Shown piece by piece: positions 1-64,000 of a stretch of DNA of 64,000 nucleotides (the stretch's first letter is position 1; each line of letters begins with the position of its first letter). Source of the stretch: Bosea sp. ANAM02 (GTDB lineage: Bacteria > Pseudomonadota > Alphaproteobacteria > Rhizobiales > Beijerinckiaceae); NCBI RefSeq assembly GCF_011764485.1, contig NZ_AP022848.1, positions 3,934,001 to 3,998,000 on the forward strand, written 5' to 3'. The notes beneath the pieces were generated by a model. The model searched no databases. It was given only the letters and a program-made list of their open reading frames with translations, and was not told where the DNA came from. The position numbers and the translations under genes are program-made.

Positions 1-1136
1 ATGCGGGCGAGCGAGGCCTGGTTGTCGCGGGCGAAGACCGTCTCGGCTACCAGCCGGGTGCGGGCGCGGGCCAGTTCGAGCTCGCTCGGCCCTTCCGCCA
101 GGAAGGCGGCGAGCGCCGCATCGAGCCCGGCTTCCATCGCCGCCATCTCGACGCCGGGGCGCGGGCTGGCGGAGATCTGGAAGGCGGCACGGTCGACCAT
201 CGAGCTCATGAAATAGGCGTTGGCGCCGGCGGCCAGCTCGTCCTCTACGCAGAGTCTGCGATAGAGCCGCGAGGTGGTGCCGCCGCCGAGGATTTCGGCG
301 ACGAGTTCGAGCGCCAGAACCTCGTCGCGCTCGCCCGCCGTATAGGTCGGGGTCAGCCAGCCGCGCCGCAGCGAAGGCTGCTGCACGCGCGGATCGTTGA
401 GCTGCACGCGGCGCGAGGCGCGCGGTTCCGGCTCGATCGGGCGCGAGCGGACGGGCGCCGCGCCGCGGGCCGCGATCCTGCCATAGGTCTCCTCGGCAAG
501 GCGGCGTACCTCGGCGGCATCGGTGTCGCCGGCGACGACGAGGATCGCGTTCTCGGGGGTGTAGAAGCGCTGGTAATAGGCGAAGGCGTCGCCCCGGCTC
601 AGGCGTTCGATCTCGTGCTCCCAGCCGATGATCGGCGTGCCATAGGGGTGATGGAAGAAGAGCGTCGCGGAGAATTCCTCGCCGAGCTGGGCGGCCGGAT
701 CGGAATCGACGCGCATGCGCCGCTCCTCCAGCACCACGTCGCGCTCGGGCGCGACCACGGCCTCGTCGAAGGAGAGGCCGGTCATGCGGTCGGCCTCGTA
801 ATCCATCATCGCGCGCAGATGCTCTTTTGGCACGCGCTGGAAATAAGCGGTGTAGTCGAAGGAGGTGAAGGCGTTCTCCTGGCCGCCATAACCGGCGACG
901 ATCTTGGAGAACTCGCCGGCGGGCCAGCGCTCCGTGCCCTTGAACATCAGGTGTTCGAGGAAATGCGCGATGCCGGACTTGCTCGACGGGTCGTCGGCCG
1001 AACCGTTGCGATACCACACCATGTGGGTGACGACCGGCGCGCGCCGGTCCTTCACGACGACGACATCGAGGCCGTTGGCCAACCGGAAGGATTCGACCGG
1101 CTCCGCCGTGTCGCTCCGGTGCGCATGGATGTTCAC
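1..1136 (-). CDS. M16 (pitrilysin) family zinc metallopeptidase, C-terminus cut by window edge
   Basis: The N-terminal 378 residues are visible; the rest runs off the left edge. The inverted zinc motif HFLEH is at residues 58-62 (H58 and H62 as ligands, E61 as catalytic base). E138 in VLEERR lies 76 residues after H62, the usual place of the third ligand, so this looks like an active M16 subunit and not the inactive partner. It is probably a periplasmic or membrane-associated processing peptidase. The start is taken as GTG, preceded by GAGGAGA. No signal peptide is visible from this start, so a more upstream start is possible, but a terminator-like hairpin stands there. It follows the BamF-like gene and lspA, an order I recall from alphaproteobacteria. 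A second M16 gene often follows but lies outside the window. Confidence 0.9.
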   Translation of the reverse strand, partial: MNIHAHRSDTAEPVESFRLANGLDVVVVKDRRAPVVTHMVWYRNGSADDPSSKSGIAHFLEHLMFKGTERWPAGEFSKIVAGYGGQENAFTSFDYTAYFQRVPKEHLRAMMDYEADRMTGLSFDEAVVAPERDVVLEERRMRVDSDPAAQLGEEFSATLFFHHPYGTPIIGWEHEIERLSRGDAFAYYQRFYTPENAILVVAGDTDAAEVRRLAEETYGRIAARGAAPVRSRPIEPEPRASRRVQLNDPRVQQPSLRRGWLTPTYTAGERDEVLALELVAEILGGGTTSRLYRRLCVEDELAAGANAYFMSSMVDRAAFQISASPRPGVEMAAMEAGLDAALAAFLAEGPSELELARARTRLVAETVFARDNQASLAR

Positions 1137-1155
1137 CTGTTGCCGTCTCCTCGAT

Positions 1156-1187
1156 CGAAAAAGGGCGGGCGCGACGCGCCCGCCCTT
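1156..1187 (-). terminator. Rho-independent terminator-like hairpin just before the M16 gene
   Basis: A 12-bp perfect GC-rich stem (1161-1172 with 1176-1187) has a 3-base loop. On the minus strand it is followed by five T residues. It lies 80 bases after the BamF-like stop codon and only about 20 bases before the M16 start, so it ends the ileS-lspA-bamF transcript or attenuates entry into the peptidase gene. Confidence 0.75.
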
Positions 1188-1267
1188 CATGACAACTTGG
1201 TCGGGCATCCCCGCTTCGGCAAGGGGCGATCGAGCCTGGCGATCACGCTGCCGCGGCGGCCCACCAG

Positions 1268-1912
1268 CTACTGACGCATGACCGGCCCGCGTCCCGTCGA
1301 AAATTCGCGGATGCCGGGATCCTGGGTATCTTCGACCGGGCCACGCGCGCCCGGACCGACGGCAGCCGTCGCAGCCGGACGGCGATAGCCGGTCGGCGGC
1401 TCGGTGAGGGTGCGGCGCGGCGGCTCGCTGCCATAGGCGGCGGCATTCTCGTCGATCTTGGCCTGACGCGCGGCCATCTCGCGGCCGACCACGATCGGCT
1501 TGATGATGTTGTTGTAGTTGTTGTCGTCTTCCGGGAACTGCGGGCCACGCGGCGCGCGCGTCGTCCGGCCGCGGCGAATCTCTTCTGGCGACATGCGGGC
1601 GATGTTCTTCAGGCCGAGGGGCTCCTCGTAAGGCGCCGGATTGGCGGCATCCCTGCGGCGCTGGACGTCCGGATCATTCGGCCAGGCGGCATTGCGCTCG
1701 CTGGCCGACTGCTGCGGGCGCGGCAGCGTCGAATTCGGCGGCACGACCAGCGGCGCACGGGCGCGATAATCGATATCCGCCTCACCGCCCTTGCCGAAGA
1801 CGCCCTGCATGAAGTTGTAGACCAGCGAGCCTTCCTGCGCGAAGGCAGGCGACGCCCCGAGCACAAGCCCGCCGGCGATGAGCAGATGAGCCACGCGGAT
1901 GCGTTCGGCCAT
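1268..1912 (-). CDS. BamF-like (DUF3035-type) exported protein
   Basis: 214 residues. An N-terminal hydrophobic signal peptide ends in ASPAFA (cleavage before QEG). A conserved segment RAPLVVPPNSTLPRP follows, resembling the BamC/BamF N-terminal motif of the outer-membrane BAM complex; the rest is low-complexity and rich in R, P and E. The start ATG is chosen because AAGGGAG precedes it; a TTG seven codons upstream has no such site. Alphaproteobacterial BamF proteins are described as lipoproteins, yet no lipobox cysteine is visible here. It lies between lspA and the M16 peptidase, the usual place for DUF3035 genes as I recall. The family call is from motif and position only. Confidence 0.6.
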   Translation of the reverse strand: MAERIRVAHLLIAGGLVLGASPAFAQEGSLVYNFMQGVFGKGGEADIDYRARAPLVVPPNSTLPRPQQSASERNAAWPNDPDVQRRRDAANPAPYEEPLGLKNIARMSPEEIRRGRTTRAPRGPQFPEDDNNYNNIIKPIVVGREMAARQAKIDENAAAYGSEPPRRTLTEPPTGYRRPAATAAVGPGARGPVEDTQDPGIREFSTGRGPVMRQ

Positions 1913-1986
1913 GTCAAATCTCCCTTCGGACAATCTCGCCCCGTCTCAAACCCCAGACGAACGGCAAAACAATGGCAAAACCGTCG

Positions 1987-2469
1987 TCAAGCTGCTTTTT
2001 CCACGCTCGGGCGGAAGGACTCATATAGCAGGCCGAGCACCCCGACAACGATCGCGACATCGGCAATGTTGAAGATATACCAGCTAAAACTGCCCCAGTG
2101 GAAATGCACGAAGTCGACGACCGCGCCGTAGACGGCACGATCGACCCCGTTTCCGAGTGCCCCGCCGATGATCAGCGCCAGGCTGACCACGGAGAAGCGC
2201 CGCGGCTCGCGCCACATCCAGCGCCAGAGCCAGACGGCCGCGACGAAGGAGATGACGACGAGGAACCAGCGCCCGAGATCGGTGCCCTGCTGGAACAGAC
2301 CGTAGGAAATGCCGCGATTCCAGGCGAGGACGATCGTCAGAAAGGAGGCCAGGTCGTACGGCCCGTTCTCGGCCAGCCCGACGCCATAGAGCAGCCAGCA
2401 TTTCAGAAGCTGATCGGCGACGAAGACGACCAGCACCGTCGCGAGGCCGAGGCGGCGGGCGGAGCTCAT
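1987..2469 (-). CDS. lspA: lipoprotein signal peptidase (signal peptidase II)
   Basis: 160 residues with four predicted membrane helices. LspA is the inner-membrane aspartyl protease that cleaves the signal peptide of diacylglyceryl-modified prolipoproteins. The catalytic pair is D119 in AVVDFV and D137 in FNIADVAI; the conserved N51 (AWNRG) and GNGVDR (106-111) are also present. Its ATG overlaps the ileS stop codon by one base (TGATG), so the two are probably translationally coupled; ileS-lspA linkage is common in proteobacteria. Length is normal for the family. Confidence 0.95.
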   Translation of the reverse strand: MSSARRLGLATVLVVFVADQLLKCWLLYGVGLAENGPYDLASFLTIVLAWNRGISYGLFQQGTDLGRWFLVVISFVAAVWLWRWMWREPRRFSVVSLALIIGGALGNGVDRAVYGAVVDFVHFHWGSFSWYIFNIADVAIVVGVLGLLYESFRPSVEKAA

Positions 2470-5400
2470 CAGGCGCGCACTCCCAGCTCCTTCAGAGCCT
2501 TCGCGTCGCGCGGCGTCACCTGGGGATAGGCCTTGTCGGCCGTCGCCGGGTCGAAATATTTCCAGGAACGGGCGCATTTGATGCCGGCCGCGCGATGCGG
2601 CACGACCGCGACGCCCGGCACGTCGGCGAGGCGGAAGGCCTCGGCCGGTCCTTCGCCGCTCTCGACACGGATGCCGGAGGTGATGCTGATCTCGGCGAGA
2701 TCGGCGCCGGAGAGGGCGGCGTAGAGATCGGCGTCCGCGACGAAGACCTGCGGCGCCGCCTCCAGCGAGGAGCCGAGGCGCTTGGCCGCGCGCTCAAGCT
2801 CCAGCGCGCCGGTGACGACGCGGCGCACGCGGCGGATCTTGCTCCAGCGCTCAGCCAGTTCCGGATCGAGCCAGCTTGCCTGTGCCTGAACAAAGCGCTC
2901 GAGATGGACCGAGCCCTCGTCCGCCTTCTGGTCGGGATAGCGATCGAGCCAGGCTTCCTCGGCGGTGAAGACCAGGATCGGCGCAAGCCAGGTCGTCAGG
3001 CAGCGGAAGAGATGGTCGACGACGGTGAGCGCGCTCTTGCGGACATGGCTCGACAGCGGATCGCAATAGAGCGCGTCCTTGCGCACGTCGAAATAAAAGG
3101 CCGAGAGTTCGGTGTTCATGAACTGCGAGAGCAGGAACACGACCTTCTTGTAATCGTAGGTGCGATACGCGTCCTCGACCTGCGGGCCGAGCTCGGCCAG
3201 CCGGTGCAGCATCAACCGCTCCAGCTCCGGCATGGTCTGCGGATCGGAGACCCGGACATCCTCGCTGAAATGCGCGAGCGTGCCGAGCATCCAGCGCAGG
3301 GTGTTGCGCAGCTTGCGATAGGTCTCGACGAAGGTCTTGAGGATCTCCTTGCCGATGCGCAGGTCGTCGGAATAGTCGGCCGCCGCGACCCAGAGGCGCA
3401 GGATGTCGGCGCCCGAATCCTTGATGATGTCCTGCGGGGCGGTGACGTTGCCCTTCGACTTCGACATCTTCTCGCCCTTCTCGTCCAGGCAGAAGCCGTG
3501 GGTGAGGACGATGTCGTAGGGCGCCCGGCCGCGTGTGCCGCAGCTTTCCAGCAGGCTCGAATGGAACCAGCCGCGATGCTGGTCAGAACCTTCGAGATAC
3601 ATCACGCGGTCCTTGCCGCCATCGCCGCGGCGGCGAGCGCGCAGATCGCCGCGCTTCTCCAGCGTGAAGGCATGGGTCGAGCCGGAATCGAACCAGACGT
3701 CGAGCACGTCGGTGACGCGCTCATATTTAGCCGGATCGTAGCCGAAGGGCTTGAGGAAGCGGGCACCGTCCGTATCGGTGAACCAGGCATCCGCGCCCTC
3801 GGCCTCGAAGGCCTCGGCGATCGCCGCGTTGACCCTGGCATCGACGAGGATGTCCTTGGTCTCCTTCTCGACGAAGACGGTGATCGGCACGCCCCAGGCG
3901 CGCTGGCGCGAGACGACCCAGTCCGGCCGGTTGGCGATCATGCCGGTGATGCGGTTCTCGCCGGCAGCGGGAACCCATTCGGTTTCCTTGATCGCCTTCA
4001 GCGCGCGGTTGCGCAGCGTGTCGGTGTTGCCGCCCGCGACCGGCTGAGGATCGGCAGCGTCCGGCGCACCGGCCTCGCCGATCGGCTTGTCCATGGCGAT
4101 GAACCATTGCGGCGTATTGCGGAAGATCACCGGCTTCTTCGAGCGCCAGCTATGCGGATACTGATGCTTCAGGCGACCGCGCGCGATGATGTTGCCGGCC
4201 TCGACCAGCGCCTTGATGACGACGTCGTTGGCATTGCCCTTCTCGCCCTTGTCGGTGATGACCTGCGCGCCCTCGAAGCCCGGCGCCTCCCTGGTGAAGC
4301 GGCCATCGGCATCGACGGTGTAGGGGATGCGGGTGTCGACCCCCTTGAATCTCGCCTGAGACATCCAAATGTCGAAGTCTTCACGGCCGTGACCGGGTGC
4401 CGTGTGGACAAAACCCGTACCTGCATCATCAGTTACGTGATCGCCGTCGAGCAGTGGAACCGTAAAACTATACCCTTCACCTCCCCCATCCCATCCGCTT
4501 AAGGGGTGGCGGCAGCCCAATCCGTCGATCTCTTGCGCTGACACGTCGCGTACTTTTTCGAAGCCGTCCACACGGGCAGCCTTCATGACGTCGGCAGCAA
4601 GCTTGTTTGCAAGCAGATATGTTTGACCAGCCGTAACCCAGTTGCCGCTAGGCGCCGCAGTCACCTTGTAAAGGCCATAGGCGATCTTGTTGGAGTATGA
4701 GATCGCCCGATTGCCCGGTATCGTCCAAGGCGTCGTCGTCCAGATCACAACCTTCGCCGCCAGCAGATCGACGGCCATCTCAGCACCGTCGCGCGACGCG
4801 AACAGCACAGGAAACGCGACATACACCGTGTCGCTCGTGTGCTCCTCGTACTCGACCTCGGCCTCGGCCAGCGCGGTCTTCTCGACCACCGACCACATCA
4901 CCGGCTTGGAGCCGCGATAGAGCTGGCCGGTCTCGGCGAATTTCATGATCTCGCGGGCGATCTGCGCCTCGGCGGGATAGGCCATGGTCAGGTAGGGATT
5001 GGCCCAGTCGCCCTCGACGCCGAGGCGCTTGAATTCCTCGCGCTGGACATCGACCCAGTGCTCGGCGAAGGAGCGGCATTCCCGGCGGAACTCGACGACC
5101 GGGACGTCGTCCTTGTTCAGCCCCTTGGCGCGATACTGCTCCTCGATCTTCCACTCGATCGGCAGGCCGTGGCAGTCCCAGCCCGGAACATAGTTGGAAT
5201 CGTAGCCGAGCATCTGCTGCGAGCGCGTGACGAGATCCTTGAGGACCTTGTTCAGCGCGTGGCCGATATGGATGTTGCCGTTGGCATAGGGAGGGCCGTC
5301 GTGGAGCACGAACCTGTCGCGCCCCTGCCCCGCTTCGCGCAGCTTGCGATAGAGGTCGATCTTCGCCCAGCGGGCGAGCAGTTCCGGCTCGCGCTGCGGC

Positions 5401-5513
5401 AGGCCGGCGCGCATCGGGAACTCGGTCTGGGGCAGGAACAGCGTCTGCGAATAATCGACGCCGTCGGCAGCGGTTTCGGCGGCTTTGGCGGTGTTGGTCT
5501 TGTCGGTCATCAT
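2469..5513 (-). CDS. ileS: isoleucyl-tRNA synthetase
   Basis: 1014 residues; charges tRNA-Ile in the cytoplasm. Class I motifs are HIGH at residues 82-85 and KMSKS at 682-686. The CP1 editing domain carries TTTPWTIP and [12 protein letters not shown]. The C-terminal zinc-binding region is degenerate: KCARSW replaces the usual KCPRCW and the second CxxC pair is absent, so bound zinc is unlikely. About 4370-4760 (residues roughly 250-380, in the editing domain) is visibly richer in A and T, with different codon choice from the rest. Either of two adjacent ATG codons could start the protein. It heads the ileS-lspA-BamF-like operon. Confidence 0.97.
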
Positions 5514-5714
5514 CCGGCTCGGACAGTCGGGACGGCGGGCTGGTCAGGGCCCCGGTCGTCCACTTTTGAAACGGGAAAAGCGGTGTTCAACCCGGACTGC
5601 GCAAGCGCCCGCGCCCAATCTAGCGCGAGGCGGCAGCCGGGCCCGTAATTCGCCGGAAAAGATCGATCAGCATGGCGCGTTCTGCGGGCATGGAGGGCTT
5701 CTAGCAGGCGGCGC

Positions 5715-6698
5715 TTACGGAAGGAAGGGCGGCGTTCCCGCCAGAATGTCGCGTGCGCGGGCGCTGTCGGCATCCATCTGCACGATCAGGGCTTCCAGCG
5801 AGTCGAACTTCTCCTCGCCGCGCAGCCAGTCGACGAAGGCGACATCGACGCGCTGGCCGTAGAGATCGCCGGAGAAATCGAAGACGAAGGTTTCGAGCCG
5901 CGGCGCGCCGTCGTCGAAGGTCGGGCGGCGGCCGAAGCTCGCGACGCCGTCATGCCAGATGCCGTCGATCTTCATGCGAACCGCATAGATGCCGTGGCGC
6001 AGCTTGCAGTCGCGGGCGAGCTGCATATTGGCGGTCGGATATCCCAGCTCGCGCCCGCGCTTGTCGCCATGGGCGATCAGCCCACGCACCAGCCAGGGCC
6101 GGCCGAGGAATTCCGCGGCGCGCGCGACATCGCCTGTTTCCAGCGCCGTGCGGATCAGGGTCGAGGAAACCGGCTCGCCGTTCCAGGAATAGGGCGGCAC
6201 GACCGCCACCGGGATTCCGGCGGCGAGGCCATGGGCCTGCAGCATCTCGGGCGAGCCCGTCCGGCCCTTGCCGAAATGGAAATCGTAGCCGCAGACGAGG
6301 CCGGCGGCGCCGAGCCGGCCGATCAGCAGGTCGTCGACGAAGCTTTCGGCGGGGATCGCCGCGATCTCGCGGTCGAAGGGCAGGACGAAGACTTGGCGCA
6401 GCCCGGCATCGGCCAGCCATTCCAGCTTGAGCTGCGGCGCGGTCAGCCGGAAGACCGGCTCCTCGGGCCGGAAGACGCTGCGCGGATGCGGCTCGAAGGT
6501 GAAGGCGGCAGGCCTGCTCCCACGCTCGGCCGCAAGGGACGCGGCGCGCCGAGCGAGCTCGGCATGGCCGCGATGGACGCCGTCGAAATTGCCCAGTGCC
6601 AGCACGGCGCCGCGCAGGGCATCGGGAAGGGGCTTGTCGAGGTCGAGGACCACGGCCGTCGGCTCGGAGCGGTCAGGCGCATCGGCTTGGGATGGCAT
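5715..6698 (-). CDS. ribF: bifunctional riboflavin kinase / FAD synthetase
   Basis: 327 residues. The N-terminal nucleotidyltransferase half (about 30-190) starts with LALGNFDGVHRGH, the ATP-binding HxGH-type motif, and contains FHFGKGRTG and STLIR. The C-terminal riboflavin kinase half (about 200-325) has GRELGYPTANM and the catalytic-region segment FVFDF. It converts riboflavin to FMN and FAD. Length is typical of bacterial RibF. ATG at 6698 is preferred over the adjoining TTG. It lies 201 bases upstream of ileS on the same strand, as in many alphaproteobacteria, and may be co-transcribed with it. Confidence 0.95.
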   Translation of the reverse strand: MPSQADAPDRSEPTAVVLDLDKPLPDALRGAVLALGNFDGVHRGHAELARRAASLAAERGSRPAAFTFEPHPRSVFRPEEPVFRLTAPQLKLEWLADAGLRQVFVLPFDREIAAIPAESFVDDLLIGRLGAAGLVCGYDFHFGKGRTGSPEMLQAHGLAAGIPVAVVPPYSWNGEPVSSTLIRTALETGDVARAAEFLGRPWLVRGLIAHGDKRGRELGYPTANMQLARDCKLRHGIYAVRMKIDGIWHDGVASFGRRPTFDDGAPRLETFVFDFSGDLYGQRVDVAFVDWLRGEEKFDSLEALIVQMDADSARARDILAGTPPFLP

Positions 6699-6793
6699 CA
6701 ATCGGAAACGTCCACCTGCCCCAGTTGTCGGGCGATGACCGTCTTTGCGGCGAAGCCCGGCGAGGCGTCAAGGCTGCGGGCCGGCCGAAGCCC

Positions 6794-7249
6794 TCAATCC
6801 CGTGGCTTCGGCGGCATGGCGACCCAGGCCTCGCCCTCCATCACCGCCTTGCCGTCGACGAGGCATTCGCAGAAGAAGCGCGCCCGGCGGCGCTCCGCCA
6901 CCAGTTCGACGACCTCGACGCGGGCGGTCACGACATCGCCGATCTTGACCGGGGCCAGGAAGGTCAGCGTCTGCGAGAGATAGACCGCGCCGGGGCCGGG
7001 CAAGCGCGTGCCGAGCAGAGCGGAGACGAGGCTCCCCGTCAGCATGCCATGGGCGATGCGCTGGCCGAACTTGGTATTGGCGGCGAAATGGTCGCAGAGA
7101 TGGATCGGGTTGGCGTCGCCGGACAATTCGGCGAACAGCGCCACATCCCGCTCCATCACGGTCCGCATCAGGCTTTCGCTGCGGCCGACGGCCAGATCCT
7201 CGAAGGCATGGACGGTATAGAGCCCGCCAGACATCGGCTGAACTGTCAT
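6794..7249 (-). CDS. MaoC-like (R)-specific enoyl-CoA hydratase
   Basis: 151 residues forming one hot-dog domain. The hydratase signature runs DVALFAELSGDANPIHLCD (Asp and His of the MaoC catalytic motif), with HGMLTGSL following. Proteins of this family hydrate trans-2-enoyl-CoA to (R)-3-hydroxyacyl-CoA or act on related short acyl-CoAs; the substrate cannot be told. ATG at 7249 is chosen because GGGA precedes it; the frame extends upstream but into atypical sequence. The gene stands between ribF (95 bases downstream) and a divergent CheY-like gene. Confidence 0.85.
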   Translation of the reverse strand: MTVQPMSGGLYTVHAFEDLAVGRSESLMRTVMERDVALFAELSGDANPIHLCDHFAANTKFGQRIAHGMLTGSLVSALLGTRLPGPGAVYLSQTLTFLAPVKIGDVVTARVEVVELVAERRRARFFCECLVDGKAVMEGEAWVAMPPKPRD

Positions 7250-7475
7250 GGATCCCGCGCGGCCCTTGGCCCGTGCCCTCCTGTCTGCGATCGGATTAAG
7301 CATCTCGCAACCGCAACATCGACGCAATTGGACTTTGGTGCGGCGCATCAACCTCTCCTTGCGTCAGTTCGCAATCGGATTAACCGGTTCGCAAGGCCGC
7401 GCGGCTATCAATTCGCACACGCGGCACGGCGCTGGTATCTCCCAGCACCGCGACCGTCATGCCTGGAGCACCAGA

Positions 7476-7862
7476 ATGGCTCTCGATCCGTCCATGCCGA
7501 TCCTCGTCGTCGACGACTACCAGACGATGGTCCGCATCATTCGCAACCTGCTGAAGCAGCTCGGCTTCGAGAATGTCGACGATGCCTCGGACGGCTCGAC
7601 CGCGATCTCGAAGATGCGCGACAAGAAATACGGCCTCGTCATCTCCGACTGGAACATGGAGCCGATGAGCGGCTTCGAACTGCTCCAGAAGGTCCGCGAG
7701 GAGACGGCGCTGTCGGAAACGCCGTTCATCATCGTCACGGCCGAGTCGAAGACCGAGAACGTCGTCGCTGCCAAGAAGGCCGGCGTCAGCAACTACATCG
7801 TCAAGCCGTTCAACGCGCAGACGCTGAAGACGAAGATCGAATCGGTCTGCGCGGCGGCCTGA
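7476..7862 (+). CDS. CheY-like single-domain response regulator
   Basis: 128 residues, a receiver domain and nothing else. All key residues are present: acidic pair D13/D14, phosphoacceptor D58 (ISDWNM), T88 (VTAE), Y107 and K110 (YIVKPF). The sequence is close to chemotaxis CheY (NLLKQLGF, SDWNMEPMSG). No histidine kinase or che gene lies nearby, so its partner is unknown; a motor-binding or phosphate-sink role is possible. It is transcribed divergently from the MaoC gene (226 bases) and converges with the HAD gene, with six bases between their stop codons. Confidence 0.93.
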   Translation: MALDPSMPILVVDDYQTMVRIIRNLLKQLGFENVDDASDGSTAISKMRDKKYGLVISDWNMEPMSGFELLQKVREETALSETPFIIVTAESKTENVVAAKKAGVSNYIVKPFNAQTLKTKIESVCAAA

Positions 7863-7868
7863 CGGGCC

Positions 7869-8738
7869 TTACCAGACCAAGTGCGGCATCGCGTAGGCCG
7901 GGCGATGCGTCTGCCGGCTGAACCAGCCGTGTCGCTCCTCCCATGACGCTTCCATCAGATCCTGGGCGTGGATGCCGGCCAGCACCATGATGCCGGCTGC
8001 GCCGAAGGCGTCGGCACCGGCGATGTCGGTGCGGATCGCGTCGCCGATGGCGCAGATCCTGTCCCGGGCGACCGGCGCGCCGCGCGCCTTCTCGGCCGCC
8101 GCGACAGCCGCCTCGTAGATCGGCCGATGCGGCTTGCCGGCATAGATCGCCCGGCCGCCGATCTCCTCATAGGCGAGCGCGACGGAGCCGGCGCAGGGAA
8201 TGATGCGCCCGCCACGCTCGACGACGAGATCGGGATTGGCGCAGATCAGCGGCAGGTCGCGCGCCGCGAAGCCGGCGAGCAGGGCGGCATAGGTCGCGGC
8301 CGTATCGTTCTCGTCGTCGAACAGGCCGGTGCAGAGCACATAGGACGCCTCCCCGGGAGAGGTTTCCCGCACGTCGAGGCCGGCGATCAGCGGCAGGTCT
8401 CGGTCGGGGCCGAGGCGGAACATCGGCTCGCCCGCCCGCTCGCGGATCAGCGCGCGGCAGACATCGCCGGAGGTGACGATCGCATCCCAGGCCTCGCGCG
8501 GCACGGCGAAGCCGTCGAGCTGGCCGACGATGACATCGGCCGGGCGCGGGGCATTGGTGACGAGGACGACGCCGATGCCGTGCTCGCGCATCCGCATCAG
8601 GGCGGCGACCGCGTCGCGATAAGCGGCGACGCCGTTATGGACGACGCCCCAGACATCGCACAGGCAGAGATCGAAGCGATCCGCGACCTCGGAGAAACCC
8701 GAAAGCGGAAGGGTGGAAGCGATCCCCGATGGCGACAC
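7869..8738 (-). CDS. class IIA HAD-family protein (TIGR01459 type)
   Basis: 289 residues of NagD-like HAD fold. Motif I is DVWGVVHNG with nucleophile D28; the +2 Asp that normally acts as acid/base is Trp (W30), which I recall as a feature of the TIGR01459 subfamily. VTNAPRP (motif II), AGKPHRPIY (motif III lysine) and IGDAIRTDIAGAD (motif IV) are present. It may be a sugar-phosphate or nucleotide phosphatase of reduced or changed activity. The start is GTG with GGAG nine bases upstream. Genes of this family often lie near ribF, as here. Confidence 0.85.
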   Translation of the reverse strand: MSPSGIASTLPLSGFSEVADRFDLCLCDVWGVVHNGVAAYRDAVAALMRMREHGIGVVLVTNAPRPADVIVGQLDGFAVPREAWDAIVTSGDVCRALIRERAGEPMFRLGPDRDLPLIAGLDVRETSPGEASYVLCTGLFDDENDTAATYAALLAGFAARDLPLICANPDLVVERGGRIIPCAGSVALAYEEIGGRAIYAGKPHRPIYEAAVAAAEKARGAPVARDRICAIGDAIRTDIAGADAFGAAGIMVLAGIHAQDLMEASWEERHGWFSRQTHRPAYAMPHLVW

Positions 8739-8851
8739 TGTCTCGATCTCCGGCGGTTGCGTGAGAGGAGCGACCGCCGCCCCTCGGCATGGCCTGATCT
8801 AGACGGGATTCGCCGGAAGCGGAACCGGAGAGCGCAGGAAGCGGCCGTGCG

Positions 8852-10342
8852 TCAGGCGCTGGCGCGGCGCAGCACGGCGCGGAAGGGCAGCCGCTCCGGG
8901 CGGTTCTCCTGCACGGCCGGCTCGGAGCCGGTGGCCGGGGCCTGCGCAACCCGATCCTGGCCTATCAGGCGGTCCACGATGCTGGCCGGCGGCCGGGCGG
9001 TTTCGACCGGCGCCGGTGCCGGCGGAGCGGCCGGCGCGGGCTCCGGCTCGGCGAAGACCTCGGGTTTGACCGGGCGCGGCGGCGAGAAGGCCTGTCCCTG
9101 CCCCATCCTGGCGCCGAGCTCGATCATGTCGGCGGCGGCGGGATTGTCCTCGACCTGATCGGCGACCAGCGTGATCGAGACGCGCGCCAGCAGGGTGGCG
9201 AGATCGCCCGGATCGATATCGCTCTGTATCCGGCCATCGAGATGCGCCTGCAGCAGCGCGGCCGGCGCCTTCACATAGCGGACGCCGCGATCGAACAGGG
9301 CGCGCGGATCGAGACGCAGGTCGACGAGTTGATCGAGCGCGAAACGCACCCCGTTCGCCGACATGGCGCCGAGCAGTCCGAGGCTGGTCGGGTCGAGTTC
9401 GCGGAAGACCGCCTGCGGCATCTCGATCACCAGATGCGCGGTATGCTCGCGGTATTTGTCGAGAATGCGCGTCAGGGTCGCCAGCGCGCGCGACGACGTC
9501 CAGGTCGCGTTGCTGAAATTGCAGGAGACGAAGATGCCGCCATCCTTCGCGCCGAGATGGCGCGCGATCGCCAGCGCCCGCGTGAGAACGAGCGCATCCA
9601 GCGTCGGCCCGAAGCCGCGCTCCTCGACGGTCTCGATGAATTCGTGCGGCAGCAGCAGCGTGTTCTCGTCCAGCCGCAGGCGCGGCAGCGCCTCGTAGCC
9701 GCAGGTCCGGCGCTGCGGCAGCGAGACGATCGGCTGCAGATGGACTTCGAGCCCGCCTTCGCTGAGCGCCTTGCCGATCAGGGCGGCGCGCTCGGCCTCC
9801 GCTTCCTCCCGCGCGGCCGCCGCAGCGGCGGCCCGTTCGGCGGCCAGCTTCTCGGCCCGCTCGCGGCGGACCGCTTCCGGATCGAGCACGACCTCGGGCA
9901 CTGGCACCGCAGGCGCGGCCGCCGGCTCAGGCAGGCGGGCGAGAACGGTCTCGTGATCGGCGAGCGTGGTCGCGACCTGATGGATGAGGTCGCCGAGCAG
10001 GCCGACCTCGGCCGTCAATTCATGGATGGCGGCGCGCGCGGGCGCAGCATCCGCGTCACGCATCGGCATCTGCTGGACGCGCTGCGACAGGGCGTCGAGG
10101 CGGATCGCGTTGGTGGCGAGCCGAACCTTGACCTCGCCGACATCCGCCATGGCCAGTTCGTGACGGGCCAGGCTGCGCCGCTCGAAGGCGCGCATCGCCA
10201 GCATGGCGCCGGCTCCCGCAGCGAGAATGCCGAGTCCCGTGCCGAGCCCGCCGGGAAGCAGGATCGCGACCGCGACGCCGGCCGCGAGGCCGGTCACGGC
10301 GCCGGCAAGAGGGTGCAGGGCTTTCAGGCGGGCAGATGCCAC
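8852..10342 (-). CDS. membrane-anchored EAL-domain protein, probably catalytically inactive
   Basis: 496 residues. Residues 10-50 contain two hydrophobic segments, followed by a coiled, Ala/Glu-rich stretch (about 150-190) and an EAL domain at about 190-440, then a Pro/Ala-rich tail. EAL itself is kept (GYEALPRL) and the NFS asparagine is present. However, the usual DDFG is LDQLVDL, the KxD lysine motif is VKAPA, and the AEGVE glutamate is Asp (VADQVE). Several metal and catalytic ligands are therefore lost, which points to a c-di-GMP receptor or protein-interaction domain and not a phosphodiesterase. Start is GTG. Confidence 0.85.
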   Translation of the reverse strand: MASARLKALHPLAGAVTGLAAGVAVAILLPGGLGTGLGILAAGAGAMLAMRAFERRSLARHELAMADVGEVKVRLATNAIRLDALSQRVQQMPMRDADAAPARAAIHELTAEVGLLGDLIHQVATTLADHETVLARLPEPAAAPAVPVPEVVLDPEAVRRERAEKLAAERAAAAAAAREEAEAERAALIGKALSEGGLEVHLQPIVSLPQRRTCGYEALPRLRLDENTLLLPHEFIETVEERGFGPTLDALVLTRALAIARHLGAKDGGIFVSCNFSNATWTSSRALATLTRILDKYREHTAHLVIEMPQAVFRELDPTSLGLLGAMSANGVRFALDQLVDLRLDPRALFDRGVRYVKAPAALLQAHLDGRIQSDIDPGDLATLLARVSITLVADQVEDNPAAADMIELGARMGQGQAFSPPRPVKPEVFAEPEPAPAAPPAPAPVETARPPASIVDRLIGQDRVAQAPATGSEPAVQENRPERLPFRAVLRRASA

Positions 10343-10492
10343 GGCAGCGCTCGCGCTAGGTGTCGGGAAAACGGGGCGAAACGAATCACGGTCTTGGACC
10401 GCAGATTAACCTTGCCGGCGTTGTTATGCGAGTGACGCGCCTCATTTCCGCCACAGCCGGAGCAAGCGCCACCCCCGGGCCTTCAGCACCGC

Positions 10493-12247
10493 CTATGGCT
10501 TGTTGAGCCCGAGCGCGCCGAGGATCCTGTCGATGACCGGCGCGGCAAATCCTCTCCGCTGCAGGAAAGCACGGGCGTCCTGTCCGAAAAACGGGGCCTT
10601 CTCGACGAGTTGGGCAATCGCCTTGGATTGCCTCTCCGGATCGTTGTCGGCAGCCGCCTTGAGCGCCTGACCGAGCAGGCTCAGGTGACTGTCGTCCGCG
10701 GCGAGCACGGCGGCATGGGTTTCCGACACCTTTCCCGCGCCGACCAGATAGGCGCCGAGGAAGGCGTAGAAATCGTAGCGCGACGGACGGGCGACGCTCA
10801 GTGAGATCGCGCGCTCCAGGAGGGGCAATCCTTCGAGCGGGCGGCCGAGCCGGACATAGAGCGCGCCGACATCGGCCATGATCTCGGGATCATAGGGATT
10901 GCGGGCCTGCGCCTCACGGCCCATCTGGACCGCTTCCTCGGTCGCGCCGCGCAGCAGCAGGACCTTCATCATCGCCTGATAGGCTCGCGCCCCGGACGGT
11001 GCCAGCCGGATCGCCGTCAGGGCTGCGGCGAGGGAGCGATCGAGCGGCGACCGCGCCGCATTCGCAGGCGGGATATCGCCCTGCGGGGTCACGGCGCCAC
11101 CGTGCTCGCCGAGCGTCATGATCGCGAGATGGGCCCAGCCCGGATAAAAGCCGGGATCCTGCTCCACCAGCTCGGCAAGGCAGAGTCGGGCGGCCTGGTG
11201 CAGTTCGGGCAGCATGGCACGGCGCGCATCGAAGGCCTTGAGGATGCAGCGCATGGCAGGAGACGCCACGGACTGGCGCGCATCGGCGGGAATGATGCCG
11301 AAGGGCTCGATCAGGCGCGTCGCCAGTCGACGGGCCATGTCGGCGAGATCGCTTTCCTGGAGCGTCGCCAGCGAGGAGCGGGTCGACGACGTCGTCCAGA
11401 CGATGCGCCCGTCCCGAACGGAGCGCAGACGGGCGAGCCCCACCGCCCCGCTGTCCAGCCCCTGGGCGTCGATCTCGATGGCATAGTCGACATCGTCTTC
11501 CAAGGCGGAACCGGGGAGCGGTGTCCTGATCGTCACGAGGTCGTCGAATCGCGCCATCGCATCGACGAGCAGTGCCGAGAAGCGCCTGAGGACTGCGGCG
11601 AGCTGGGGATCGGAAGGCGGATCGGGAGTGATGATCGCCACGCGTACCAGGAGAGGCATCGCGGCCTGCTCGCGCGCCGCCGCCGTGACTTGCTCGCCTG
11701 CTGCGGGCTTGCCTATTTCGGCCGGGCCCGTTCCACGCAAGGGCGCGAGATACCACCAGCCGAGCGCGAGAAGGCCCAGCGCCAGCGCGGCAAGGGTCAG
11801 GCCGGCCCAGCGGCGGGCGGCTCGTCTATCCGGCTCCTGCGCTTCGTCCGCCCCTTCGGGAGGCGGACGGCTCCCCTCCCCCCCGAACCAGGTGAAGACC
11901 GGGACATAGCCACCGACCGGCATCGATATCTGCACGGGATCGCCGCGGCCGTCCCCGGCATAATATTGCGCCAGCGCCCGCCTGAGCCGACCGGCCTCGA
12001 CGCGAACGATCGGATCGAGCTGGGGATTGAAGTCGGCGGAGCGACCGAGGCCCTCCACCGCGATCGTATAGCCTTTCAGCTCGGCCGCACGTCCCTCGAC
12101 CGTGCGTTCGACAACGAAGCTGAGGAAGGCCGAAAGCTGGGGTGCGGCGCGAAACGCATCCGAGACAAGGACGCGATCGAGACCCGCGCGAATAATCGCC
12201 GCGGCTCGGACGTCCAGACGTCCAGGATCATCAGCGCCTTCCACCAT
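10493..12247 (-). CDS. membrane protein with N-terminal winged-helix-like domain and C-terminal TPRs
   Basis: 584 residues. Residues 20-118 match a rhizobial family that I know from its pattern (LKGYTIAVEGLGR, NPQLDPIVRVEAGRLRRAL, GGYVPVF); it resembles the DNA-binding domain of membrane regulators. One transmembrane helix spans about 147-167. A beta/alpha region (200-310) and TPR-like helices (about 330-560) follow, presumably on the far side of the membrane. This is the layout of CadC/ToxR-type one-component regulators, but DNA binding is inferred. It stands alone, facing the divergent transaminase gene 179 bases away. Confidence 0.7.
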   Translation of the reverse strand: MVEGADDPGRLDVRAAAIIRAGLDRVLVSDAFRAAPQLSAFLSFVVERTVEGRAAELKGYTIAVEGLGRSADFNPQLDPIVRVEAGRLRRALAQYYAGDGRGDPVQISMPVGGYVPVFTWFGGEGSRPPPEGADEAQEPDRRAARRWAGLTLAALALGLLALGWWYLAPLRGTGPAEIGKPAAGEQVTAAAREQAAMPLLVRVAIITPDPPSDPQLAAVLRRFSALLVDAMARFDDLVTIRTPLPGSALEDDVDYAIEIDAQGLDSGAVGLARLRSVRDGRIVWTTSSTRSSLATLQESDLADMARRLATRLIEPFGIIPADARQSVASPAMRCILKAFDARRAMLPELHQAARLCLAELVEQDPGFYPGWAHLAIMTLGEHGGAVTPQGDIPPANAARSPLDRSLAAALTAIRLAPSGARAYQAMMKVLLLRGATEEAVQMGREAQARNPYDPEIMADVGALYVRLGRPLEGLPLLERAISLSVARPSRYDFYAFLGAYLVGAGKVSETHAAVLAADDSHLSLLGQALKAAADNDPERQSKAIAQLVEKAPFFGQDARAFLQRRGFAAPVIDRILGALGLNKP

Positions 12248-12426
12248 CGGGGTCCGTTCAGGTTGCGCCCCTTCTGGGGAGTTTACGCCATTGGCGACCT
12301 AACGTCACCCACAGCCGGCTTGAAGCCGCCATCCGCAGGACGCAGCCTTGACGCGCCATGATGGCGATTTACAGGCCGCTGGCTCCTGCTAGCTTTAACC
12401 AAGGTTAATCCACAGGGGCCTTTCGA

Positions 12427-13767
12427 ATGACGTCCACCTCCTCCGCCATCGCTACGCCGAACGACCTCGAAGCCTACTGGATGCCGTTCACGGCCAACCG
12501 GTCGTTCAAGAAGAACCCGCGGATGGTCGCGCGCGCCGAGGGGATGTTCTACTACACGCCCGACAACAAGCCGGTCATGGACGGCACCGCCGGCCTGTGG
12601 TGCTGCAATGCCGGCCATGCCCGCGAGCCGATCATCCAGGCGATCCAGGCCCAGGCCCGCTACCTCGACTACGCTCCCTCCTTCCAGTACGGCCACCCGA
12701 AGGTCTTCGCCGCAGCCGCCCGCATCGCGGCGCTTGCACCCGGCGATCTCGACCACGTCTTCTTCGCCGGCTCCGGCTCGGAAGCCGGCGATTCGGCACT
12801 CAAGATCGCGCTGGCCTACTGGAACGTCACCGGCAAGGCCGCCAAGACCCGTCTGATCGGCCGCGAGCGCGGCTATCACGGCGTCGGCTTCGGCGGCATC
12901 TCGGTCGGCGGCATGTCGAACAACCGCAAGTTCTTCGGTTCGCTGCTCACCGGCGTCGACCATCTCGCCCATACCTATGACCGCGAGAAGCAGGCCTTCA
13001 GCAAGGGCGAGCCGGAATACGGCGCGCATTTCGCCGACGACCTGGAGCGCATCGTCGCGCTGCACGACGCCTCGACCATCGCCGCGGTGATCGTCGAGCC
13101 GATGGCGGGCTCGACCGGCGCGCTGCCGCCGCCGAAGGGCTATCTCAAGCGCCTGCGCGAGATCTGCGACAAGCACGGCATCCTCTTGATCTTCGACGAG
13201 GTCATCACCGGCTTCGGGCGGCTGGGCTTCGCCTTCGCGGCCGAGCGCTACGGCGTGATCCCGGACATGATCACCTTCGCCAAGGGCGTGACCTCCGGCA
13301 CCGTGCCGATGGGCGGCGTGATCGTGCGCAAGCATATCTATGACGCCTTCATGGGCGGCCCGGACAACGTCATCGAGCTGTTCCACGGCTACACCTATTC
13401 GGGCCACCCGCTGGCTGCCGCCGCGGCGCTCGCCTCGCTCGACATCTATCGCGAGGAAGGCCTGTTCGAGCGCGCCCGCGCCATGGAAGGCGCCTGGGCC
13501 GATGCCGTGATGAGCCTGAAGGGCGAGCCGAACGTCGTCGACATCCGCACGCTCGGCATGGTCGGCGCCGTCGATCTCGCTCCGCGCGCGGAAGGCCCGG
13601 GCAAGCGCGGCTACGAGGTGATCGAGCGCGCCTTCCACGAGGAAGGGCTGATGATCCGCACCGCCGCCGACACGATCGCCTTCTCGCCGCCGCTGATCAT
13701 CACGGAATCGCAGGTCGACGAGCTGATCGGCAAGCTGCGCCGGGTGATCCGGTCGGTGGCGCACTGA
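12427..13767 (+). CDS. omega-amino acid--pyruvate transaminase (class III, PLP)
   Basis: 446 residues. Class III aminotransferase with PLP lysine K286 (ITFAKGVTSG), D258 in FDEVITGFGR, and GSGSEAGDSALK for the phosphate site. Closest in pattern to beta-alanine/omega-amino acid--pyruvate aminotransferases (MDGTAGLWCCNAGH, LFHGYTYSGHP). It moves an omega-amino group to pyruvate, giving alanine and an aldehyde such as malonate semialdehyde. The start has AGGGG about nine bases upstream. No malonate-semialdehyde dehydrogenase adjoins it; an aldehyde dehydrogenase lies 42 kb away. Confidence 0.92.
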   Translation: MTSTSSAIATPNDLEAYWMPFTANRSFKKNPRMVARAEGMFYYTPDNKPVMDGTAGLWCCNAGHAREPIIQAIQAQARYLDYAPSFQYGHPKVFAAAARIAALAPGDLDHVFFAGSGSEAGDSALKIALAYWNVTGKAAKTRLIGRERGYHGVGFGGISVGGMSNNRKFFGSLLTGVDHLAHTYDREKQAFSKGEPEYGAHFADDLERIVALHDASTIAAVIVEPMAGSTGALPPPKGYLKRLREICDKHGILLIFDEVITGFGRLGFAFAAERYGVIPDMITFAKGVTSGTVPMGGVIVRKHIYDAFMGGPDNVIELFHGYTYSGHPLAAAAALASLDIYREEGLFERARAMEGAWADAVMSLKGEPNVVDIRTLGMVGAVDLAPRAEGPGKRGYEVIERAFHEEGLMIRTAADTIAFSPPLIITESQVDELIGKLRRVIRSVAH

Positions 13768-13787
13768 GAGGCGAGCGCGAACGCGTC

Positions 13788-13881
13788 GTCATGGTCGGGC
13801 TCGTCCCGACCATCCACGTCTTCGCTGGTTGCAGGTCGTGGCCAAGACATGGATGCTCGCCACAAGGGCGAGCATGATGCG
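13788..13881. repeat. intergenic palindromic repeat, 'gtcat-hairpin' type
   Basis: Two hairpins in tandem, the first built on ATGGTCGGGC/GTCCCGACCAT and the second on ATGCTCGCC/GGGCGAGCAT, bordered by gtcat at the left and a degenerate atga at the right. Related elements occur at 18028, 28106, 29414, 40999 and 44013. It fills the gap between two convergent genes. Confidence 0.75.
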
Positions 13882-13901
13882 TGGCAGCCGAGATATCCGA
13901 G

Positions 13902-14396
13902 CTACCCCCGCTGCAATTTATTGTAGCGCACGATCAGCCTGTCGCGCTTCAAGCGTGAGAGGCGATCGATCCAGAAGACGCCGTCGAGCTGATCGATCTC
14001 GTGCTGGTGGCAGACAGCCAGCAGGCCGCTCGCCTCCTCGACATGCTCTGCGCCGTCGAGATCGCGATAGCGCACGCGGACATGGGCGTGGCGCTCCAGT
14101 TCGGCGGTGACGCCCGGCATCGAGACGCTGCCCTCGACATGGCGGACAGTGTCGCGCGAGACGGAGTCCAGCAGAGGGTTTACATAGGTCCGGACATCGC
14201 CCGGCGTCAGTTCCAGCACGACCAGCCTGGTAAGGACACCGATATGCGGCGAGGTGATGCCGATCCCGGGCGCCTCCCGCATGGTGTCGAGCAGATCGGC
14301 GGCAAGTTCGCGCAGATCGGCATCGAAGCGCGTGACGGGGGCAGCCGCCACGCGCAGACGTGGATCGGGGAAGCGCAGGATCGGCCGGATGGCCAT
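13902..14396 (-). CDS. peptide deformylase-like protein with altered metal ligands
   Basis: 164 residues, collinear with E. coli peptide deformylase so that the motif numbers coincide. All three motifs deviate: motif 1 is GIGITSPH (44-51; the usual Gln is His), motif 2 is EGSVS with S90 in place of the metal-binding Cys, and motif 3 is QHEIDQ, keeping H132 and E133 but with Q136 in place of the second His. Normal removal of the formyl group from N-terminal Met is therefore doubtful. It is the last gene of the beta-oxidation operon, 14 bases after the hydratase/dehydrogenase gene, with its GAAGAGG site overlapping that gene's stop codon. A true def gene is expected elsewhere. Confidence 0.85.
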   Translation of the reverse strand: MAIRPILRFPDPRLRVAAAPVTRFDADLRELAADLLDTMREAPGIGITSPHIGVLTRLVVLELTPGDVRTYVNPLLDSVSRDTVRHVEGSVSMPGVTAELERHAHVRVRYRDLDGAEHVEEASGLLAVCHQHEIDQLDGVFWIDRLSRLKRDRLIVRYNKLQRG

Positions 14397-14410
14397 GGCG
14401 AGCGGCCTCT

Positions 14411-16615
14411 TCAGGCCGCCGCCTTCTTCTCCGCCGTGCCGTAGAAGCTCTCGCCGGTCTTGGCCATGCGCTTCAGCAGGCGGTTCGGCTTGAAGCGCTC
14501 GCCATGGGCCTTGGCCAGCTTCTCGCAGAGCTTCACGAAGGCAGCCGCGCCCATGTTGTCGATATAGGAGAGCGTGCCGCCCGAGTAAGGCGCGAAGCCA
14601 AAGCCGATGATCGAGCCGACATCGGCCTCGCGCGGATCGGTGACGACGCCTTCCTCATAGGTCTTGGCGGCTTCCAGTACCTGCGTGACCAGGAGGCGGT
14701 GCTTCAGCTCCTCCATGTCGACGCTCTCAGGGTCCAGGCGCTTGCCGACGAGATCGGCGAGGCCCGGCCAGAGCCGCTTCGGCCCGGGTTCCGGATAATC
14801 GTAGAAGCCCTTCTTGTTCTTGCGGCCGAGGCGGCCATGCTTCTCGACCATGTCGGCGAGCAGCTTCTCCTGCGCCGGATCGACGGCGCCGTCGCCGAGC
14901 TGCGCCTTGGTCGCCTTCAGCACCTTGTAGGCGAGATCAACCGCGACCTCGTCATTGAGCGAGAGCGGGCCGACCGGCATGCCGGCCTGCTTGCCGGCGG
15001 CCTCGATCATCGCCGGCGGCACGCCTTCCATCAGCATCAGATGGCCTTCGCGGATATAGTTGCCGACGCAGCGATTGGCGTAGAAGCCGCGGGTATCGTT
15101 GACGACGATCGGCGTCTTCTTGATGGCGCGGACGAAGTCCAGCGCCATGGCAAGCGCCTTCTTGCCGGTCTTCCTGGCCATGATGACCTCGACCAGCAGC
15201 ATCTTCTCGACCGGCGAGAAGAAATGGATGCCGATGAAGTTCTTCGGGCGCTGGCTGGTCTCGGCGAGGCCGGTGATCGGCAGCGTCGAGGTGTTGGAGC
15301 CGAAGATCGTACGCGGGCCGACGACGGCCTCGACCTTGGCGATGACCTCGGCCTTGACCTTCGGGTCCTCGAACACGGCCTCGACGATCAGGTCACAGCC
15401 CTTGAGATCGGCATAATCGGCCGAGGCCTTGATGCGGCCGAGCAGCGCGTCGCGATCGGCGGTCTTGGCGCGGCCCTTCATGATCTGGTCGGAGACCAGC
15501 TTGTGCGAATAGGCCTTGCCCTTCTCGGCGGCCTCGATGTCCTTGTCGACCAGTACGACCTCGAGGCCGGCATTGGCCGTGACATAGGCGATGCCGGCGC
15601 CCATGAAGCCCGCGCCGATGACGCCGACCTTCTTGAGCTTGGACGGCGGCACATCGGCCGGGCGGCGGGCGCCCTTGTTCAGCTCCTGCATCGAGACGAA
15701 GAGCGAGCGGATCATCGAGGCCGCCTCCTTCGTCCGCAGGATCTTGGCAAAGTAGCGGCTCTCGACCTTGAGGCCGAGATCTATCGGGAGCTGGAGACCC
15801 TCATAGACTGCCGAGAGGATGGCGCGGGCGGCCGGATAGTTGTCGTTGGTCTCGCGGCGATAGATCGCGTTTGCCGGCGGCCAGATCTGCATGCCGGCCG
15901 GCGAATGCACCTTGTTGGAGGGCAGCTTGAAGCCCTTCTGGTCCCAGGGCTGCGTCGCCTGCGGATTGGCCTTGAGCCAGTCCTTGGCGTTCTGAACGAT
16001 GTCGGCGCGCGGGGCGACGGCATGGACGAGGCCGGAATTGCGCGCCGGCAGCGCCTTCACCTGCTCGCCCTTGAACATCATCTGGAGCGCGTCGCCGGTC
16101 TGCATCAGGCGCGCGACGCGCTGGGTGCCGCCGGCGCCCGGGAAGAGCCCGACCTTGATCTCGGGCAGGCCGACGCGGGTCGAGGCATCGTCCGAGACGA
16201 CGCGGTACTGGCAGGACAGCGAGAGCTCGAAGGCGCCGCCGAGGCAGACGCCGTGGATCGCGGCGGCGAAGGGTTTCCCGCAGGTCTCGAGCTTGCGATA
16301 GAGCAGCGAGAGCTTGCGGCTCTCGTCGAAGAAGCTCTGCATCGCGACCGCCTCGCCCTTCTCCCTGGCGAGCTTCACGTAGAGATCGCGCAGGCCCTGG
16401 AGCATGGTGAGGTCGGCGCCGCCGGAGAAGCTCTCCTTGCCGGAGGTGATGACGCAGCCCTTGATGGCCTCGTCGGCGGCGACCTTGTCGACGATCTGGT
16501 TGAGCTCTTCCATCACCTCGGGGGTGATGACGTTCATCGAGCGGCCCGGCATGTCCCAGGTCGCCACGGCGATGCCGTCGGTGTCGGTCTCGAAGCGGAA
16601 ATTGGTGAGGTTCAT
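14411..16615 (-). CDS. fadJ: enoyl-CoA hydratase / 3-hydroxyacyl-CoA dehydrogenase fusion
   Basis: 734 residues. The N-terminal crotonase domain (about 1-200) has both catalytic glutamates, E130 (GGAFEL) and E152 (GLPEIKVGLFPG). The Rossmann domain starts at GVIGAGFMGAG (329-339) and the dehydrogenase dyad is H464 (IHFFSP) and E476. Two C-terminal 3HCDH domains follow. It catalyses hydration of enoyl-CoA and NAD-dependent oxidation of the (S)-3-hydroxyacyl-CoA in fatty-acid beta-oxidation. GGAGGG precedes the ATG. The gene is third in the operon after the acyl-CoA dehydrogenase and thiolase; a palindromic repeat fills the 155-base gap to the thiolase gene. Confidence 0.95.
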   Translation of the reverse strand: MNLTNFRFETDTDGIAVATWDMPGRSMNVITPEVMEELNQIVDKVAADEAIKGCVITSGKESFSGGADLTMLQGLRDLYVKLAREKGEAVAMQSFFDESRKLSLLYRKLETCGKPFAAAIHGVCLGGAFELSLSCQYRVVSDDASTRVGLPEIKVGLFPGAGGTQRVARLMQTGDALQMMFKGEQVKALPARNSGLVHAVAPRADIVQNAKDWLKANPQATQPWDQKGFKLPSNKVHSPAGMQIWPPANAIYRRETNDNYPAARAILSAVYEGLQLPIDLGLKVESRYFAKILRTKEAASMIRSLFVSMQELNKGARRPADVPPSKLKKVGVIGAGFMGAGIAYVTANAGLEVVLVDKDIEAAEKGKAYSHKLVSDQIMKGRAKTADRDALLGRIKASADYADLKGCDLIVEAVFEDPKVKAEVIAKVEAVVGPRTIFGSNTSTLPITGLAETSQRPKNFIGIHFFSPVEKMLLVEVIMARKTGKKALAMALDFVRAIKKTPIVVNDTRGFYANRCVGNYIREGHLMLMEGVPPAMIEAAGKQAGMPVGPLSLNDEVAVDLAYKVLKATKAQLGDGAVDPAQEKLLADMVEKHGRLGRKNKKGFYDYPEPGPKRLWPGLADLVGKRLDPESVDMEELKHRLLVTQVLEAAKTYEEGVVTDPREADVGSIIGFGFAPYSGGTLSYIDNMGAAAFVKLCEKLAKAHGERFKPNRLLKRMAKTGESFYGTAEKKAAA

Positions 16616-16639
16616 GGACGGTCCCTCCGGTGGGTCGGG

Positions 16640-16766
16640 TCATCCCGGACGCCGCATCGCGGCGATCCGGGATCGTCATCAGGAAAGGCGGTGCTGGGAG
16701 CTAACTCGTCATGCGGTCCCGTGTCTGCGCAGCAGCGTTTTCACGCTGCGGCGCGCACGGGATGAC
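16640..16766. repeat. compound palindromic repeat inside the beta-oxidation operon
   Basis: The left hairpin (16641-16673) is built on ATCCCGGACGCCGC. The right hairpin (about 16707-16766) is built on GTCCCGTGTCTGCGCAGC and GCTGCGGCGCGCACGGGAT and ends in GATGAC. The right half is the same family as 20090-20221, 34372-34422 and 36854-36980. Confidence 0.75.
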
Positions 16767-16770
16767 AGCG

Positions 16771-17979
16771 CTAGACCCGCTCGATGATGGTGGCGACGCC
16801 CATGCCGACGGCGACGCAGAGCGTCACCAGCGCGGTCTGCTTGTCCTGACGCTCCAGCTCGTCGAGCACGGTGCCGAGCACCATCGCGCCGGTCGCGCCG
16901 AGCGGATGGCCCATGGCGATGGCACCACCATTGACGTTCAGGACGGCGTCGTCGATGTCGAGCGCCTGCTGGTAGCGCAGCACGACCGAGGAGAAGGCCT
17001 CGTTCAGCTCGAACAGGTCGATATCCCCTACGGACATGCCGGCCTTCTTCAGCACGCGCTCGGTGACGTCGACCGGGCCGGTCAGCATCAGCGCGAGATC
17101 GGAGCCGACTGTGGCGAAGGCCTTGATGCGGGCGCGCGGCTTCAGGCCCGCAGCCTTGCCGGCCTTCTTCGAGCCGACGAGCACGGCAGCCGCACCGTCG
17201 ACGATGCCCGACGAGTTGCCGGCATGATGGACGTGGTTGACGAACTCGACATCGGGATGCGCCGCGGTCGCGACCGCATCGAAGCCGCCCATCTCGCCCA
17301 TCTGGACGAAGGAGGGCTTCAGCGCGGCCAGAGTCTGCATGTCGGTGCCCGGCCGGATCGTCTCGTCGCGGTCGAGGATGACGAGGCCGTTGACGTCGGT
17401 GACGGGGATCACCGAGCGCTTGAAGCGGCCTTCGGCCCAGGCCTTGGCGGCGCGCTGGTGCGAGCGTACGGCGAAGGCGTCGACATCGTCGCGCGAGAAA
17501 CCGTATTTGGTCGCGATCAGGTCGGCCGAGACGCCCTGCGGCATGAAATAGGTGTCGATGGCGACTGATGGATCGACCGCGATGCCGAAGCCCGAGGCGC
17601 CCATGCCGACGCGCGACATCGACTCGACGCCGCCGCCGATCGCCATCTCCTTCTGGCCGGACATGACCTGAGCCGCGGCGAGGTTCACCGCGTCGAGGCC
17701 CGAGGCGCAGAAGCGGTTGATCTGCACGCCCGGCACCTCCTTGCCGTAGCCGGCCTTGAGCGCGACGGTGCGGGCGATATCGGCGCCGGCCTCGCCGACC
17801 GGATCGACGCAGCCCATCACCACGTCCTCGACCAGCAGCGGATCGAGATCGTTGCGGTCCTTGATCGCGCGCAGGGCCTGGGTGCCGAGCTCGATCGCGG
17901 TGACTTCGTGGAGAGAGCCGTCGGCCTTGCCCTTGCCGCGCGGGGTGCGGACGTGGTCGTAGATGAATGCGTCTGCCAT
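16771..17979 (-). CDS. fadA: acetyl-CoA C-acyltransferase (thiolase)
   Basis: 402 residues. Thiolase catalytic residues are present: nucleophile C91 ([10 protein letters not shown]), H358 ([11 protein letters not shown]) and C388 (TLCVAVGMG). It cleaves 3-ketoacyl-CoA to acetyl-CoA and a shortened acyl-CoA, the last step of beta-oxidation, and is the usual partner of the following hydratase/dehydrogenase. GGGAGG precedes the ATG. It is second in the operon; a repeat lies in the 137-base gap after the acyl-CoA dehydrogenase gene. Confidence 0.95.
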
Positions 17980-18027
17980 TTGGTGGCCTCCCGGGGCGCC
18001 GTCGGGCGGCGCGTTCTGGTGCCGGAC

Positions 18028-18106
18028 GTCATGGTCGGGCTTGACCCGACCATCTCGTCATCCAGCGCGTTCTGCAAGAGATGCCCGGGTCAAGCCCGGG
18101 CATGAC
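18028..18106. repeat. intergenic palindromic repeat, 'gtcat-hairpin' type
   Basis: Two hairpins, one on GGTCGGGCTTGACCCGACC and one on GCCCGGGTCAAGCCCGGGC, bordered by gtcat and atgac. It lies between the acyl-CoA dehydrogenase and thiolase genes of one operon, so it would be in their mRNA. Confidence 0.8.
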
Positions 18107-18116
18107 GATGTTGTCG

Positions 18117-19904
18117 TCAGAACTGCTCGACGCTCAGCGCCATGGTCGTGTCCGCGCCGGAGGTGATGCGCGCGAGATGCGCGGCGGTTTCCGGCAAGGT
18201 GCGCTCCATGAAGAAGCGGGCCGTGACCAGCTTGCCGCTCATCCGCTCGTCGGCGCCGGCCTTGAGCTTCTCCTGCGCGGCCTTGGCCATCTTCACCCAC
18301 ATGTAGCCGAGCGAGACGAGACCGAGCAGGTGCATGAAGTCGCTGGCGCCGGCGCCGGCATTGTCAGGCTTAGCGAGGGCGTTGTTCATGAACCACATCG
18401 CCGCCTGCTGAAGATGGCCCAGCGAAACCTGCAAAGGCCCGAGCAGCGGCTTCAGCGCCTCGTCCTCGGCATTCTCCTTCAGGAAGGTCCCGACCTCGTT
18501 GAAGAAGGTCATGATGCCGCGGCCGCCGTCGCGGCCGAGCTTGCGGCCGACGAGATCCATCGCCTGAACGCCGTTGGCGCCCTCGTAGATCATGGCGATG
18601 CGGGCATCACGGACGAACTGCTCGACGCCGGTCTCGGCGATATAGCCGTGGCCGCCGAACATCTGCTGCGCCTTCACCGCGTTGTCGAAGCCGACATCGG
18701 TGAGCACGCCCTTGAGCACCGGGGTCATCAGGCCGAGCTGATCGTCGGCCGCCTGGCGCTCGGCGGCGTCGCCGGAGCGATGGGCGATGTCGGACTTCAG
18801 CGCGTTCCAGAGCACGAAGGCGCGGGCCGCCTCGTTGAAGGCCTTGATCGACATCAGCGTGCGGCGCACGTCCGGGTGGACGATGATCGGGTCGGCCGGC
18901 TTGGCGGGCTCCTTGGCGCCGGTGAGCGCGCGGCCCTGCAGGCGCTCCTTCGCATAGGCGACGGCGTTCTGGTAGGCGACCTCGGACTGGGCGAGGCCCT
19001 GGATCGCGACGCCGAGGCGGGCCTCGTTCATCATCACGAACATGGCGTTGAGGCCCTTGTTCTCGGCCCCGACCAGCCAACCCTGCGCGCCGTCATAGTT
19101 CATGACGCAGGTCGCATTGCCGTGGATGCCCATCTTGTGCTCGATCGAACCGCAGGACACGCCGTTATTGGCACCGACCGAGCCATCGCTGCCCAGCTTG
19201 TTTCTGGGCACGACGAACAGCGAGATGCCCTTCACGCCGGCCGGCGCGCCCTCGATGCGGGCAAGCACGAGATGGACGATGTTCTCGGTGATGTCCTGCT
19301 CGCCGGCCGAGATGAAGATCTTGGTGCCGGAGATGGCGTAGGAGCCGTCGCCGTTCGGCACGGCCTTGGTCTTGAGCAGGCCGAGATCGGTGCCGCAATG
19401 CGGCTCGGTCAGGTTCATCGTGCCCGACCAGGTACCGTCGATCATCTTCGGCAGATAGGTGCGCTTGATCTCGTCGGAGCCGTGAACGTAGAGCGCGGCG
19501 ATGGCGCCCATGGTCAGGCCCGGATACATGGCGAAGGCCATGTTCGCGGCCGAGGCATATTCGTTCATCACGGCGCCGAGCGTGTAGGGCAGGCCCTGGC
19601 CGCCATATTCAGGGTCCATGGCGAGGCCGATCCAGCCGCCGCCGGCATAGGCCTGATAGGCCTCCTTGAAGCCCTTCGGCGTGGTGACGCGGCCATCCGC
19701 GTGGCGGGTGCAGCCTTCCTGGTCGCCGGAATAGTTGATCGGCTGGAGGACCTCCTCACAGAGCTTGGCGCCTTCGCCGAGCACGGCCTCGACCACGTCC
19801 GAAGACGCATCGGCGAAGCCCGGCAGGTTGTTGTAGCGCTCGATGTTGAAGACGTCGTTGAGCAGGAAAAGCGTGTCGTCGACGGGTGCCTTGTAGACCG
19901 GCAT
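18117..19904 (-). CDS. acyl-CoA dehydrogenase (long form, with C-terminal extension)
   Basis: 595 residues, the long acyl-CoA dehydrogenase type with an extra C-terminal domain (about 470-595). Flavin and substrate regions are recognisable: GTMNLTEPHCGTDLG, ISGTKIFISAGEQD and the C-terminal GGHGYIAETGVEQFVRDARI. It oxidises acyl-CoA to trans-2-enoyl-CoA, passing electrons to ETF. The chain length cannot be read from sequence, and a DmdC-like enzyme for 3-methylmercaptopropionyl-CoA is an alternative. GGGAGG precedes the ATG. It is first in the operon, downstream of the MerR gene, from which a terminator separates it. Confidence 0.93.
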   Translation of the reverse strand: MPVYKAPVDDTLFLLNDVFNIERYNNLPGFADASSDVVEAVLGEGAKLCEEVLQPINYSGDQEGCTRHADGRVTTPKGFKEAYQAYAGGGWIGLAMDPEYGGQGLPYTLGAVMNEYASAANMAFAMYPGLTMGAIAALYVHGSDEIKRTYLPKMIDGTWSGTMNLTEPHCGTDLGLLKTKAVPNGDGSYAISGTKIFISAGEQDITENIVHLVLARIEGAPAGVKGISLFVVPRNKLGSDGSVGANNGVSCGSIEHKMGIHGNATCVMNYDGAQGWLVGAENKGLNAMFVMMNEARLGVAIQGLAQSEVAYQNAVAYAKERLQGRALTGAKEPAKPADPIIVHPDVRRTLMSIKAFNEAARAFVLWNALKSDIAHRSGDAAERQAADDQLGLMTPVLKGVLTDVGFDNAVKAQQMFGGHGYIAETGVEQFVRDARIAMIYEGANGVQAMDLVGRKLGRDGGRGIMTFFNEVGTFLKENAEDEALKPLLGPLQVSLGHLQQAAMWFMNNALAKPDNAGAGASDFMHLLGLVSLGYMWVKMAKAAQEKLKAGADERMSGKLVTARFFMERTLPETAAHLARITSGADTTMALSVEQF

Positions 19905-20049
19905 CGGATCCTCCCTCTCGTCGCAAGGCGGCGCATCATCCCTGTCGCCGCATCAAGATAGTTCATATATAAACAATCTCGGCGAAGATGCAACTGGGAC
20001 GTTGGGATTTTGTCGTCGGCAGGATGGCGGGAACGTGACGCCGGACATG
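19905..20049 (-). promoter_or_regulatory. probable promoter/operator region of the beta-oxidation operon
   Basis: This is the only AT-rich gap in the area. It contains an imperfect palindrome at 19961-19974 (GTTCATATATAAAC, two mismatches) about 55 bases before the acyl-CoA dehydrogenase start. The MerR-type regulator encoded just upstream is the obvious candidate to bind here. The rest of the 346-base gap holds a terminator and a compound repeat. Confidence 0.35.
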
Positions 20050-20076
20050 AAAAAGCCCCGGCGAAGCCGGGGCTTT
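20050..20076 (-). terminator. Rho-independent terminator of the MerR gene
   Basis: An 11-bp perfect stem (20052-20062 with 20066-20076) has a 3-base loop and is followed on the minus strand by a run of five T residues. It separates the MerR gene from the beta-oxidation operon. Confidence 0.85.
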
Positions 20077-20089
20077 GGTGGAGGCCACT

Positions 20090-20221
20090 GTCATCCCGTG
20101 CGCGCTGCGGCATGTGAATGCCGCAGCGCGGACACGGGACCGCATGACGAGAAGGCGCCTTTTCCGGAGGACGGTCCCGTGCGCGCCGCAGCGCTACACG
20201 CTGCGGCGCGCACGGGATGAC
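20090..20221. repeat. compound two-hairpin repeat
   Basis: Hairpin one starts GTCATCCCGTGCGCGCTGC, hairpin two ends GCGCGCACGGGATGAC, and the link contains GACGAGAAGGCGCCTTTTCC. The same order and link sequence recur at 36854-36980, so the whole 130-base unit behaves as one element. Confidence 0.8.
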
Positions 20222-20250
20222 ACCCTTCAGTCGTGTCGGAAAGCCGTCAT

Positions 20251-20700
20251 TCAGGCCTTGCCCAACCGCGAGAGCGAGGCTTCGAGCTCGGTGATCGCAC
20301 TCTCGATCTCGGCGCGCTGGCTGCGCAACAGGTCGAGCTGTTCGACGATCTGCTCACGGCTGAGCTGGAGGCCGCCGACGGATGCGGCAGCGCCGGCCGA
20401 ACCCTTCCTGTCCTCGTTGGCGAGCATGGCGCGGATCTCGACCAGCGTGAACCCGAGCTGCTTGCCCTTCAGGATCAGGGCGAGGCGGGCGCGATCGCGC
20501 GCCGAATAGATGCGCGTCATGCCGGAGCGGCTCGGCGTGATCAGGCCGCGCGACTCATAGAAGCGCAGCGTGCGCAGCGTCACGCCGAAATCGCGGGCGA
20601 GGTCGCTGATGGTGAAATCGCCGTGCTGTTCGGCGTCGTCGGAGGCGGAGCGGGTTTCATGAATCGAGGAACCCGCCATAGCCAAGCTTTGGCGTGACAT
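20251..20700 (-). CDS. MerR-family transcriptional regulator
   Basis: 149 residues. An N-terminal winged helix-turn-helix (about 29-95: FTISDLARDFGVTLRTLRFYE, then SRSGMTRIYSARD) is followed by a dimerising coiled coil (about 110-145). No cysteine or metal-binding motif is visible, so it is probably an acyl-CoA- or metabolite-responsive member like LiuR. ATG at 20700 is preferred for its AAGGA upstream, though the spacing (11 bases) is long; ATG at 20679 is the alternative. Its place before an acyl-CoA dehydrogenase-thiolase-hydratase operon suggests it controls that operon. Confidence 0.85.
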   Translation of the reverse strand: MSRQSLAMAGSSIHETRSASDDAEQHGDFTISDLARDFGVTLRTLRFYESRGLITPSRSGMTRIYSARDRARLALILKGKQLGFTLVEIRAMLANEDRKGSAGAAASVGGLQLSREQIVEQLDLLRSQRAEIESAITELEASLSRLGKA

Positions 20701-21058
20701 GAAAGCTGCAATCCTTGCGATGGGATCGAATCGCCGGCCCATATGGCGGCATCGATCGATGGCGTAGTGATAGGGAAGCCGCTCCCGCAGCGTCAGGTAA
20801 TACGTCGCACCAGCGGGGTAAGTTACCGTTACATGGCCCTGCCGGGGCCCTTCCCATGCGGCATTCGGAAAAAATTAACGATCCGCCCCCCGCTTATTAA
20901 CCTGCTGTTTACCATGCCGGCCAAATGTCGGGAACGCGCAACCGCTTCGTGGCTTCGTCAACGGTATCTTCACGATCAGCCAAGGTTCGCGCGGAGGGCG
21001 ACGGCACCAGGGGGGCCTCGCCTGCCGCAGACAAAGCCCCCCTTAGGCGAGCGAGATC
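20701..21058. other. divergent intergenic region between the MerR and PodJ-like genes
   Basis: No gene is seen in these 358 bases. An 11-base perfect palindrome (GGTAAGTTACC, 20817-20827) lies mid-region in a less GC-rich stretch and could be a regulator site. GAGCGAGATC just before the PodJ-like start holds only a weak ribosome binding site. Confidence 0.3.
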
Positions 21059-24000
21059 ATGGCCAATAGCTTGCCCTGGAGCGTGAAGGGCGTCGATCCC
21101 CGGACGCGCGATGCGGCAAAGGCGGCGGCCCGCCGGGCGGGCATGACGCTGGGCGAATGGCTCGACCACAAGATCCGCGACGAGAGCGAGGAGGCTGATT
21201 TCCCCGCCGCAGCCCCTGCCCCCGCCGCGCCGGAGCAGCTCGACATCGCCGCCCTGTCCGAGCGGCTGGCCCGCCTGTCGCAGGGCCGGACGGACACCGC
21301 GGCACGGCAGGCCGCCCCGAGCCCGTCACGCGAGGCGATCGACAGCCTCGTCGGCCAGGCGGCCGCCCTCGAAAGCATGACCCGCGAAGCCAATGCCCGG
21401 ACCGCCGGTGCGCTGGATTCGATCACCCGCTGGATCGAGAAGACCGAGGATCGCCTGTCGTCGAGCGAGCGCGGCGCCGCCGAGCGGCAGGAGCGCGCGA
21501 CCAACGTCATCGCCGACGCGATCAAGACGATGGGCGAGCGCATCGCCGAAATCGAGCGCCGTGGCGCCGAGGCGCAGCAGACCCGCACCGAACAGGCTCC
21601 GCGCCTCGCCTTCAGCCGCGAGGGGCTTGCCGCAGCCGTCACCGATATCCGCACGCGCCAGCGCGTCCTCGACACGGACGAAGCCGTGACCCAGCGGCCG
21701 GCCGCGGTCGCGCCCGAGCGCATCTCGGCCCTGCGGGAAGACCTGCGCGAGATCGGATCGCGCCTCTCCCATGAAGGCCGCCGCCCGGCCCAGCCGCAGC
21801 GGCCGGCCGCGCCCGTGCGCGTCGACACCAGCGCCATCGAGGCCAAGATCGGCCTTCTGGCCGATCGTCTCGACAGGCTCGACCGGCGCGACCAGTTCGA
21901 GCCCCTGCTGAAACCGCTGACCCGGATCGAGGCGGAAGTCTCGCGGCTGTCGCAGGACCGGGCCGGCGAAAGCTACCAGCGCTTCCAGCTCGAGATCGCG
22001 CATCTCGCCGCGAAGGTCGATGCGCTTGCAACGCGCGGCGGCCAGGTCACCAATCTCGACCCCGTCAGGCGCGACATCGCCGAGCTCCGCGATCTCCTCG
22101 GAGCGAGCGGGCAGGACCACAAACTGGAGAACCTTTCCGAGCAGGTCGCCACGCTCGGCTTCGAAATCGGCCGGCTGCGCGACGTCGAGCCCGACATGAG
22201 CGAGTTGCGCAGCCTGGCGAGCGCGATCGACGACGTGCGCAGCGCCGTGCTGTCCCAGCGCGGGCAGATCCCCGGCGCCCATCTGCTGACGGGGCTCGGC
22301 GCGCAGATCGACGCGCTGTCGCGCAAGTTCGACGAGGTCGCCACGCAGAAGCTCGACGAGACCGCTTCGCAGCAGCAGAGCGACTATCTCGTCAGCCGGA
22401 TCGACTCCCTGCAGCAGCGGATCGAGACGCTCGCCGAGCAAGGCCCCTCCGCCGTGACCCGCCAGATCGAAGCGCTGTCAGGCCGGATCGAGAGCCTCGC
22501 CGCGTCGAGCCAGTTGACCCGGATGGTCGGGGAAGGCGCGGCAGCCGTCGACCTCAACCCGATCGAGCAGATGCTGAAGCATCTCGCCGACAAGATCGAC
22601 GAGGCCGGGGCACCCGGAGCGAATGCCGAATCCTTCGACGCTCTCGAGCGGCAGATCTCGGGCATCGCCAGCCGCCTCGACGAGGCCTCCGCGACCCGTT
22701 CCGCCGAGAACGGCATGGAGCGCACGCTGCAGGACCTCGTCGTCCACCTGCGCTCGATGCGCGAGGAGACGGCGGCCGAACGGGCCGCCCTCGTCCAGGC
22801 GGCCAGCACCGCGGCTCCCGGCAAGGGCATCGCCGAACTGTCGAGCCTGGTCACGGGCCTGCGCGATACTCATGTCTCGTCCGACCGGCAGACCCGTGAT
22901 GCACTCGGCGCCGTGCATGACTCGCTCGAGACGATCATGTCGCGCCTGGCGAGCCTCGAAGCCGAGTTGCAGGGCGAGCACCGTCCTACGGGGAACGGGC
23001 TGGCTGCCGCGATGCGCGCCGGCGACGGTGTCGTCCGGGCCAATCCCGCTCCGGCTCGCAACAATCCGGGCCTTTCGGTCGGTGTGGCCGCGCAGGACCG
23101 CTTCGCCAATCCGGCGGCCGAACTTCCCAGCAGCGAGCCGGTACTGCCGACGAGCACGGCCTTCGACATCCCGCTGGAGCCCGGCTCCGGACGCCCGCGC
23201 CCCGAGGCCGCGGCCGGCAACGCGCAGGACCCGCAATCGGTGCGCCAGAGCCTGATCGCCGCCGCCCGGCGCTCGGCCAAGGCGGCCAGCGAAGCCGCCG
23301 CTTCGACGCCCTCGCCGGCCGCAGAGCCGGCGGCCAAGAGCCCGAGCCGGCTCAAGGAAATCCTGGAGAAGCGCAAGCGCCCGCTGCTGCTGGGGCTCGC
23401 CGCGCTGATCCTCGCCATGGGCACTGCCCATCTCGTGACGAATTCGCTGCGCGGCGACAGCGACAAGGCGGCCAACAGCGAGGCACGCAGCCTGATCGCG
23501 CCGCCGGCCGCCCTGCCCGAGGCTCCGGCCGCCCCGGCGCAGGCTCCCGCCAAGGACCAGTCCTCGGCGCTGCCCGCCGCGACGCAGGACGTGCCGGTCC
23601 CGTCCACGGCCAGCAATGCCGCGTCCGAACGGTCCGTCACCGCGCCCGCAGTCCCGCCCGTCGCGGAAACAGCGTCCGCCGCCACCGCCGCGCCGGCCGA
23701 ATCCATCCAGCCCGTGACCGGGATCGGCGACCTGCCGGCCGGTTTCGGGAGTGCCGGGCTGCGCAAGGCGGCTCAGGACGGCGATGCACGCGCCGTCTAC
23801 GAACTGGCGAGCAAGGCTGCCGACGGCCCGGCCAACCAGCGCGATCCCAAGCTGGCGCTACGTCTTTTCGAGCGCGCGGCGGTCGCCGGCCTCGCGCCCG
23901 CCCAGTTCCGCGTCGGCAACATGTTCGAGAAGGGCATCGGCACGCAGCGCGACCTGTCGCTCGCGCGAATCTGGTATCAGCGCGCGGCCGAACGCGGCAA

Positions 24001-24415
24001 TGCCAAGGCGATGCACAACCTTGCCGTGCTCCATGCCGAGGGCGTCTCGGGTAAGCCGGATTATGCCGTGGCGACCGAATGGTTCCGCCGCGCGGCCGAG
24101 CTCGGCGTCCGCGACAGCCAGTACAATCTCGCCGTGCTGCTTGGCCGTGGCCTTGGTGCGCCGACCGACCTCGCCCAGTCCTTCGTCTGGTTCTCTGTCG
24201 CCGCCAGGCAGGGCGACGAAGATGCCGGCCGCAAGCGCGACGAGGTGGCCCAGCGCCTGAAACCGGACGACCTCACCTCGGCCAAAGCAGTGGCGGCTGG
24301 CTGGAAACCCAAGACGCTCGACGCCGTCGCCAACGAGGTCGGCGCTCCAGCGAAGGGCTGGGATCCCCAGCCGACCGCGGCAGCGCCCAAGCCGGCCAAG
24401 CAATCCCGAACCTGA
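21059..24415 (+). CDS. PodJ-like polar-localisation protein: coiled coil, TM helix, Sel1 repeats
   Basis: 1118 residues. The start (PWSVKGVDPRTRDAAKAAARRAG, MTLGEWLDHKI) is typical of alphaproteobacterial PodJ-like proteins. Residues about 60-650 are predicted long coiled coil with repeated ALERQISG-type heptads, 660-770 are linker, and one transmembrane helix lies at about 775-795 (LLLGLAALILAMG). A Pro/Ala-rich linker leads to Sel1/TPR repeats at about 895-1065 (AEWFRRAAELG-like units). In Caulobacter, PodJ is a polar organiser with cytoplasmic coiled coil and periplasmic Sel1 and peptidoglycan-binding parts; here no peptidoglycan-binding domain is seen at the end. A terminator follows. Confidence 0.85.
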   Translation: MANSLPWSVKGVDPRTRDAAKAAARRAGMTLGEWLDHKIRDESEEADFPAAAPAPAAPEQLDIAALSERLARLSQGRTDTAARQAAPSPSREAIDSLVGQAAALESMTREANARTAGALDSITRWIEKTEDRLSSSERGAAERQERATNVIADAIKTMGERIAEIERRGAEAQQTRTEQAPRLAFSREGLAAAVTDIRTRQRVLDTDEAVTQRPAAVAPERISALREDLREIGSRLSHEGRRPAQPQRPAAPVRVDTSAIEAKIGLLADRLDRLDRRDQFEPLLKPLTRIEAEVSRLSQDRAGESYQRFQLEIAHLAAKVDALATRGGQVTNLDPVRRDIAELRDLLGASGQDHKLENLSEQVATLGFEIGRLRDVEPDMSELRSLASAIDDVRSAVLSQRGQIPGAHLLTGLGAQIDALSRKFDEVATQKLDETASQQQSDYLVSRIDSLQQRIETLAEQGPSAVTRQIEALSGRIESLAASSQLTRMVGEGAAAVDLNPIEQMLKHLADKIDEAGAPGANAESFDALERQISGIASRLDEASATRSAENGMERTLQDLVVHLRSMREETAAERAALVQAASTAAPGKGIAELSSLVTGLRDTHVSSDRQTRDALGAVHDSLETIMSRLASLEAELQGEHRPTGNGLAAAMRAGDGVVRANPAPARNNPGLSVGVAAQDRFANPAAELPSSEPVLPTSTAFDIPLEPGSGRPRPEAAAGNAQDPQSVRQSLIAAARRSAKAASEAAASTPSPAAEPAAKSPSRLKEILEKRKRPLLLGLAALILAMGTAHLVTNSLRGDSDKAANSEARSLIAPPAALPEAPAAPAQAPAKDQSSALPAATQDVPVPSTASNAASERSVTAPAVPPVAETASAATAAPAESIQPVTGIGDLPAGFGSAGLRKAAQDGDARAVYELASKAADGPANQRDPKLALRLFERAAVAGLAPAQFRVGNMFEKGIGTQRDLSLARIWYQRAAERGNAKAMHNLAVLHAEGVSGKPDYAVATEWFRRAAELGVRDSQYNLAVLLGRGLGAPTDLAQSFVWFSVAARQGDEDAGRKRDEVAQRLKPDDLTSAKAVAAGWKPKTLDAVANEVGAPAKGWDPQPTAAAPKPAKQSRT

Positions 24416-24479
24416 GCCGAATCGCACGATGTCATGGTTCCGACGTGTTGACGCGGCACCAAGAACAATCGTTTCCTAG

Positions 24480-24511
24480 GGCGGGCCGGAAGCGGCCCGC
24501 CTTTTCCTTTC
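24480..24511 (+). terminator. Rho-independent terminator after the PodJ-like gene
   Basis: A 9-bp GC stem (24480-24488 with 24493-24501) has a GAAG loop and is followed by TTTTCCTTT. It lies 65 bases after the stop codon. Confidence 0.85.
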
Positions 24512-24524
24512 GGAAATTTGCCCG

Positions 24525-24576
24525 AGAGCCTCTGCCAAAGCCCATCGAGATCCTTCCGGGCTTTGGCAGAGGCTCT
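24525..24576. repeat. 19-bp perfect inverted repeat upstream of the TauE/SafE gene
   Basis: Arms 24525-24543 and 24558-24576 are perfectly complementary, with a 14-base loop. There is no T-run, so it is not a simple terminator. It could be a repeat element or an mRNA leader hairpin of the exporter gene. Confidence 0.75.
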
Positions 24577-24650
24577 TAACCCGGACGGCCTAGTCCGGGG
24601 CCCATCAGGCGCAGGCCATCGGCCAAGCGCCAGCCTTGCGAGGGGTAAGC

Positions 24651-25580
24651 GTGCAGATCTACCTGCCGATCGCCGAACTGCCGATCAGCGTGCTGATGGT
24701 TCTCGGCCTGAGTGGCGCGGTGGGCTTCATCTCCGGCCTGTTCGGCGTGGGCGGCGGCTTCCTGCTGACGCCGCTCCTGATCTTCCTCGACATTCCCCCG
24801 GCAGTCGCGGTCGCGACCGTCGCGGCACAGGTCGCCGGCTCCTCGATGACCGGCGTCCTGACCTATCTCCGGCGCAAGGCGCTCGATCTCAAGCTCGGCG
24901 GCGTGCTGGTCAGCGGCGGCATCCTCGGCACGGTTCTCGGCGTGCTGTTCTTCAACACAATGCGCCGGCTCGGCCAGCTCGAGCTCGTCATCACGCTGTC
25001 CTATGTGACGCTGTTCTCGATCATCGGCGGGCTGATGCTCTACGACGCGTTGCGCGCCATGCTGCGCGTCCGGGCCGGCAGGCCGGCCCGCCTGAAGCGG
25101 CGCGGCGGCATGCATCCGTGGTGGATGGGCCTGCCTCTGCGCCAGCGCTTCTATCGCTCCGGCCTTTACTGCAGCGTCCTGCCCATCGCGCTGCTGGCGG
25201 TCGTCATCGGCTTTATCGGCGCCGTGCTCGGCGTCGGCGGCGGCTTCATTCTCGTACCGGCGCTGATCTATTTCTTCCGGATTCCGCCTGCCGTAGTGGT
25301 CGGCACATCGCTGTTCCAGATCCTGGTGACGATGACCGGCGCGACCGTGCTGCATGCCGTCACCAACCAATCGGTCGATATCGTGCTGGCCGTGCTTCTG
25401 CTGGTCGGCGGCGTGATCGGCGCCCAGTTCGGCGGGCGCGCCGCGCGCAACCTCAATGTCGAATCCTTCCGCCTGCTGCTGGCGCTGCTGATCCTGTCGG
25501 TGGGCCTGCGCTTCGCCATCGAGCTCTTCATCCCGCCGAGCGAACCGTTCTCGGTGGTCGTGCCGGAGAGCGGACGATGA
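24651..25580 (+). CDS. TauE/SafE-family sulfite/organosulfonate exporter-like permease
   Basis: 309 residues with about eight membrane helices. The two-fold internal repeat typical of TauE/SafE is clear: FGVGGGFLLTPLLIFLDIPPAVAVATV near residue 30 and LGVGGGFILVPALIYFFRIPPAVVVGTS near residue 200. Members export sulfite, sulfoacetate or related anions; the substrate here is not fixed. GTG start is chosen for GAGGGG five bases before it. The stop overlaps the next start (ATGA), so it forms a pair with the TIGR02186-type gene. Confidence 0.88.
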   Translation: MQIYLPIAELPISVLMVLGLSGAVGFISGLFGVGGGFLLTPLLIFLDIPPAVAVATVAAQVAGSSMTGVLTYLRRKALDLKLGGVLVSGGILGTVLGVLFFNTMRRLGQLELVITLSYVTLFSIIGGLMLYDALRAMLRVRAGRPARLKRRGGMHPWWMGLPLRQRFYRSGLYCSVLPIALLAVVIGFIGAVLGVGGGFILVPALIYFFRIPPAVVVGTSLFQILVTMTGATVLHAVTNQSVDIVLAVLLLVGGVIGAQFGGRAARNLNVESFRLLLALLILSVGLRFAIELFIPPSEPFSVVVPESGR

Positions 25581-26347
25581 GACGGCTCTCCATCCTCCTC
25601 GCCGCACTCGCGATCGGTCTCATGGCCGCTGCCGCCCGCGCCGAGACGCTGATCGCCGCGATGTCGAGCCATCAGATCCAGATCACCTCGAACTATACCG
25701 GCAGCCAGCTCACGGTGTTCGGCCTCGTCGAGCGCGACGGCCGCACGGTCGCGCGCGGCGACCCCTACGACATCATCGTCACCGTGCGCGGGCCGCGGCG
25801 CATGCTGCTGGTGCGCGAGAAGGAGCGACTCGGCCCGATCTGGATCAACCGGACGCAACGGCGCTTCCCGGACAACCCGGTCTTCCTGCATGTCGCCAGC
25901 AACCGGCCGATCACGGAGGTGATGTCGAAGGAGACGGCGCAGCGGGACCGCATCGGGCTCATCAATGCCGAGCGCCCTTCGGGCAGCTGGGTCGATTTCG
26001 ACCCCGGCTCCCGGCGCTTCCAGGAGAGTCTCGTCCGGATCATGCAGGCCAAGGACCTGTACGGCTACGAGGAGCGTGGCGTCACCTTCCTGTCGAGTGC
26101 GCTGTTCAGTTCGCCGGTCGACATCCCCGCGACGGCGCCGACAGGCTCCTACACCGTCGATATCGTGCTCTATTCCGGCGGCGTGCCGCTGGCGCGTCAG
26201 CAGACCAATTTCGAGGTGGTCAAGACCGGCCTGGAGCAGCGGCTCGCGCTCGGCGCCTATGACTGGGCGCCGCTCTACGGCCTCGTCACCGTGCTGATCG
26301 CGCTGTTCCTCGGTTGGGGCGCGAGCGTGATCTTCCGGCGCGACTAG
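25577..26347 (+). CDS. TIGR02186-type membrane-anchored protein of unknown function
   Basis: 256 residues. A cleavable signal peptide (1-22, ending AAARA), an extracytoplasmic beta-rich region (23-225) and one C-terminal transmembrane helix (about 230-252, followed by FRRD). The family is, to my knowledge, conserved next to TauE/SafE exporters in alphaproteobacteria and has no known activity; a role as a periplasmic partner of the exporter is inferred. It overlaps the exporter gene by four bases at its start and the convergent moeA by four bases at its end. Confidence 0.8.
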   Translation: MRRLSILLAALAIGLMAAAARAETLIAAMSSHQIQITSNYTGSQLTVFGLVERDGRTVARGDPYDIIVTVRGPRRMLLVREKERLGPIWINRTQRRFPDNPVFLHVASNRPITEVMSKETAQRDRIGLINAERPSGSWVDFDPGSRRFQESLVRIMQAKDLYGYEERGVTFLSSALFSSPVDIPATAPTGSYTVDIVLYSGGVPLARQQTNFEVVKTGLEQRLALGAYDWAPLYGLVTVLIALFLGWGASVIFRRD

Positions 26348-27585
26348 AAGAGCGTGGAATAGGGGTAGAACGGAGCGCTCTCCTCCGCCTCGACGTCAGC
26401 AACATCTTCAGCCAACGCGACGAGCCCGTCAGATTGCGCGAGCGAGGCGATCGAACCGGCGCCCTCTCCGGGATGCTTGCGTGCGATCGTGGCACCATCG
26501 GCATCCTGCTCAAGCAATACACGCAGGAACTCGCGGCGGCCCGGCTTGCGAGCATGCGCGAAGCCCAGCCTGACGGGCGAGGCTTGCGGAGGATCATAGG
26601 TTTCGCCAGCCAACCGGGCGAGCAGCGGGCGGAGCACGAAGGCGCAGCCGACGAAGACCGCGACCGGATTGCCGGGCAAGCCGACGAAGGGCGTGCCGGC
26701 GACGCTGCCGATCGCGATCGGCTTGCCCGGCTTGATCGCCACGCGCCAGAGATCGAGCGTGCCGCAAGCCTGCACCGCATCCCGGACATGATCGGCCTCG
26801 CCGACCGAGACGCCGCCAGAGGTGAGCACGAGATCGCAATCGGCCGCCGCCTCGCGCAGCCGCAGCTCGAGGTCGGCCGCCTCGTCGCGCAGGATTCCGA
26901 GATCGACGACCGCCGCGCCGGCCCGGGTCAGCATGGCGCGAAGCATCGCCCGGTTGGCGTCGTAGATCGCTCCGGGACCAAGAGGCTTGCCGGGCTCGGT
27001 GAGCTCGTCGCCGGTCGAGAACAGCGCGACGCGCGGGCGCCGGCGAACGGTGACCCCGGCCAGTCCCAGCGCCGCCAGCAAACCGAGATCCTGCGGGCGC
27101 AGGCGCCGCCCCGCCGGCAGCACCTCCTGCCCGCGCGCGACATCCTCGCCCGCATGACGCAGATTGGCGCCGCGCCGGATCCCGGCCGGCAGCGCGACCG
27201 CGTTTCCGTCCGCGACGACATCTTCCTGCATCACGATGGTATCGGCGCCTTCGGGAACAGGTGCGCCGGTGAAGATGCGCCAGGCGCCCTGCTCCAGTCG
27301 CGTGGGGGCCTCCCCCGCCACCGTCCGGCCCAGCACCGGCAGGCGGGTCGCCGCGCCGACTGCGAGATCGGCGAAGCGGACGGCATAGCCATCGACCGCT
27401 GAATTGGCGAAGGGCGGCAGGTCGCGGGGCGCTGTGATCGCTTCCGCCAGCACATGGCCGTCGGCCTCGGCGAGCGGCAGTTCCCTGGTGTTCGATACCG
27501 GATGCACACGCGAAACCGCGTCGGCTGCGGCCTCGTCGAGCGTGACGAGGCCGGAATCGGTCCGGCCGCCGCCCAGCCGCGCCAT
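26344..27585 (-). CDS. moeA: molybdopterin molybdenumtransferase
   Basis: 413 residues. MoeA domain order: N-terminal region with FANSAVDGYAVR (about 60-71), MoCF-type binding domain with SGGVSVGEADHV and GLPGNPVAVFV, and a C-terminal barrel. It inserts molybdate into adenylylated molybdopterin. ATG is chosen with GAGGGG just upstream; a GTG precedes it directly. The 3' end overlaps the TIGR02186-type gene. mobA and DUF2478 lie 2.4 kb away, so cofactor genes cluster loosely here. Confidence 0.95.
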   Translation of the reverse strand: MARLGGGRTDSGLVTLDEAAADAVSRVHPVSNTRELPLAEADGHVLAEAITAPRDLPPFANSAVDGYAVRFADLAVGAATRLPVLGRTVAGEAPTRLEQGAWRIFTGAPVPEGADTIVMQEDVVADGNAVALPAGIRRGANLRHAGEDVARGQEVLPAGRRLRPQDLGLLAALGLAGVTVRRRPRVALFSTGDELTEPGKPLGPGAIYDANRAMLRAMLTRAGAAVVDLGILRDEAADLELRLREAAADCDLVLTSGGVSVGEADHVRDAVQACGTLDLWRVAIKPGKPIAIGSVAGTPFVGLPGNPVAVFVGCAFVLRPLLARLAGETYDPPQASPVRLGFAHARKPGRREFLRVLLEQDADGATIARKHPGEGAGSIASLAQSDGLVALAEDVADVEAEESAPFYPYSTLF

Positions 27586-27737
27586 CACGCCCCTCGCCTG
27601 CTTCGGCCACCTGAGTGCATCGCAGTCCGCTCCCTCCCGATCGGTCGCCCCTTCATCGACGCCGCCATCGGCCGGGTCAAGCGATCTGCGTCAAGGCGGC
27701 GGTTGCCGCCGCCCGCCCCGGCGTCCTATGAAGCAGC

Positions 27738-27995
27738 ATGACGATAACGGCCCCGGCGGGCGCGACCATGGACATGATTCCGCTCGACCTGCGCGGTCTG
27801 AAATGCCCGCTTCCGGTGCTGCGCGTGCGCAAGGCGCTGATCGCCGCGCGGGCCGGCAGCCTGCTCGTCGTGCAGTGCACCGACCCGATGGCGGCGATCG
27901 ACCTGCCGAACCTCGCGCGCGAAACCGGCGACATCATCGAGCGGCAAGGGGATGCGGACGGCGCCCTCGTCTTCCATATCCGCAAAGCGGCCTAG
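27738..27995 (+). CDS. TusA-family sulfur carrier-like protein
   Basis: 85 residues. The TusA/SirA signature LRGLKCPLPVLRVRKAL carries the sulfur-accepting cysteine C23. TusA relays persulfide sulfur in tRNA thiolation, molybdenum-cofactor synthesis and sulfur oxidation. M11 or M13 could also be the start. The stop codon lies inside a 49-base perfect palindrome, so the repeat supplies the end of the gene. Position between moeA and mrp fits sulfur transfer to cofactors, by inference. Confidence 0.88.
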   Translation: MTITAPAGATMDMIPLDLRGLKCPLPVLRVRKALIAARAGSLLVVQCTDPMAAIDLPNLARETGDIIERQGDADGALVFHIRKAA

Positions 27996-28037
27996 ACCAT
28001 CGGACTGAATATCATATTCAGTCCGATGGTCTAGGCC
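27989..28037. repeat. 49-base perfect palindrome over the TusA-like stop codon
   Basis: Arms 27989-28012 and 28014-28037 (24 bp each) match perfectly around a single central base. The TAG of the TusA-like gene is within the left arm. TTTGATTTT follows, so the structure could also stop transcription on the plus strand. Confidence 0.9.
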
Positions 28038-28046
28038 TTTGATTTT

Positions 28047-28098
28047 GCATCGGCTTTTTCCGAAAACCGCGTTCCACTTTTCGGGCCGATGCTCTAGA
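28047..28098. repeat. intergenic repeat GCATCGG...CCGATGC with inner CCGAAAA/TTTTCGG
   Basis: Outer arms GCATCGG/CCGATGC and inner arms CCGAAAA/TTTTCGG enclose CCGCGTTCCAC. I recall elements of this form as common intergenic repeats in Rhizobiales genomes, often beside a second palindrome, as here. Confidence 0.75.
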
Positions 28099-28105
28099 CA
28101 ACCGC

Positions 28106-28180
28106 GTCATGCTCGGGCTTGACCCGAGCATCTCCTGAAAGAGGTTCTCGGGTCTGCGCTGCGCTCCGCCCGAGAATGAC
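28106..28180. repeat. intergenic palindromic repeat, 'gtcat-hairpin' type
   Basis: Hairpin on GCTCGGGCTTGACCCGAGC and a second on TTCTCGGG/CCCGAGAA, bordered by gtcat and atgac. It ends 26 bases before the mrp start. Confidence 0.75.
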
Positions 28181-28206
28181 GCTTCCGAGAAACGGAGTTC
28201 GACAAC

Positions 28207-29322
<1,116 letters not shown>

Positions 29323-29413
29323 CAGCGAACGCGCCGTATCGGTGACTTGACGGCGGTACAATTTTGTTCTCTATTTGTTCCGAATAGTTTCTGACTTGGC
29401 TGGGAACCACTCC

Positions 29414-29510
29414 GTCATCCCGGGCTTGACCCGGGGATCCATGCCGGAGCGCGCCCGGTTAAGTTCAGGCATGGGGGCCGGATCTCCGCTTCGTTTCCGT
29501 CCGGGATCAC
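29414..29510. repeat. intergenic palindromic repeat, 'gtcat-hairpin' type
   Basis: GTCATCCCGGGCTTGACCCG opens the element and GTCCGGGATCAC closes it, with an ATCCATGCC/GGCATGG pair between. It is a longer variant, like 44013-44106. Confidence 0.7.
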
Positions 29511-29539
29511 CCGCATTCGCGTTTGAGAGGGACAAAGCC

Positions 29540-29941
29540 ATGCCCGTCCATCGCGCCCGCCATATCGGGATCGGCATCGAGCGGCCGGTGGAGGAGGTCT
29601 ATGCCTTCCTCGCCGAGCCTGCGAATTTCCCGCGCTGGGCCGAGGGTCTCGGCCACAGCTTCGTGCAGGTCGAGGGCATGACATGGCGCGCCGAGACGCC
29701 GATGGGGCCGATGCGCATCCTGTTCAGCGAGCCGAACAACCATGGCGTGCTCGACCACGCGGTCATCCCCGAGCACGGCCCGGCCATGCACAATCCGATG
29801 CGGGTCGTCGCCAATGGCGACGGGGCCGAGATCGTGTTCACGCTGCTCCAGCGCGACGACATGTCCGATGACGATATGGCGCGGGACGCGGCCATGGTCG
29901 CGCGCGACCTCGCGGCGCTGAAAGCTCTGCTGGAAGGATAG
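29540..29941 (+). CDS. SRPBCC (START/Bet v1-like) family protein
   Basis: 133 residues. The opening pattern HIGIGIERPVEEVYAFLAEPANFPRWAEG is typical of the SRPBCC helix-grip fold (polyketide cyclase/AHSA-like), which binds hydrophobic ligands in a deep cavity. No catalytic residue can be assigned. ATG is chosen with GAGAGGGA upstream; the frame continues upstream through the repeat and is not coding. It converges with mobA, seven bases between the stop codons. Confidence 0.8.
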   Translation: MPVHRARHIGIGIERPVEEVYAFLAEPANFPRWAEGLGHSFVQVEGMTWRAETPMGPMRILFSEPNNHGVLDHAVIPEHGPAMHNPMRVVANGDGAEIVFTLLQRDDMSDDDMARDAAMVARDLAALKALLEG

Positions 29942-29948
29942 GCGCCGG

Positions 29949-30566
29949 TCAGAGGCCTGCCGCCGCCAGCCGCCCGGCTTCGGCAAGCTCCTCCGGCGTG
30001 TTGATGTTGAAGAAGGGATCGACGGGTTCGGCCGGCCATTCCGCGATGGCGACGCCATGCGCTTGCGTCCAGCAGCCGAGCCGGCGTTCGCCCTCGGCCA
30101 GGGCCCGATGCAGGTCCTCCCGCAATGCGACCGACCAGAGCCCGATGGCGTGGTGCTGGCGTCCACCCGAAGCCGCGCAGGCGAGCGGAGTGCCCGCGGC
30201 CGCCCTTGCCTGATGCAATCGCGCGGCGAGGTCACCGGGGATGAAAGGGGTGTCCGCCGCCACGCTCAATAGCCATTCGGTTTGCGGCCGGTGGGATGCG
30301 ATCCAGTCGAGCCCGGCGAGGATGCCGGCGAGAGGCCCCGCGAAATCCGGGACCGTATCGGCGATGACGGGCAGGCCGAAGCCGGCGAAGCGTGCCGGAT
30401 CGCCATTGGCGTTGAGCAGGAGATCGTCGCATTGGCCGCGCAGGCGATCGACGACATGGGCGAGGATCGGCCGGCCGGCGAGCGGCTTCAGCGCCTTGTC
30501 ACCGCCGCCCATCCGCCGGGCGAGGCCTCCCGCGAGGATCAGGCCGACAGTCGGCATCCCGGCCAT
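29949..30566 (-). CDS. mobA: molybdenum cofactor guanylyltransferase
   Basis: 205 residues. The nucleotide-binding motif LAGGLARRMGGGDKAL (12-27) and the DTP motif in SVAADTPFIP are as in MobA, which joins GMP to Mo-molybdopterin to form the bis-MGD cofactor of DMSO-reductase-type enzymes. The C-terminal NINTPEEL is typical. It follows the DUF2478 gene by nine bases, forming a two-gene unit. No molybdoenzyme structural gene is in the window. Confidence 0.94.
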   Translation of the reverse strand: MAGMPTVGLILAGGLARRMGGGDKALKPLAGRPILAHVVDRLRGQCDDLLLNANGDPARFAGFGLPVIADTVPDFAGPLAGILAGLDWIASHRPQTEWLLSVAADTPFIPGDLAARLHQARAAAGTPLACAASGGRQHHAIGLWSVALREDLHRALAEGERRLGCWTQAHGVAIAEWPAEPVDPFFNINTPEELAEAGRLAAAGL

Positions 30567-30575
30567 ACCGGTCGA

Positions 30576-31091
30576 TCAGGCCGCGACGGCCGTGGCCGCC
30601 TGGGCCCAACGTTCCACAATCGCCTCGTCGGGGGGCAGTTCGAGCCAGTCGTCGCCGGCGAAGTCGCGCCAGGCCGGCAGGAAATCGCGGCGCACGGCGA
30701 TGAGCAGCGGCAGGCCGGCGAGCAGCGCGCCGGCGATCTCCGCGCGCAGGCCCTCGCCCACCGTCTCCTGCTTGCCGAAACGGTTGACGATGACGAGATC
30801 GACGCGCCCGGCCAGCGCATCGGCGAAGGCGACGGCAGCGGCCGCCAATCCGGCCGCATCGAGATGGCAGCCCGAGGCGCCGGCGCCGAGATCCTGACTG
30901 ATCGGGAAACGCCGGCCGCTGGCGACGTCCTCCAGCGACATCGCCATGCAGCGGTCATCGCAGGTCGCATCATTGTGCTGGACCACGCCGCCGAGGCGCA
31001 GGCCCTGTCGTTTCAGCCGGGCGACGAGCCCGTGCATGAAGGCGTCGATCGGAAAGCCGCTCGCGAAGGGGATGGCTGCCAGCATGGTCAT
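30576..31091 (-). CDS. DUF2478 protein (molybdenum-linked, THEP1-like)
   Basis: 171 residues. The pattern ISQDLGAGASGCHLD, then VDLVIVNRFGKQE and a Glu/Arg-rich helix, is the DUF2478 family. Members lie near mob/mod genes and have an NTPase-like fold, but no clear P-loop is visible at the N-terminus (IPFASGFPID is in that place). Nine bases upstream of mobA; a part in molybdenum-cofactor supply is inferred from that. The start among M codons at 31106, 31091 and 31085 is uncertain. Confidence 0.75.
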   Translation of the reverse strand: MTMLAAIPFASGFPIDAFMHGLVARLKRQGLRLGGVVQHNDATCDDRCMAMSLEDVASGRRFPISQDLGAGASGCHLDAAGLAAAAVAFADALAGRVDLVIVNRFGKQETVGEGLRAEIAGALLAGLPLLIAVRRDFLPAWRDFAGDDWLELPPDEAIVERWAQAATAVAA

Positions 31092-31326
31092 GCCGGTTTC
31101 TCTCATGAACGCCGCCGCTTCGCCAGAGGCCCGATGCCGCAACACCCGGCGCCGGGAAGGCGCGAACGCAGATCATCCTGCTTCGAGGCGCCGATTTGAC
31201 GATGTCGAAACAGCTTCGAGTGTTGCGCCGCACCTACAGTCGGGCGTCATTCCGCCCGCTAGGGTAGCGGCGGCTCATCCCGGGCGGCCGGGCAGGCCGA
31301 GAGGCTGTCAGGACCCGCCGGAACGC

Positions 31327-32583
31327 ATGATCTGCAACAACGCCCAAGCCCCGCTCGACCCGGCGACCGACGCCGCGCTGCTGCTGCGGCGCATCGGCTT
31401 CGGCACGCTGGCGCTCGTCCTGCCGCTGGCCGCGCTGGTCTCGCGCAGGGCCGCCGTGATGCTCGTTCCGATCGGCGTCGCGCTGCTGATCATCGCAACC
31501 CTGGTCGAGGCCCCCCGCAAGTTCGCCGGCACCCTGCGCATGCTTCTGGTGAGCCGCCCCGGCCTGATCCTGATCGGCCTGATCGCCTGGGCTTTCCTGT
31601 CACTGATCTGGAGCCCGTTCCCGGCTGCCGCCGCCGAGAAGGCCGGCAATCTGATGCTCGCCGCCGTGCTTGGCTTCGTCGGCCTCTCCGCCCTGCCCGA
31701 GCGGATGCGCTCCTCGAACCTCAATCTCGTCGCGCTCGGCACCGGCAGTGCCGGCATCTTCGCGCTCGGGCTGATCGCAGTCGCGGCGCTGCGCCATGCC
31801 GAGACACCGCCCGGCGCCGTCGAGCGCGGCGTCTCGATCATTCTGATCATGGCATGGCCGGCGCTGGCCTGGCTGCTCTCGCGCGAACGCGGCCTGAGCG
31901 CGCTCGGCCTCGCGCTTGTCGTGACGCTGCTGGCGCTGACGCGCTTCGAGGACGGCGAGACGATCGCGATGATCTTCGGCGCGGTCGCCTTCGGCGCGGT
32001 CACCGCCAGCCCCGAGCGGGCGACGCAGATCATCGCCGCGATCGTCGCCGGGCTGATGCTGTTCGCGCCGGTCCTGCCCTTCCTGATGGCGCCGCTCGTC
32101 GCGATCCTGCCCGACAGCGCCGATGATTTCGCGCAGATGCTCTCGATCTGGGCCGACGTCATCCGACAATCGCCGATCGAGCTGATCACCGGGCACGGGC
32201 TCGACACGGTCGTGCGCGGCCAGATGAGCGGCACCCTGCCGCAGCCCGCACCGGCGACCCTGCTGTTCGAGACCTGGTACGAGCTCGGGCTGGTCGGGGC
32301 CGCGGCCGCCGCAGCCTGCCTCTATTTCGCGATCCGTGCTGCCGGCCGCATGACCGGCGCGCTCGCCGCCGGCGGCGTTGCGGCCTTCACGACCGCCTTC
32401 GCGCTCAGCGTGTTCGGCTTCGCGCCGCTCCTGCCCTGGTGGCTGATGACCCTGACCGCCGTGATGCTTCTGTTCGGCGCCATCGCGCGAGGCCAGTATC
32501 GCACCGATCGCCCGGCGGTGCCGCTGCCGACGCGCCCGGTCAACCCTATGCGTCCCAAGGCGAGCCCGCCGCCCGCTCCCTAA
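31327..32583 (+). CDS. O-antigen ligase/polymerase-like membrane protein
   Basis: 418 residues with about ten to twelve predicted membrane helices. A loop near residue 300 carries GHGLDTV, like the GHG motif of Wzy/WaaL-type proteins, followed by ETWYELGLVG. Such proteins polymerise or ligate surface polysaccharide in the periplasm. No glycosyltransferase or LPS gene adjoins, so the substrate is open. The ATG at 31327 is chosen by the start of homologous-looking sequence; its ribosome binding site is weak. The C-terminal 30 residues are Pro-rich and cytoplasmic. Confidence 0.72.
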   Translation: MICNNAQAPLDPATDAALLLRRIGFGTLALVLPLAALVSRRAAVMLVPIGVALLIIATLVEAPRKFAGTLRMLLVSRPGLILIGLIAWAFLSLIWSPFPAAAAEKAGNLMLAAVLGFVGLSALPERMRSSNLNLVALGTGSAGIFALGLIAVAALRHAETPPGAVERGVSIILIMAWPALAWLLSRERGLSALGLALVVTLLALTRFEDGETIAMIFGAVAFGAVTASPERATQIIAAIVAGLMLFAPVLPFLMAPLVAILPDSADDFAQMLSIWADVIRQSPIELITGHGLDTVVRGQMSGTLPQPAPATLLFETWYELGLVGAAAAAACLYFAIRAAGRMTGALAAGGVAAFTTAFALSVFGFAPLLPWWLMTLTAVMLLFGAIARGQYRTDRPAVPLPTRPVNPMRPKASPPPAP

Positions 32584-32694
32584 CAGCCAGCTTCAGTCAC
32601 ATGCGAGCAGCCGAATCCGGTGCTTGACGGCCGGGCACCCGCCGCGCTCTCGTGCCGCCGGACCGGAATCGCCGCGTCAGAGGACCAGAGCGTC

Positions 32695-33678
32695 ATGACA
32701 ATCGACGTCACCGCATTCGACGTCGGCCTTGCCGACGTGCAGGCCGCCGCGGCGCGCATCGCCGGCAGGGTCCGCCGCACGCCGACCTATTACAGCGCCG
32801 GGTTGTCCGCGCGGCTCGGCGTCGAGACCTGGGTCAAGGTCGAGAGCCTGCAGCTCGGCGGCTCGTTCAAGGTGCGGGGCTGCTACAACAAGCTGATGGG
32901 GCTCGGCGAAGCCGAACTGGCGCGCGGCGTCGTCACCGTCTCGGGTGGCAACCATGCCATCGCGGTATCGCTCGTTGCGAAGGCCGTCGGCACGCGCGCT
33001 CTGGTGCTGATGCCGAAGGCGACGCCCGCGCTCAACATCCGCCTGACCGAGGAGGCCGGCGGTCAGGTCGAGCTCTGCGAGGATTCCGTCGCAGCCTTCG
33101 CACAGGCGGAGGATTATGCCGCGCAGGGCATGACCCATGTCCATTCCTACGACGATCCGGCGATCATCGCCGGCCATGGTACGCTCGGCCTCGAACTGGC
33201 GGCCGATGCCGGCGGGCGGCTCGACCATGTCTTCATCTCGGTCGGCGGCGGCGGCTTCTCGGCCGGTGTCGGTGCGGCCCTGAAGGGGCTCGACCCGGCG
33301 GTGCGCCTGCATGGCGTCGAGACCGAGGGCGCGACGACCATGACTCAGGCTTTAGCCGCCGGAGAGCCGGTGGCGATCCGCCCGACCTCGATCGCCCGCA
33401 CGCTCGGCGCCCCCTTCGCCACCAAGCGCACCATGGCGGCCGCCCGGCAATTCCTTGAAGAGATCATCGTGGTGCCCGACGCGGACGCCGTCCGCGAGCT
33501 CGTCTGGGTGCTTCAGAACGGGCGGGTGCTGCTGGAGCCGGCCGCGGCCTGCGTGGTCGCCGCGGCGCTGGAGCGCAAGGACAGCTTCCGGCCGGGCGAG
33601 CGCGTCTGCCTCGTGCTCTGCGGCTCGAATGTCGCGCTCGAGGATATCGAGGGTTGGCGCAAGAGCTTCGGCGTCTAA
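32695..33678 (+). CDS. threonine dehydratase-like PLP enzyme (no ACT domain)
   Basis: 327 residues of fold-type II PLP enzyme. PLP lysine K59 lies in GGSFKVRGCYNKL, SGGNHAIAV binds the substrate carboxylate, and SVGGGGFSAG is the glycine loop for the PLP phosphate. It resembles catabolic threonine/serine dehydratases and hydroxyectoine-utilisation EutB-like proteins; there is no regulatory ACT domain. The start follows AGAGGA; the frame runs further upstream without a good site. A convergent M15-type gene follows after 28 bases. Confidence 0.85.
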   Translation: MTIDVTAFDVGLADVQAAAARIAGRVRRTPTYYSAGLSARLGVETWVKVESLQLGGSFKVRGCYNKLMGLGEAELARGVVTVSGGNHAIAVSLVAKAVGTRALVLMPKATPALNIRLTEEAGGQVELCEDSVAAFAQAEDYAAQGMTHVHSYDDPAIIAGHGTLGLELAADAGGRLDHVFISVGGGGFSAGVGAALKGLDPAVRLHGVETEGATTMTQALAAGEPVAIRPTSIARTLGAPFATKRTMAAARQFLEEIIVVPDADAVRELVWVLQNGRVLLEPAAACVVAAALERKDSFRPGERVCLVLCGSNVALEDIEGWRKSFGV

Positions 33679-33706
33679 CGCCACTTAAACCGCGCGCCAT
33701 GCCATG

Positions 33707-34156
33707 TCAGTTGCTGTTGCGGGCAAGCCGGGCATAGCGGCTGCGCTTGCCGGCGGAGGCGTAGCGGCTGCGCTTGTGGCCGTGCCAGGAGATCTCGCGC
33801 GCGCCGACATCGGCATGGACCAGACCGTTGGAATAGGTGCCGACACCGCCGACGCTCTCGATCGCGCGGGCGGCCGCGGCAGCCTTGCGCGACGACGTCG
33901 CCATCGGCCGGAAATCGATCGCCCTGCCGCTATAGTGCTGCGAGTGGCGGGCATGGCGGCCGCCGCAGGTCGAGGTGATCTGGATCGGGCCGATCTTGGC
34001 GACGAGTTCGGCGATCATCGCCTTGGTCTCAGGCTTGAGACAGCCGAGGCCTTTGACCTGTGGCTGGAAGGAGATTTTCTCGGGCGTGACATCGGCCAGG
34101 GCGGCCGCAGGCAAGAAACCGCACAGTAACGCAAGCAACGACAAGCGACGCATCAT
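33707..34156 (-). CDS. M15-type (D-Ala-D-Ala carboxypeptidase-like) exported protein
   Basis: 149 residues with a signal peptide (1-22, ending AALA). The M15 zinc motif SQHYSGRAID gives H74 and D81, and H114 (LVHADVG) is the third ligand. These proteins cut peptidoglycan peptides in the periplasm. The C-terminal 25 residues are basic and repeat SRYA (KRSRYASAGKRSRYARLA), perhaps a surface- or nucleic-acid-binding tail. The double ATG start has no strong ribosome binding site. Confidence 0.8.
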   Translation of the reverse strand: MMRRLSLLALLCGFLPAAALADVTPEKISFQPQVKGLGCLKPETKAMIAELVAKIGPIQITSTCGGRHARHSQHYSGRAIDFRPMATSSRKAAAAARAIESVGGVGTYSNGLVHADVGAREISWHGHKRSRYASAGKRSRYARLARNSN

Positions 34157-34561
34157 CTACCAGACATGTAAGGGAGGATTGAAAAGGATCAGGCCAGATA
34201 ATCTCGATGGCCCGAGCGGATGGCGCTTCCGCTAATCGTGAAGCAAGGCCAAATCATGGCTGCAGCCTTTCCGGGTTATTTCACTATCGTGACCCAGATC
34301 GTTCCTGGCTCTTGGTCATGCCACCGACGACCTCTGGCTGGCGATCTGGAACGGCACCGAGAAAGGGAGCTGTCATCCCGTGCGCGCCGCAGCGTGAAGC
34401 GCCGCTGCGCGCACGGGATGACGCGGAGGATAGCACCCGCCATTCCGCGAAGGCCCATCCCCTGCGCGCCACCGGCTTGGACAGGCGGGCCGCGGCTGGG
34501 CTAGCCTGCGTGACGGCACCCGCTTTCTGCGCGGTCGCCCCATGCCATCTCAGAGGATACG
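34157..34561. other. 405-base gap between M15-type and M20 genes
   Basis: No gene is seen. It holds the promoter side of the M15-type gene and one single-hairpin repeat at 34372-34422. The M20 start is preceded by AGAGGATACG. Confidence 0.5.
34372..34422. repeat. single-hairpin repeat GTCATCCCGTGCGCGC...
   Basis: About 51 bases; arms GTCATCCCGTGCGCGCCGCAG and CTGCGCGCACGGGATGAC. It is a half-unit of the compound repeat at 20090 and 36854. Confidence 0.85.
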
Positions 34562-35734
34562 ATGCCCAAGACCGACATCATCGCGGCGCTCACCCCGGAA
34601 ATCACCGCGATCCGCCGCGACATCCATCGCCACCCCGAGCTGATGTACGACGTCCACCGGACCGCCGGCCTCGTCGCCGACAAGCTCCGGGAATGGGGCG
34701 TCGATGAAGTCGCCACCGGCGTCGGCCAGACCGGCGTTGTCGGCGTCATCAAGGGCAAGGGCCAGGGCTCCGGGCGGGTCATCGCCATGCGCGCCGACAT
34801 GGACGCGCTGCCGATCCACGAGGAAACCAATCTCCCGCACCGCTCGACCGTCCCCGGCAAGATGCATGCCTGCGGCCATGACGGCCATACTGCCATGCTG
34901 CTCGGCGCCGCCAAGTACCTGAGCGAGACCCGCGACTTCGACGGCACCGCCGTGCTGATCTTCCAGCCTGCCGAAGAGGGCGGCGCCGGCGCCAAGGCGA
35001 TGATCGACGACGGGCTGATCACCCGCTTCGGCATCCAGGAAGTCTACGGCATGCACAACAAGCCGGGCGTGCCCGTCGGCAAGTTCGAGATCCGCAAGGG
35101 CCCCGCCATGGCGGCTGCCGACCAGCTCCATATCAAGATCGAGGGCCTCGGCGGCCACGCGGCCGCGCCGCATCGCGTCAACGATCCGATCGTCGCGTCG
35201 TGCGCGCTCGTCACCGCGCTGCAGACGATCGCCTCGCGCAACGCCGATCCGCTGGAGTCGATCGTCGTCTCCGTGACCGCGCTCAATGCCGGCGAGGCCT
35301 TCAACGTCATCCCGCAGACCGCGGAGATCAAGGGCTCGGTCCGCACGTTGACGCCGGAAACCCGCGACCTCGCCGAGAAGCGCATCGCCGAGATCGTCGA
35401 GGGCGTGATGAAGGCCTTCGGCATGAAGTACCAGCTCAACTACCGCCGCGGCTATCCGGTGACCTTCAACCATTCCGGCCAGACCGATTTCGCCACCAGC
35501 GTGACGAAGGAGGCCTTCGGTTCGGACGCGATCAACACCGAAGTGCCGCCGACCATGGGCTCGGAGGACTTCTCCTACATGCTGGAGGAGCGCCCCGGCG
35601 CCTTCATCAATATCGGCAATGGTGACTCGGCCGGCCTGCACAATCCGGCCTACGAGTTCAACGATGCAGCGATCCCGGTGGGCGTGAACTACTGGGCAAG
35701 CCTGATCGAGATCGCCATGCCGCAGCGCGGCTGA
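34562..35734 (+). CDS. M20-family amidohydrolase (hippurate/N-acyl amino acid hydrolase-like)
   Basis: 390 residues. The metal-binding motif HACGHDGHTAML gives H102, C104, H106 and D107; QPAEEGGAGA holds the catalytic glutamate pair. The lid domain with the conserved His (GGHAAAPH) is at about 195-300. It hydrolyses N-acyl amino acids, hippurate-like amides or N-acetyl-L,L-diaminopimelate; which one is not determined. The next gene starts 12 bases downstream, so the two are probably co-transcribed. Confidence 0.92.
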   Translation: MPKTDIIAALTPEITAIRRDIHRHPELMYDVHRTAGLVADKLREWGVDEVATGVGQTGVVGVIKGKGQGSGRVIAMRADMDALPIHEETNLPHRSTVPGKMHACGHDGHTAMLLGAAKYLSETRDFDGTAVLIFQPAEEGGAGAKAMIDDGLITRFGIQEVYGMHNKPGVPVGKFEIRKGPAMAAADQLHIKIEGLGGHAAAPHRVNDPIVASCALVTALQTIASRNADPLESIVVSVTALNAGEAFNVIPQTAEIKGSVRTLTPETRDLAEKRIAEIVEGVMKAFGMKYQLNYRRGYPVTFNHSGQTDFATSVTKEAFGSDAINTEVPPTMGSEDFSYMLEERPGAFINIGNGDSAGLHNPAYEFNDAAIPVGVNYWASLIEIAMPQRG

Positions 35735-35746
35735 CGGCTTCAGGCG

Positions 35747-36850
35747 ATGAGCGACATCGATTGTCTGGTGATCGGGGCCGGCGTCGTCGGCCTCGCGGTG
35801 GCCCGTGAGCTGGCGCTGGCCGGACGCGAGGTCGTCATCGCCGAGGCTGCCGAGGGCATCGGCACCCAGACCTCGGCACGCAATTCCGAGGTCATCCATG
35901 CCGGGATCTACTACCCGCCCGGCTCGCTGAAGGCCCGCGTCTGCGTCGCGGGCCGTGAGCTGCTCTATCGCTACCTGCAGGAGCGCGGCCTGCCGCACAA
36001 GGCCTGCGGCAAGCTGATCGTCGCCACCTCGGAAGCCCAGAAACCGGCGCTGGAGACGATCATGACCCGCGCCAGGGCTTCGGGCGTCGATACGCTGCGC
36101 TGGCTCTCCGGCGCCGAGGCGAAGGCGATGGAGCCGGAAGTGCGCTGCGAGATCGCGCTCCTCTCGCCCGAGACCGGCGTGGTCGACAGCCATGCGCTGA
36201 TGCTCTCGCTGCTCGGCGAATGCGAAGCGGCCGGCGGCTCGCTTGCGCTCAATACGCCTATCACCGGCTGGCGGAGCGAGGCCGATGGATTCAGCGTCGA
36301 TTTCGGCGGCGACGATCCGGCGACCTACACGGTACGGACCGTCATCAATTCGGCCGGTCATGGCGCGCCGAAGCTGCTCGGCCTGCTCGACGGTTTTCCG
36401 GCCGAGCATGTGCCGGTCCAGCACTATGCGAAGGGCAATTATTTCGCGCTGACGGGCAAGCAGCCCTTCAGCCATCTGGTCTATCCGGTGCCGGAGGCGG
36501 CCGGCCTCGGCATCCACGCCACGATCGACATGGGCGGGCGGGTGAAGTTCGGCCCCGATGTCGAATGGGTCGAGAGCGACCAGGATCTGGTGGTCGATCC
36601 GGCGCGGGCGGAGAAGTTCTACGCGGCGATCCGGACCTATTGGCCTGGGCTGGCGGATGGCGCGCTGGTCGCGGACTATGCTGGCATCCGGCCGAAGCTG
36701 CATGGGCCGAGCGAGCCGATGCCGGATTTCCGCATCGACGGGCCGGAGGTGCATGGGGTACTGGGCCTGGTCAACCTGCTGGGCATCGAGAGCCCGGGGC
36801 TGACCAGTTCGCTCGCGATCGCGGAAATGGTGCGCGAGAAGCTGTCATAG
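35747..36850 (+). CDS. FAD-dependent oxidoreductase, L-2-hydroxyglutarate dehydrogenase-like
   Basis: 367 residues of the DAO fold. The dinucleotide motif IGAGVVGLAVARELA is at 7-21 and the C-terminal FAD segment is LLGIESPGLTSSLAIA. The pattern TSARNSEVIHAGIYYPPGSLKA is shared with L2HGDH/LhgO-type enzymes. It probably oxidises a 2-hydroxy acid and passes electrons to the quinone pool. It follows the M20 gene closely; the link between the two activities is not clear. Confidence 0.85.
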   Translation: MSDIDCLVIGAGVVGLAVARELALAGREVVIAEAAEGIGTQTSARNSEVIHAGIYYPPGSLKARVCVAGRELLYRYLQERGLPHKACGKLIVATSEAQKPALETIMTRARASGVDTLRWLSGAEAKAMEPEVRCEIALLSPETGVVDSHALMLSLLGECEAAGGSLALNTPITGWRSEADGFSVDFGGDDPATYTVRTVINSAGHGAPKLLGLLDGFPAEHVPVQHYAKGNYFALTGKQPFSHLVYPVPEAAGLGIHATIDMGGRVKFGPDVEWVESDQDLVVDPARAEKFYAAIRTYWPGLADGALVADYAGIRPKLHGPSEPMPDFRIDGPEVHGVLGLVNLLGIESPGLTSSLAIAEMVREKLS

Positions 36851-36853
36851 GGT

Positions 36854-36980
36854 GTCATCCCGTGCGCGCTGCAGCGTGAAACGCTGCTGCGCAGACACGG
36901 GACCGTGTGACGAGGCGCCTTTTCCTGAGAACGATCCCGTGTCTGCGCAGCGGCATTCGCCGCAGCGCGCACGGGATGAC
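36854..36980. repeat. compound two-hairpin repeat
   Basis: The same build as 20090-20221: GTCATCCCGTGCGCGCTGC hairpin, linker with GACGAGGCGCCTTTTCC, then a hairpin ending GCGCGCACGGGATGAC. It fills the gap between the convergent oxidoreductase and eda genes. Confidence 0.85.
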
Positions 36981-37018
36981 ACTCTTTCGCTCTCGCGCCT
37001 CGCTTCTTGTCCCGCGCC

Positions 37019-37663
37019 TTATCTCCGCGCCTTCAGGAATGCTTCCTTCGCCTCGCGTGCCAGCGTCTCGATCCGCTTCCAGTCGCCGGCGGCAATCGCA
37101 TCGGCCGGGACCAGCCAGGAGCCGCCGACGCAGATGACCTGCGGCAGGGCCAAATAATCGCCGAGGTTTTTCAGGCCGACGCCGCCGGTCGGGCAGAAGG
37201 TCATCTGCGGGAACGGGCCGGAGAGCGCCTTCAGGGCCGGTGGGCCTCCCGCCTGCTCTGCGGGGAAGAATTTCGCGGTGGTCCGGCCGGCTGCAACCGC
37301 ACGCATGCAGTCCGAAGCCGTCGCCACACCCGGCAGCCAAGGCAGACCCGCCTTCCGCAAGGCTTCGTCGACGCTCTCGCTGAAACCGGGGCTGACCACC
37401 GCCTGTGCGCCGGCATCCTTGACCTGCTGAGCCTGGGCCGGGGTCACGACCGTGCCCGCCACAGCCAGCGCCTTCGGGACCGATTTCGCGATCGCCGCGA
37501 GCGCTTCCATCGCGGCCGGGCGGCGCAGCGTGACCTCGACGACATCGATACCGCCGGCAACCAGCGCATGGGCGAGATCGACGGCCCGCGAGGCGTCCTC
37601 GATCACCACGACGGGGATCACGCCGCAGCTCTTCAACCGGGCAATCGCGGCAGTCTCGTCCAT
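37019..37663 (-). CDS. eda: KDPG/KHG aldolase
   Basis: 214 residues. The Schiff-base lysine is K131 in TAKFFPAE and the general acid/base E43 is in VVEVTLR; PTGGVGL binds phosphate. It splits 2-keto-3-deoxy-6-phosphogluconate to pyruvate and glyceraldehyde 3-phosphate in the Entner-Doudoroff pathway. ATG at 37663 is used because the longer frame would need TTG. It follows pgl by 39 bases in the zwf-pgl-eda unit; the dehydratase gene edd is not in the unit. Confidence 0.93.
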   Translation of the reverse strand: MDETAAIARLKSCGVIPVVVIEDASRAVDLAHALVAGGIDVVEVTLRRPAAMEALAAIAKSVPKALAVAGTVVTPAQAQQVKDAGAQAVVSPGFSESVDEALRKAGLPWLPGVATASDCMRAVAAGRTTAKFFPAEQAGGPPALKALSGPFPQMTFCPTGGVGLKNLGDYLALPQVICVGGSWLVPADAIAAGDWKRIETLAREAKEAFLKARR

Positions 37664-37702
37664 GGCCTCGTCTTTCAATCGATTTGAGCAGGAAATCCGG
37701 CT

Positions 37703-38389
37703 CTACTCCTTCGCCCAGTAGACGTCGAGCCCTCGCGCGCTGCCGAGCAGAAGATCGACCGGCAGCGGCGTCTGCCCGCGCTCGGGGGCGGCCTGAAGCA
37801 CCGCTTCCTTCGCCGCGCCGGAGACCAGCAGGCTCGCCAAGCCGGCGCCGAGCAGGCGCGCGGGCGAGAGCGACAGGCGCGGCGGCAGACCAGGCGGGCG
37901 GGCGACGACGATGCCGCTGTCGGGCACCGCATTGAAGGTGGCCTCGGCACCGGGAAAAAGCGAAGCGATATGCCCGTCCGCGCCCATGCCGCTGACGAGC
38001 AGGTCGATCTCGGGAAGTTCGGCAAGCTTGGCGCAGAGCAAAGCAGCGGCGGCCTCGATGTCGCTGCCATGTTCGTGGAAGGACAGGAAGGACGCACGCC
38101 CCGCGGCCAGTGGCGCGAACTGCGCGCGGATCATGCGCTCGTTCGAGGCGGCGTCATCGGCCGCGACGAAGCGCTCGTCGGTCGGCAGCAGCGTGACCTG
38201 CTCCCAGGCCAGGTCACGCTGCCCCAGCGCTGCGAGGAAGCCGGCCGGGGTTGTGCCGCCGGGCACGGCGAGGAGCGCCCTGCCCTGCCCGGCGAGCAGG
38301 TCCTTCAGTCTGATCGCGACCGCCTCCGCCAGCGCTTCGGAGGCATCGGCGAGCGTGGCGAAGCGATGCCAGGCGAGCGGGCCGGCCAT
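37703..38389 (-). CDS. pgl: 6-phosphogluconolactonase
   Basis: 228 residues of the NagB/RpiA-like fold. PGGTTP (43-48) and PTDERFV are substrate-phosphate and catalytic-region motifs; GMGADGHIASLFPG is the family signature with the catalytic His. It hydrolyses 6-phosphogluconolactone. The ATG overlaps the zwf stop by one base (TGATG), implying coupled translation with the enzyme that makes its substrate. Confidence 0.95.
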   Translation of the reverse strand: MAGPLAWHRFATLADASEALAEAVAIRLKDLLAGQGRALLAVPGGTTPAGFLAALGQRDLAWEQVTLLPTDERFVAADDAASNERMIRAQFAPLAAGRASFLSFHEHGSDIEAAAALLCAKLAELPEIDLLVSGMGADGHIASLFPGAEATFNAVPDSGIVVARPPGLPPRLSLSPARLLGAGLASLLVSGAAKEAVLQAAPERGQTPLPVDLLLGSARGLDVYWAKE

Positions 38390-39891
38390 CAGACCAGATC
38401 CGGGTCGGCCCAGGAGCGGCCTTCGCGCTCGATCAGCCCGATCGCCTGCGACGGCCCCCAGGAGCCTGCGGCGTAGCGATGCGGGTGCGGATAGTAGTCC
38501 TGCCAGCCGGCGATGATCGGATCGACCCAGGCCCAGGCCTGCTCGACCTCGTCGCGATGCATGAACAGCGTCTGGTCGCCGCGGATCACATCGGTCAGCA
38601 GGCGCTCATAGGCGTCCGGCGTGCGTTCGTCGAAGGCGGTCGAATAGCGCAGATCGAGCTGGCGCGGCACGATCTTGAGCCGGCCGGAGCCCGGCACCTT
38701 CATCATCAACTGAAGCTGCACGCCATCGTTCGGCTGCAGGCGGATGAAGAGGCGGTTGGCATCAAGCCGATCGCAGGAGCCGCCGCCGAAGATCGAATGC
38801 GGCACCGGCTTGAAGGTGACGGCGATCTCGGAATAGCGCTGCGCCATGCGTTTTCCCGTGCGCAGATAGATCGGCACGCCGGCCCAGCGCCAGTTGTCGA
38901 CCTCGCAGCGGATGGCGACGAAGGTCTCGGTATTCGAGCCGTGACCGAGCTCCTCGGAATAGCCGCGCACGCGCTGGCCGTCGATCTGGCCGGCGCCATA
39001 CTGGCCGCGCACGGTGTAGCGCTGGACATCCGGTCCGACGATGGGGCGCAGCGCCTTCAGCACCTTGATCTTCTCCTCGCGGACGGCGCCGGCCTCCAGC
39101 ATGTTCGGCGGCTCGATGGCGAAGAGGGTCAGCAACTGCATGAGATGGTTCTGGACCATGTCGCGCATATGCCCGGACTTGTCGTAGTAGCCGGCGCGCT
39201 GTTCCAGGCCGACCGTCTCGGCGACCGTGATCTGGACATGGTCGATATCGCGGCTCGACCATGACCGCTCGAACAGCGTGTTGGCGAAGCGCAGGACGAG
39301 CAGGTTCTGCACCGTCTCCTTGCCGAGATAATGGTCGATCCGATAGGTGCGGCTTTCCGGCAGGATGCGCGCGACGGCATCGTTGATCGCCCGCGCCGAG
39401 GCGAGATCGCGGCCGAGCGGCTTCTCCAGGATGACGCGCGAGGTCGGCGTTAGGATCTCGGCTTTGGCGAGGTTCTCGCAGATCGGGATAAAGAGGTCGG
39501 GCGGGGTCGAGAGGTAGAAGGAGCGGACGCGCTCGCTCTCGCCCAGTGCCTGTTTCAGCGCGCCGTAGGTCTCGGGCTTCACCGCGTCGAGCATCACCAT
39601 GGTCAGGCGGCGAAGGAAGGGCTCGACCTGATCCTTCGGGATGCCCTCCTCGTCGAGGCGCTTGGCGATCTGCTTCGGCAGCCCCTCGACATCCTCCTCC
39701 TTGCGGACGATGGCGAGGATGCGGCTCTCGCCGGGCAGGACGCCTTCGCGATTGCGCTGGGCCAGCGCCGGGAAGAGCTTGCGCAAGGCGAGATCGCCGC
39801 CCGCGCCGAAGATCACGAGATCGAAGGGCGGAACCGGCGTCCGCTCGGGGGCTGTCTCGGGCCGAAGCGCGTTATCCACGATGGCGTCCAT
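38389..39891 (-). CDS. zwf: glucose-6-phosphate 1-dehydrogenase
   Basis: 500 residues. The NADP-binding motif is FGAGGDLALRKLFPAL near the start, and the active-site signature is RIDHYLGKE. It oxidises glucose 6-phosphate to 6-phosphogluconolactone. ATG at 39891 is preferred, with AGGA close upstream; a TTG 23 codons earlier would add a tail of no known domain. It is first of zwf-pgl-eda, which feeds both the pentose-phosphate and Entner-Doudoroff routes. Confidence 0.96.
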   Translation of the reverse strand: MDAIVDNALRPETAPERTPVPPFDLVIFGAGGDLALRKLFPALAQRNREGVLPGESRILAIVRKEEDVEGLPKQIAKRLDEEGIPKDQVEPFLRRLTMVMLDAVKPETYGALKQALGESERVRSFYLSTPPDLFIPICENLAKAEILTPTSRVILEKPLGRDLASARAINDAVARILPESRTYRIDHYLGKETVQNLLVLRFANTLFERSWSSRDIDHVQITVAETVGLEQRAGYYDKSGHMRDMVQNHLMQLLTLFAIEPPNMLEAGAVREEKIKVLKALRPIVGPDVQRYTVRGQYGAGQIDGQRVRGYSEELGHGSNTETFVAIRCEVDNWRWAGVPIYLRTGKRMAQRYSEIAVTFKPVPHSIFGGGSCDRLDANRLFIRLQPNDGVQLQLMMKVPGSGRLKIVPRQLDLRYSTAFDERTPDAYERLLTDVIRGDQTLFMHRDEVEQAWAWVDPIIAGWQDYYPHPHRYAAGSWGPSQAIGLIEREGRSWADPDLV

Positions 39892-40227
39892 CAATCCTGT
39901 AACTCCGTCAGGCGCTGCCGGTTCGCTGGACCGGCGCAAAGCCTCGTCGGCCGGCCGCAATCCGGGCCGGACACGAAGCAGCTAGCGCAGGGCTGCGACC
40001 AGAGTGAGACGGATTGGGCGCGCTGCAAAGAGGGTGCGGCGCAGGGCCGTTGCCCGCGCCGTTCAAAATGCGACCGGACATCCCGTGAGCCCTCATCCTG
40101 AGGAGCCATTCTCTTGGGAACGGCGTCTCGAAGGATGCTCCAGGAGGCTCCCGTGCAAGCTGGACCATCCTTCGAGATGCAGCCTTCGGCTGCTCCTCAG
40201 GATGAGGGCTGAGATTGGAGAGTTCGA
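39892..40227. other. 336-base gap between zwf and the ABC operon
   Basis: No gene is seen. It contains the zwf promoter side and a long palindromic repeat (40088-40210). Confidence 0.5.
40088..40210. repeat. 123-base inverted repeat with CTCATCCTGAGGAGC arms
   Basis: Outer arms 40088-40106 and 40192-40210 are perfectly complementary over 19 bases. Inner complementary pieces (TCTCGAAGGATG with CATCCTTCGAGA) lengthen the stem. I recall repeats with this core as frequent in Bradyrhizobium and relatives. Confidence 0.85.
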
Positions 40228-40980
40228 TCAGCCCGCGCGCCAGAAGCCTGCGCTCGCGGTCAGCAATTGCCGGGCATAGGCCGTCTGCGGCTGGCGCGCG
40301 GCCAGGGTCTCGACCGTCATGTCCTCGACGGCACGGCCGAACTGCATGACCAGCAGGCGCTCGCACATATGGCCGACGACCGAGAGATCATGGCTGACGA
40401 GAATATAGGTCAGCTTGCGCTCCTGCCGGAGCGCCGCGAGCAGGTTCAGCACCTCGGCCTGGATCGAGACATCGAGCGCCGAGGTCGGCTCGTCCAGCAG
40501 CAGGATCGAGGGTTCGAGCACCAGCGCACGGGCAATCGCAACGCGCTGGCGCTGGCCGCCCGAGAGCTGGTGCGGATAGCGGAAGCGGAACGATGCGGGC
40601 AGGCCGACATCGGAGAGCGCCTTGCCGATGCGGGCCTCGGCATTGTCGAGGCCGTGGATGGCGAGCGGCTCGGCCAGCGTATCGTCGACCGTCTTCTTGG
40701 GATGCAGCGAGCCATAGGGGTCCTGGAAGACCATCTGGACGTTGCGATAGAAGGCCTTGTCACGAACCTTGGGCTGCACGGCGCCCTCGATCGTGACCGT
40801 GCCGCTCCAGTCCCGGTTGAGGCCGGAGAGCACGCGCAGGACGGTCGACTTGCCCGAACCGGACTCGCCGACGAGGCCGTAGCTCTCGCCCTTGCGGACG
40901 TCGAAGGAGAGATCCTTCACGACATGAGAGTCGCCGAAGGAGACGTTGAGCTTGTCGACGGAGATCGCTGCGCTCGTCAT
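40228..40980 (-). CDS. peptide-type ABC transporter ATP-binding protein (second ATPase, DppF-like)
   Basis: 250 residues. Walker A is GESGSGKST (38-46), followed by the Q-loop FQDPYGSLHP, signature LSGGQRQRVAIARAL, Walker B ILLLDEPTSALD and the H-loop VSHDLSVV. It powers the permease pair encoded upstream. It is shorter than usual DppF proteins and lacks most of the C-terminal oligopeptide extension, ending shortly after RQPQTAYARQLL. GGAG precedes the ATG. A repeat-filled gap of 139 bases separates it from the other ATPase gene. Confidence 0.92.
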   Translation of the reverse strand: MTSAAISVDKLNVSFGDSHVVKDLSFDVRKGESYGLVGESGSGKSTVLRVLSGLNRDWSGTVTIEGAVQPKVRDKAFYRNVQMVFQDPYGSLHPKKTVDDTLAEPLAIHGLDNAEARIGKALSDVGLPASFRFRYPHQLSGGQRQRVAIARALVLEPSILLLDEPTSALDVSIQAEVLNLLAALRQERKLTYILVSHDLSVVGHMCERLLVMQFGRAVEDMTVETLAARQPQTAYARQLLTASAGFWRAG

Positions 40981-40998
40981 GCGGATGCTCCATTTTTC

Positions 40999-41090
40999 GT
41001 CATTCTCGCCCTTGTGGCGAGAATCCGCGTCTTGATCACCGTGCTTGTTGCAGGAAGACGTGGATGGTCGGCACAAGGCCGACCATGACG
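40999..41090. repeat. intergenic palindromic repeat, 'gtcat-hairpin' type
   Basis: Two hairpins, on ATTCTCGCC/GGCGAGAAT and on ATGGTCGGC/GCCGACCAT, bordered by gtcat and atgac; the same build as 13788-13881, and the segments between the hairpins are alike. It lies inside the ABC operon between the two ATPase genes. Confidence 0.8.
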
Positions 41091-41119
41091 CGGAATGCCA
41101 GCGGCCAGACAGAATATCG

Positions 41120-41977
41120 TCATGCCAGCCACGCCGGGTCACGGTTGAGGGTGGCGAGCTTCGCCCGGGGATGGTCGAGATCCGGCAGGCATTCGAGCAG
41201 GCCGAGCGTATAGGGATGGCGGCGGCTGCGCGCGGCCGGGTCGGCGAGCTCGGCCGCCGGCAGCGTCTCCATGACCTTGCCGCCATACATCACGATGACG
41301 CGGTCGCAGAAGGACTGCACCAGATGCAGGTCGTGGCTGATGAAGATCAGCCCCATGCCGCGCTCGGTGACGAGATCGTCGAGGATCTTGAGGATCTGGA
41401 GTTGCACGGTGACGTCGAGCGCCGAGGTCGGCTCGTCCGCGATCAGGACCTCCGGCTCGGCGATCAGCATCATCGCGATCATGACGCGCTGGCCCATGCC
41501 GCCGGAGACCTCGTGCGGGTAGAGATCGTAGACGCGGGCCGGCTCGCGGATCTGCACCTGCTCCAGCATGGCGAGGCTGCGCTCGCGCGCCTCCTTCGCC
41601 CCGGCCTTGCGGTGGATGCGATAGGCCTCGGCGATCTGGCTGCCGACGGTCTCGACCGGGTTCAGCGAGAATTTCGGGTCCTGCATCACCATGGAGATAT
41701 GGCGGCCGCGGAGCTTGCGGCGCGCGCCCTTGTCCATCGTCATCAGGTCCTGGCCGCGGAAGCGCATGCGATCGGCGCTGACGACGCCCGGATGCGGGAT
41801 CAGGTCGAGGATCGCGCGCCCGGTCATCGACTTGCCCGAGCCGGATTCGCCGACGATGCCGAGCCGCTCGCGGCCGAGCGTGAAGGAGAGGCCGCGCACG
41901 GCCCGGACGATGCCGGTCGGCGTGTGGAAATCGACCTTGAGATTGTCGACTTCGAGAAGAGGCTGCTCGCTTGTCAT
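41120..41977 (-). CDS. peptide-type ABC transporter ATP-binding protein (first ATPase, DppD-like)
   Basis: 285 residues. Walker A is GESGSGKS (43-50), the Q-loop is MQDPKFSLNP, the signature is a slightly unusual VSGGMGQRVMIA, Walker B is VLIADEPTSALD and the H-loop is ISHDLHLV. The C-terminal RRHPYTLGLLECLP belongs to the oligopeptide extension. The start is set by GAGGTGAG eight bases upstream; the preceding permease stop is four bases away. Confidence 0.93.
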   Translation of the reverse strand: MTSEQPLLEVDNLKVDFHTPTGIVRAVRGLSFTLGRERLGIVGESGSGKSMTGRAILDLIPHPGVVSADRMRFRGQDLMTMDKGARRKLRGRHISMVMQDPKFSLNPVETVGSQIAEAYRIHRKAGAKEARERSLAMLEQVQIREPARVYDLYPHEVSGGMGQRVMIAMMLIAEPEVLIADEPTSALDVTVQLQILKILDDLVTERGMGLIFISHDLHLVQSFCDRVIVMYGGKVMETLPAAELADPAARSRRHPYTLGLLECLPDLDHPRAKLATLNRDPAWLA

Positions 41978-41981
41978 CGAC

Positions 41982-42887
41982 TCACCTCGCATCCATGACG
42001 TCGCGGAGCCCGTCGCCGAGCAGGTTGAAGCCGAGCGCGACGATGCAGATGGCGATACCGGGGAAGGTCGCGACCCACCACTGGTCGAAGATCTGCTCGC
42101 GGCCGGCCGAGATCATGGCGCCCCATTCCGGCATCGGCGGCTGCGCGCCCAGCCCGAGGAAGCCGAGGCCGGCGGCGGTTAGGATGATGCCGGCCATGTC
42201 GAAGGTGGTGCGCACGATCAGCGAGGACATGCACATCGGCACGACATGCTTCCAGATGATGCGGGCCTGCGAGGCGCCCTGCAGGCGCATCGCGGCGATA
42301 TAGTCCTGGTTGCGGATCACCATGGTTTCGGCGCGGGCGACGCGGGCATAGGGCGGCCAGGTCGTGATCGCGATGGCGATGATGGCGTTGACGATACCGG
42401 GGCCGAGCGCCGCGACGAAGGCCAGCGCCAGGACGAGGCGCGGGAAGGCCAGGAAGACGTCGGTGATGCGCATAAGCAGCCGATCGACCCACCCCCCATA
42501 ATAGCCGGAGATCGCGCCGATCAGCAGGCCGAACGGGCCGACCGTGACGACGACCAGCAGCACGATCACCAGCGTGATCCGCGTGCCGTAGACGATGCGG
42601 CTGAAGATGTCGCGGCCGAGCGCGTCCGTGCCGAACCAGTTGGTCGTCGAAGGTGGCATCAGCCGCTTGTCGAGCGTCTGCGCGATCGGGTCGAAGGGCG
42701 CGATCAGGGGCGCGAAGGCTGCGATCAAGAGCAGCAGGACGATGATGGCGAGGCCCGCCACCGCCATCGGGTTGCGCTTGAAGGCGAGCCATTGCCGGTA
42801 GAGCTGGCCGAGCCGGGCCTGGCGGCGCGACTCCGGGGAGTCGCTGATCAGCCAGGCATGCAGGCCGGCGGAGGAGGTTTCGCTCAT
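41982..42887 (-). CDS. peptide-type ABC transporter permease (DppC-like)
   Basis: 301 residues with an N-terminal helix at about 41-63 and five further helices. The N-terminal OppC-type region has KRNPMAVAGL, then FGTDALGRDIFSR, and the EAA-type loop is around IAAMRLQGASQARIIWKHVVP. GAGGAGG precedes the ATG. It forms the membrane channel with the DppB-like permease, whose gene ends 10 bases before this one starts. Confidence 0.94.
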   Translation of the reverse strand: MSETSSAGLHAWLISDSPESRRQARLGQLYRQWLAFKRNPMAVAGLAIIVLLLLIAAFAPLIAPFDPIAQTLDKRLMPPSTTNWFGTDALGRDIFSRIVYGTRITLVIVLLVVVTVGPFGLLIGAISGYYGGWVDRLLMRITDVFLAFPRLVLALAFVAALGPGIVNAIIAIAITTWPPYARVARAETMVIRNQDYIAAMRLQGASQARIIWKHVVPMCMSSLIVRTTFDMAGIILTAAGLGFLGLGAQPPMPEWGAMISAGREQIFDQWWVATFPGIAICIVALGFNLLGDGLRDVMDAR

Positions 42888-42897
42888 CTGTTCCTCC

Positions 42898-43962
42898 TCA
42901 GCGCACGCGCGGGTCGGCCAGGCGGCCGATGATGTCGGTCAGCAGGTTGACCGCGATGAAGACGACGCCGACCACCAGCGTGCCGCCCAGAACCGCGTTC
43001 ATGTCGGCGTTGAGCAGAGCGTTGGTGAGATAGCGGCCCAAGCCCGGCCAGGCGAAGATCGTCTCGGTCAGCACCGAGCCCTCCAGCAAATGCATGTAGG
43101 AGAGCGCGATCACGGTGAAGAGCGGCACGGCGGCGTTGCGCAGGGCGTGGCGCCAGATCACGGCGGTCTCGGAGACGCCCTTCACACGGGCGGCGATGAC
43201 ATATTGCTGCTGCAGCTCGGTGATCATGAAGCTGCGCGTCATGCGGCTGATATAGGCAACCGAAAGCAGGCCGAGCACCAGGGCCGGCAGGATGAGATGC
43301 GAGAAGGCGTCCCAGAATGCCTCCCACTCGCCCTCCAGCGCGGCGTCGATCATGATGATGCCGGTGCGGGTGGTAACGATGTCCTGCCAGACGACCGAGA
43401 TGCGACCCGGCCCCGAGACCCAGCCGAGCTTGGCGTAGAACAGCAGGAGCGCCATCAGGCCGATCCAGAAGACCGGGACGGAATAGCCGACGAGGCCGAC
43501 AACGCGCGCGACCTGATCCTGCCAGCGGCCCTGGTTGACGGCGGCGAGGATGCCGAGCGGCACGCCGATCAGAACGCCGATCAGCGTCCCCAGCGTCGCG
43601 AGTTCCAGCGTCGCCGGGAAGACGCGCTTGATGTCCTCGACGACCGGGTTCGAGGTCAGCACGGAGGTGCCGAGATTCCCGGTGAAGACCTTGCCGATAT
43701 AAATGGCGAATTGCTGCCAGAGCGGCTTGTCGAGGCCGAGTTCGATCCGCGCCGCCTCATAGGTCTCGGGCTTGGCGTTGTCGCCGACGACGGCGAGCAC
43801 CGGGTCGATCGGGATGACGCGGGCGATGAAGAAGGTGACCAGCAGCAGGCCGAACATGGTGATGACCACGGTCGTCAATTCGCGCGAGAGCGCGCGGCCC
43901 CAGCGCCGCAGCCTGCCCGGCGCTGCCGTCTTGGTTGTGGGAGCTTGCGTCACGGCTGTCAT
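42898..43962 (-). CDS. peptide-type ABC transporter permease (DppB-like)
   Basis: 354 residues. After a 30-residue cytoplasmic tail rich in Thr and Arg, six helices are predicted. DppB-type patterns are RVIPIDPVLAVVGD and LGLDKPLWQQF, and the EAA-type loop has QQQYVIAARVKGVSETAVIWRHALRN. GGAGG precedes the ATG. It follows the binding-protein gene after 213 bases that contain a terminator-like hairpin and a repeat, so it is probably expressed by read-through. Confidence 0.94.
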   Translation of the reverse strand: MTAVTQAPTTKTAAPGRLRRWGRALSRELTTVVITMFGLLLVTFFIARVIPIDPVLAVVGDNAKPETYEAARIELGLDKPLWQQFAIYIGKVFTGNLGTSVLTSNPVVEDIKRVFPATLELATLGTLIGVLIGVPLGILAAVNQGRWQDQVARVVGLVGYSVPVFWIGLMALLLFYAKLGWVSGPGRISVVWQDIVTTRTGIIMIDAALEGEWEAFWDAFSHLILPALVLGLLSVAYISRMTRSFMITELQQQYVIAARVKGVSETAVIWRHALRNAAVPLFTVIALSYMHLLEGSVLTETIFAWPGLGRYLTNALLNADMNAVLGGTLVVGVVFIAVNLLTDIIGRLADPRVR

Positions 43963-44012
43963 GACCCGCCTCCGTTTCTAAAGATCGGTTGATTGTCACG
44001 GAACCACGGGGG

Positions 44013-44106
44013 CTCATCCCGGGCTTGACCCGGGGTCCATGTCGGAGCTTTGCCGATAACGGTTCAGGCATGGATCCCGGGTCTCCCTTCGGTCGCCCGG
44101 GATGAC
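44013..44106. repeat. intergenic palindromic repeat, 'gtcat-hairpin' type (long variant)
   Basis: CTCATCCCGGGCTTGACCCG opens and GCCCGGGATGAC closes the element, with GGTCCATG and CATGGATC between. It matches 29414-29510 in build and lies between the binding-protein and DppB-like genes. Confidence 0.75.
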
Positions 44107-44125
44107 GATGCCCTACCGCCGAAGG

Positions 44126-44160
44126 AAAGCCGCCGCGGCATCATGCTGCCGCGGCGGTTT
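44126..44160 (-). terminator. terminator-like hairpin after the binding-protein gene
   Basis: An 11-bp GC stem (44130-44140 with 44147-44157) has a 6-base loop; the minus-strand tail is CTTTCCTT, a weak T-run. It lies 16 bases after the stop. Partial termination would give more binding protein than permease. Confidence 0.6.
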
Positions 44161-44175
44161 CCGACCCTCAGGGCC

Positions 44176-45768
44176 TCAGTTCTTGACGATGGTGGCGTAG
44201 CGGTTGGTGTCCGAGCTCGGTCCGATGACCCAGCCCTTCACGTTCTTGCGCTCGGCCGAAACCTCGATCTGCTGGAACATGATGACGAAGGGCGAGACCT
44301 TCTGATGCTCGCGCTGCAGCGTCTCGTAGGTCGCCTTGCGCTTGGCGGCATCCGATTCCAGCACGGCGCCCTGCGTGACCTTGGTCATCTCGGGGATGTT
44401 CCAGGCATTGCGCCAGGCCAGCGTCTTGGACTTCGCCTCCTCGCCGTTATCCTCGTTGATGGCGAAGGTCTCGGCATTGGTATGCGGGTCGAGATAGTCC
44501 GGGCCCCACTGGCCGATATAGATGTCGTGGGCGCGGGCGCGGTACTTGGTCAGCGTCTGCTTGCCGTCGCCGGGAATGATCTCGAGCTTGACGTTGGCCT
44601 GGGCCCAGGTCGCCTGGATCGCCTGCGCGATATCCGTGATCGGGGAGACCGAGCGGGTGTCCATGGTGACGGTGAAGCCGTCGCTGAGGCCGGCCTTGGC
44701 GAGCAGTTCCTTCGCCTTGGCGACGTTGAGCGAATAGGGCTTGTCCGAGATCGCGCCGAGGAAGCCCTGCGGAAGGAAGGACTCGTGGCCCTTATAGGTG
44801 CCTTCGAGGATATTCTTCTCGATCGAGGCATAATCGACCAGGAGCTTCAGCGCCTCGCGGACCTCGGGCTTGGCCAGGTTCGGGTTCTTCTGGTTCAGGC
44901 CGAGATAGAGGATGTAGCCCTTGTCGCCCTGGACGATCTCGATGTCCTTGTTGCTCTTGACGGCCGCGAGCTGGTCCTTCGAGAGGTTGCGGGCGATGTC
45001 GACGTCGCCCTTCTCGACGAGCAGGCGCTGCGAGGCCGGCTCGGCGACATGGCGCACGACGATGCGCTTGCTCTTCGGCGCGCCCTTGTACCAGCTCTCG
45101 TTGGCGTCGAGCGTGTACTGCTCGTTCGGGCGATAGCTGCGGACCTTGAAGGCGCCGGAGCCGGCCGAGTTCAGCTTGAGCCAGCCATTGCCCCAGTCGC
45201 CGTCCTTCTCGTTGGCCTTGACCAGCTTGGAGTCGACGATCGCGGCGACGCCGGAGGTCAGGCAGTTATAGAAGAAGGTCGGGGCGAAGGGCTTGGAGAC
45301 CGTGATCTGGACGGTGTTCTCGTCGACGGCCTTGACCTTGTCGAGCACGTTCTCCGCCACGAAGCCGAACTGGCGCAGGATGAAGCCCGGCGACTTGTTC
45401 ATCGTGACCGCGCGCTGGAAGGAATAGACCACGTCGGCCGCCGTCACCGGGTTGCCGGAGTGGAACTTGACGCCTTTGCGCAGCTTGAAGGTGTAGGTCA
45501 GGTTGTCGGGAGCGACGCTCCAGCTCTCGGCGAGATCCGGGACCAGCTCGTTGTTCTTGGAAATGTCGATATTGATCAGCTTGTCGTAGACATTGGCGCC
45601 GACCTCGACACCCGAGAACTCGAAAGCCTCGGCGGGGTCGAGCGTGATGATGTCGTCGATCTGCTTGGCCATCACGATCGTGTCCTTCGGCGTCTGCGCG
45701 AAGGCGGCGGTGGTCGACATCAGGGCCGTGAAGGCCGAAACCGCCATCAATTTGGCTACGTGACGCAT
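44176..45768 (-). CDS. peptide-type ABC transporter substrate-binding protein
   Basis: 530 residues with a signal peptide (1-25, ending TTAAFA). SBP_bac_5 family: LAESWSVAPDNLTYTFKLRKGVKFHSG and the two-lobed layout are typical. It captures a peptide, opine or similar solute in the periplasm; the ligand is not readable. The ATG is fixed by GGGGA five bases upstream, while an ATG four codons earlier has no site. It is first of the five-gene operon and divergent from the amidoligase operon, 246 bases apart. Confidence 0.94.
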   Translation of the reverse strand: MRHVAKLMAVSAFTALMSTTAAFAQTPKDTIVMAKQIDDIITLDPAEAFEFSGVEVGANVYDKLINIDISKNNELVPDLAESWSVAPDNLTYTFKLRKGVKFHSGNPVTAADVVYSFQRAVTMNKSPGFILRQFGFVAENVLDKVKAVDENTVQITVSKPFAPTFFYNCLTSGVAAIVDSKLVKANEKDGDWGNGWLKLNSAGSGAFKVRSYRPNEQYTLDANESWYKGAPKSKRIVVRHVAEPASQRLLVEKGDVDIARNLSKDQLAAVKSNKDIEIVQGDKGYILYLGLNQKNPNLAKPEVREALKLLVDYASIEKNILEGTYKGHESFLPQGFLGAISDKPYSLNVAKAKELLAKAGLSDGFTVTMDTRSVSPITDIAQAIQATWAQANVKLEIIPGDGKQTLTKYRARAHDIYIGQWGPDYLDPHTNAETFAINEDNGEEAKSKTLAWRNAWNIPEMTKVTQGAVLESDAAKRKATYETLQREHQKVSPFVIMFQQIEVSAERKNVKGWVIGPSSDTNRYATIVKN

Positions 45769-46014
45769 CGGATTCCCCATTGTTCGTGTTGCGCGGGCGC
45801 TGTCCGCCCGTTGGGCGCTATCTGCAACCAGTCCGGTGCGGCTGTCCAGTCGACCAACGGCCATGCGAAGGGCGGAACGGAGCATTTTGCACATCTCTTG
45901 AGCAGCGAAGCCGGACCGAGACGGCATCCGGGCACCGGCAGTGCCTTGCGCGCGCCGGCGGCCTCGCTAACCTGACGTTGCAGGCGGCCATCGCCTGGGA
46001 TTAGGGGGCGAAAC

Positions 46015-49000
46015 TTGGCCATCATCGCCGCGCTGAACCATGTCACGCATTACCGCTACGACCGACCGGTCACGCTCGGGCCGCAGATCGTGCGCCTGCG
46101 GCCGGCCCCGCATTGCCGGGCCGCGATCGAGAGCTATTCGCTGAAGGTGACGCCGGCGCAGCATTTCGTGAACTGGCAGCAGGATCCGGCCGGCAACTGG
46201 CTGGCGCGCTATGTCTTCCCGGAGCCCGTGACGGAATTCCGGATCGAGGTCGACGTCGTCACCGAATTGTCGATCATCAACCCCTTCGATTTCTTCGTCG
46301 AGGCGCAGGCCGAGACCTTTCCCTTCAGGTACACGCCAGAGCAGACCGAGGAGCTCGCGCCCTATCTGGCGACGGAGCCGGCCGGTCCGCTGCTCGAAGC
46401 CTTCCTCGCCGAATTGCCGCGCGAGCCGATGAACACCGTCAACTTCATCGTCGACCTGAATGCCCGGCTGCAGCAGCGCATCGCCTATGGCATCCGCATG
46501 GAGCCCGGCGTGCAGGAGCCGGAGCATACGCTGGCGATCGGCTCCGGCTCCTGCCGCGACACGAGCTGGCTGCTGGTCCAGGCGCTCAGGCATCTCGGCC
46601 TCGCGGCGCGTTTCGTCTCCGGCTACCTGATCCAGATGAAGGCGGATATCGATCCGCTCGAAGGTCCGCGCGGGACGGACAAGGATTTCACCGACCTGCA
46701 TGCCTGGGCCGAGGTCTATATTCCCGGCGCCGGCTGGGTCGGGCTCGATCCGACCTCGGGGCTGCTCACCGGCGAGGGCCATCTGCCGCTGGCGGCCACC
46801 GCGCATTATCGCTCGGCCGCGCCGGTTTCGGGGCTGGCGAGCTATGCCGAGACGACCTTCGATTTCGCGATGAGCGTAACGCGCGTGCACGAGGTGCCGC
46901 GCATCACGCTGCCCTTCTCCGATGCGTCCTGGGGCGAACTCGATGCGCTCGGCGAGAAGGTCGAGGCCGATCTCAAGGCGCAGGACGTCCGCCTCACCAT
47001 GGGCGGCGAGCCGACCTTCGTCTCGATCGACGACCAGACCGGCGCGGAATGGAACATCGCCGCGGTCGGGCCGACCAAGCGCCAGCGCGCCGACACGCTG
47101 ATCCGGCGCCTGCGCGAACGCTTCGCGCCGGGCGGGATGCTGCATTACGGCCAGGGCAAATGGTATCCGGGCGAAACCCTGCCGCGCTGGGCCTTCGCCC
47201 TGTACTGGCGCCGCGACGGCGAGCCGATCTGGCGCAATGCCGACCTCATCGCCCGCGAGCCCGGCGCGCAGACCGGCGGCGACCGCGAGCTGGAAGTCGG
47301 CGCCACGATCCGCGATGCCGAGGCCCTGGCACAGGGGCTGTCCGAGAAGCTCGGGCTCGGTGCCGATTACGTGGTGCCGGCCTATGAGGATACCGGCGTC
47401 TGGCTGCTCAAGGAGGCGCAGCTTCCCGACAATGTCGATCCGCTCGATTCGCGCCTCTCCGATCCGGAGGAGCGCTCGCGGATGGCACGCGTCTTCGAGC
47501 TCGGGCTCGGCAATCCGCGCGGCTACGTCATTCCCGTGCAACGCTGGCAGGCCGGCGCCAGCGACCGGCGCTGGCGCTCGGAGAAATGGAAGCTGCGCCG
47601 CGGCAAGCTCTTTCTGGTGCCGGGCGACTCGCCGGTCGGCTATCGACTGCCGCTGGGCTCGCTGCCGGTCGTGCCCAAGGCCGAATATCCGCATATCCAT
47701 CCGCAGGACCCGCTGGAGCCGCGCCCGCCGCTGACGGCGGCAGGGCCGGCCGGAGCAAGCTGGACCGATCATCCCGAGGCGAGGCCGGCGGAGCCGTCGA
47801 CCGCGGAGGAGCGGCCCGGTCCCGCGCAGATGAGCATCGGCGCGCAGGCGGCGGGTGGCCCGGTCCAGGACCGGCGCGAGCAGGAGATCGGCGGCGATCA
47901 CGTCCGCACCGCACTCAGCCTCGAGATCCGCGACAACGTGGTCTGCGTCTTCCTGCCTCCGGTCGAGCGGCTGGAGGATTATCTCGACCTCGTCGCCTCG
48001 GTCGAGGCGGTGGCGGAGGAGCTCGGCCAGCCCGTGCATATCGAGGGTTATGCGCCGCCCTTCGACCCGCGCCTCGACGTGATCAAGGTCACGCCCGATC
48101 CCGGCGTGATCGAGGTCAATATCCACCCGGCCACGGACTGGCGCGAGGCGGCCGCGATCACGCAGGGCGTCTACGAGGAGGCACGGCTGGCGCGGCTCTG
48201 CGCCGAGAAGTTCATGGTCGACGGCCGCCATACCGGCACGGGCGGCGGTAACCATGTCGTGCTCGGTGGCGTGACGCCGGCCGACTCGCCCTTCCTGCGC
48301 CGGCCGGACCTCTTGAAGAGCATCATTCTCTACTGGAACCGGCACCCATCGCTATCATACCTGTTCTCCGGCCTGTTCATCGGCCCGACCAGCCAGGCGC
48401 CGCGCATCGACGAGGCCCGGCAGGATCAGCTCTACGAGCTGGAGATCGCGCTGGCGCAGGTGCCCAGACCCGGCGAGGCGCCGATCCCGCTCTGGCTGGT
48501 CGACCGATTGTTCCGCAACCTCCTGGTCGACGTCTCCGGCAACACGCACCGCACCGAGATCTGCATCGACAAACTCTACTCGCCGGACGGCCCGACCGGC
48601 CGGCTCGGGCTGGTCGAGTTCCGCGGCTTCGAGATGCCGCCGGATGCGCGGATGTCGCTCGCCCAGCAATTGCTGCTCAGGGCGCTGATCGCCTGGTTCT
48701 GGCGCGAGCCGCTGGACGGCAAGCTGGTCCGCTGGGGCACCACCCTGCATGATCGCTTCATGCTGCCGGAGATGGTCTGGCAGGATTTCAAGGGCGTTCT
48801 CGGCGATCTTCAGCGCGCCGGCTACGCCTTCGATCCGGTCTGGTTCGAGGCGCAGGCCGAATTCCGCTTCCCCTTCTTCGGCAAGGTCGCGCATGGCGGC
48901 GTCGAGATCGAGATCCGGCAGGCGCTGGAGCCCTGGCACGTGATGGGCGAGGAAGGCGCGATCGGCGGCACGGTGCGCTATGTCGATTCGTCGATCGAGC

Positions 49001-49416
49001 GCCTGCAGGTCAAGGCGACCGGGCTGGTGCCGGGCCGCCATCTCATCACCTGCAACGGAAGGCGCCTGCCGATGACGGCGACCGGCTTTTCGGGCGAGGC
49101 CGTCGCGGCCGTGCGCTTCAAGGCCTGGCAACCGGCGTCCGGCCTGCACCCGACGATCCCCGTGCATGCGCCGCTGACCTTCGACATCGTCGATCTCTGG
49201 TCCGGCCGTTCGCTCGGCGGCTGCGTCTACCATGTCGCCCATCCAGGGGGGCGCAATTACGAAACACCTCCCGTCAATTCCTACGAGGCGGAGGCAAGAC
49301 GGCTCGCGCGTTTCGAGGCGATCGGTCATAGTCCCGGTCCTCTGGCGATTCCGTCGGAGGAACGCAACGCCGAATTTCCGCTCACGCTGGATCTGAGGCG
49401 CCCGACGGGGGTCTAG
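46015..49416 (+). CDS. transglutaminase-like peptidase fused to DUF2126 amidoligase
   Basis: 1133 residues. The N-terminal bacterial transglutaminase N domain and core (1-290) have an intact triad: C180 ([10 protein letters not shown]), H229 (DLHAWAEVY) and D245 (GLDPTSG). The remainder (about 300-1110) is DUF2126, which Pfam lists as a putative amidoligase related to the glutamine-synthetase fold; [12 protein letters not shown] marks its start. No signal peptide is seen, so it acts in the cytoplasm. The start codon is TTG, fixed by AGGGGG just upstream and by the family's usual N-terminus ([14 protein letters not shown]). It is first of a three-gene operon, nine bases before the ATP-grasp gene. 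The product made or cleaved is unknown. Confidence 0.88.
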
Positions 49417-49424
49417 AGCGAAGA

Positions 49425-51947
49425 ATGGCGGTGCAGGGGCGCATCCGATCGGGACGCAGCAGGGCCGAGCGGCGCGCGGCGCTGCTCGCCGGCTATCGCC
49501 CGCTGCCGGGCGTCTTCGACGAGTTCATCGATGGCAACGGCCAGGTGCGCCCGCATTGGGAGCCGTTCCTGTCGGGCTGGTGCGCTCTGTCGCCCTCCGA
49601 GCTCAACCAGCGTTTCGGCCTCGCGGACCGGCATGTCCGCGATACCGGCGTGTCCTATCGCGTCCATGGCGATATCGACGAGCGCGATCCCGGCGTCGGC
49701 GAACGGGCCTGGCCCCTGTCGCATGTGCCGCTCGTCATTCCCGAGGCGGAATGGCAGACGATCGCCGCCGGCGTCTCGCAGCGCGCCGAACTGCTCTCGA
49801 CCGTGCTCGACGACATCTATGGGCCGGGCGAACTGGTCGCAGCGGGGCATCTGCCGGCCGCCGTCGTCACCGGCAGCCCCGACTACCTGCGCCCGCTTCA
49901 CGGCATCGCGGGCGGCGGCTCGCTCCAGCTCTATGCCGCCGATCTCGGACGTGGCCCCGACGGGCGCTGGTGGGTGCTGCAGGACAGGACGCAGGCGCCT
50001 TCCGGCACAGGCTATGCGCTGGAGAACCGGCTGGCGCTGGCGCGCGCCTTCCCCGACATGTTCCGCAACATGAATATCGAGCGGCTGGCGGCCTTCTTCC
50101 AGGGCTTCCGCGCCGGGCTGGTCTCGCGCTCCAGGCGCGTCGAGCCGCGCATCGCGCTGCTCACCCCCGGGTCGCTCAACGAAAGCTATTTCGAGCAGGC
50201 CTATCTCGCGCGCTATCTCGGTTTCCTGCTGGTCGAGGGTGGCGACCTGCTGATGCGCGAAGGCCGGATACATGTGCGCACCATCGCCGGCCTGAAGCGC
50301 GCCGACGTGATCTGGCGACGCATCGACGGCGATTTCGCCGATCCGCTGGAGCTCAACGCCGGCTCCGCGCTCGGCGTTGCTGGGCTGGTCGAGGCCGTGC
50401 GGCAGGGGCAAGTCCATGTCGCCAACGGGCTCGGCTCCGGCGTCGTCGAGGCCCGCGCCCTGATGGGCTTCCTGCCGGCGCTCGCCCGGCACGTGCTCGG
50501 GCAAGACCTGATCCTGCCGAATATCGCGACCTGGTGGTGCGGCCAGCCGCAGGAGCGCCAGGCCGTCCTCGACCGTCTCGGCGAGATGAGCATCGCGCCG
50601 GCCTTCCGCAGCGCCGGAAACGGGGTCGACACGACACAGGTCGTGGCCGGCGAACTGCCCGAGGCGGAGCGCGCGGCCCTGCGCGGGCGGATCGAGGCGC
50701 GCGGCATGGATTATGTCGGGCAGGAGGTCGTCCGGCTCTCGACCATGCCGGTCTTCCAGAACGGCCGGCTCGAACCGCATCCGATGACATTGCGCGTCTT
50801 CGCCGCCGCGACCCCGGACGGCTGGAAGGTGATGCCCGGCGGCTTCTGCCGCATCTCGGACGAGCCGGACGCACGTGCGGTCAGCATGCGCAACGGCGTG
50901 CGCTCCAGCGATGTCTGGGTGACTTCGGAAGAGCCGGTCGCGCAGGTCACGCTGCTGCCGACGCCGGACCGGATCAGCATCCGCCGCGTCACCGGCACAT
51001 TGCCGAGCCGGGCCGCGGACAACCTGTTCTGGCTCGGGCGCTATCTGGAACGCGGCGAGGCGATCCTGCGGCTGGTGCGCGCCCTGCTCGGCCGCCTGAT
51101 CGATCCGGACCCGGCGCCGGGACGCAACGACACCGTGCGCCAACTCGCGGGCATGCTCGTCGCCTGGGGCGCGGCTCCGGGCGGGCAGGAGAAGCGGACA
51201 CCAGCGGCTCAGGCCTATGCCGCGATCTACAGCCTCGACGATTACGGCTCCGCCGCAGCCTCGCTGCGCGAGGCACGGCGCACGGCTTCCGTCATCCGCG
51301 AGCGCCTCTCGGTCGATGCCTGGCGGCTGTTCGGCGACCTGCAGCACCAGCTCGCACCCGAGGAGGGCCGCAAGCCCAGCGAGGGCGAGGCCTATGAGAT
51401 CGCCGACCGGGCGTTGAAATCGCTCGCCGCCTTCTCCGGCCTCGGCCAGGAGAACATGGTGCGCGGCGCCGGCTGGCGCTTCCTCGATATCGGCCGACGG
51501 CTGGAGCGGGGCGTCGCAACCTGCCGCTTCGCCCGCCAGCTCGCCGACGGCAACGCCTCCGGCGACAACCTGGACGCGCTGCTCGACCTGACGGATTCGC
51601 AGATCACCTATCGCTCCCGCTACCTGCTCGGCGCCAGCCTGCAGCCGGTGCTCGATCTCGTGATGCTCGATCCCTACAACCCGCGCTCGGTCGCCTTCCA
51701 GGTCGAGCGTCTCGACACCGAGATCGCGAACCTGCCGACGCTCACCGATGACGGCATGCTGGAGGCACCGCGCCGGCTGGTGCTGCGGCTCGCCGCCGAT
51801 TGCCGGACGATGGAGGCGAGCCGGCTCGACCGGACCAGCATCCTGCTGTTCGAGCAGTTGCTGATGGGGCTCTCGGGAGCGATCGCCGACCGCTACTTCC
51901 TGCAGAACAGCGGCCCCGAAGGCTCGCGGATGACGAGCATCGCGTGA
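49425..51947 (+). CDS. circularly permuted ATP-grasp / alpha-E domain fusion
   Basis: 840 residues. Residues about 60-510 are the circularly permuted ATP-grasp type (patterns VLDDIYGPGEL, WWVLQDRTQAPSGTGYALENR, LTPGSLNESYFEQAYLAR, NAGSALGVAGLVEAVR). The helical alpha-E domain (DUF403) begins at about 527 with SRAADNLFWLGRYLERGE and runs to the end. In many genomes the two halves are separate adjacent genes; here they are joined. ATP-grasp enzymes of this group are predicted to form peptide or amide bonds. The stop overlaps the next start (GTGA). Confidence 0.9.
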   Translation: MAVQGRIRSGRSRAERRAALLAGYRPLPGVFDEFIDGNGQVRPHWEPFLSGWCALSPSELNQRFGLADRHVRDTGVSYRVHGDIDERDPGVGERAWPLSHVPLVIPEAEWQTIAAGVSQRAELLSTVLDDIYGPGELVAAGHLPAAVVTGSPDYLRPLHGIAGGGSLQLYAADLGRGPDGRWWVLQDRTQAPSGTGYALENRLALARAFPDMFRNMNIERLAAFFQGFRAGLVSRSRRVEPRIALLTPGSLNESYFEQAYLARYLGFLLVEGGDLLMREGRIHVRTIAGLKRADVIWRRIDGDFADPLELNAGSALGVAGLVEAVRQGQVHVANGLGSGVVEARALMGFLPALARHVLGQDLILPNIATWWCGQPQERQAVLDRLGEMSIAPAFRSAGNGVDTTQVVAGELPEAERAALRGRIEARGMDYVGQEVVRLSTMPVFQNGRLEPHPMTLRVFAAATPDGWKVMPGGFCRISDEPDARAVSMRNGVRSSDVWVTSEEPVAQVTLLPTPDRISIRRVTGTLPSRAADNLFWLGRYLERGEAILRLVRALLGRLIDPDPAPGRNDTVRQLAGMLVAWGAAPGGQEKRTPAAQAYAAIYSLDDYGSAAASLREARRTASVIRERLSVDAWRLFGDLQHQLAPEEGRKPSEGEAYEIADRALKSLAAFSGLGQENMVRGAGWRFLDIGRRLERGVATCRFARQLADGNASGDNLDALLDLTDSQITYRSRYLLGASLQPVLDLVMLDPYNPRSVAFQVERLDTEIANLPTLTDDGMLEAPRRLVLRLAADCRTMEASRLDRTSILLFEQLLMGLSGAIADRYFLQNSGPEGSRMTSIA

Positions 51948-52822
51948 TCTACGAGCTGCGCCACGTCACCACCTACGGCTATAGCCGGGCGGTGCCCTTT
52001 TCCCGCTGCATCCTGCGGCTTCTGCCGCGTGACGGAGCCGGCCAGCGCGTGCTGAAGAGCGAATTGCTGATCGCGCCGCGTCCGGCCGAACGCAATGACG
52101 GGCTCTGCTTCTTCGGCAACCGCATGACCACGATCACGATCACCAAGCCGCATCGCGAGCTGAAGCTCGAGATGCGCGCGCGGATCGAGGTCGACCGGCC
52201 GCCACCGCCCCATGCCGGGCTGACGCGGGGCTGGGAGGAGGTCGCGGCGCTGGCGCTCGACTCCCGCAGCCTGGCTCCGGATTCGCCGGCTCATCACCTT
52301 TATCCGAGCCGGCTCGTGCCGCATGTCCCGGCCGTGATCGACTATGCGCGGTCGAGCTTCGAGGCGAGGCGCCCCGTGTTGGAGGCGGCCTGCGAGCTGA
52401 TGGCCCGGATCAGGCGCGACTTCACCTACGACCCCGAGGCGACCGAGGTGACGACGCCATTGGCCGAGGCCTTCGCCCAGCGCCACGGCGTCTGCCAGGA
52501 TTTCGCGCATATCATGATCGCCGGGCTCAGGGGGCTCGGCCTGCCGGCGGCCTACGTTTCCGGCTATATCCGCACCATCCCGCCACCGGGGCAGAAGCGG
52601 CTCGAGGGCGCCGATGCCAGCCATGCCTGGGCGATGCTGTGGTGCGGGCCGGAGATCGGCTGGGTCGGGCTCGACCCGACCAATGACCTGATCGTCGCGG
52701 ACGACCATATCGTCACCGCCTTCGGTCGCGACTATGCCGATGTCGCCCCGCTCGACGGCGTGGTGATCGGTCCGGGCACGCAGAAGGTCGGCGTCGCCGT
52801 GGACGTGGTGCCGGTCGGCTGA
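51944..52822 (+). CDS. transglutaminase-like cysteine peptidase
   Basis: 292 residues, a bacterial transglutaminase N domain (1-110) plus catalytic core with the triad C184 (HGVCQDFAH), H227 (ASHAWAML) and D244 (GLDPTND). Proteins of this group are predicted peptidases more than cross-linking enzymes. There is no signal peptide. The GTG start overlaps the ATP-grasp stop codon by GTGA, so translation is coupled. Last gene of the operon; the convergent HxlR gene follows after four bases. Confidence 0.9.
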   Translation: MIYELRHVTTYGYSRAVPFSRCILRLLPRDGAGQRVLKSELLIAPRPAERNDGLCFFGNRMTTITITKPHRELKLEMRARIEVDRPPPPHAGLTRGWEEVAALALDSRSLAPDSPAHHLYPSRLVPHVPAVIDYARSSFEARRPVLEAACELMARIRRDFTYDPEATEVTTPLAEAFAQRHGVCQDFAHIMIAGLRGLGLPAAYVSGYIRTIPPPGQKRLEGADASHAWAMLWCGPEIGWVGLDPTNDLIVADDHIVTAFGRDYADVAPLDGVVIGPGTQKVGVAVDVVPVG

Positions 52823-52826
52823 GCCC

Positions 52827-53183
52827 TCAGGCTGCCGCCTCCGCCGCCTGCGGCGAGCGGGCATGCGTCTCGCCCCAGTTCTTCAGCGCCATGATCACCG
52901 GCTCCAGCGTCCGCCCTTTTACCGACAGGCTGTATTCCACCCGCGGCGGCACTTCCGGATAGACGACCCGCACGATCAGGCCGTCCGCCTCCAGCTCGCG
53001 CAACTGCGTCGTCAGCATGCGCTGGGTGACGCCGGGAATGCGCCGGCGGATCTCGTTGAAGCGCAAGGTGCCGCCCATCAGGTGATAGAGCGCAATACCT
53101 TTCCACTTGCCGCCGATCAGGCCGAGTGCCGCCTCGACAGGGCAGCCGGCAGAGCAATAGGGCTCCTGGAAGCGCGGCGGCAT
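52827..53183 (-). CDS. HxlR-family winged-helix regulator
   Basis: 118 residues. HxlR core: CPVEAALGLIGGKWKGIALYHL, LRFNEIRRRIPGVTQRMLTTQLRELEADGLI and the wing VEYSLSVKGRTL. C10 and C14 near the N-terminus fall where HxlR members such as YodB and HypR carry redox-sensing cysteines. AAGGA precedes the ATG. The gene is divergent from a zinc-type dehydrogenase/quinone-reductase-like gene, 99 bases apart, a usual pairing for electrophile-sensing HxlR proteins. Confidence 0.92.
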   Translation of the reverse strand: MPPRFQEPYCSAGCPVEAALGLIGGKWKGIALYHLMGGTLRFNEIRRRIPGVTQRMLTTQLRELEADGLIVRVVYPEVPPRVEYSLSVKGRTLEPVIMALKNWGETHARSPQAAEAAA

Positions 53184-53282
53184 GACGGTATCCTTTTCGA
53201 CACTATCGGCTGAAATTGTGCGTTCTTGCGCGATCTGAAGGTTATGCGCATCTCGGCTGCATCGCAATGCAGGAGAGACGCC

Positions 53283-54296
53283 ATGCGCGCCGTCGGATAC
53301 CGCCAGTCGCAACCCATAATCGCCGAGACCAGTCTGATCGATCTCGACGTGCCCGAGCCGAAGGCCGCCGGGCGCGACCTCCTGGTCGAGGTCAAGGCCG
53401 TCTCGGTCAACCCGGTCGACACCAAGATCCGCGTCCGCAGCCAGCCGGCGGAAGGTGAGGCCAGCGTGCTCGGCTGGGATGCCGCCGGCATCGTCAGGGC
53501 GGTGGGCCCGGAGGTGACCGGCTTCAGGCCGGGCGATGCCGTATTCTATGCCGGAGCCATCGACCGGCCGGGCTCGAATGCGGAATTCCACCTCGTCGAC
53601 GAGCGCATCGTCGGACCGAAGCCGAAGAGCCTGGGCTTCGCGGAGGCGGCGGCGCTGCCGCTGACCGCCATCACCGCCTGGGAAATGCTGTTCGACCGGC
53701 TCGACATCCGCAGGCCCGTGCCGGGCGCGGCGCACGCGCTCTTGATCATCGGTGGCGCGGGCGGCGTCGGCTCGATCGCGATCCAGCTCGCGCGCCGGCT
53801 CAGCGACGTCGCGGTGATCGCCACCGCCTCGCGGCCGGAGACCCGGCTCTGGGCGCAGGAGCTCGGCGCCCATCATGTCATCGACCACACGAAACCGCTG
53901 GCCGAGCAGGTCGCCGCGCTCGGCATCGGCGCGCCGGCCTTCGTGTTCTCGACGACGCATACCGACACCCATCTGGAGGGCATCGTCGAACTCATGGCGC
54001 CGCAGGGGCGCTTCGGCCTGATCGACGACCCGAAGGTGCTCGACGCCAACCCGCTGAAGCGCAAGAGCCTGTCGCTGCATTGGGAGCTGATGTTCACGCG
54101 CTCGCTGTTCAAGACGGCGGACATGGGCGAGCAGGGCAGGCTCCTGGCCGAGGTCTCGCGATTGGTCGATGCGGATCAGATCCGCACGACGCTGGCCGAG
54201 CATTTCGGCACGATCAGCGCCGCCAACCTCAAGCGGGCCCACACCCTGATCGAGAGCAACCGCGCCAAGGGCAAGATCGTGCTCGAAGGGTTCTGA
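53283..54296 (+). CDS. MDR-superfamily dehydrogenase (zinc-binding alcohol dehydrogenase family-like)
   Basis: 337 residues. GroES-like N-terminal domain (AVSVNPVDTKIR) followed by a Rossmann domain with IGGAGGVGSIAIQLARRL (about 155-172). It matches TIGR02817-type proteins, which resemble quinone oxidoreductases; the catalytic zinc ligands of true alcohol dehydrogenases are not present, so NAD(P)H-dependent reduction of quinones or enals is more likely. AGGAGAG precedes the ATG. Regulation by the divergent HxlR protein is inferred. Confidence 0.88.
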   Translation: MRAVGYRQSQPIIAETSLIDLDVPEPKAAGRDLLVEVKAVSVNPVDTKIRVRSQPAEGEASVLGWDAAGIVRAVGPEVTGFRPGDAVFYAGAIDRPGSNAEFHLVDERIVGPKPKSLGFAEAAALPLTAITAWEMLFDRLDIRRPVPGAAHALLIIGGAGGVGSIAIQLARRLSDVAVIATASRPETRLWAQELGAHHVIDHTKPLAEQVAALGIGAPAFVFSTTHTDTHLEGIVELMAPQGRFGLIDDPKVLDANPLKRKSLSLHWELMFTRSLFKTADMGEQGRLLAEVSRLVDADQIRTTLAEHFGTISAANLKRAHTLIESNRAKGKIVLEGF

Positions 54297-54323
54297 ACCG
54301 TATTGGCCTGGCCGCGCTTTCCG

Positions 54324-54656
54324 CTAGGCAGAGAGCGCGGCACAGGCCTTAGCGCAGGCCCGGCAGGCGGCGACGCAGGATTCCATGTCGCCGACCCGTG
54401 CGCAGTCGGTCGCGCAGGCCTCGCAGACCTCCGCGCATTCCCTGGCCATGTGGCGGCCGTGGACCGAGTCCATCAGAAGCAGATGCGCCGTCGTCCGGCA
54501 GATTTCGGCGCAGGCCGCCATCAGGCGGAGATGGTCCGGCTCGGCATGGGCACCACCAGCCCCAAGGCAATGGGTCATCGCCATGCCATGGCAATGCTTG
54601 TAGCAGTCGAGTGCAAGGTCGGCTGCGTTTCGCGTCTTCGGGTCGAGATGGTGCAT
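54324..54656 (-). CDS. four-helix-bundle copper-binding protein (cytosolic Csp-like, DUF326)
   Basis: 110 residues with 13 cysteines, most in CxxC or CxxxC spacing along predicted helices (DCYKHC, ACAEIC, ECAEVCEACATDC, SCVAACRACAKAC), plus several His. This is the pattern of copper storage proteins that bind many Cu(I) ions inside a four-helix bundle. No signal peptide, so it would be the cytosolic Csp3 type. AGGAG precedes the ATG. No copper pump or CueR-type regulator is adjacent. Confidence 0.88.
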   Translation of the reverse strand: MHHLDPKTRNAADLALDCYKHCHGMAMTHCLGAGGAHAEPDHLRLMAACAEICRTTAHLLLMDSVHGRHMARECAEVCEACATDCARVGDMESCVAACRACAKACAALSA

Positions 54657-54720
54657 GTCGCGACTCCTGTCGGGAGGGATATCCCGATCAACCGCCGCGA
54701 CAGGCGCCCTGTTCCACCGA

Positions 54721-56166
54721 TCAGGCCAGCGTGTAGGCCGTCTTGACCGTGGTGTAGAACTCTTTGGCGTAGGCGCCCTGCTCGCGCGGGCCGTAGCTGG
54801 AGCCCTTCCGGCCACCGAACGGCACGTGATAGTCGACGCCCGCCGTCGGCAGGTTGACCATCACCATGCCGGCCTCGCTGTTGCGCTTGAAATGCGTCGC
54901 ATGCTTGAGCGAGGTCGTGCAGATGCCCGACGACAGGCCGAACTCGGTGTCGTTGGCGACGGCCAGCGCTTCCTCATAGTCCTTGACGCGGACGATGTTG
55001 GCGACCGGGCCGAAGACCTCCTCGCGCGAGATGCGCATGGCATTGGTGGTCTCGGTGAAGAGCGCAGGCTGGAGATAGAAGCCGGGAGTGTCGCGCTTCA
55101 GGAGCTCGCCGCCGAAGACCAGCTTGCCGCCCTCGTCCTTGGCGATCTGGATATATTTCAGGTCCTGGTCGAGCTGGCTCTGGTCGACGACCGGGCCGAT
55201 ATGGGTGCCGGCCTTCAGCGCGTCGTCGACGACGACGGTCTTGAGGCGCTCGATGCAGGCCTCGACGAACCTGTCGTGGATGCCGGCCTGGACGATCAGG
55301 CGCGAGGAGGCTGTGCAGCGCTGGCCGGTGGAGAAGAAGGCGCCGTTGACGGCAACCTCGACGGCGACCTTCAGGTCGGCGTTGTCGAGCACGACGAGCG
55401 GATTCTTGCCGCCCATCTCGAGCTGGACCTTCTTCATCGGATTGCCGGCGATACAGGCAGCCGCGACCTTGCGGCCGGTGCCGACCGAGCCGGTGAAGGA
55501 GATCGCCGCGACGTCCTTATGCTCCAGCAGCGCCTGGCCGACGACCGAACCGCGGCCCATGACGAGGTTGAGTGCGCCCTTGGGCAGGCCGGCGCGCTGC
55601 AGGATGTCGACCAGCGCCCAGGCCGAGCCCGGCACGAGATCGGCGGGCTTCAGGACGACGCAGTTGCCCCAGGCGAGCGCGGGCGCGATCTTCCAGGCCG
55701 GGATCGCGATCGGGAAGTTCCAGGGCGTGATCATGCCGACGATGCCGACCGCCTCGCGGGTGATCTCGACGCCGACGCCGGGGCGCACCGACGGAATCAT
55801 CTCGCCGCCCAGGCGCAGGCACTCGCCGGCGAAGAAGGCGAAGACCTGGCCGGCGCGGGTCGCCTCGCCGATGCCTTCCGCCAGCGTCTTGCCCTCCTCG
55901 CGCGAGAGCAGACGGCCAAGCTCGTCCTTGCGGGCGAGGATCTCGTCGGAGGCCTTCTTCAGGATGTCGTAGCGCTCCTGCGGGGTGGAGCGGCTCCAGG
56001 CCGGGAAGGCGGCCTTGGCGGCAGCGACCGCGTCGTTCAGGTCCTCGACCGTGCCTTGCGTGTACTCGCCGACCACGTCGTTGGTGTTCGAGGGGTTGAT
56101 GTTGCGCGAGGCATTGGCCCCGCCGGCCCATTCGCCGGCGATGAGGTTCTTGAAAGGCGCGTTCAT
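54721..56166 (-). CDS. aldehyde dehydrogenase family protein (2-oxoglutarate semialdehyde DH-like)
   Basis: 481 residues. NAD(P)-dependent aldehyde dehydrogenase with catalytic C284 (GQRCTASSR), the Glu in LEMGGKNP, the cofactor motif FTGSVGTGRK and TPWNFP. Features such as PTAGVDYHVPFGGRKGSSYGPREQG resemble alpha-ketoglutarate semialdehyde dehydrogenases of sugar-acid or hydroxyproline breakdown. The substrate stays open since no pathway genes adjoin. GGGAG precedes the ATG at 56166; a GTG six codons upstream is less likely. Confidence 0.9.
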   Translation of the reverse strand: MNAPFKNLIAGEWAGGANASRNINPSNTNDVVGEYTQGTVEDLNDAVAAAKAAFPAWSRSTPQERYDILKKASDEILARKDELGRLLSREEGKTLAEGIGEATRAGQVFAFFAGECLRLGGEMIPSVRPGVGVEITREAVGIVGMITPWNFPIAIPAWKIAPALAWGNCVVLKPADLVPGSAWALVDILQRAGLPKGALNLVMGRGSVVGQALLEHKDVAAISFTGSVGTGRKVAAACIAGNPMKKVQLEMGGKNPLVVLDNADLKVAVEVAVNGAFFSTGQRCTASSRLIVQAGIHDRFVEACIERLKTVVVDDALKAGTHIGPVVDQSQLDQDLKYIQIAKDEGGKLVFGGELLKRDTPGFYLQPALFTETTNAMRISREEVFGPVANIVRVKDYEEALAVANDTEFGLSSGICTTSLKHATHFKRNSEAGMVMVNLPTAGVDYHVPFGGRKGSSYGPREQGAYAKEFYTTVKTAYTLA

Positions 56167-56289
56167 CTCGTTCTCCCACGACACAGGTTCGTGGTTGGGG
56201 TGTTAGCGCCTTTGGACGCTCAAGGCCAATACCCCTCGGTCAATCGGCGACCCGTCAGCGTCATTTTGCTACCCAAGGTAGCGTAACCC

Positions 56290-56442
56290 CTATTTCTCCT
56301 TGATCGACAACCCGTTCTTGCCGACCGAGATTTCCACGCCGTCGGGCTGCTTCTTCTCCTGGTAGAGCGAATAGCCGGTCACGGCGAGCGCAGCGACCAG
56401 GATGAGGACCAGCACGGCCAGGAGATTGCGCGATAGAGCCAT
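56290..56442 (-). CDS. small single-pass membrane protein
   Basis: 50 residues. One transmembrane helix at about 5-25 (LLAVLVLILVAALAVTGYSLY) is followed by a short polar tail with KKQPDGVEISVGKNGLSIKEK. GGGA lies eight bases before the ATG. I recall similar small proteins with a PxGVE-x-GxxG tail in Rhizobiales, of unknown function. It is divergent from the PPOX-fold gene. Confidence 0.7.
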   Translation of the reverse strand: MALSRNLLAVLVLILVAALAVTGYSLYQEKKQPDGVEISVGKNGLSIKEK

Positions 56443-56614
56443 AAACGATTCCCAGTGATGGCGGCAGGGCCGCAAGCCCAATCCCAACGCGAAGGGGATC
56501 GTGATGTTCCCAAACGGGTCGGGAACGTTGCCTCCCGCGCAGCGTTGGCATGACGCAAGAACCGGTTTCCATGCGGAACCGGCCATGACAGGATCGCACC
56601 GGCAGGAGGTTGCC

Positions 56615-57103
56615 ATGCCAGACACCGAACTGCAGGATCGCATCTGGACCGCTCTGGCCGCGCACCCGGTCTACATGGTCTCCATCGTCGCCGACGGCAT
56701 GCTGAAGACCCGACCGATGTCCGGCCATCTCGACCGCGACCATCACCGCATCCTCTTCATCACGCACCGGCATACGGGCATCATCGGGGCCGCCCTGCGC
56801 TCGCCATCGGTCGGCGTGGCGATCAGCCACGAGGACCGCAACTTCTATACTGCGATCTCGTGCTCAGCCTCGGAAGTTCCGGACCGCGAGACACTGCGCG
56901 AGGTCTGGACGCCGATGGCGAGCGCCTGGTTCCCGAACGGTCCCGAGGACCCGGACGCGACCCTGCTGGCACTGACGCCGACCTCGGCGGAAATCTGGGA
57001 CGGCCCGTCGAGCAGCATGCTGGTCGCCTTCAAGCTGGCAACGGCCAAGATTCTCGGCCGCATGCCCGATCTCGGCGTCAACGCCACGATCGATATGCGC
57101 TGA
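56615..57103 (+). CDS. pyridoxamine 5'-phosphate oxidase-fold flavin protein (general stress protein 26-like)
   Basis: 162 residues with a split-barrel flavin-binding fold: VYMVSIVADGMLKTRPMSGH, then ILFITHRHTGII, and the C-terminal TPTSAEIWDGPSSSMLVAFKLA. Members bind FMN or F420 and their reactions are mostly unknown. AGGAGG five bases before ATG fixes the start. It converges with the PAP2 phosphatase gene. Confidence 0.85.
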   Translation: MPDTELQDRIWTALAAHPVYMVSIVADGMLKTRPMSGHLDRDHHRILFITHRHTGIIGAALRSPSVGVAISHEDRNFYTAISCSASEVPDRETLREVWTPMASAWFPNGPEDPDATLLALTPTSAEIWDGPSSSMLVAFKLATAKILGRMPDLGVNATIDMR

Positions 57104-57117
57104 GGCTCCCCCTCGGA

Positions 57118-57858
57118 TCAGGCCGGATCGGAGGCGGCCATCCTGCGGCCGAGCCAGGCGATCACGACGCTCGACCAGACGACCCCGAGAGCCCAGCCGC
57201 CGAGGACGTCGGACGGCCAATGCACGCCGAGATAGATGCGGCTGAGCCCAATCAGGCCGATCATGACCACAGCCATGATCATGCAGAAGCGGGCGATGTC
57301 CGCCCGCCGCGAGGCGAGGCCGACGAAGCCGGCAATGGTCAGCAGCGTCACGGCCGAGAGGAAGGCGTGGCCACTCGGGAAGCTCGCCGTGAAGGTCAGG
57401 GCGGCATGTTCGACGATGTCGGGCCGTTCGCGGGCGATCGCGATCTTCAGGCCGGTGCTTGCCAGGAAGGCGGCGGCGAGGCTGACGACGAGCCCGATCG
57501 CGAGATGGCGATAGCCGCAGAGCCAGAGCGCCAGCGTCGCCGTCAGCGCCATGAAGAACAGGCCGATGAAGCTGCCAAGCGCGGTCATGTCGCGCACGGC
57601 CTCCTGAAACCAGGCCGGTCCGAGCGGCACCGCCGGATTGGCCGGATCGCGAAACAGCATGATCAGCGTGGTATCGAGTGAGAAGCTGCGCCCGGAAACG
57701 ATCAGCAGCGCGAGCCCGAGAAAGACGAGGGCGGCGGTCGCGGGCACCAGGATGCGAGGCTGGGGCAAGAAAGGCGGCTCCGGGAGAGATCGGACGGAAG
57801 AATACGCGACAGGTTGCGGTATCGAACAGGCGGCTTTCTGCCGCCCCAGATCCGACAC
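57118..57858 (-). CDS. PAP2-family membrane phosphatase
   Basis: 246 residues with about six membrane helices. All three phosphatase motifs are intact: KIAIARERPD, FPSGH and SRIYLGVHWPSDVLGG. It probably removes phosphate from a lipid such as phosphatidate or undecaprenyl diphosphate at the periplasmic face. The GTG start lies four bases after the lipid-kinase stop codon, so the two form an operon. The ribosome binding site is weak (GAAAG), suggesting coupling. Confidence 0.9.
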   Translation of the reverse strand: MSDLGRQKAACSIPQPVAYSSVRSLPEPPFLPQPRILVPATAALVFLGLALLIVSGRSFSLDTTLIMLFRDPANPAVPLGPAWFQEAVRDMTALGSFIGLFFMALTATLALWLCGYRHLAIGLVVSLAAAFLASTGLKIAIARERPDIVEHAALTFTASFPSGHAFLSAVTLLTIAGFVGLASRRADIARFCMIMAVVMIGLIGLSRIYLGVHWPSDVLGGWALGVVWSSVVIAWLGRRMAASDPA

Positions 57859-57862
57859 TCTT

Positions 57863-58762
57863 TCAATGGCTGGCGGGACGCGCCGCGATCACTTGCAACG
57901 CCCTGGGCAACAGGCCGTAGCTCAACGGCCCGGCCTTGCGCTCGACTTCCCCGTCGAAGGTGATGTGGCCGCGCCGCGTGTCGCGCCGGGTCAGCGTCAC
58001 CGCATCGCCGGTGAAGGAGGTCAGGTTGTGCGAGTCGCGCCAACGGCCGGACACGACGGATAGCGCCGCCTTGCCGCGCGAATAGAGGCCGCCGGCATTG
58101 AGCACATGAACCTCGAAGATTCCGTCGTCGAGCCGCGGGCGGCGCCAGTCCGTCCCTTCGAAACGGTTGACGGTGACGAGCACGGCATCGGCCTCGACGA
58201 TGCGATGCTCGCCGCCGACGGTGATGTCGAGCGTGACCGGCCGGGTGAACAGGATCGAGCGCGTCGCCGCAACGCCGAAGGCAGCAGCGCGGCTGAAGGG
58301 GAAGCGGCGGCGGGCATATTCGCGCTCGCGCGCCATCAGGCTGAAGAAGCCCATGCCGGAAAGCGAGTGGAAAAGCCGGTCGTTGACACGGCCGACATCC
58401 ATCTCGACCGGCTCGCCACCGCAGAGCGCCGCGACCTGCTGCTCCAGCGTGCCGAACAGACCAAGGTCGCGGCCGAGAACGTTGACCGTCCCCATCGGCA
58501 GGATGCCGATCGGGCGATCGGCCTGGATCAGGACCGGCAGGGCTCCGTTGATGGTGCCGTCGCCGCCGGCCAGGACCGGCATCGCATGACGATCCTCGAT
58601 CGCGAGCGACAGCGCATCGTCGATCTCGCGCGGCGGCACGAGATGAATGTCCGCACCGCAGCCATGGGCCGCGAAGGCGGCCTCCAGCCGCGCCGCAAAG
58701 GCGCCGGCGCCGGCTTCGAGAACTGTTCCGGCACGGGCATTGGCGACGATCGTGTAGCGCAT
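57863..58762 (-). CDS. diacylglycerol kinase-family lipid kinase
   Basis: 299 residues. The DAGK catalytic motif GGDGT is at 66-70, followed by LPMGTVNVLGRDLG. The C-terminal beta-sandwich carries DDGIFEVHVL and FDGEVE. Soluble DgkB/YegS-like enzymes phosphorylate diacylglycerol or another lipid alcohol. It is followed by the PAP2 phosphatase gene, which could act on its product. Confidence 0.9.
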   Translation of the reverse strand: MRYTIVANARAGTVLEAGAGAFAARLEAAFAAHGCGADIHLVPPREIDDALSLAIEDRHAMPVLAGGDGTINGALPVLIQADRPIGILPMGTVNVLGRDLGLFGTLEQQVAALCGGEPVEMDVGRVNDRLFHSLSGMGFFSLMAREREYARRRFPFSRAAAFGVAATRSILFTRPVTLDITVGGEHRIVEADAVLVTVNRFEGTDWRRPRLDDGIFEVHVLNAGGLYSRGKAALSVVSGRWRDSHNLTSFTGDAVTLTRRDTRRGHITFDGEVERKAGPLSYGLLPRALQVIAARPASH

Positions 58763-58807
58763 GGTGCTGGCGTAGATGGGTGCTGCGAGGCCATGCGCAA
58801 GGCGCGC

Positions 58808-59695
58808 TTACGCGGCGGCCGGGCGCGCGTCGAACTGCTCCGGCATCGGCGGCATCAGCGGCATCGGAACATCCTCGACCTCCTCCGTGATGACTTCGAA
58901 GCGCTGCAGCGTATGGGCGCCGAAGGAGCTGATCATGGCCACGTCGGTCGCGTCGCGGCCACGCGCGATCACGACGCGGCCGATGCGCGGTTCGTTATGG
59001 CGGGCGTCGAAGGTGTACCAGCGCCCGCCGAGGAAGACCTCGAACCAGGCGTTGAAATCCATCGGCGCTGGGTTGGCGGGCACACCGATGTCGCCGAGAT
59101 AGCCGTTGCAGTAGCGCGCCGGGATATTCATGCAGCGGCAGAGCGTCACCGCCAGGTGCGCGAAGTCGCGGCAGACGCCGATACGCTCCTCGAAGGCCTC
59201 GGCAGCCGTGCGGGTATTGCGGGCGAAATGATAGCCGAAGGTCAGGTGGTTGTGGACGAAGTCGACGATCGCCTGCACGCGCGACCAGCCCGGCTGGACC
59301 TGCCCGAACAGACTCCAGGCCTGATCGTAGAGCTTGTCGGTCTCGCAATAGCGGCTGCCGAGCAGATAGACGAGAGCCGCGTCGGGCAGGCGCGACGGCG
59401 AGACCTCGCGAGCGGACCGATTGACGATGTCGGGCTCGCCGGAATCATGGACGATCCCCTCGGATTCCAGACGAATGCCACCTGGCGGCGCGACCATGCG
59501 GCGGCGGATATTGCCGAAGGCGTCGAGATCCTGCGTCACCGTGATCGGCAGGCCTGGGTCGGCGAGCGCGGTCACGGTCATCTCGTCCGGCGTCGTCAGG
59601 TCGTGCCGACGCGACGGGTGCACGTCGAGCAATGTGATCAAAGGCATGTCATGGGCACAGACCAGCTCGATCCGATAGCCGTAGCGGATGCGCAT
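58808..59695 (-). CDS. transglutaminase-like protein with Asn in place of the catalytic His
   Basis: 295 residues. The catalytic cysteine C175 (RIGVCRDFAHLAV) and D230 (YTFDARH) are present, but the residue that is His in HAW of active members is N215 (MDFNAWFEVF). Close relatives, as I recall, often have Ser there, so this may be a subfamily feature; a nearby His in DARHN may substitute. No signal peptide. It belongs to the same superfamily as the two proteins of the 46-52.8 kb operon but stands alone, 45 bases from the lipid-kinase start. Confidence 0.85.
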   Translation of the reverse strand: MRIRYGYRIELVCAHDMPLITLLDVHPSRRHDLTTPDEMTVTALADPGLPITVTQDLDAFGNIRRRMVAPPGGIRLESEGIVHDSGEPDIVNRSAREVSPSRLPDAALVYLLGSRYCETDKLYDQAWSLFGQVQPGWSRVQAIVDFVHNHLTFGYHFARNTRTAAEAFEERIGVCRDFAHLAVTLCRCMNIPARYCNGYLGDIGVPANPAPMDFNAWFEVFLGGRWYTFDARHNEPRIGRVVIARGRDATDVAMISSFGAHTLQRFEVITEEVEDVPMPLMPPMPEQFDARPAAA

Positions 59696-60021
59696 CGCGC
59701 CTTCTCCTGATGTGAGGGCCGGACCGCCTCGCGCGAAGGCTGCGGCGGATCATCGGATTATCGTCATCCCCCGCGGATAGACGCGCGAAGGCACATTGCA
59801 GTTCCCTCGGATGGACGAAAAACAAACCCGGGAATCGTTGGCTTCGCGGAGGTCGAAAAAGAAGATGCGGGCCTTTCGGCCCGCATCCCGCCGCCACGAC
59901 GGTTCGGCTGGGGGGATAGCAACCGCCGCGACCTGCGCCCTGACCGGTCTCGCGCTTCGCTGAAACGCGAGACCGATTCAAATCGTCGCTCTATTGCGCC
60001 TTCGTCACGCGAAAGCGGCGG
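59696..60021. other. 326-base gap between transglutaminase-like and PRC-barrel genes
   Basis: No gene is seen. It holds the terminator of the PRC-barrel gene (59853-59887) and, closer to 59700, the presumed promoter of the transglutaminase-like gene. Confidence 0.5.
59853..59887 (-). terminator. Rho-independent terminator of the PRC-barrel gene
   Basis: A 10-bp perfect stem (59864-59873 with 59878-59887) has a GAAA tetraloop on the minus strand and is followed by TTCTTTTTC. Confidence 0.88.
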
Positions 60022-60405
60022 TTACATCATCCAGTAGGGCATCGTGCCGTAGTAATCGTGGACACGCTTGCCGTAAGCCTTGTCCTCCCAGTCGGGCTCG
60101 CCTTCGCTGTCATACATCGGCGCGGCCTCCAGCTGCTCCTTGCTCAAGGGCACGACATAGCCGCCGCGCTGCGTGTCGTAGTCGAGCACGCTCCACGGGA
60201 TGGGATGGTATTTCTCGCCCAAACCGAGAAAGCCGCCGAAGGACATGATCGCGTAGGCGACCTTTCCGGTCAGCTTGTCGAGCATCACGTCGTAGATCTC
60301 GCCGAGATGGTCACCGGCGGTGTTGTAGACATCGGTGCCGGCGACGCGTGCACCCGCGATCAGCGGATTGGCGGTCGCGGCAGCGGTCATGGGAACATCG
60401 GTCAT
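60022..60405 (-). CDS. PRC-barrel domain protein
   Basis: 127 residues. A single PRC-barrel beta-domain (about 15-90: GTDVYNTAGDHLGEIYDVMLDKLTGKVAYAIMSFGGFLGLGEKYHPIPW) is followed by a short acidic and aromatic tail. Such proteins are found in stress-related or RNA-processing contexts; the function here is unknown. AGGGGG before the ATG at 60405 fixes the start, excluding 22 upstream in-frame codons. Confidence 0.85.
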   Translation of the reverse strand: MTDVPMTAAATANPLIAGARVAGTDVYNTAGDHLGEIYDVMLDKLTGKVAYAIMSFGGFLGLGEKYHPIPWSVLDYDTQRGGYVVPLSKEQLEAAPMYDSEGEPDWEDKAYGKRVHDYYGTMPYWMM

Positions 60406-60651
60406 CGTCTTCCCCCTGGTTTCGCGATGGGATGCCGGAGAGCCTGTCCTCCGGCGGGACCTGTCTCTCAAACCGATGCTGCGGCGATTGGTTCCGGCAC
60501 GTCAGGAATTTTCGACGCGCCGGGGCGGGTATCCGCTGCCTCGCCATGCGACGCCGCACCGGCCCTGCCTCGTCAGCCGGCGGGAACCTTTCGGCGCCCG
60601 GCGCGGTTTGGTGCATCGAACGACACATCATCTCACGGAGGAGGAGAGGTC

Positions 60652-60918
60652 ATGATCATCAAGAAGCTGATGCTCGTCGCGGCTTTGGGCGCCGCTCTCG
60701 GCGCCTGTACGGCGCGTGAACAGAACGCGGGCACGGGTGCCTTGATCGGTGCGGGCGCCGGTGCCGTGATCGGCGGGGCCGCCACCGGCCGTGCCAGCGG
60801 AGCGCTGGCCGGTGCGGCGATCGGCGGCGCCAGCGGCGCGATCATCGGCGGGGCGGCGACACCGCAACGCTGCTACGGTCGCGACGAATGGGGACGCCGC
60901 GTGGTCTACGACTGCTGA
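60652..60918 (+). CDS. glycine-zipper outer-membrane lipoprotein-like
   Basis: 88 residues. A lipoprotein signal peptide ends in the lipobox ALGAC (C19), then a Gly/Ala-rich double glycine zipper (27-70: GALIGAGAGAVIGG, GALAGAAIGGASGAIIGG) and a short C-terminal YGRDEWGRRVVYDC. Glycine-zipper lipoproteins are thought to insert in or support the envelope. A very strong ribosome binding site (GGAGGAGGAG) suggests high expression. A terminator follows. Confidence 0.85.
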   Translation: MIIKKLMLVAALGAALGACTAREQNAGTGALIGAGAGAVIGGAATGRASGALAGAAIGGASGAIIGGAATPQRCYGRDEWGRRVVYDC

Positions 60919-60947
60919 GACCGCATCGTTCCAACGGAATTCCAGCG

Positions 60948-60979
60948 AAGGCCCGCCCGACCGGCGGGCCTTTTCTTTT
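60948..60979 (+). terminator. Rho-independent terminator after the glycine-zipper gene
   Basis: A 10-bp stem (60948-60957 with 60963-60972) has a 5-base loop and is followed by TTCTTTT. It lies 30 bases after the stop codon. Confidence 0.92.
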
Positions 60980-61004
60980 GCATGAATGGCGCTACAGCCC
61001 GCCC

Positions 61005-61754
61005 TCAGGCGGCCCCGTACGGCCCGAAGCGCCCGACGAAGCGGTGGCGGAAGCCGGGATAGAGCAGACGCACCGCCGTCACCGACTGCAACTGGTTCCA
61101 GGTCCGGCGCTCGACCAGCAGGCAGGGCTCGCCCTCCGCGATTTCCAGCAGGGCGGCCTGCTCCTCGCCCGCCCCGACCGCACTGATCGCGTGCTCGGCC
61201 TGCGACCAGAGGCTGTGCTGCAGGAGCCAGTCGCCCGGCGGGGTCGCGGCGAAATCCTCCTCCGCGAGCCCGGTCACACCCGCGGCGTGGATGACGCGCT
61301 CCTCCAGCACATGCGGCTTGCCGTCAGCACGGTGCAGGACGAGAAGATGCGCGACCTTATCCGAGCGCTTCAGGCCGAAAAGCTCGGCCACCTCCGGCGA
61401 AGGCCGGCCATCCGCGCGTGCCAGCACCTCATAGGCATAGGCCTGGCCGAGCTGGCGCACCTCGTCCGGGATCGACAGGATGTCCAGCATGGCGTGGCTC
61501 GCCGGCGGCGTCGCGACGACGGTTCCCGAGCGGCGGCGGCGGACGATCAGCCCCTCGCGGGCGAGCTGGACGAGGGCGCGATGCACGGTCATGCGCGAGG
61601 CGCCGAGCTGCTCCATCAATGCATGCTCGGGCGGCACGCTGGTGCCCGGCGGCCATTCCCCGCTGACGACGAGATCGCGGATCGCCCGCCGGATCTGGTC
61701 ATAGACCGGCCCGGTGCCGTCCAGCTTCACCGCATCGAGCCGGGTTTCCGTCAT
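61005..61754 (-). CDS. hutC: histidine utilisation repressor, GntR/HutC family
   Basis: 249 residues. GntR winged helix (about 16-80: VYDQIRRAIRDLVVSGEWPPGTSVPPEHALMEQLGASRMTVHRAL) and a UTRA effector domain (100-245) that in HutC binds urocanate. It represses the histidine-degradation genes. The gene follows hutF by 12 bases, so it is autoregulated with it. Its likely operator is the paired palindrome at 63160-63207. Confidence 0.93.
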   Translation of the reverse strand: MTETRLDAVKLDGTGPVYDQIRRAIRDLVVSGEWPPGTSVPPEHALMEQLGASRMTVHRALVQLAREGLIVRRRRSGTVVATPPASHAMLDILSIPDEVRQLGQAYAYEVLARADGRPSPEVAELFGLKRSDKVAHLLVLHRADGKPHVLEERVIHAAGVTGLAEEDFAATPPGDWLLQHSLWSQAEHAISAVGAGEEQAALLEIAEGEPCLLVERRTWNQLQSVTAVRLLYPGFRHRFVGRFGPYGAA

Positions 61755-61766
61755 CGTCGTCCCTGG

Positions 61767-63134
61767 TCAGTCCGTTGCGAGCAGGCGCCGCATCACGCGG
61801 GCGAAGCGCGCGCGCACCGAATCGCGGGCGAGATGCCGCCCCTCGGCCACCACCCTCCTGCCACCGACGACGACATCGCGCAAAGGCATGGCGTTGGCCG
61901 CGAAGATCGCGCTGTCGACCGCCTCGGCCCCGGACCGGCCGACAAGCGCCGGATGATCGGTATCGAGCGTGATGAAATCGGCACGCTGGCCCGGCGCGAT
62001 GGCGCCGATGGCGCGGCCGCAGGCGCGCGCGCCGCCGGCACAGGCCGCCTGCCAGAGCGCAAGGCCGGTCGAAGCCTTCTCCTGCGCGAAAAGCGCGCGG
62101 CGGCGGTCGCGCAGGCGCTGCGAATATTCGAGCTGGCGCAGCTCCGAGCCTGCATCGATCTGAATGTTGGAGTCGCTGCCGACGCCATAGGCGCCACCGG
62201 CCTGCGTGTAGCGGATGCCGTCGAAGATGCCGTCGCCGAGGCTGGATTCGGTGATCGGGCAGAGGCCGGCGACCGCACCGCTCAGGGCGATGCCGTCACG
62301 CTCTGCATCGCTCAGATGCGTCGCATGGATCAGGCACCAGCGCCGGTCGAGCGGGATCGTGTCCATCAGCAGTTCGACCGGGCGCTTGCCGGTGATCTTC
62401 AGGCTGGCCTCGACCTCCGGCACCTGCTCGGCGACATGGATATGGACGGGGTCGTTGGGACGAAGCGACGAGACCCAGCCGAGATCGTCGAGCGCGACGG
62501 CGCGCAGCGAATGCGGGGCGACGCCGAGCCGCGCGTCGGGCAGGTCGCGGATCGCGGCGGCGCTGCCCTCCAGCAGGCGCTGATAGGCGTCGCGCTCGTT
62601 GACGAAGCGGCGCTGGCCATGGACCGAGGGCGCCTGGCCGAAATTGCCGAAGCGATAGAGCACCGGCAGCAGCGTGAGGCCGAGGCCGGTTTCCTGCGCG
62701 GCGGACGCGATCGCCTGCCCCATTGTGGCGATATTCGCGTAGGCGCGGCCGTCCTTGTCGTGATGGAGATAGTGGAACTCGGCGAGCGCGGTGAAGCCGC
62801 CCTCCAGCATCTCGACGAAGGCCTGCGCGGCGATCGCCTGTACGTCGTCGGGATCGAGCCGGTCGAGGAAGCGGTACATCACGTCGCGCCAGGTCCAGAA
62901 GGAGTCCTCAGGCGCGCCGCGGCGCTCGGAGAGGCCCGCCATGCCGCGTTGAAAGGCGTGGCTGTGCAGGTTCGGCATGCCGGGAAGAGCGATGCCGGCG
63001 AAGCTTCGGCCATCTCCGGCCGGCCTCGCCCCTGCCTCGACCGAGACGATCGCGCCGTCGGTGACGGTCAGCTTCACGTCGCTGGCAAAACCTTCGGGCA
63101 GAAGGGCTTCGGCCAGATGCAGGGTCCCGGTCAC
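61767..63134 (-). CDS. hutF: formimidoylglutamate deiminase
   Basis: 455 residues of the amidohydrolase superfamily. [18 protein letters not shown] holds the metal-binding HSH, and later His and Asp ligands lie in [12 protein letters not shown] and [17 protein letters not shown]. It deiminates N-formimino-L-glutamate to N-formyl-L-glutamate in the five-step histidine pathway. GTG at 63134 is chosen for its GGAG seven bases upstream. A longer reading from ATG at 63170 would start inside the operator and has no ribosome binding site. Confidence 0.92.
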
Positions 63135-63159
63135 CGTTTCGCTCCGTTGCTCAATGGCG

Positions 63160-63207
63160 TCTAATTGCATATGCAAATAACATTTGCTATTTGCATATGC
63201 AATTAGA
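63160..63207. promoter_or_regulatory. paired palindromic operator between hutF and hutI
   Basis: Two copies of the 12-base palindrome TTGCATATGCAA (63165-63176 and 63191-63202), 26 bases centre to centre, sit within a larger perfect inverted repeat (arms 63160-63179 and 63188-63207, 8-base spacer). It is AT-rich in a GC-rich region and lies between divergent hut genes, as expected for a HutC (GntR-type dimer) operator covering both promoters. Confidence 0.8.
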
Positions 63208-63247
63208 TAACATGGCTCCAATTCGAAGAGTAGCGGGAGGACGCGCG

Positions 63248-64000
63248 GTGGCGAAAGCGCCTGGTGAGACGATTGTCTGCGACAAGCTCTGGACGCATGC
63301 GCGGCTGGCGACGATGTCGGCAGCGGTCGATGCGCCCTATGGCGCGATCGAGGACGGCGTGATCGCCGCCTGCGACGGACGCATCATCTTCGTCGGGCCC
63401 CGGCGCGACGCGCCCGCCTTCCAGGCTGCCGAGACCATCGACTGTGCGGGCCGCTGGATTACGCCCGGCCTGATCGATTGCCACACCCATCTCGTCTATG
63501 GCGGCGACCGGGCGCATGAGTTCGAGCTTCGTCTCCAGGGCGCGACCTATGAGGAGATCGCGCGGGCCGGCGGCGGCATTCTCTCCACCGTGAAGGCGAC
63601 GCGCGAGGCGAGCGAGGACACGCTCTTCGCCTCGGCCGACCGCCGGCTTGCAGCGCTGATGGCCGAGGGCGTCACCACCGTCGAGATCAAGTCCGGCTAT
63701 GGGCTGGAGCAGCAGGCGGAGCTCAAGCAACTGCGCGTCGCGCGCCGTATCGGCCGCGAGCGGCCGGTGACCGTGCGCACCACCTTCCTCGGCGCCCATG
63801 CCGTGCCGCCGGAATACAAGGGCCGCTCGGGCGACTACACCGCGCTCGTCGCGGGGCCGCTGCTCGATGCCGTCGCAGCCGAGGGTCTGGCGGATGCCGT
63901 CGACGTCTTCTGCGAGGGCATCGCCTTCTCGCCGGACGAGACGAAGACCGTATTCGAGGCGGCAAAGGCCAAGGGCCTGGCGATCAAGCTCCATGCCGAG
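63248..64000 (+). CDS. hutI: imidazolonepropionase, C-terminus cut by window edge
   Basis: The first 251 residues are visible. [37 protein letters not shown] is the HutI signature, with metal ligands H79 and H81. KSGYGLE and [11 protein letters not shown] follow, and HAE stands at the edge. It hydrolyses 4-imidazolone-5-propanoate to N-formimino-L-glutamate, the substrate of HutF. Start is GTG with GGGAGG seven bases upstream. Further hut genes (hutH, hutU) probably follow outside the window. Confidence 0.95.

Follow-up and report, generated by a model that had tools for sequence, protein, structure and literature searches.

A DUF2126 operon of Bosea sp. ANAM02 with a probable pseudo-ligase of the ATP-grasp fold and a possible partner locus elsewhere in the genome

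Which proteins of a predicted peptide ligation and hydrolysis operon can still form an amide bond, and where in the genome are their partners to be sought? This question is raised by three genes of Bosea sp. ANAM02 that belong to an uncharacterised yet widespread bacterial gene set, predicted to build a peptide and take it apart again. Such amidoligase/peptidase gene sets were reportedly delineated by Iyer et al. in 2009 and are said to combine a circularly permuted ATP-grasp, a glutamine synthetase (GS)-like ligase, an alpha-E protein and a transglutaminase (TGase), often together with Anbu; we know of no product of these sets. The three genes lie in the window, by which we mean the whole 64,000-nucleotide stretch of DNA that was analysed, and comprise the following features:

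46015..49416, + strand: gene A, TGase-like and DUF2126 fusion (TTG start, 1133 aa), the DUF2126 part being a GS-like amidoligase candidate
Residues 7-82 of gene A: Bact_transglu_N (Pfam)
46423..46752, + strand: Transglut_core of gene A (residues 137-246; Pfam), triad C180/H229/D245
46846..49398, + strand: DUF2126 of gene A (residues 278-1128; Pfam, 1331 bits), GS-like fold in the predicted model
49425..51947, + strand: gene B, circularly permuted ATP-grasp and alpha-E fusion, predicted pseudo-ligase (ATG start, 840 aa)
49728..50855, + strand: CP_ATPgrasp_2 of gene B (residues 102-477; Pfam)
51000..51899, + strand: alpha-E of gene B (residues 526-825; Pfam)
51944..52822, + strand: gene C, TGase-like protein with triad C184/H227/D244 (GTG start, 292 aa; both TGase domains by Pfam)

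The order TGase/DUF2126, circularly permuted ATP-grasp/alpha-E, TGase, proposed in the first-pass annotation of this DNA, is borne out by the Pfam calls and the coordinates. On recheck, genes A and B are separated by 8 bases and genes B and C share 4 bases (GTGA), as had been described, and both TGase triads are intact, exactly at the residues claimed. The annotation had also seen no signal peptide; this agrees with Kyte-Doolittle hydropathy, by which no signal-like N-terminus was detected, the highest mean of the 19-residue windows starting in the first 60 residues of the three proteins being 0.57. CP_ATPgrasp_1 was likewise matched in gene B (Pfam), an NCBIfam search returned no family for any of the three operon proteins, and AGGGGG stands 6 bases 5′ of the TTG start of gene A. 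DUF2126, circularly permuted ATP-grasp, alpha-E and TGase genes all occur together here, and the proposed membership of the amidoligase/peptidase gene sets thus holds under a working definition of these sets. Among named proteins, gene B is closest to those of Bosea, with 96% to one from Bosea beijingensis, and a DUF2126 match was obtained in 40 of the 41 genomes of the genus. Gene order, whose loss in relatives the first-pass annotation had named as evidence against its reading, largely holds: 71 of 80 named relatives have A-B-C, the others having A alone (7) or A-B (2), some of them at contig ends, which argues that the operon is more than a chance arrangement. Both operon fusions are the norm of the family, gene A being fused in all 60 fetched DUF2126 loci and gene B in 63 of 63.

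Two peptide ligases had been predicted at first pass. This seems to stand for DUF2126, which is likely intact, and not for the ATP-grasp of gene B, which is without catalytic residues. Gene B has an ATP-grasp fold, and three sites set it apart from a standalone paralogue encoded elsewhere in the same genome:

49980..49988, + strand: position of the lost Mg2+-binding ExN motif, where Q186-D187-R188 replaces E-D-N
50454..50456, + strand: first ATP-phosphate lysine site, where R344 replaces K317 of the standalone paralogue
50595..50636, + strand: second lysine site and degenerate Gly-rich loop (391-404), where A391 replaces K364

Q186, R188, R344 and A391 occupy the positions of E156, N158, K317 and K364 of the paralogue, and gene B is left without the ExN motif, the two ATP-phosphate lysines or the Gly-rich loop by which a catalytic ATP-grasp is recognised. 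The roles of these residues were mapped to GspS/TryS by motif match and fold rather than by superposition, from a source base that includes a modelling paper. An initial alignment, with 56 fused and 29 standalone ATP-grasps, showed many standalone-invariant positions to be gone from the fused set. The final alignment consisted of 63 fused proteins (gene B included) and 63 standalone ones, after removal of duplicates, of ATP-grasp scores <=110 and of aligned spans <380 residues. E156, N158, K317, K364, G370, G371, Y372 and G373 are invariant in 63/63 standalone proteins, whereas in the fused proteins none of E156, N158, K317 and K364 is kept in 50/63, one is kept in 13/63 (this residue being K364 in 11/63) and more than one in 0/63. 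The E156 site is G, S or A in 56/63 fused proteins and the N158 site is R or H in 57/63, while the two lysine sites and the loop carry scattered residues. In a second fused set from named genomes, which retained 72 domains after the same length filter, none of the four residues is found in 69, one in 3 and more than one in 0. Given the loss of four key residues and of the Gly-rich loop, both in gene B and in its fused relatives, we consider gene B very probably a pseudo-ligase. If so, assays of its ATP-grasp would fail trivially, and reconstitution would require the DUF2126 protein together with the distant standalone ATP-grasp; this would make the matter directly testable, with a clear prediction in the residue-level split between two paralogues retained in the same genomes.

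The fused proteins form a single clade (support 1.0, branch of 0.94 substitutions per site). Conservation of at least 90% is seen in 65 alignment columns of the fused set vs 157 of the standalone set, and at four positions one conserved residue has given way to another. These 65 columns and four conserved switches, in a well-supported clade, suggest selection for a non-catalytic role, which would fit better than gene decay. Comparison of the ATP-grasp sets with GspS relatives by hhalign gave no significant score, and a PDB profile search with the standalone set returned only 3n6x and one chance match. The former, a "putative glutathionylspermidine synthase" of Methylobacillus flagellatus, keeps VVKE..GSGGYG and LEDN, whereas gene B keeps neither. 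No account of an inactive ATP-grasp was found in the literature searched, the 2009 work of Iyer et al. lying outside that search.

With the ATP-grasp of gene B lacking its key residues, DUF2126 would be the only likely intact ligase of the operon, and a candidate GS-like one. In the predicted model of gene A, which is of moderate quality (pLDDT 72), the DUF2126 fold resembles glutamine synthetases; profile comparison of DUF2126 with glutamine synthetase (hhalign) gave E 0.05-0.7, which is not significant. The domain is strongly conserved in 61 sequences, the alignment being built from reading frames >1000 aa only. An absence of ATP-binding residues, named in the first-pass annotation as a finding that would speak against it, was encountered in the ATP-grasp of gene B and not in DUF2126, as far as conservation in these 61 sequences can show. 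The whole Bosea sp. ANAM02 genome contains one DUF2126, and no paper naming DUF2126 was found in the literature searched.

It had been supposed that the fusions limit which partners must act together. This does not hold, since elsewhere in the genome lies a second set, not linked to the operon, which comprises an alpha-E, Anbu and an ATP-grasp with all four key residues, so that partners are not confined to the operon. Two alpha-E genes are present in the genome, and the second sits in a complete Anbu operon (C1 2.284-2.288 Mb), 1.7 Mb from the DUF2126 operon, with these members:

ATP-grasp, 471 aa
Alpha-E, 313 aa
TGase, 275 aa
Anbu, 249 aa

Gene B is 32% identical to the standalone ATP-grasp and 27% identical to the standalone alpha-E in the respective domains. 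Pfam gave no match for the 249 aa protein, which we tentatively take to be the Ntn-hydrolase Anbu, going by the gene order of PMC6376114; no Anbu is found among the genes of the DUF2126 operon. As far as the excerpts of that study go, the standalone ATP-grasp of Y. bercovieri frees phosphate from ATP, and neither activity of Anbu nor a specific complex in pull-downs of Anbu-operon proteins was obtained (PMC6376114).

The explanation that we favour, with some reserve, is a peptide ligation and hydrolysis system spread over two loci, with gene B as a non-catalytic partner. The operon would represent one half of a cytoplasmic system for peptide or amide ligation and hydrolysis, in which the GS-like DUF2126 of gene A would spend ATP to form an amide bond and the TGase-fold Cys-His-Asp domain of the same protein would cleave or transfer such a bond. 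Gene C adds another intact enzyme of the TGase fold, which may likewise break or transfer it. Gene B, keeping the fold without the ATP/Mg2+ machinery, would probably be a scaffold, a substrate-holding or a regulatory partner, and the catalytic ATP-grasp would be supplied from the locus 1.7 Mb away, with the standalone alpha-E, a Cys-less TGase and Anbu. Both loci would then serve one pathway, possibly induced by nitrogen limitation. Taken by itself, the sharing of one pathway by the DUF2126 operon and the distant ATP-grasp locus stands, on genomic evidence, at slightly under an even chance. Still more tentative is the wider proposal that a dedicated pseudo-ATP-grasp/alpha-E subunit is the trans-acting partner of an active, standalone ATP-grasp/alpha-E pair from the second locus, and that GS-like and ATP-grasp ligases cooperate on one peptide or tag, undone by TGase-fold enzymes, often with Anbu.

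Co-occurrence bears directly on the shared pathway. Among 249 genomes of the phylum, DUF2126 was found in 71, from 23 families, Anbu in 85 and, among the matches listed, a standalone ATP-grasp (defined by a cut-off of at least 450 bits) in 131. Such a standalone match is present in 71/71 DUF2126 genomes vs 60/178 others (Fisher p 5e-26, ignoring shared ancestry), the active-site residues having been read in 63 standalone proteins and not in every one of the 71 genomes. Sixty loci were fetched from the 71 DUF2126 genomes, and in 30 of them a standalone-type ATP-grasp lies within about 8 kb, two of these 30 being cut. Both the complete co-occurrence and this adjacency weigh against a self-sufficient operon, in which DUF2126 would ligate, the two TGases would cleave and gene B would be accessory, while the Anbu-type locus would be separate and share with it ancestry and host range. 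This alternative, which we regard as rather unlikely, takes its strength from the separation of the two sets in Bosea and in each of the 20 further fetched loci with the same order, none of which has the standalone ATP-grasp adjoining, and from Anbu, which is matched in 42/71 DUF2126 genomes and has no match in 29/71, DUF2126 and Anbu being unassociated among standalone-positive genomes (p 0.36).

Within the favoured two-locus system, the parts of the operon do not appear to be strictly obligate to each other, as six DUF2126 genomes show no fused protein and eight genomes the reverse. Close to DUF2126, the 60 fetched loci yielded 55 fused proteins. The six genomes without a fused protein among the matches listed, where presence was judged by match numbers and follow-up, are G036, G049, G064, G076, G097 and G212, and the assemblies of G049 and G097 are fragmented. 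The eight genomes with a fused protein and no DUF2126 (loci L170-L177) have a gene-C-type TGase beside the fused protein in six cases; in G126 a standalone pair and a TGase lie by it, and in G114 none was seen nearby. Anbu was ruled out as an obligate partner, 29/71 DUF2126 genomes being without a match. Genome G149 (74% complete) gave only a weaker ATP-grasp match (E 2.5e-63). Note also that the standalone ATP-grasp of G217 (C1:4723580-4724987) is split near its C-terminal end, and that G069 has, in addition to the standalone and fused ATP-grasps, a more distant third paralogue at C1:12244-13632 (485 aa frame, 40% identity to the standalone query).

In gene-A-type TGase domains the Cys, His and Asp are kept in 61/61, and in gene-C-type domains Cys and His are kept in 65/65 and Asp in 64/65, with one gap. 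Anbu-operon TGases keep the Cys in 24/29 rows, two rows being from one genome. The losses in this set fall in four genomes, all with DUF2126, and the six rows from DUF2126-less genomes, which are too few for comparison, retain the Cys. In the genus Bosea, where all 41 genomes were matched and 30 loci were read, the Anbu-operon TGase has Ala or Pro in place of Cys in 30/30 loci, with His and Asp kept in 30/30. The Bosea enzyme may have lost its Cys since the TGases of the DUF2126 operon stand in; one of the 30 loci (L220, genome G250), however, has no DUF2126 match in its genome, yet its Cys is missing. The Anbu-operon TGase of Bosea sp. ANAM02 itself (L004 5809-6636) is without the catalytic Cys.

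A link to nitrogen metabolism is suggested by two sets of published observations. In the excerpts of PMC5491218, a cluster of Burkholderia cenocepacia H111 consisting of DUF404/407, DUF403, a TGase and a "large protein containing transglutaminase-like domain" is NtrC-/sigma54-dependent, with table values of -6.0 to -9.4 in an ntrC mutant. We infer that the large protein contains DUF2126. In Pseudomonas putida, nitrogen limitation is reported to raise Anbu, according to excerpts of PMC5666114 and PMC6376114. The two-locus system is possibly nitrogen-regulated as well, and induced by limitation. A scan with one sigma54 consensus, allowing up to 2 mismatches and covering sigma54 only among nitrogen regulators, found no site 5′ of gene A and 4 matches in the window vs 8.6 expected by chance.

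Known systems resemble this operon in part. The gene sets described in 2009 by Iyer et al. reportedly, according to papers that cite this work, have the same domains and clustering; here, however, the fused ATP-grasp is without catalytic residues and no Anbu stands beside the operon. The Anbu operon has homologous ATP-grasp, alpha-E and TGase in common with it, but encodes ATP-grasp and alpha-E as separate genes, with the four residues intact and no DUF2126; its TGase is Cys-less in every Bosea-genus locus read, whereas those of the DUF2126 operon are intact. The Pseudomonas rlo operon encodes the RloA protease, the inactive TGase RloB and the ATP-grasp RloC, for which genetics supports one process (PMC12239564, excerpts). 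It is alike in that one operon combines a candidate peptide ligase with a protease and a dead homologue, and differs, as far as these excerpts go, in its ligase subfamily and in its TGase, called inactive and membrane-bound, whereas here it is the ATP-grasp that looks dead.

It is improbable that both operon ligases are active, with gene B using other pocket residues, remodelled like the R2K/CDC123 clade. According to excerpts of PMC4431377, R2K ATP-grasps are without the usual loop motif and linker lysine, for which another Lys/Arg is argued to compensate, and the fused proteins do keep D143 or E in 63/63 and R172 and R426 in 63/63, with Arg at the N158 site in 44/63 and in 69/72 of the second fused set. 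However, the same excerpts describe for R2K a strand-2 lysine that is conserved without exception and a motif reading ExN or ExGD (PMC4431377), neither of which is kept in the fused proteins, and no invariant Lys is present in the variable loop region of 23 fused proteins. In these 23, residues 374-438 contain no invariant or near-invariant column. A lysine followed by SGGYG occurs in 0/63 fused vs 59/63 standalone proteins, and the looser GG.G after K or R in 4/63 vs 63/63. With no conserved column in residues 374-438 and with motif counts that differ between the fused and standalone sets, the loss of residues does not depend on how the loop is aligned. Activity of both ligases was rejected as the leading view on the loss of the four key residues and the loop in both fused sets, and gene B as a non-catalytic partner is preferred.

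Concerning the neighbouring genes, 41982-45768 (- strand) encodes a family-5 solute-binding protein (SBP) and two Opp-type permeases. Divergent orientation of the SBP_bac_5 and permease genes relative to gene A would speak for an operon that serves peptide uptake with this family-5 SBP/OppBC transporter. The pairing is highly improbable and was rejected, since 4/80 named loci have a relative of the SBP near DUF2126 and no SBP >40 bits is among the matches listed in 60 phylum loci. Directly 3′ of the operon, an HxlR-type regulator (52827-53192, - strand) is divergent from a zinc-type alcohol dehydrogenase (53226-54296, + strand).
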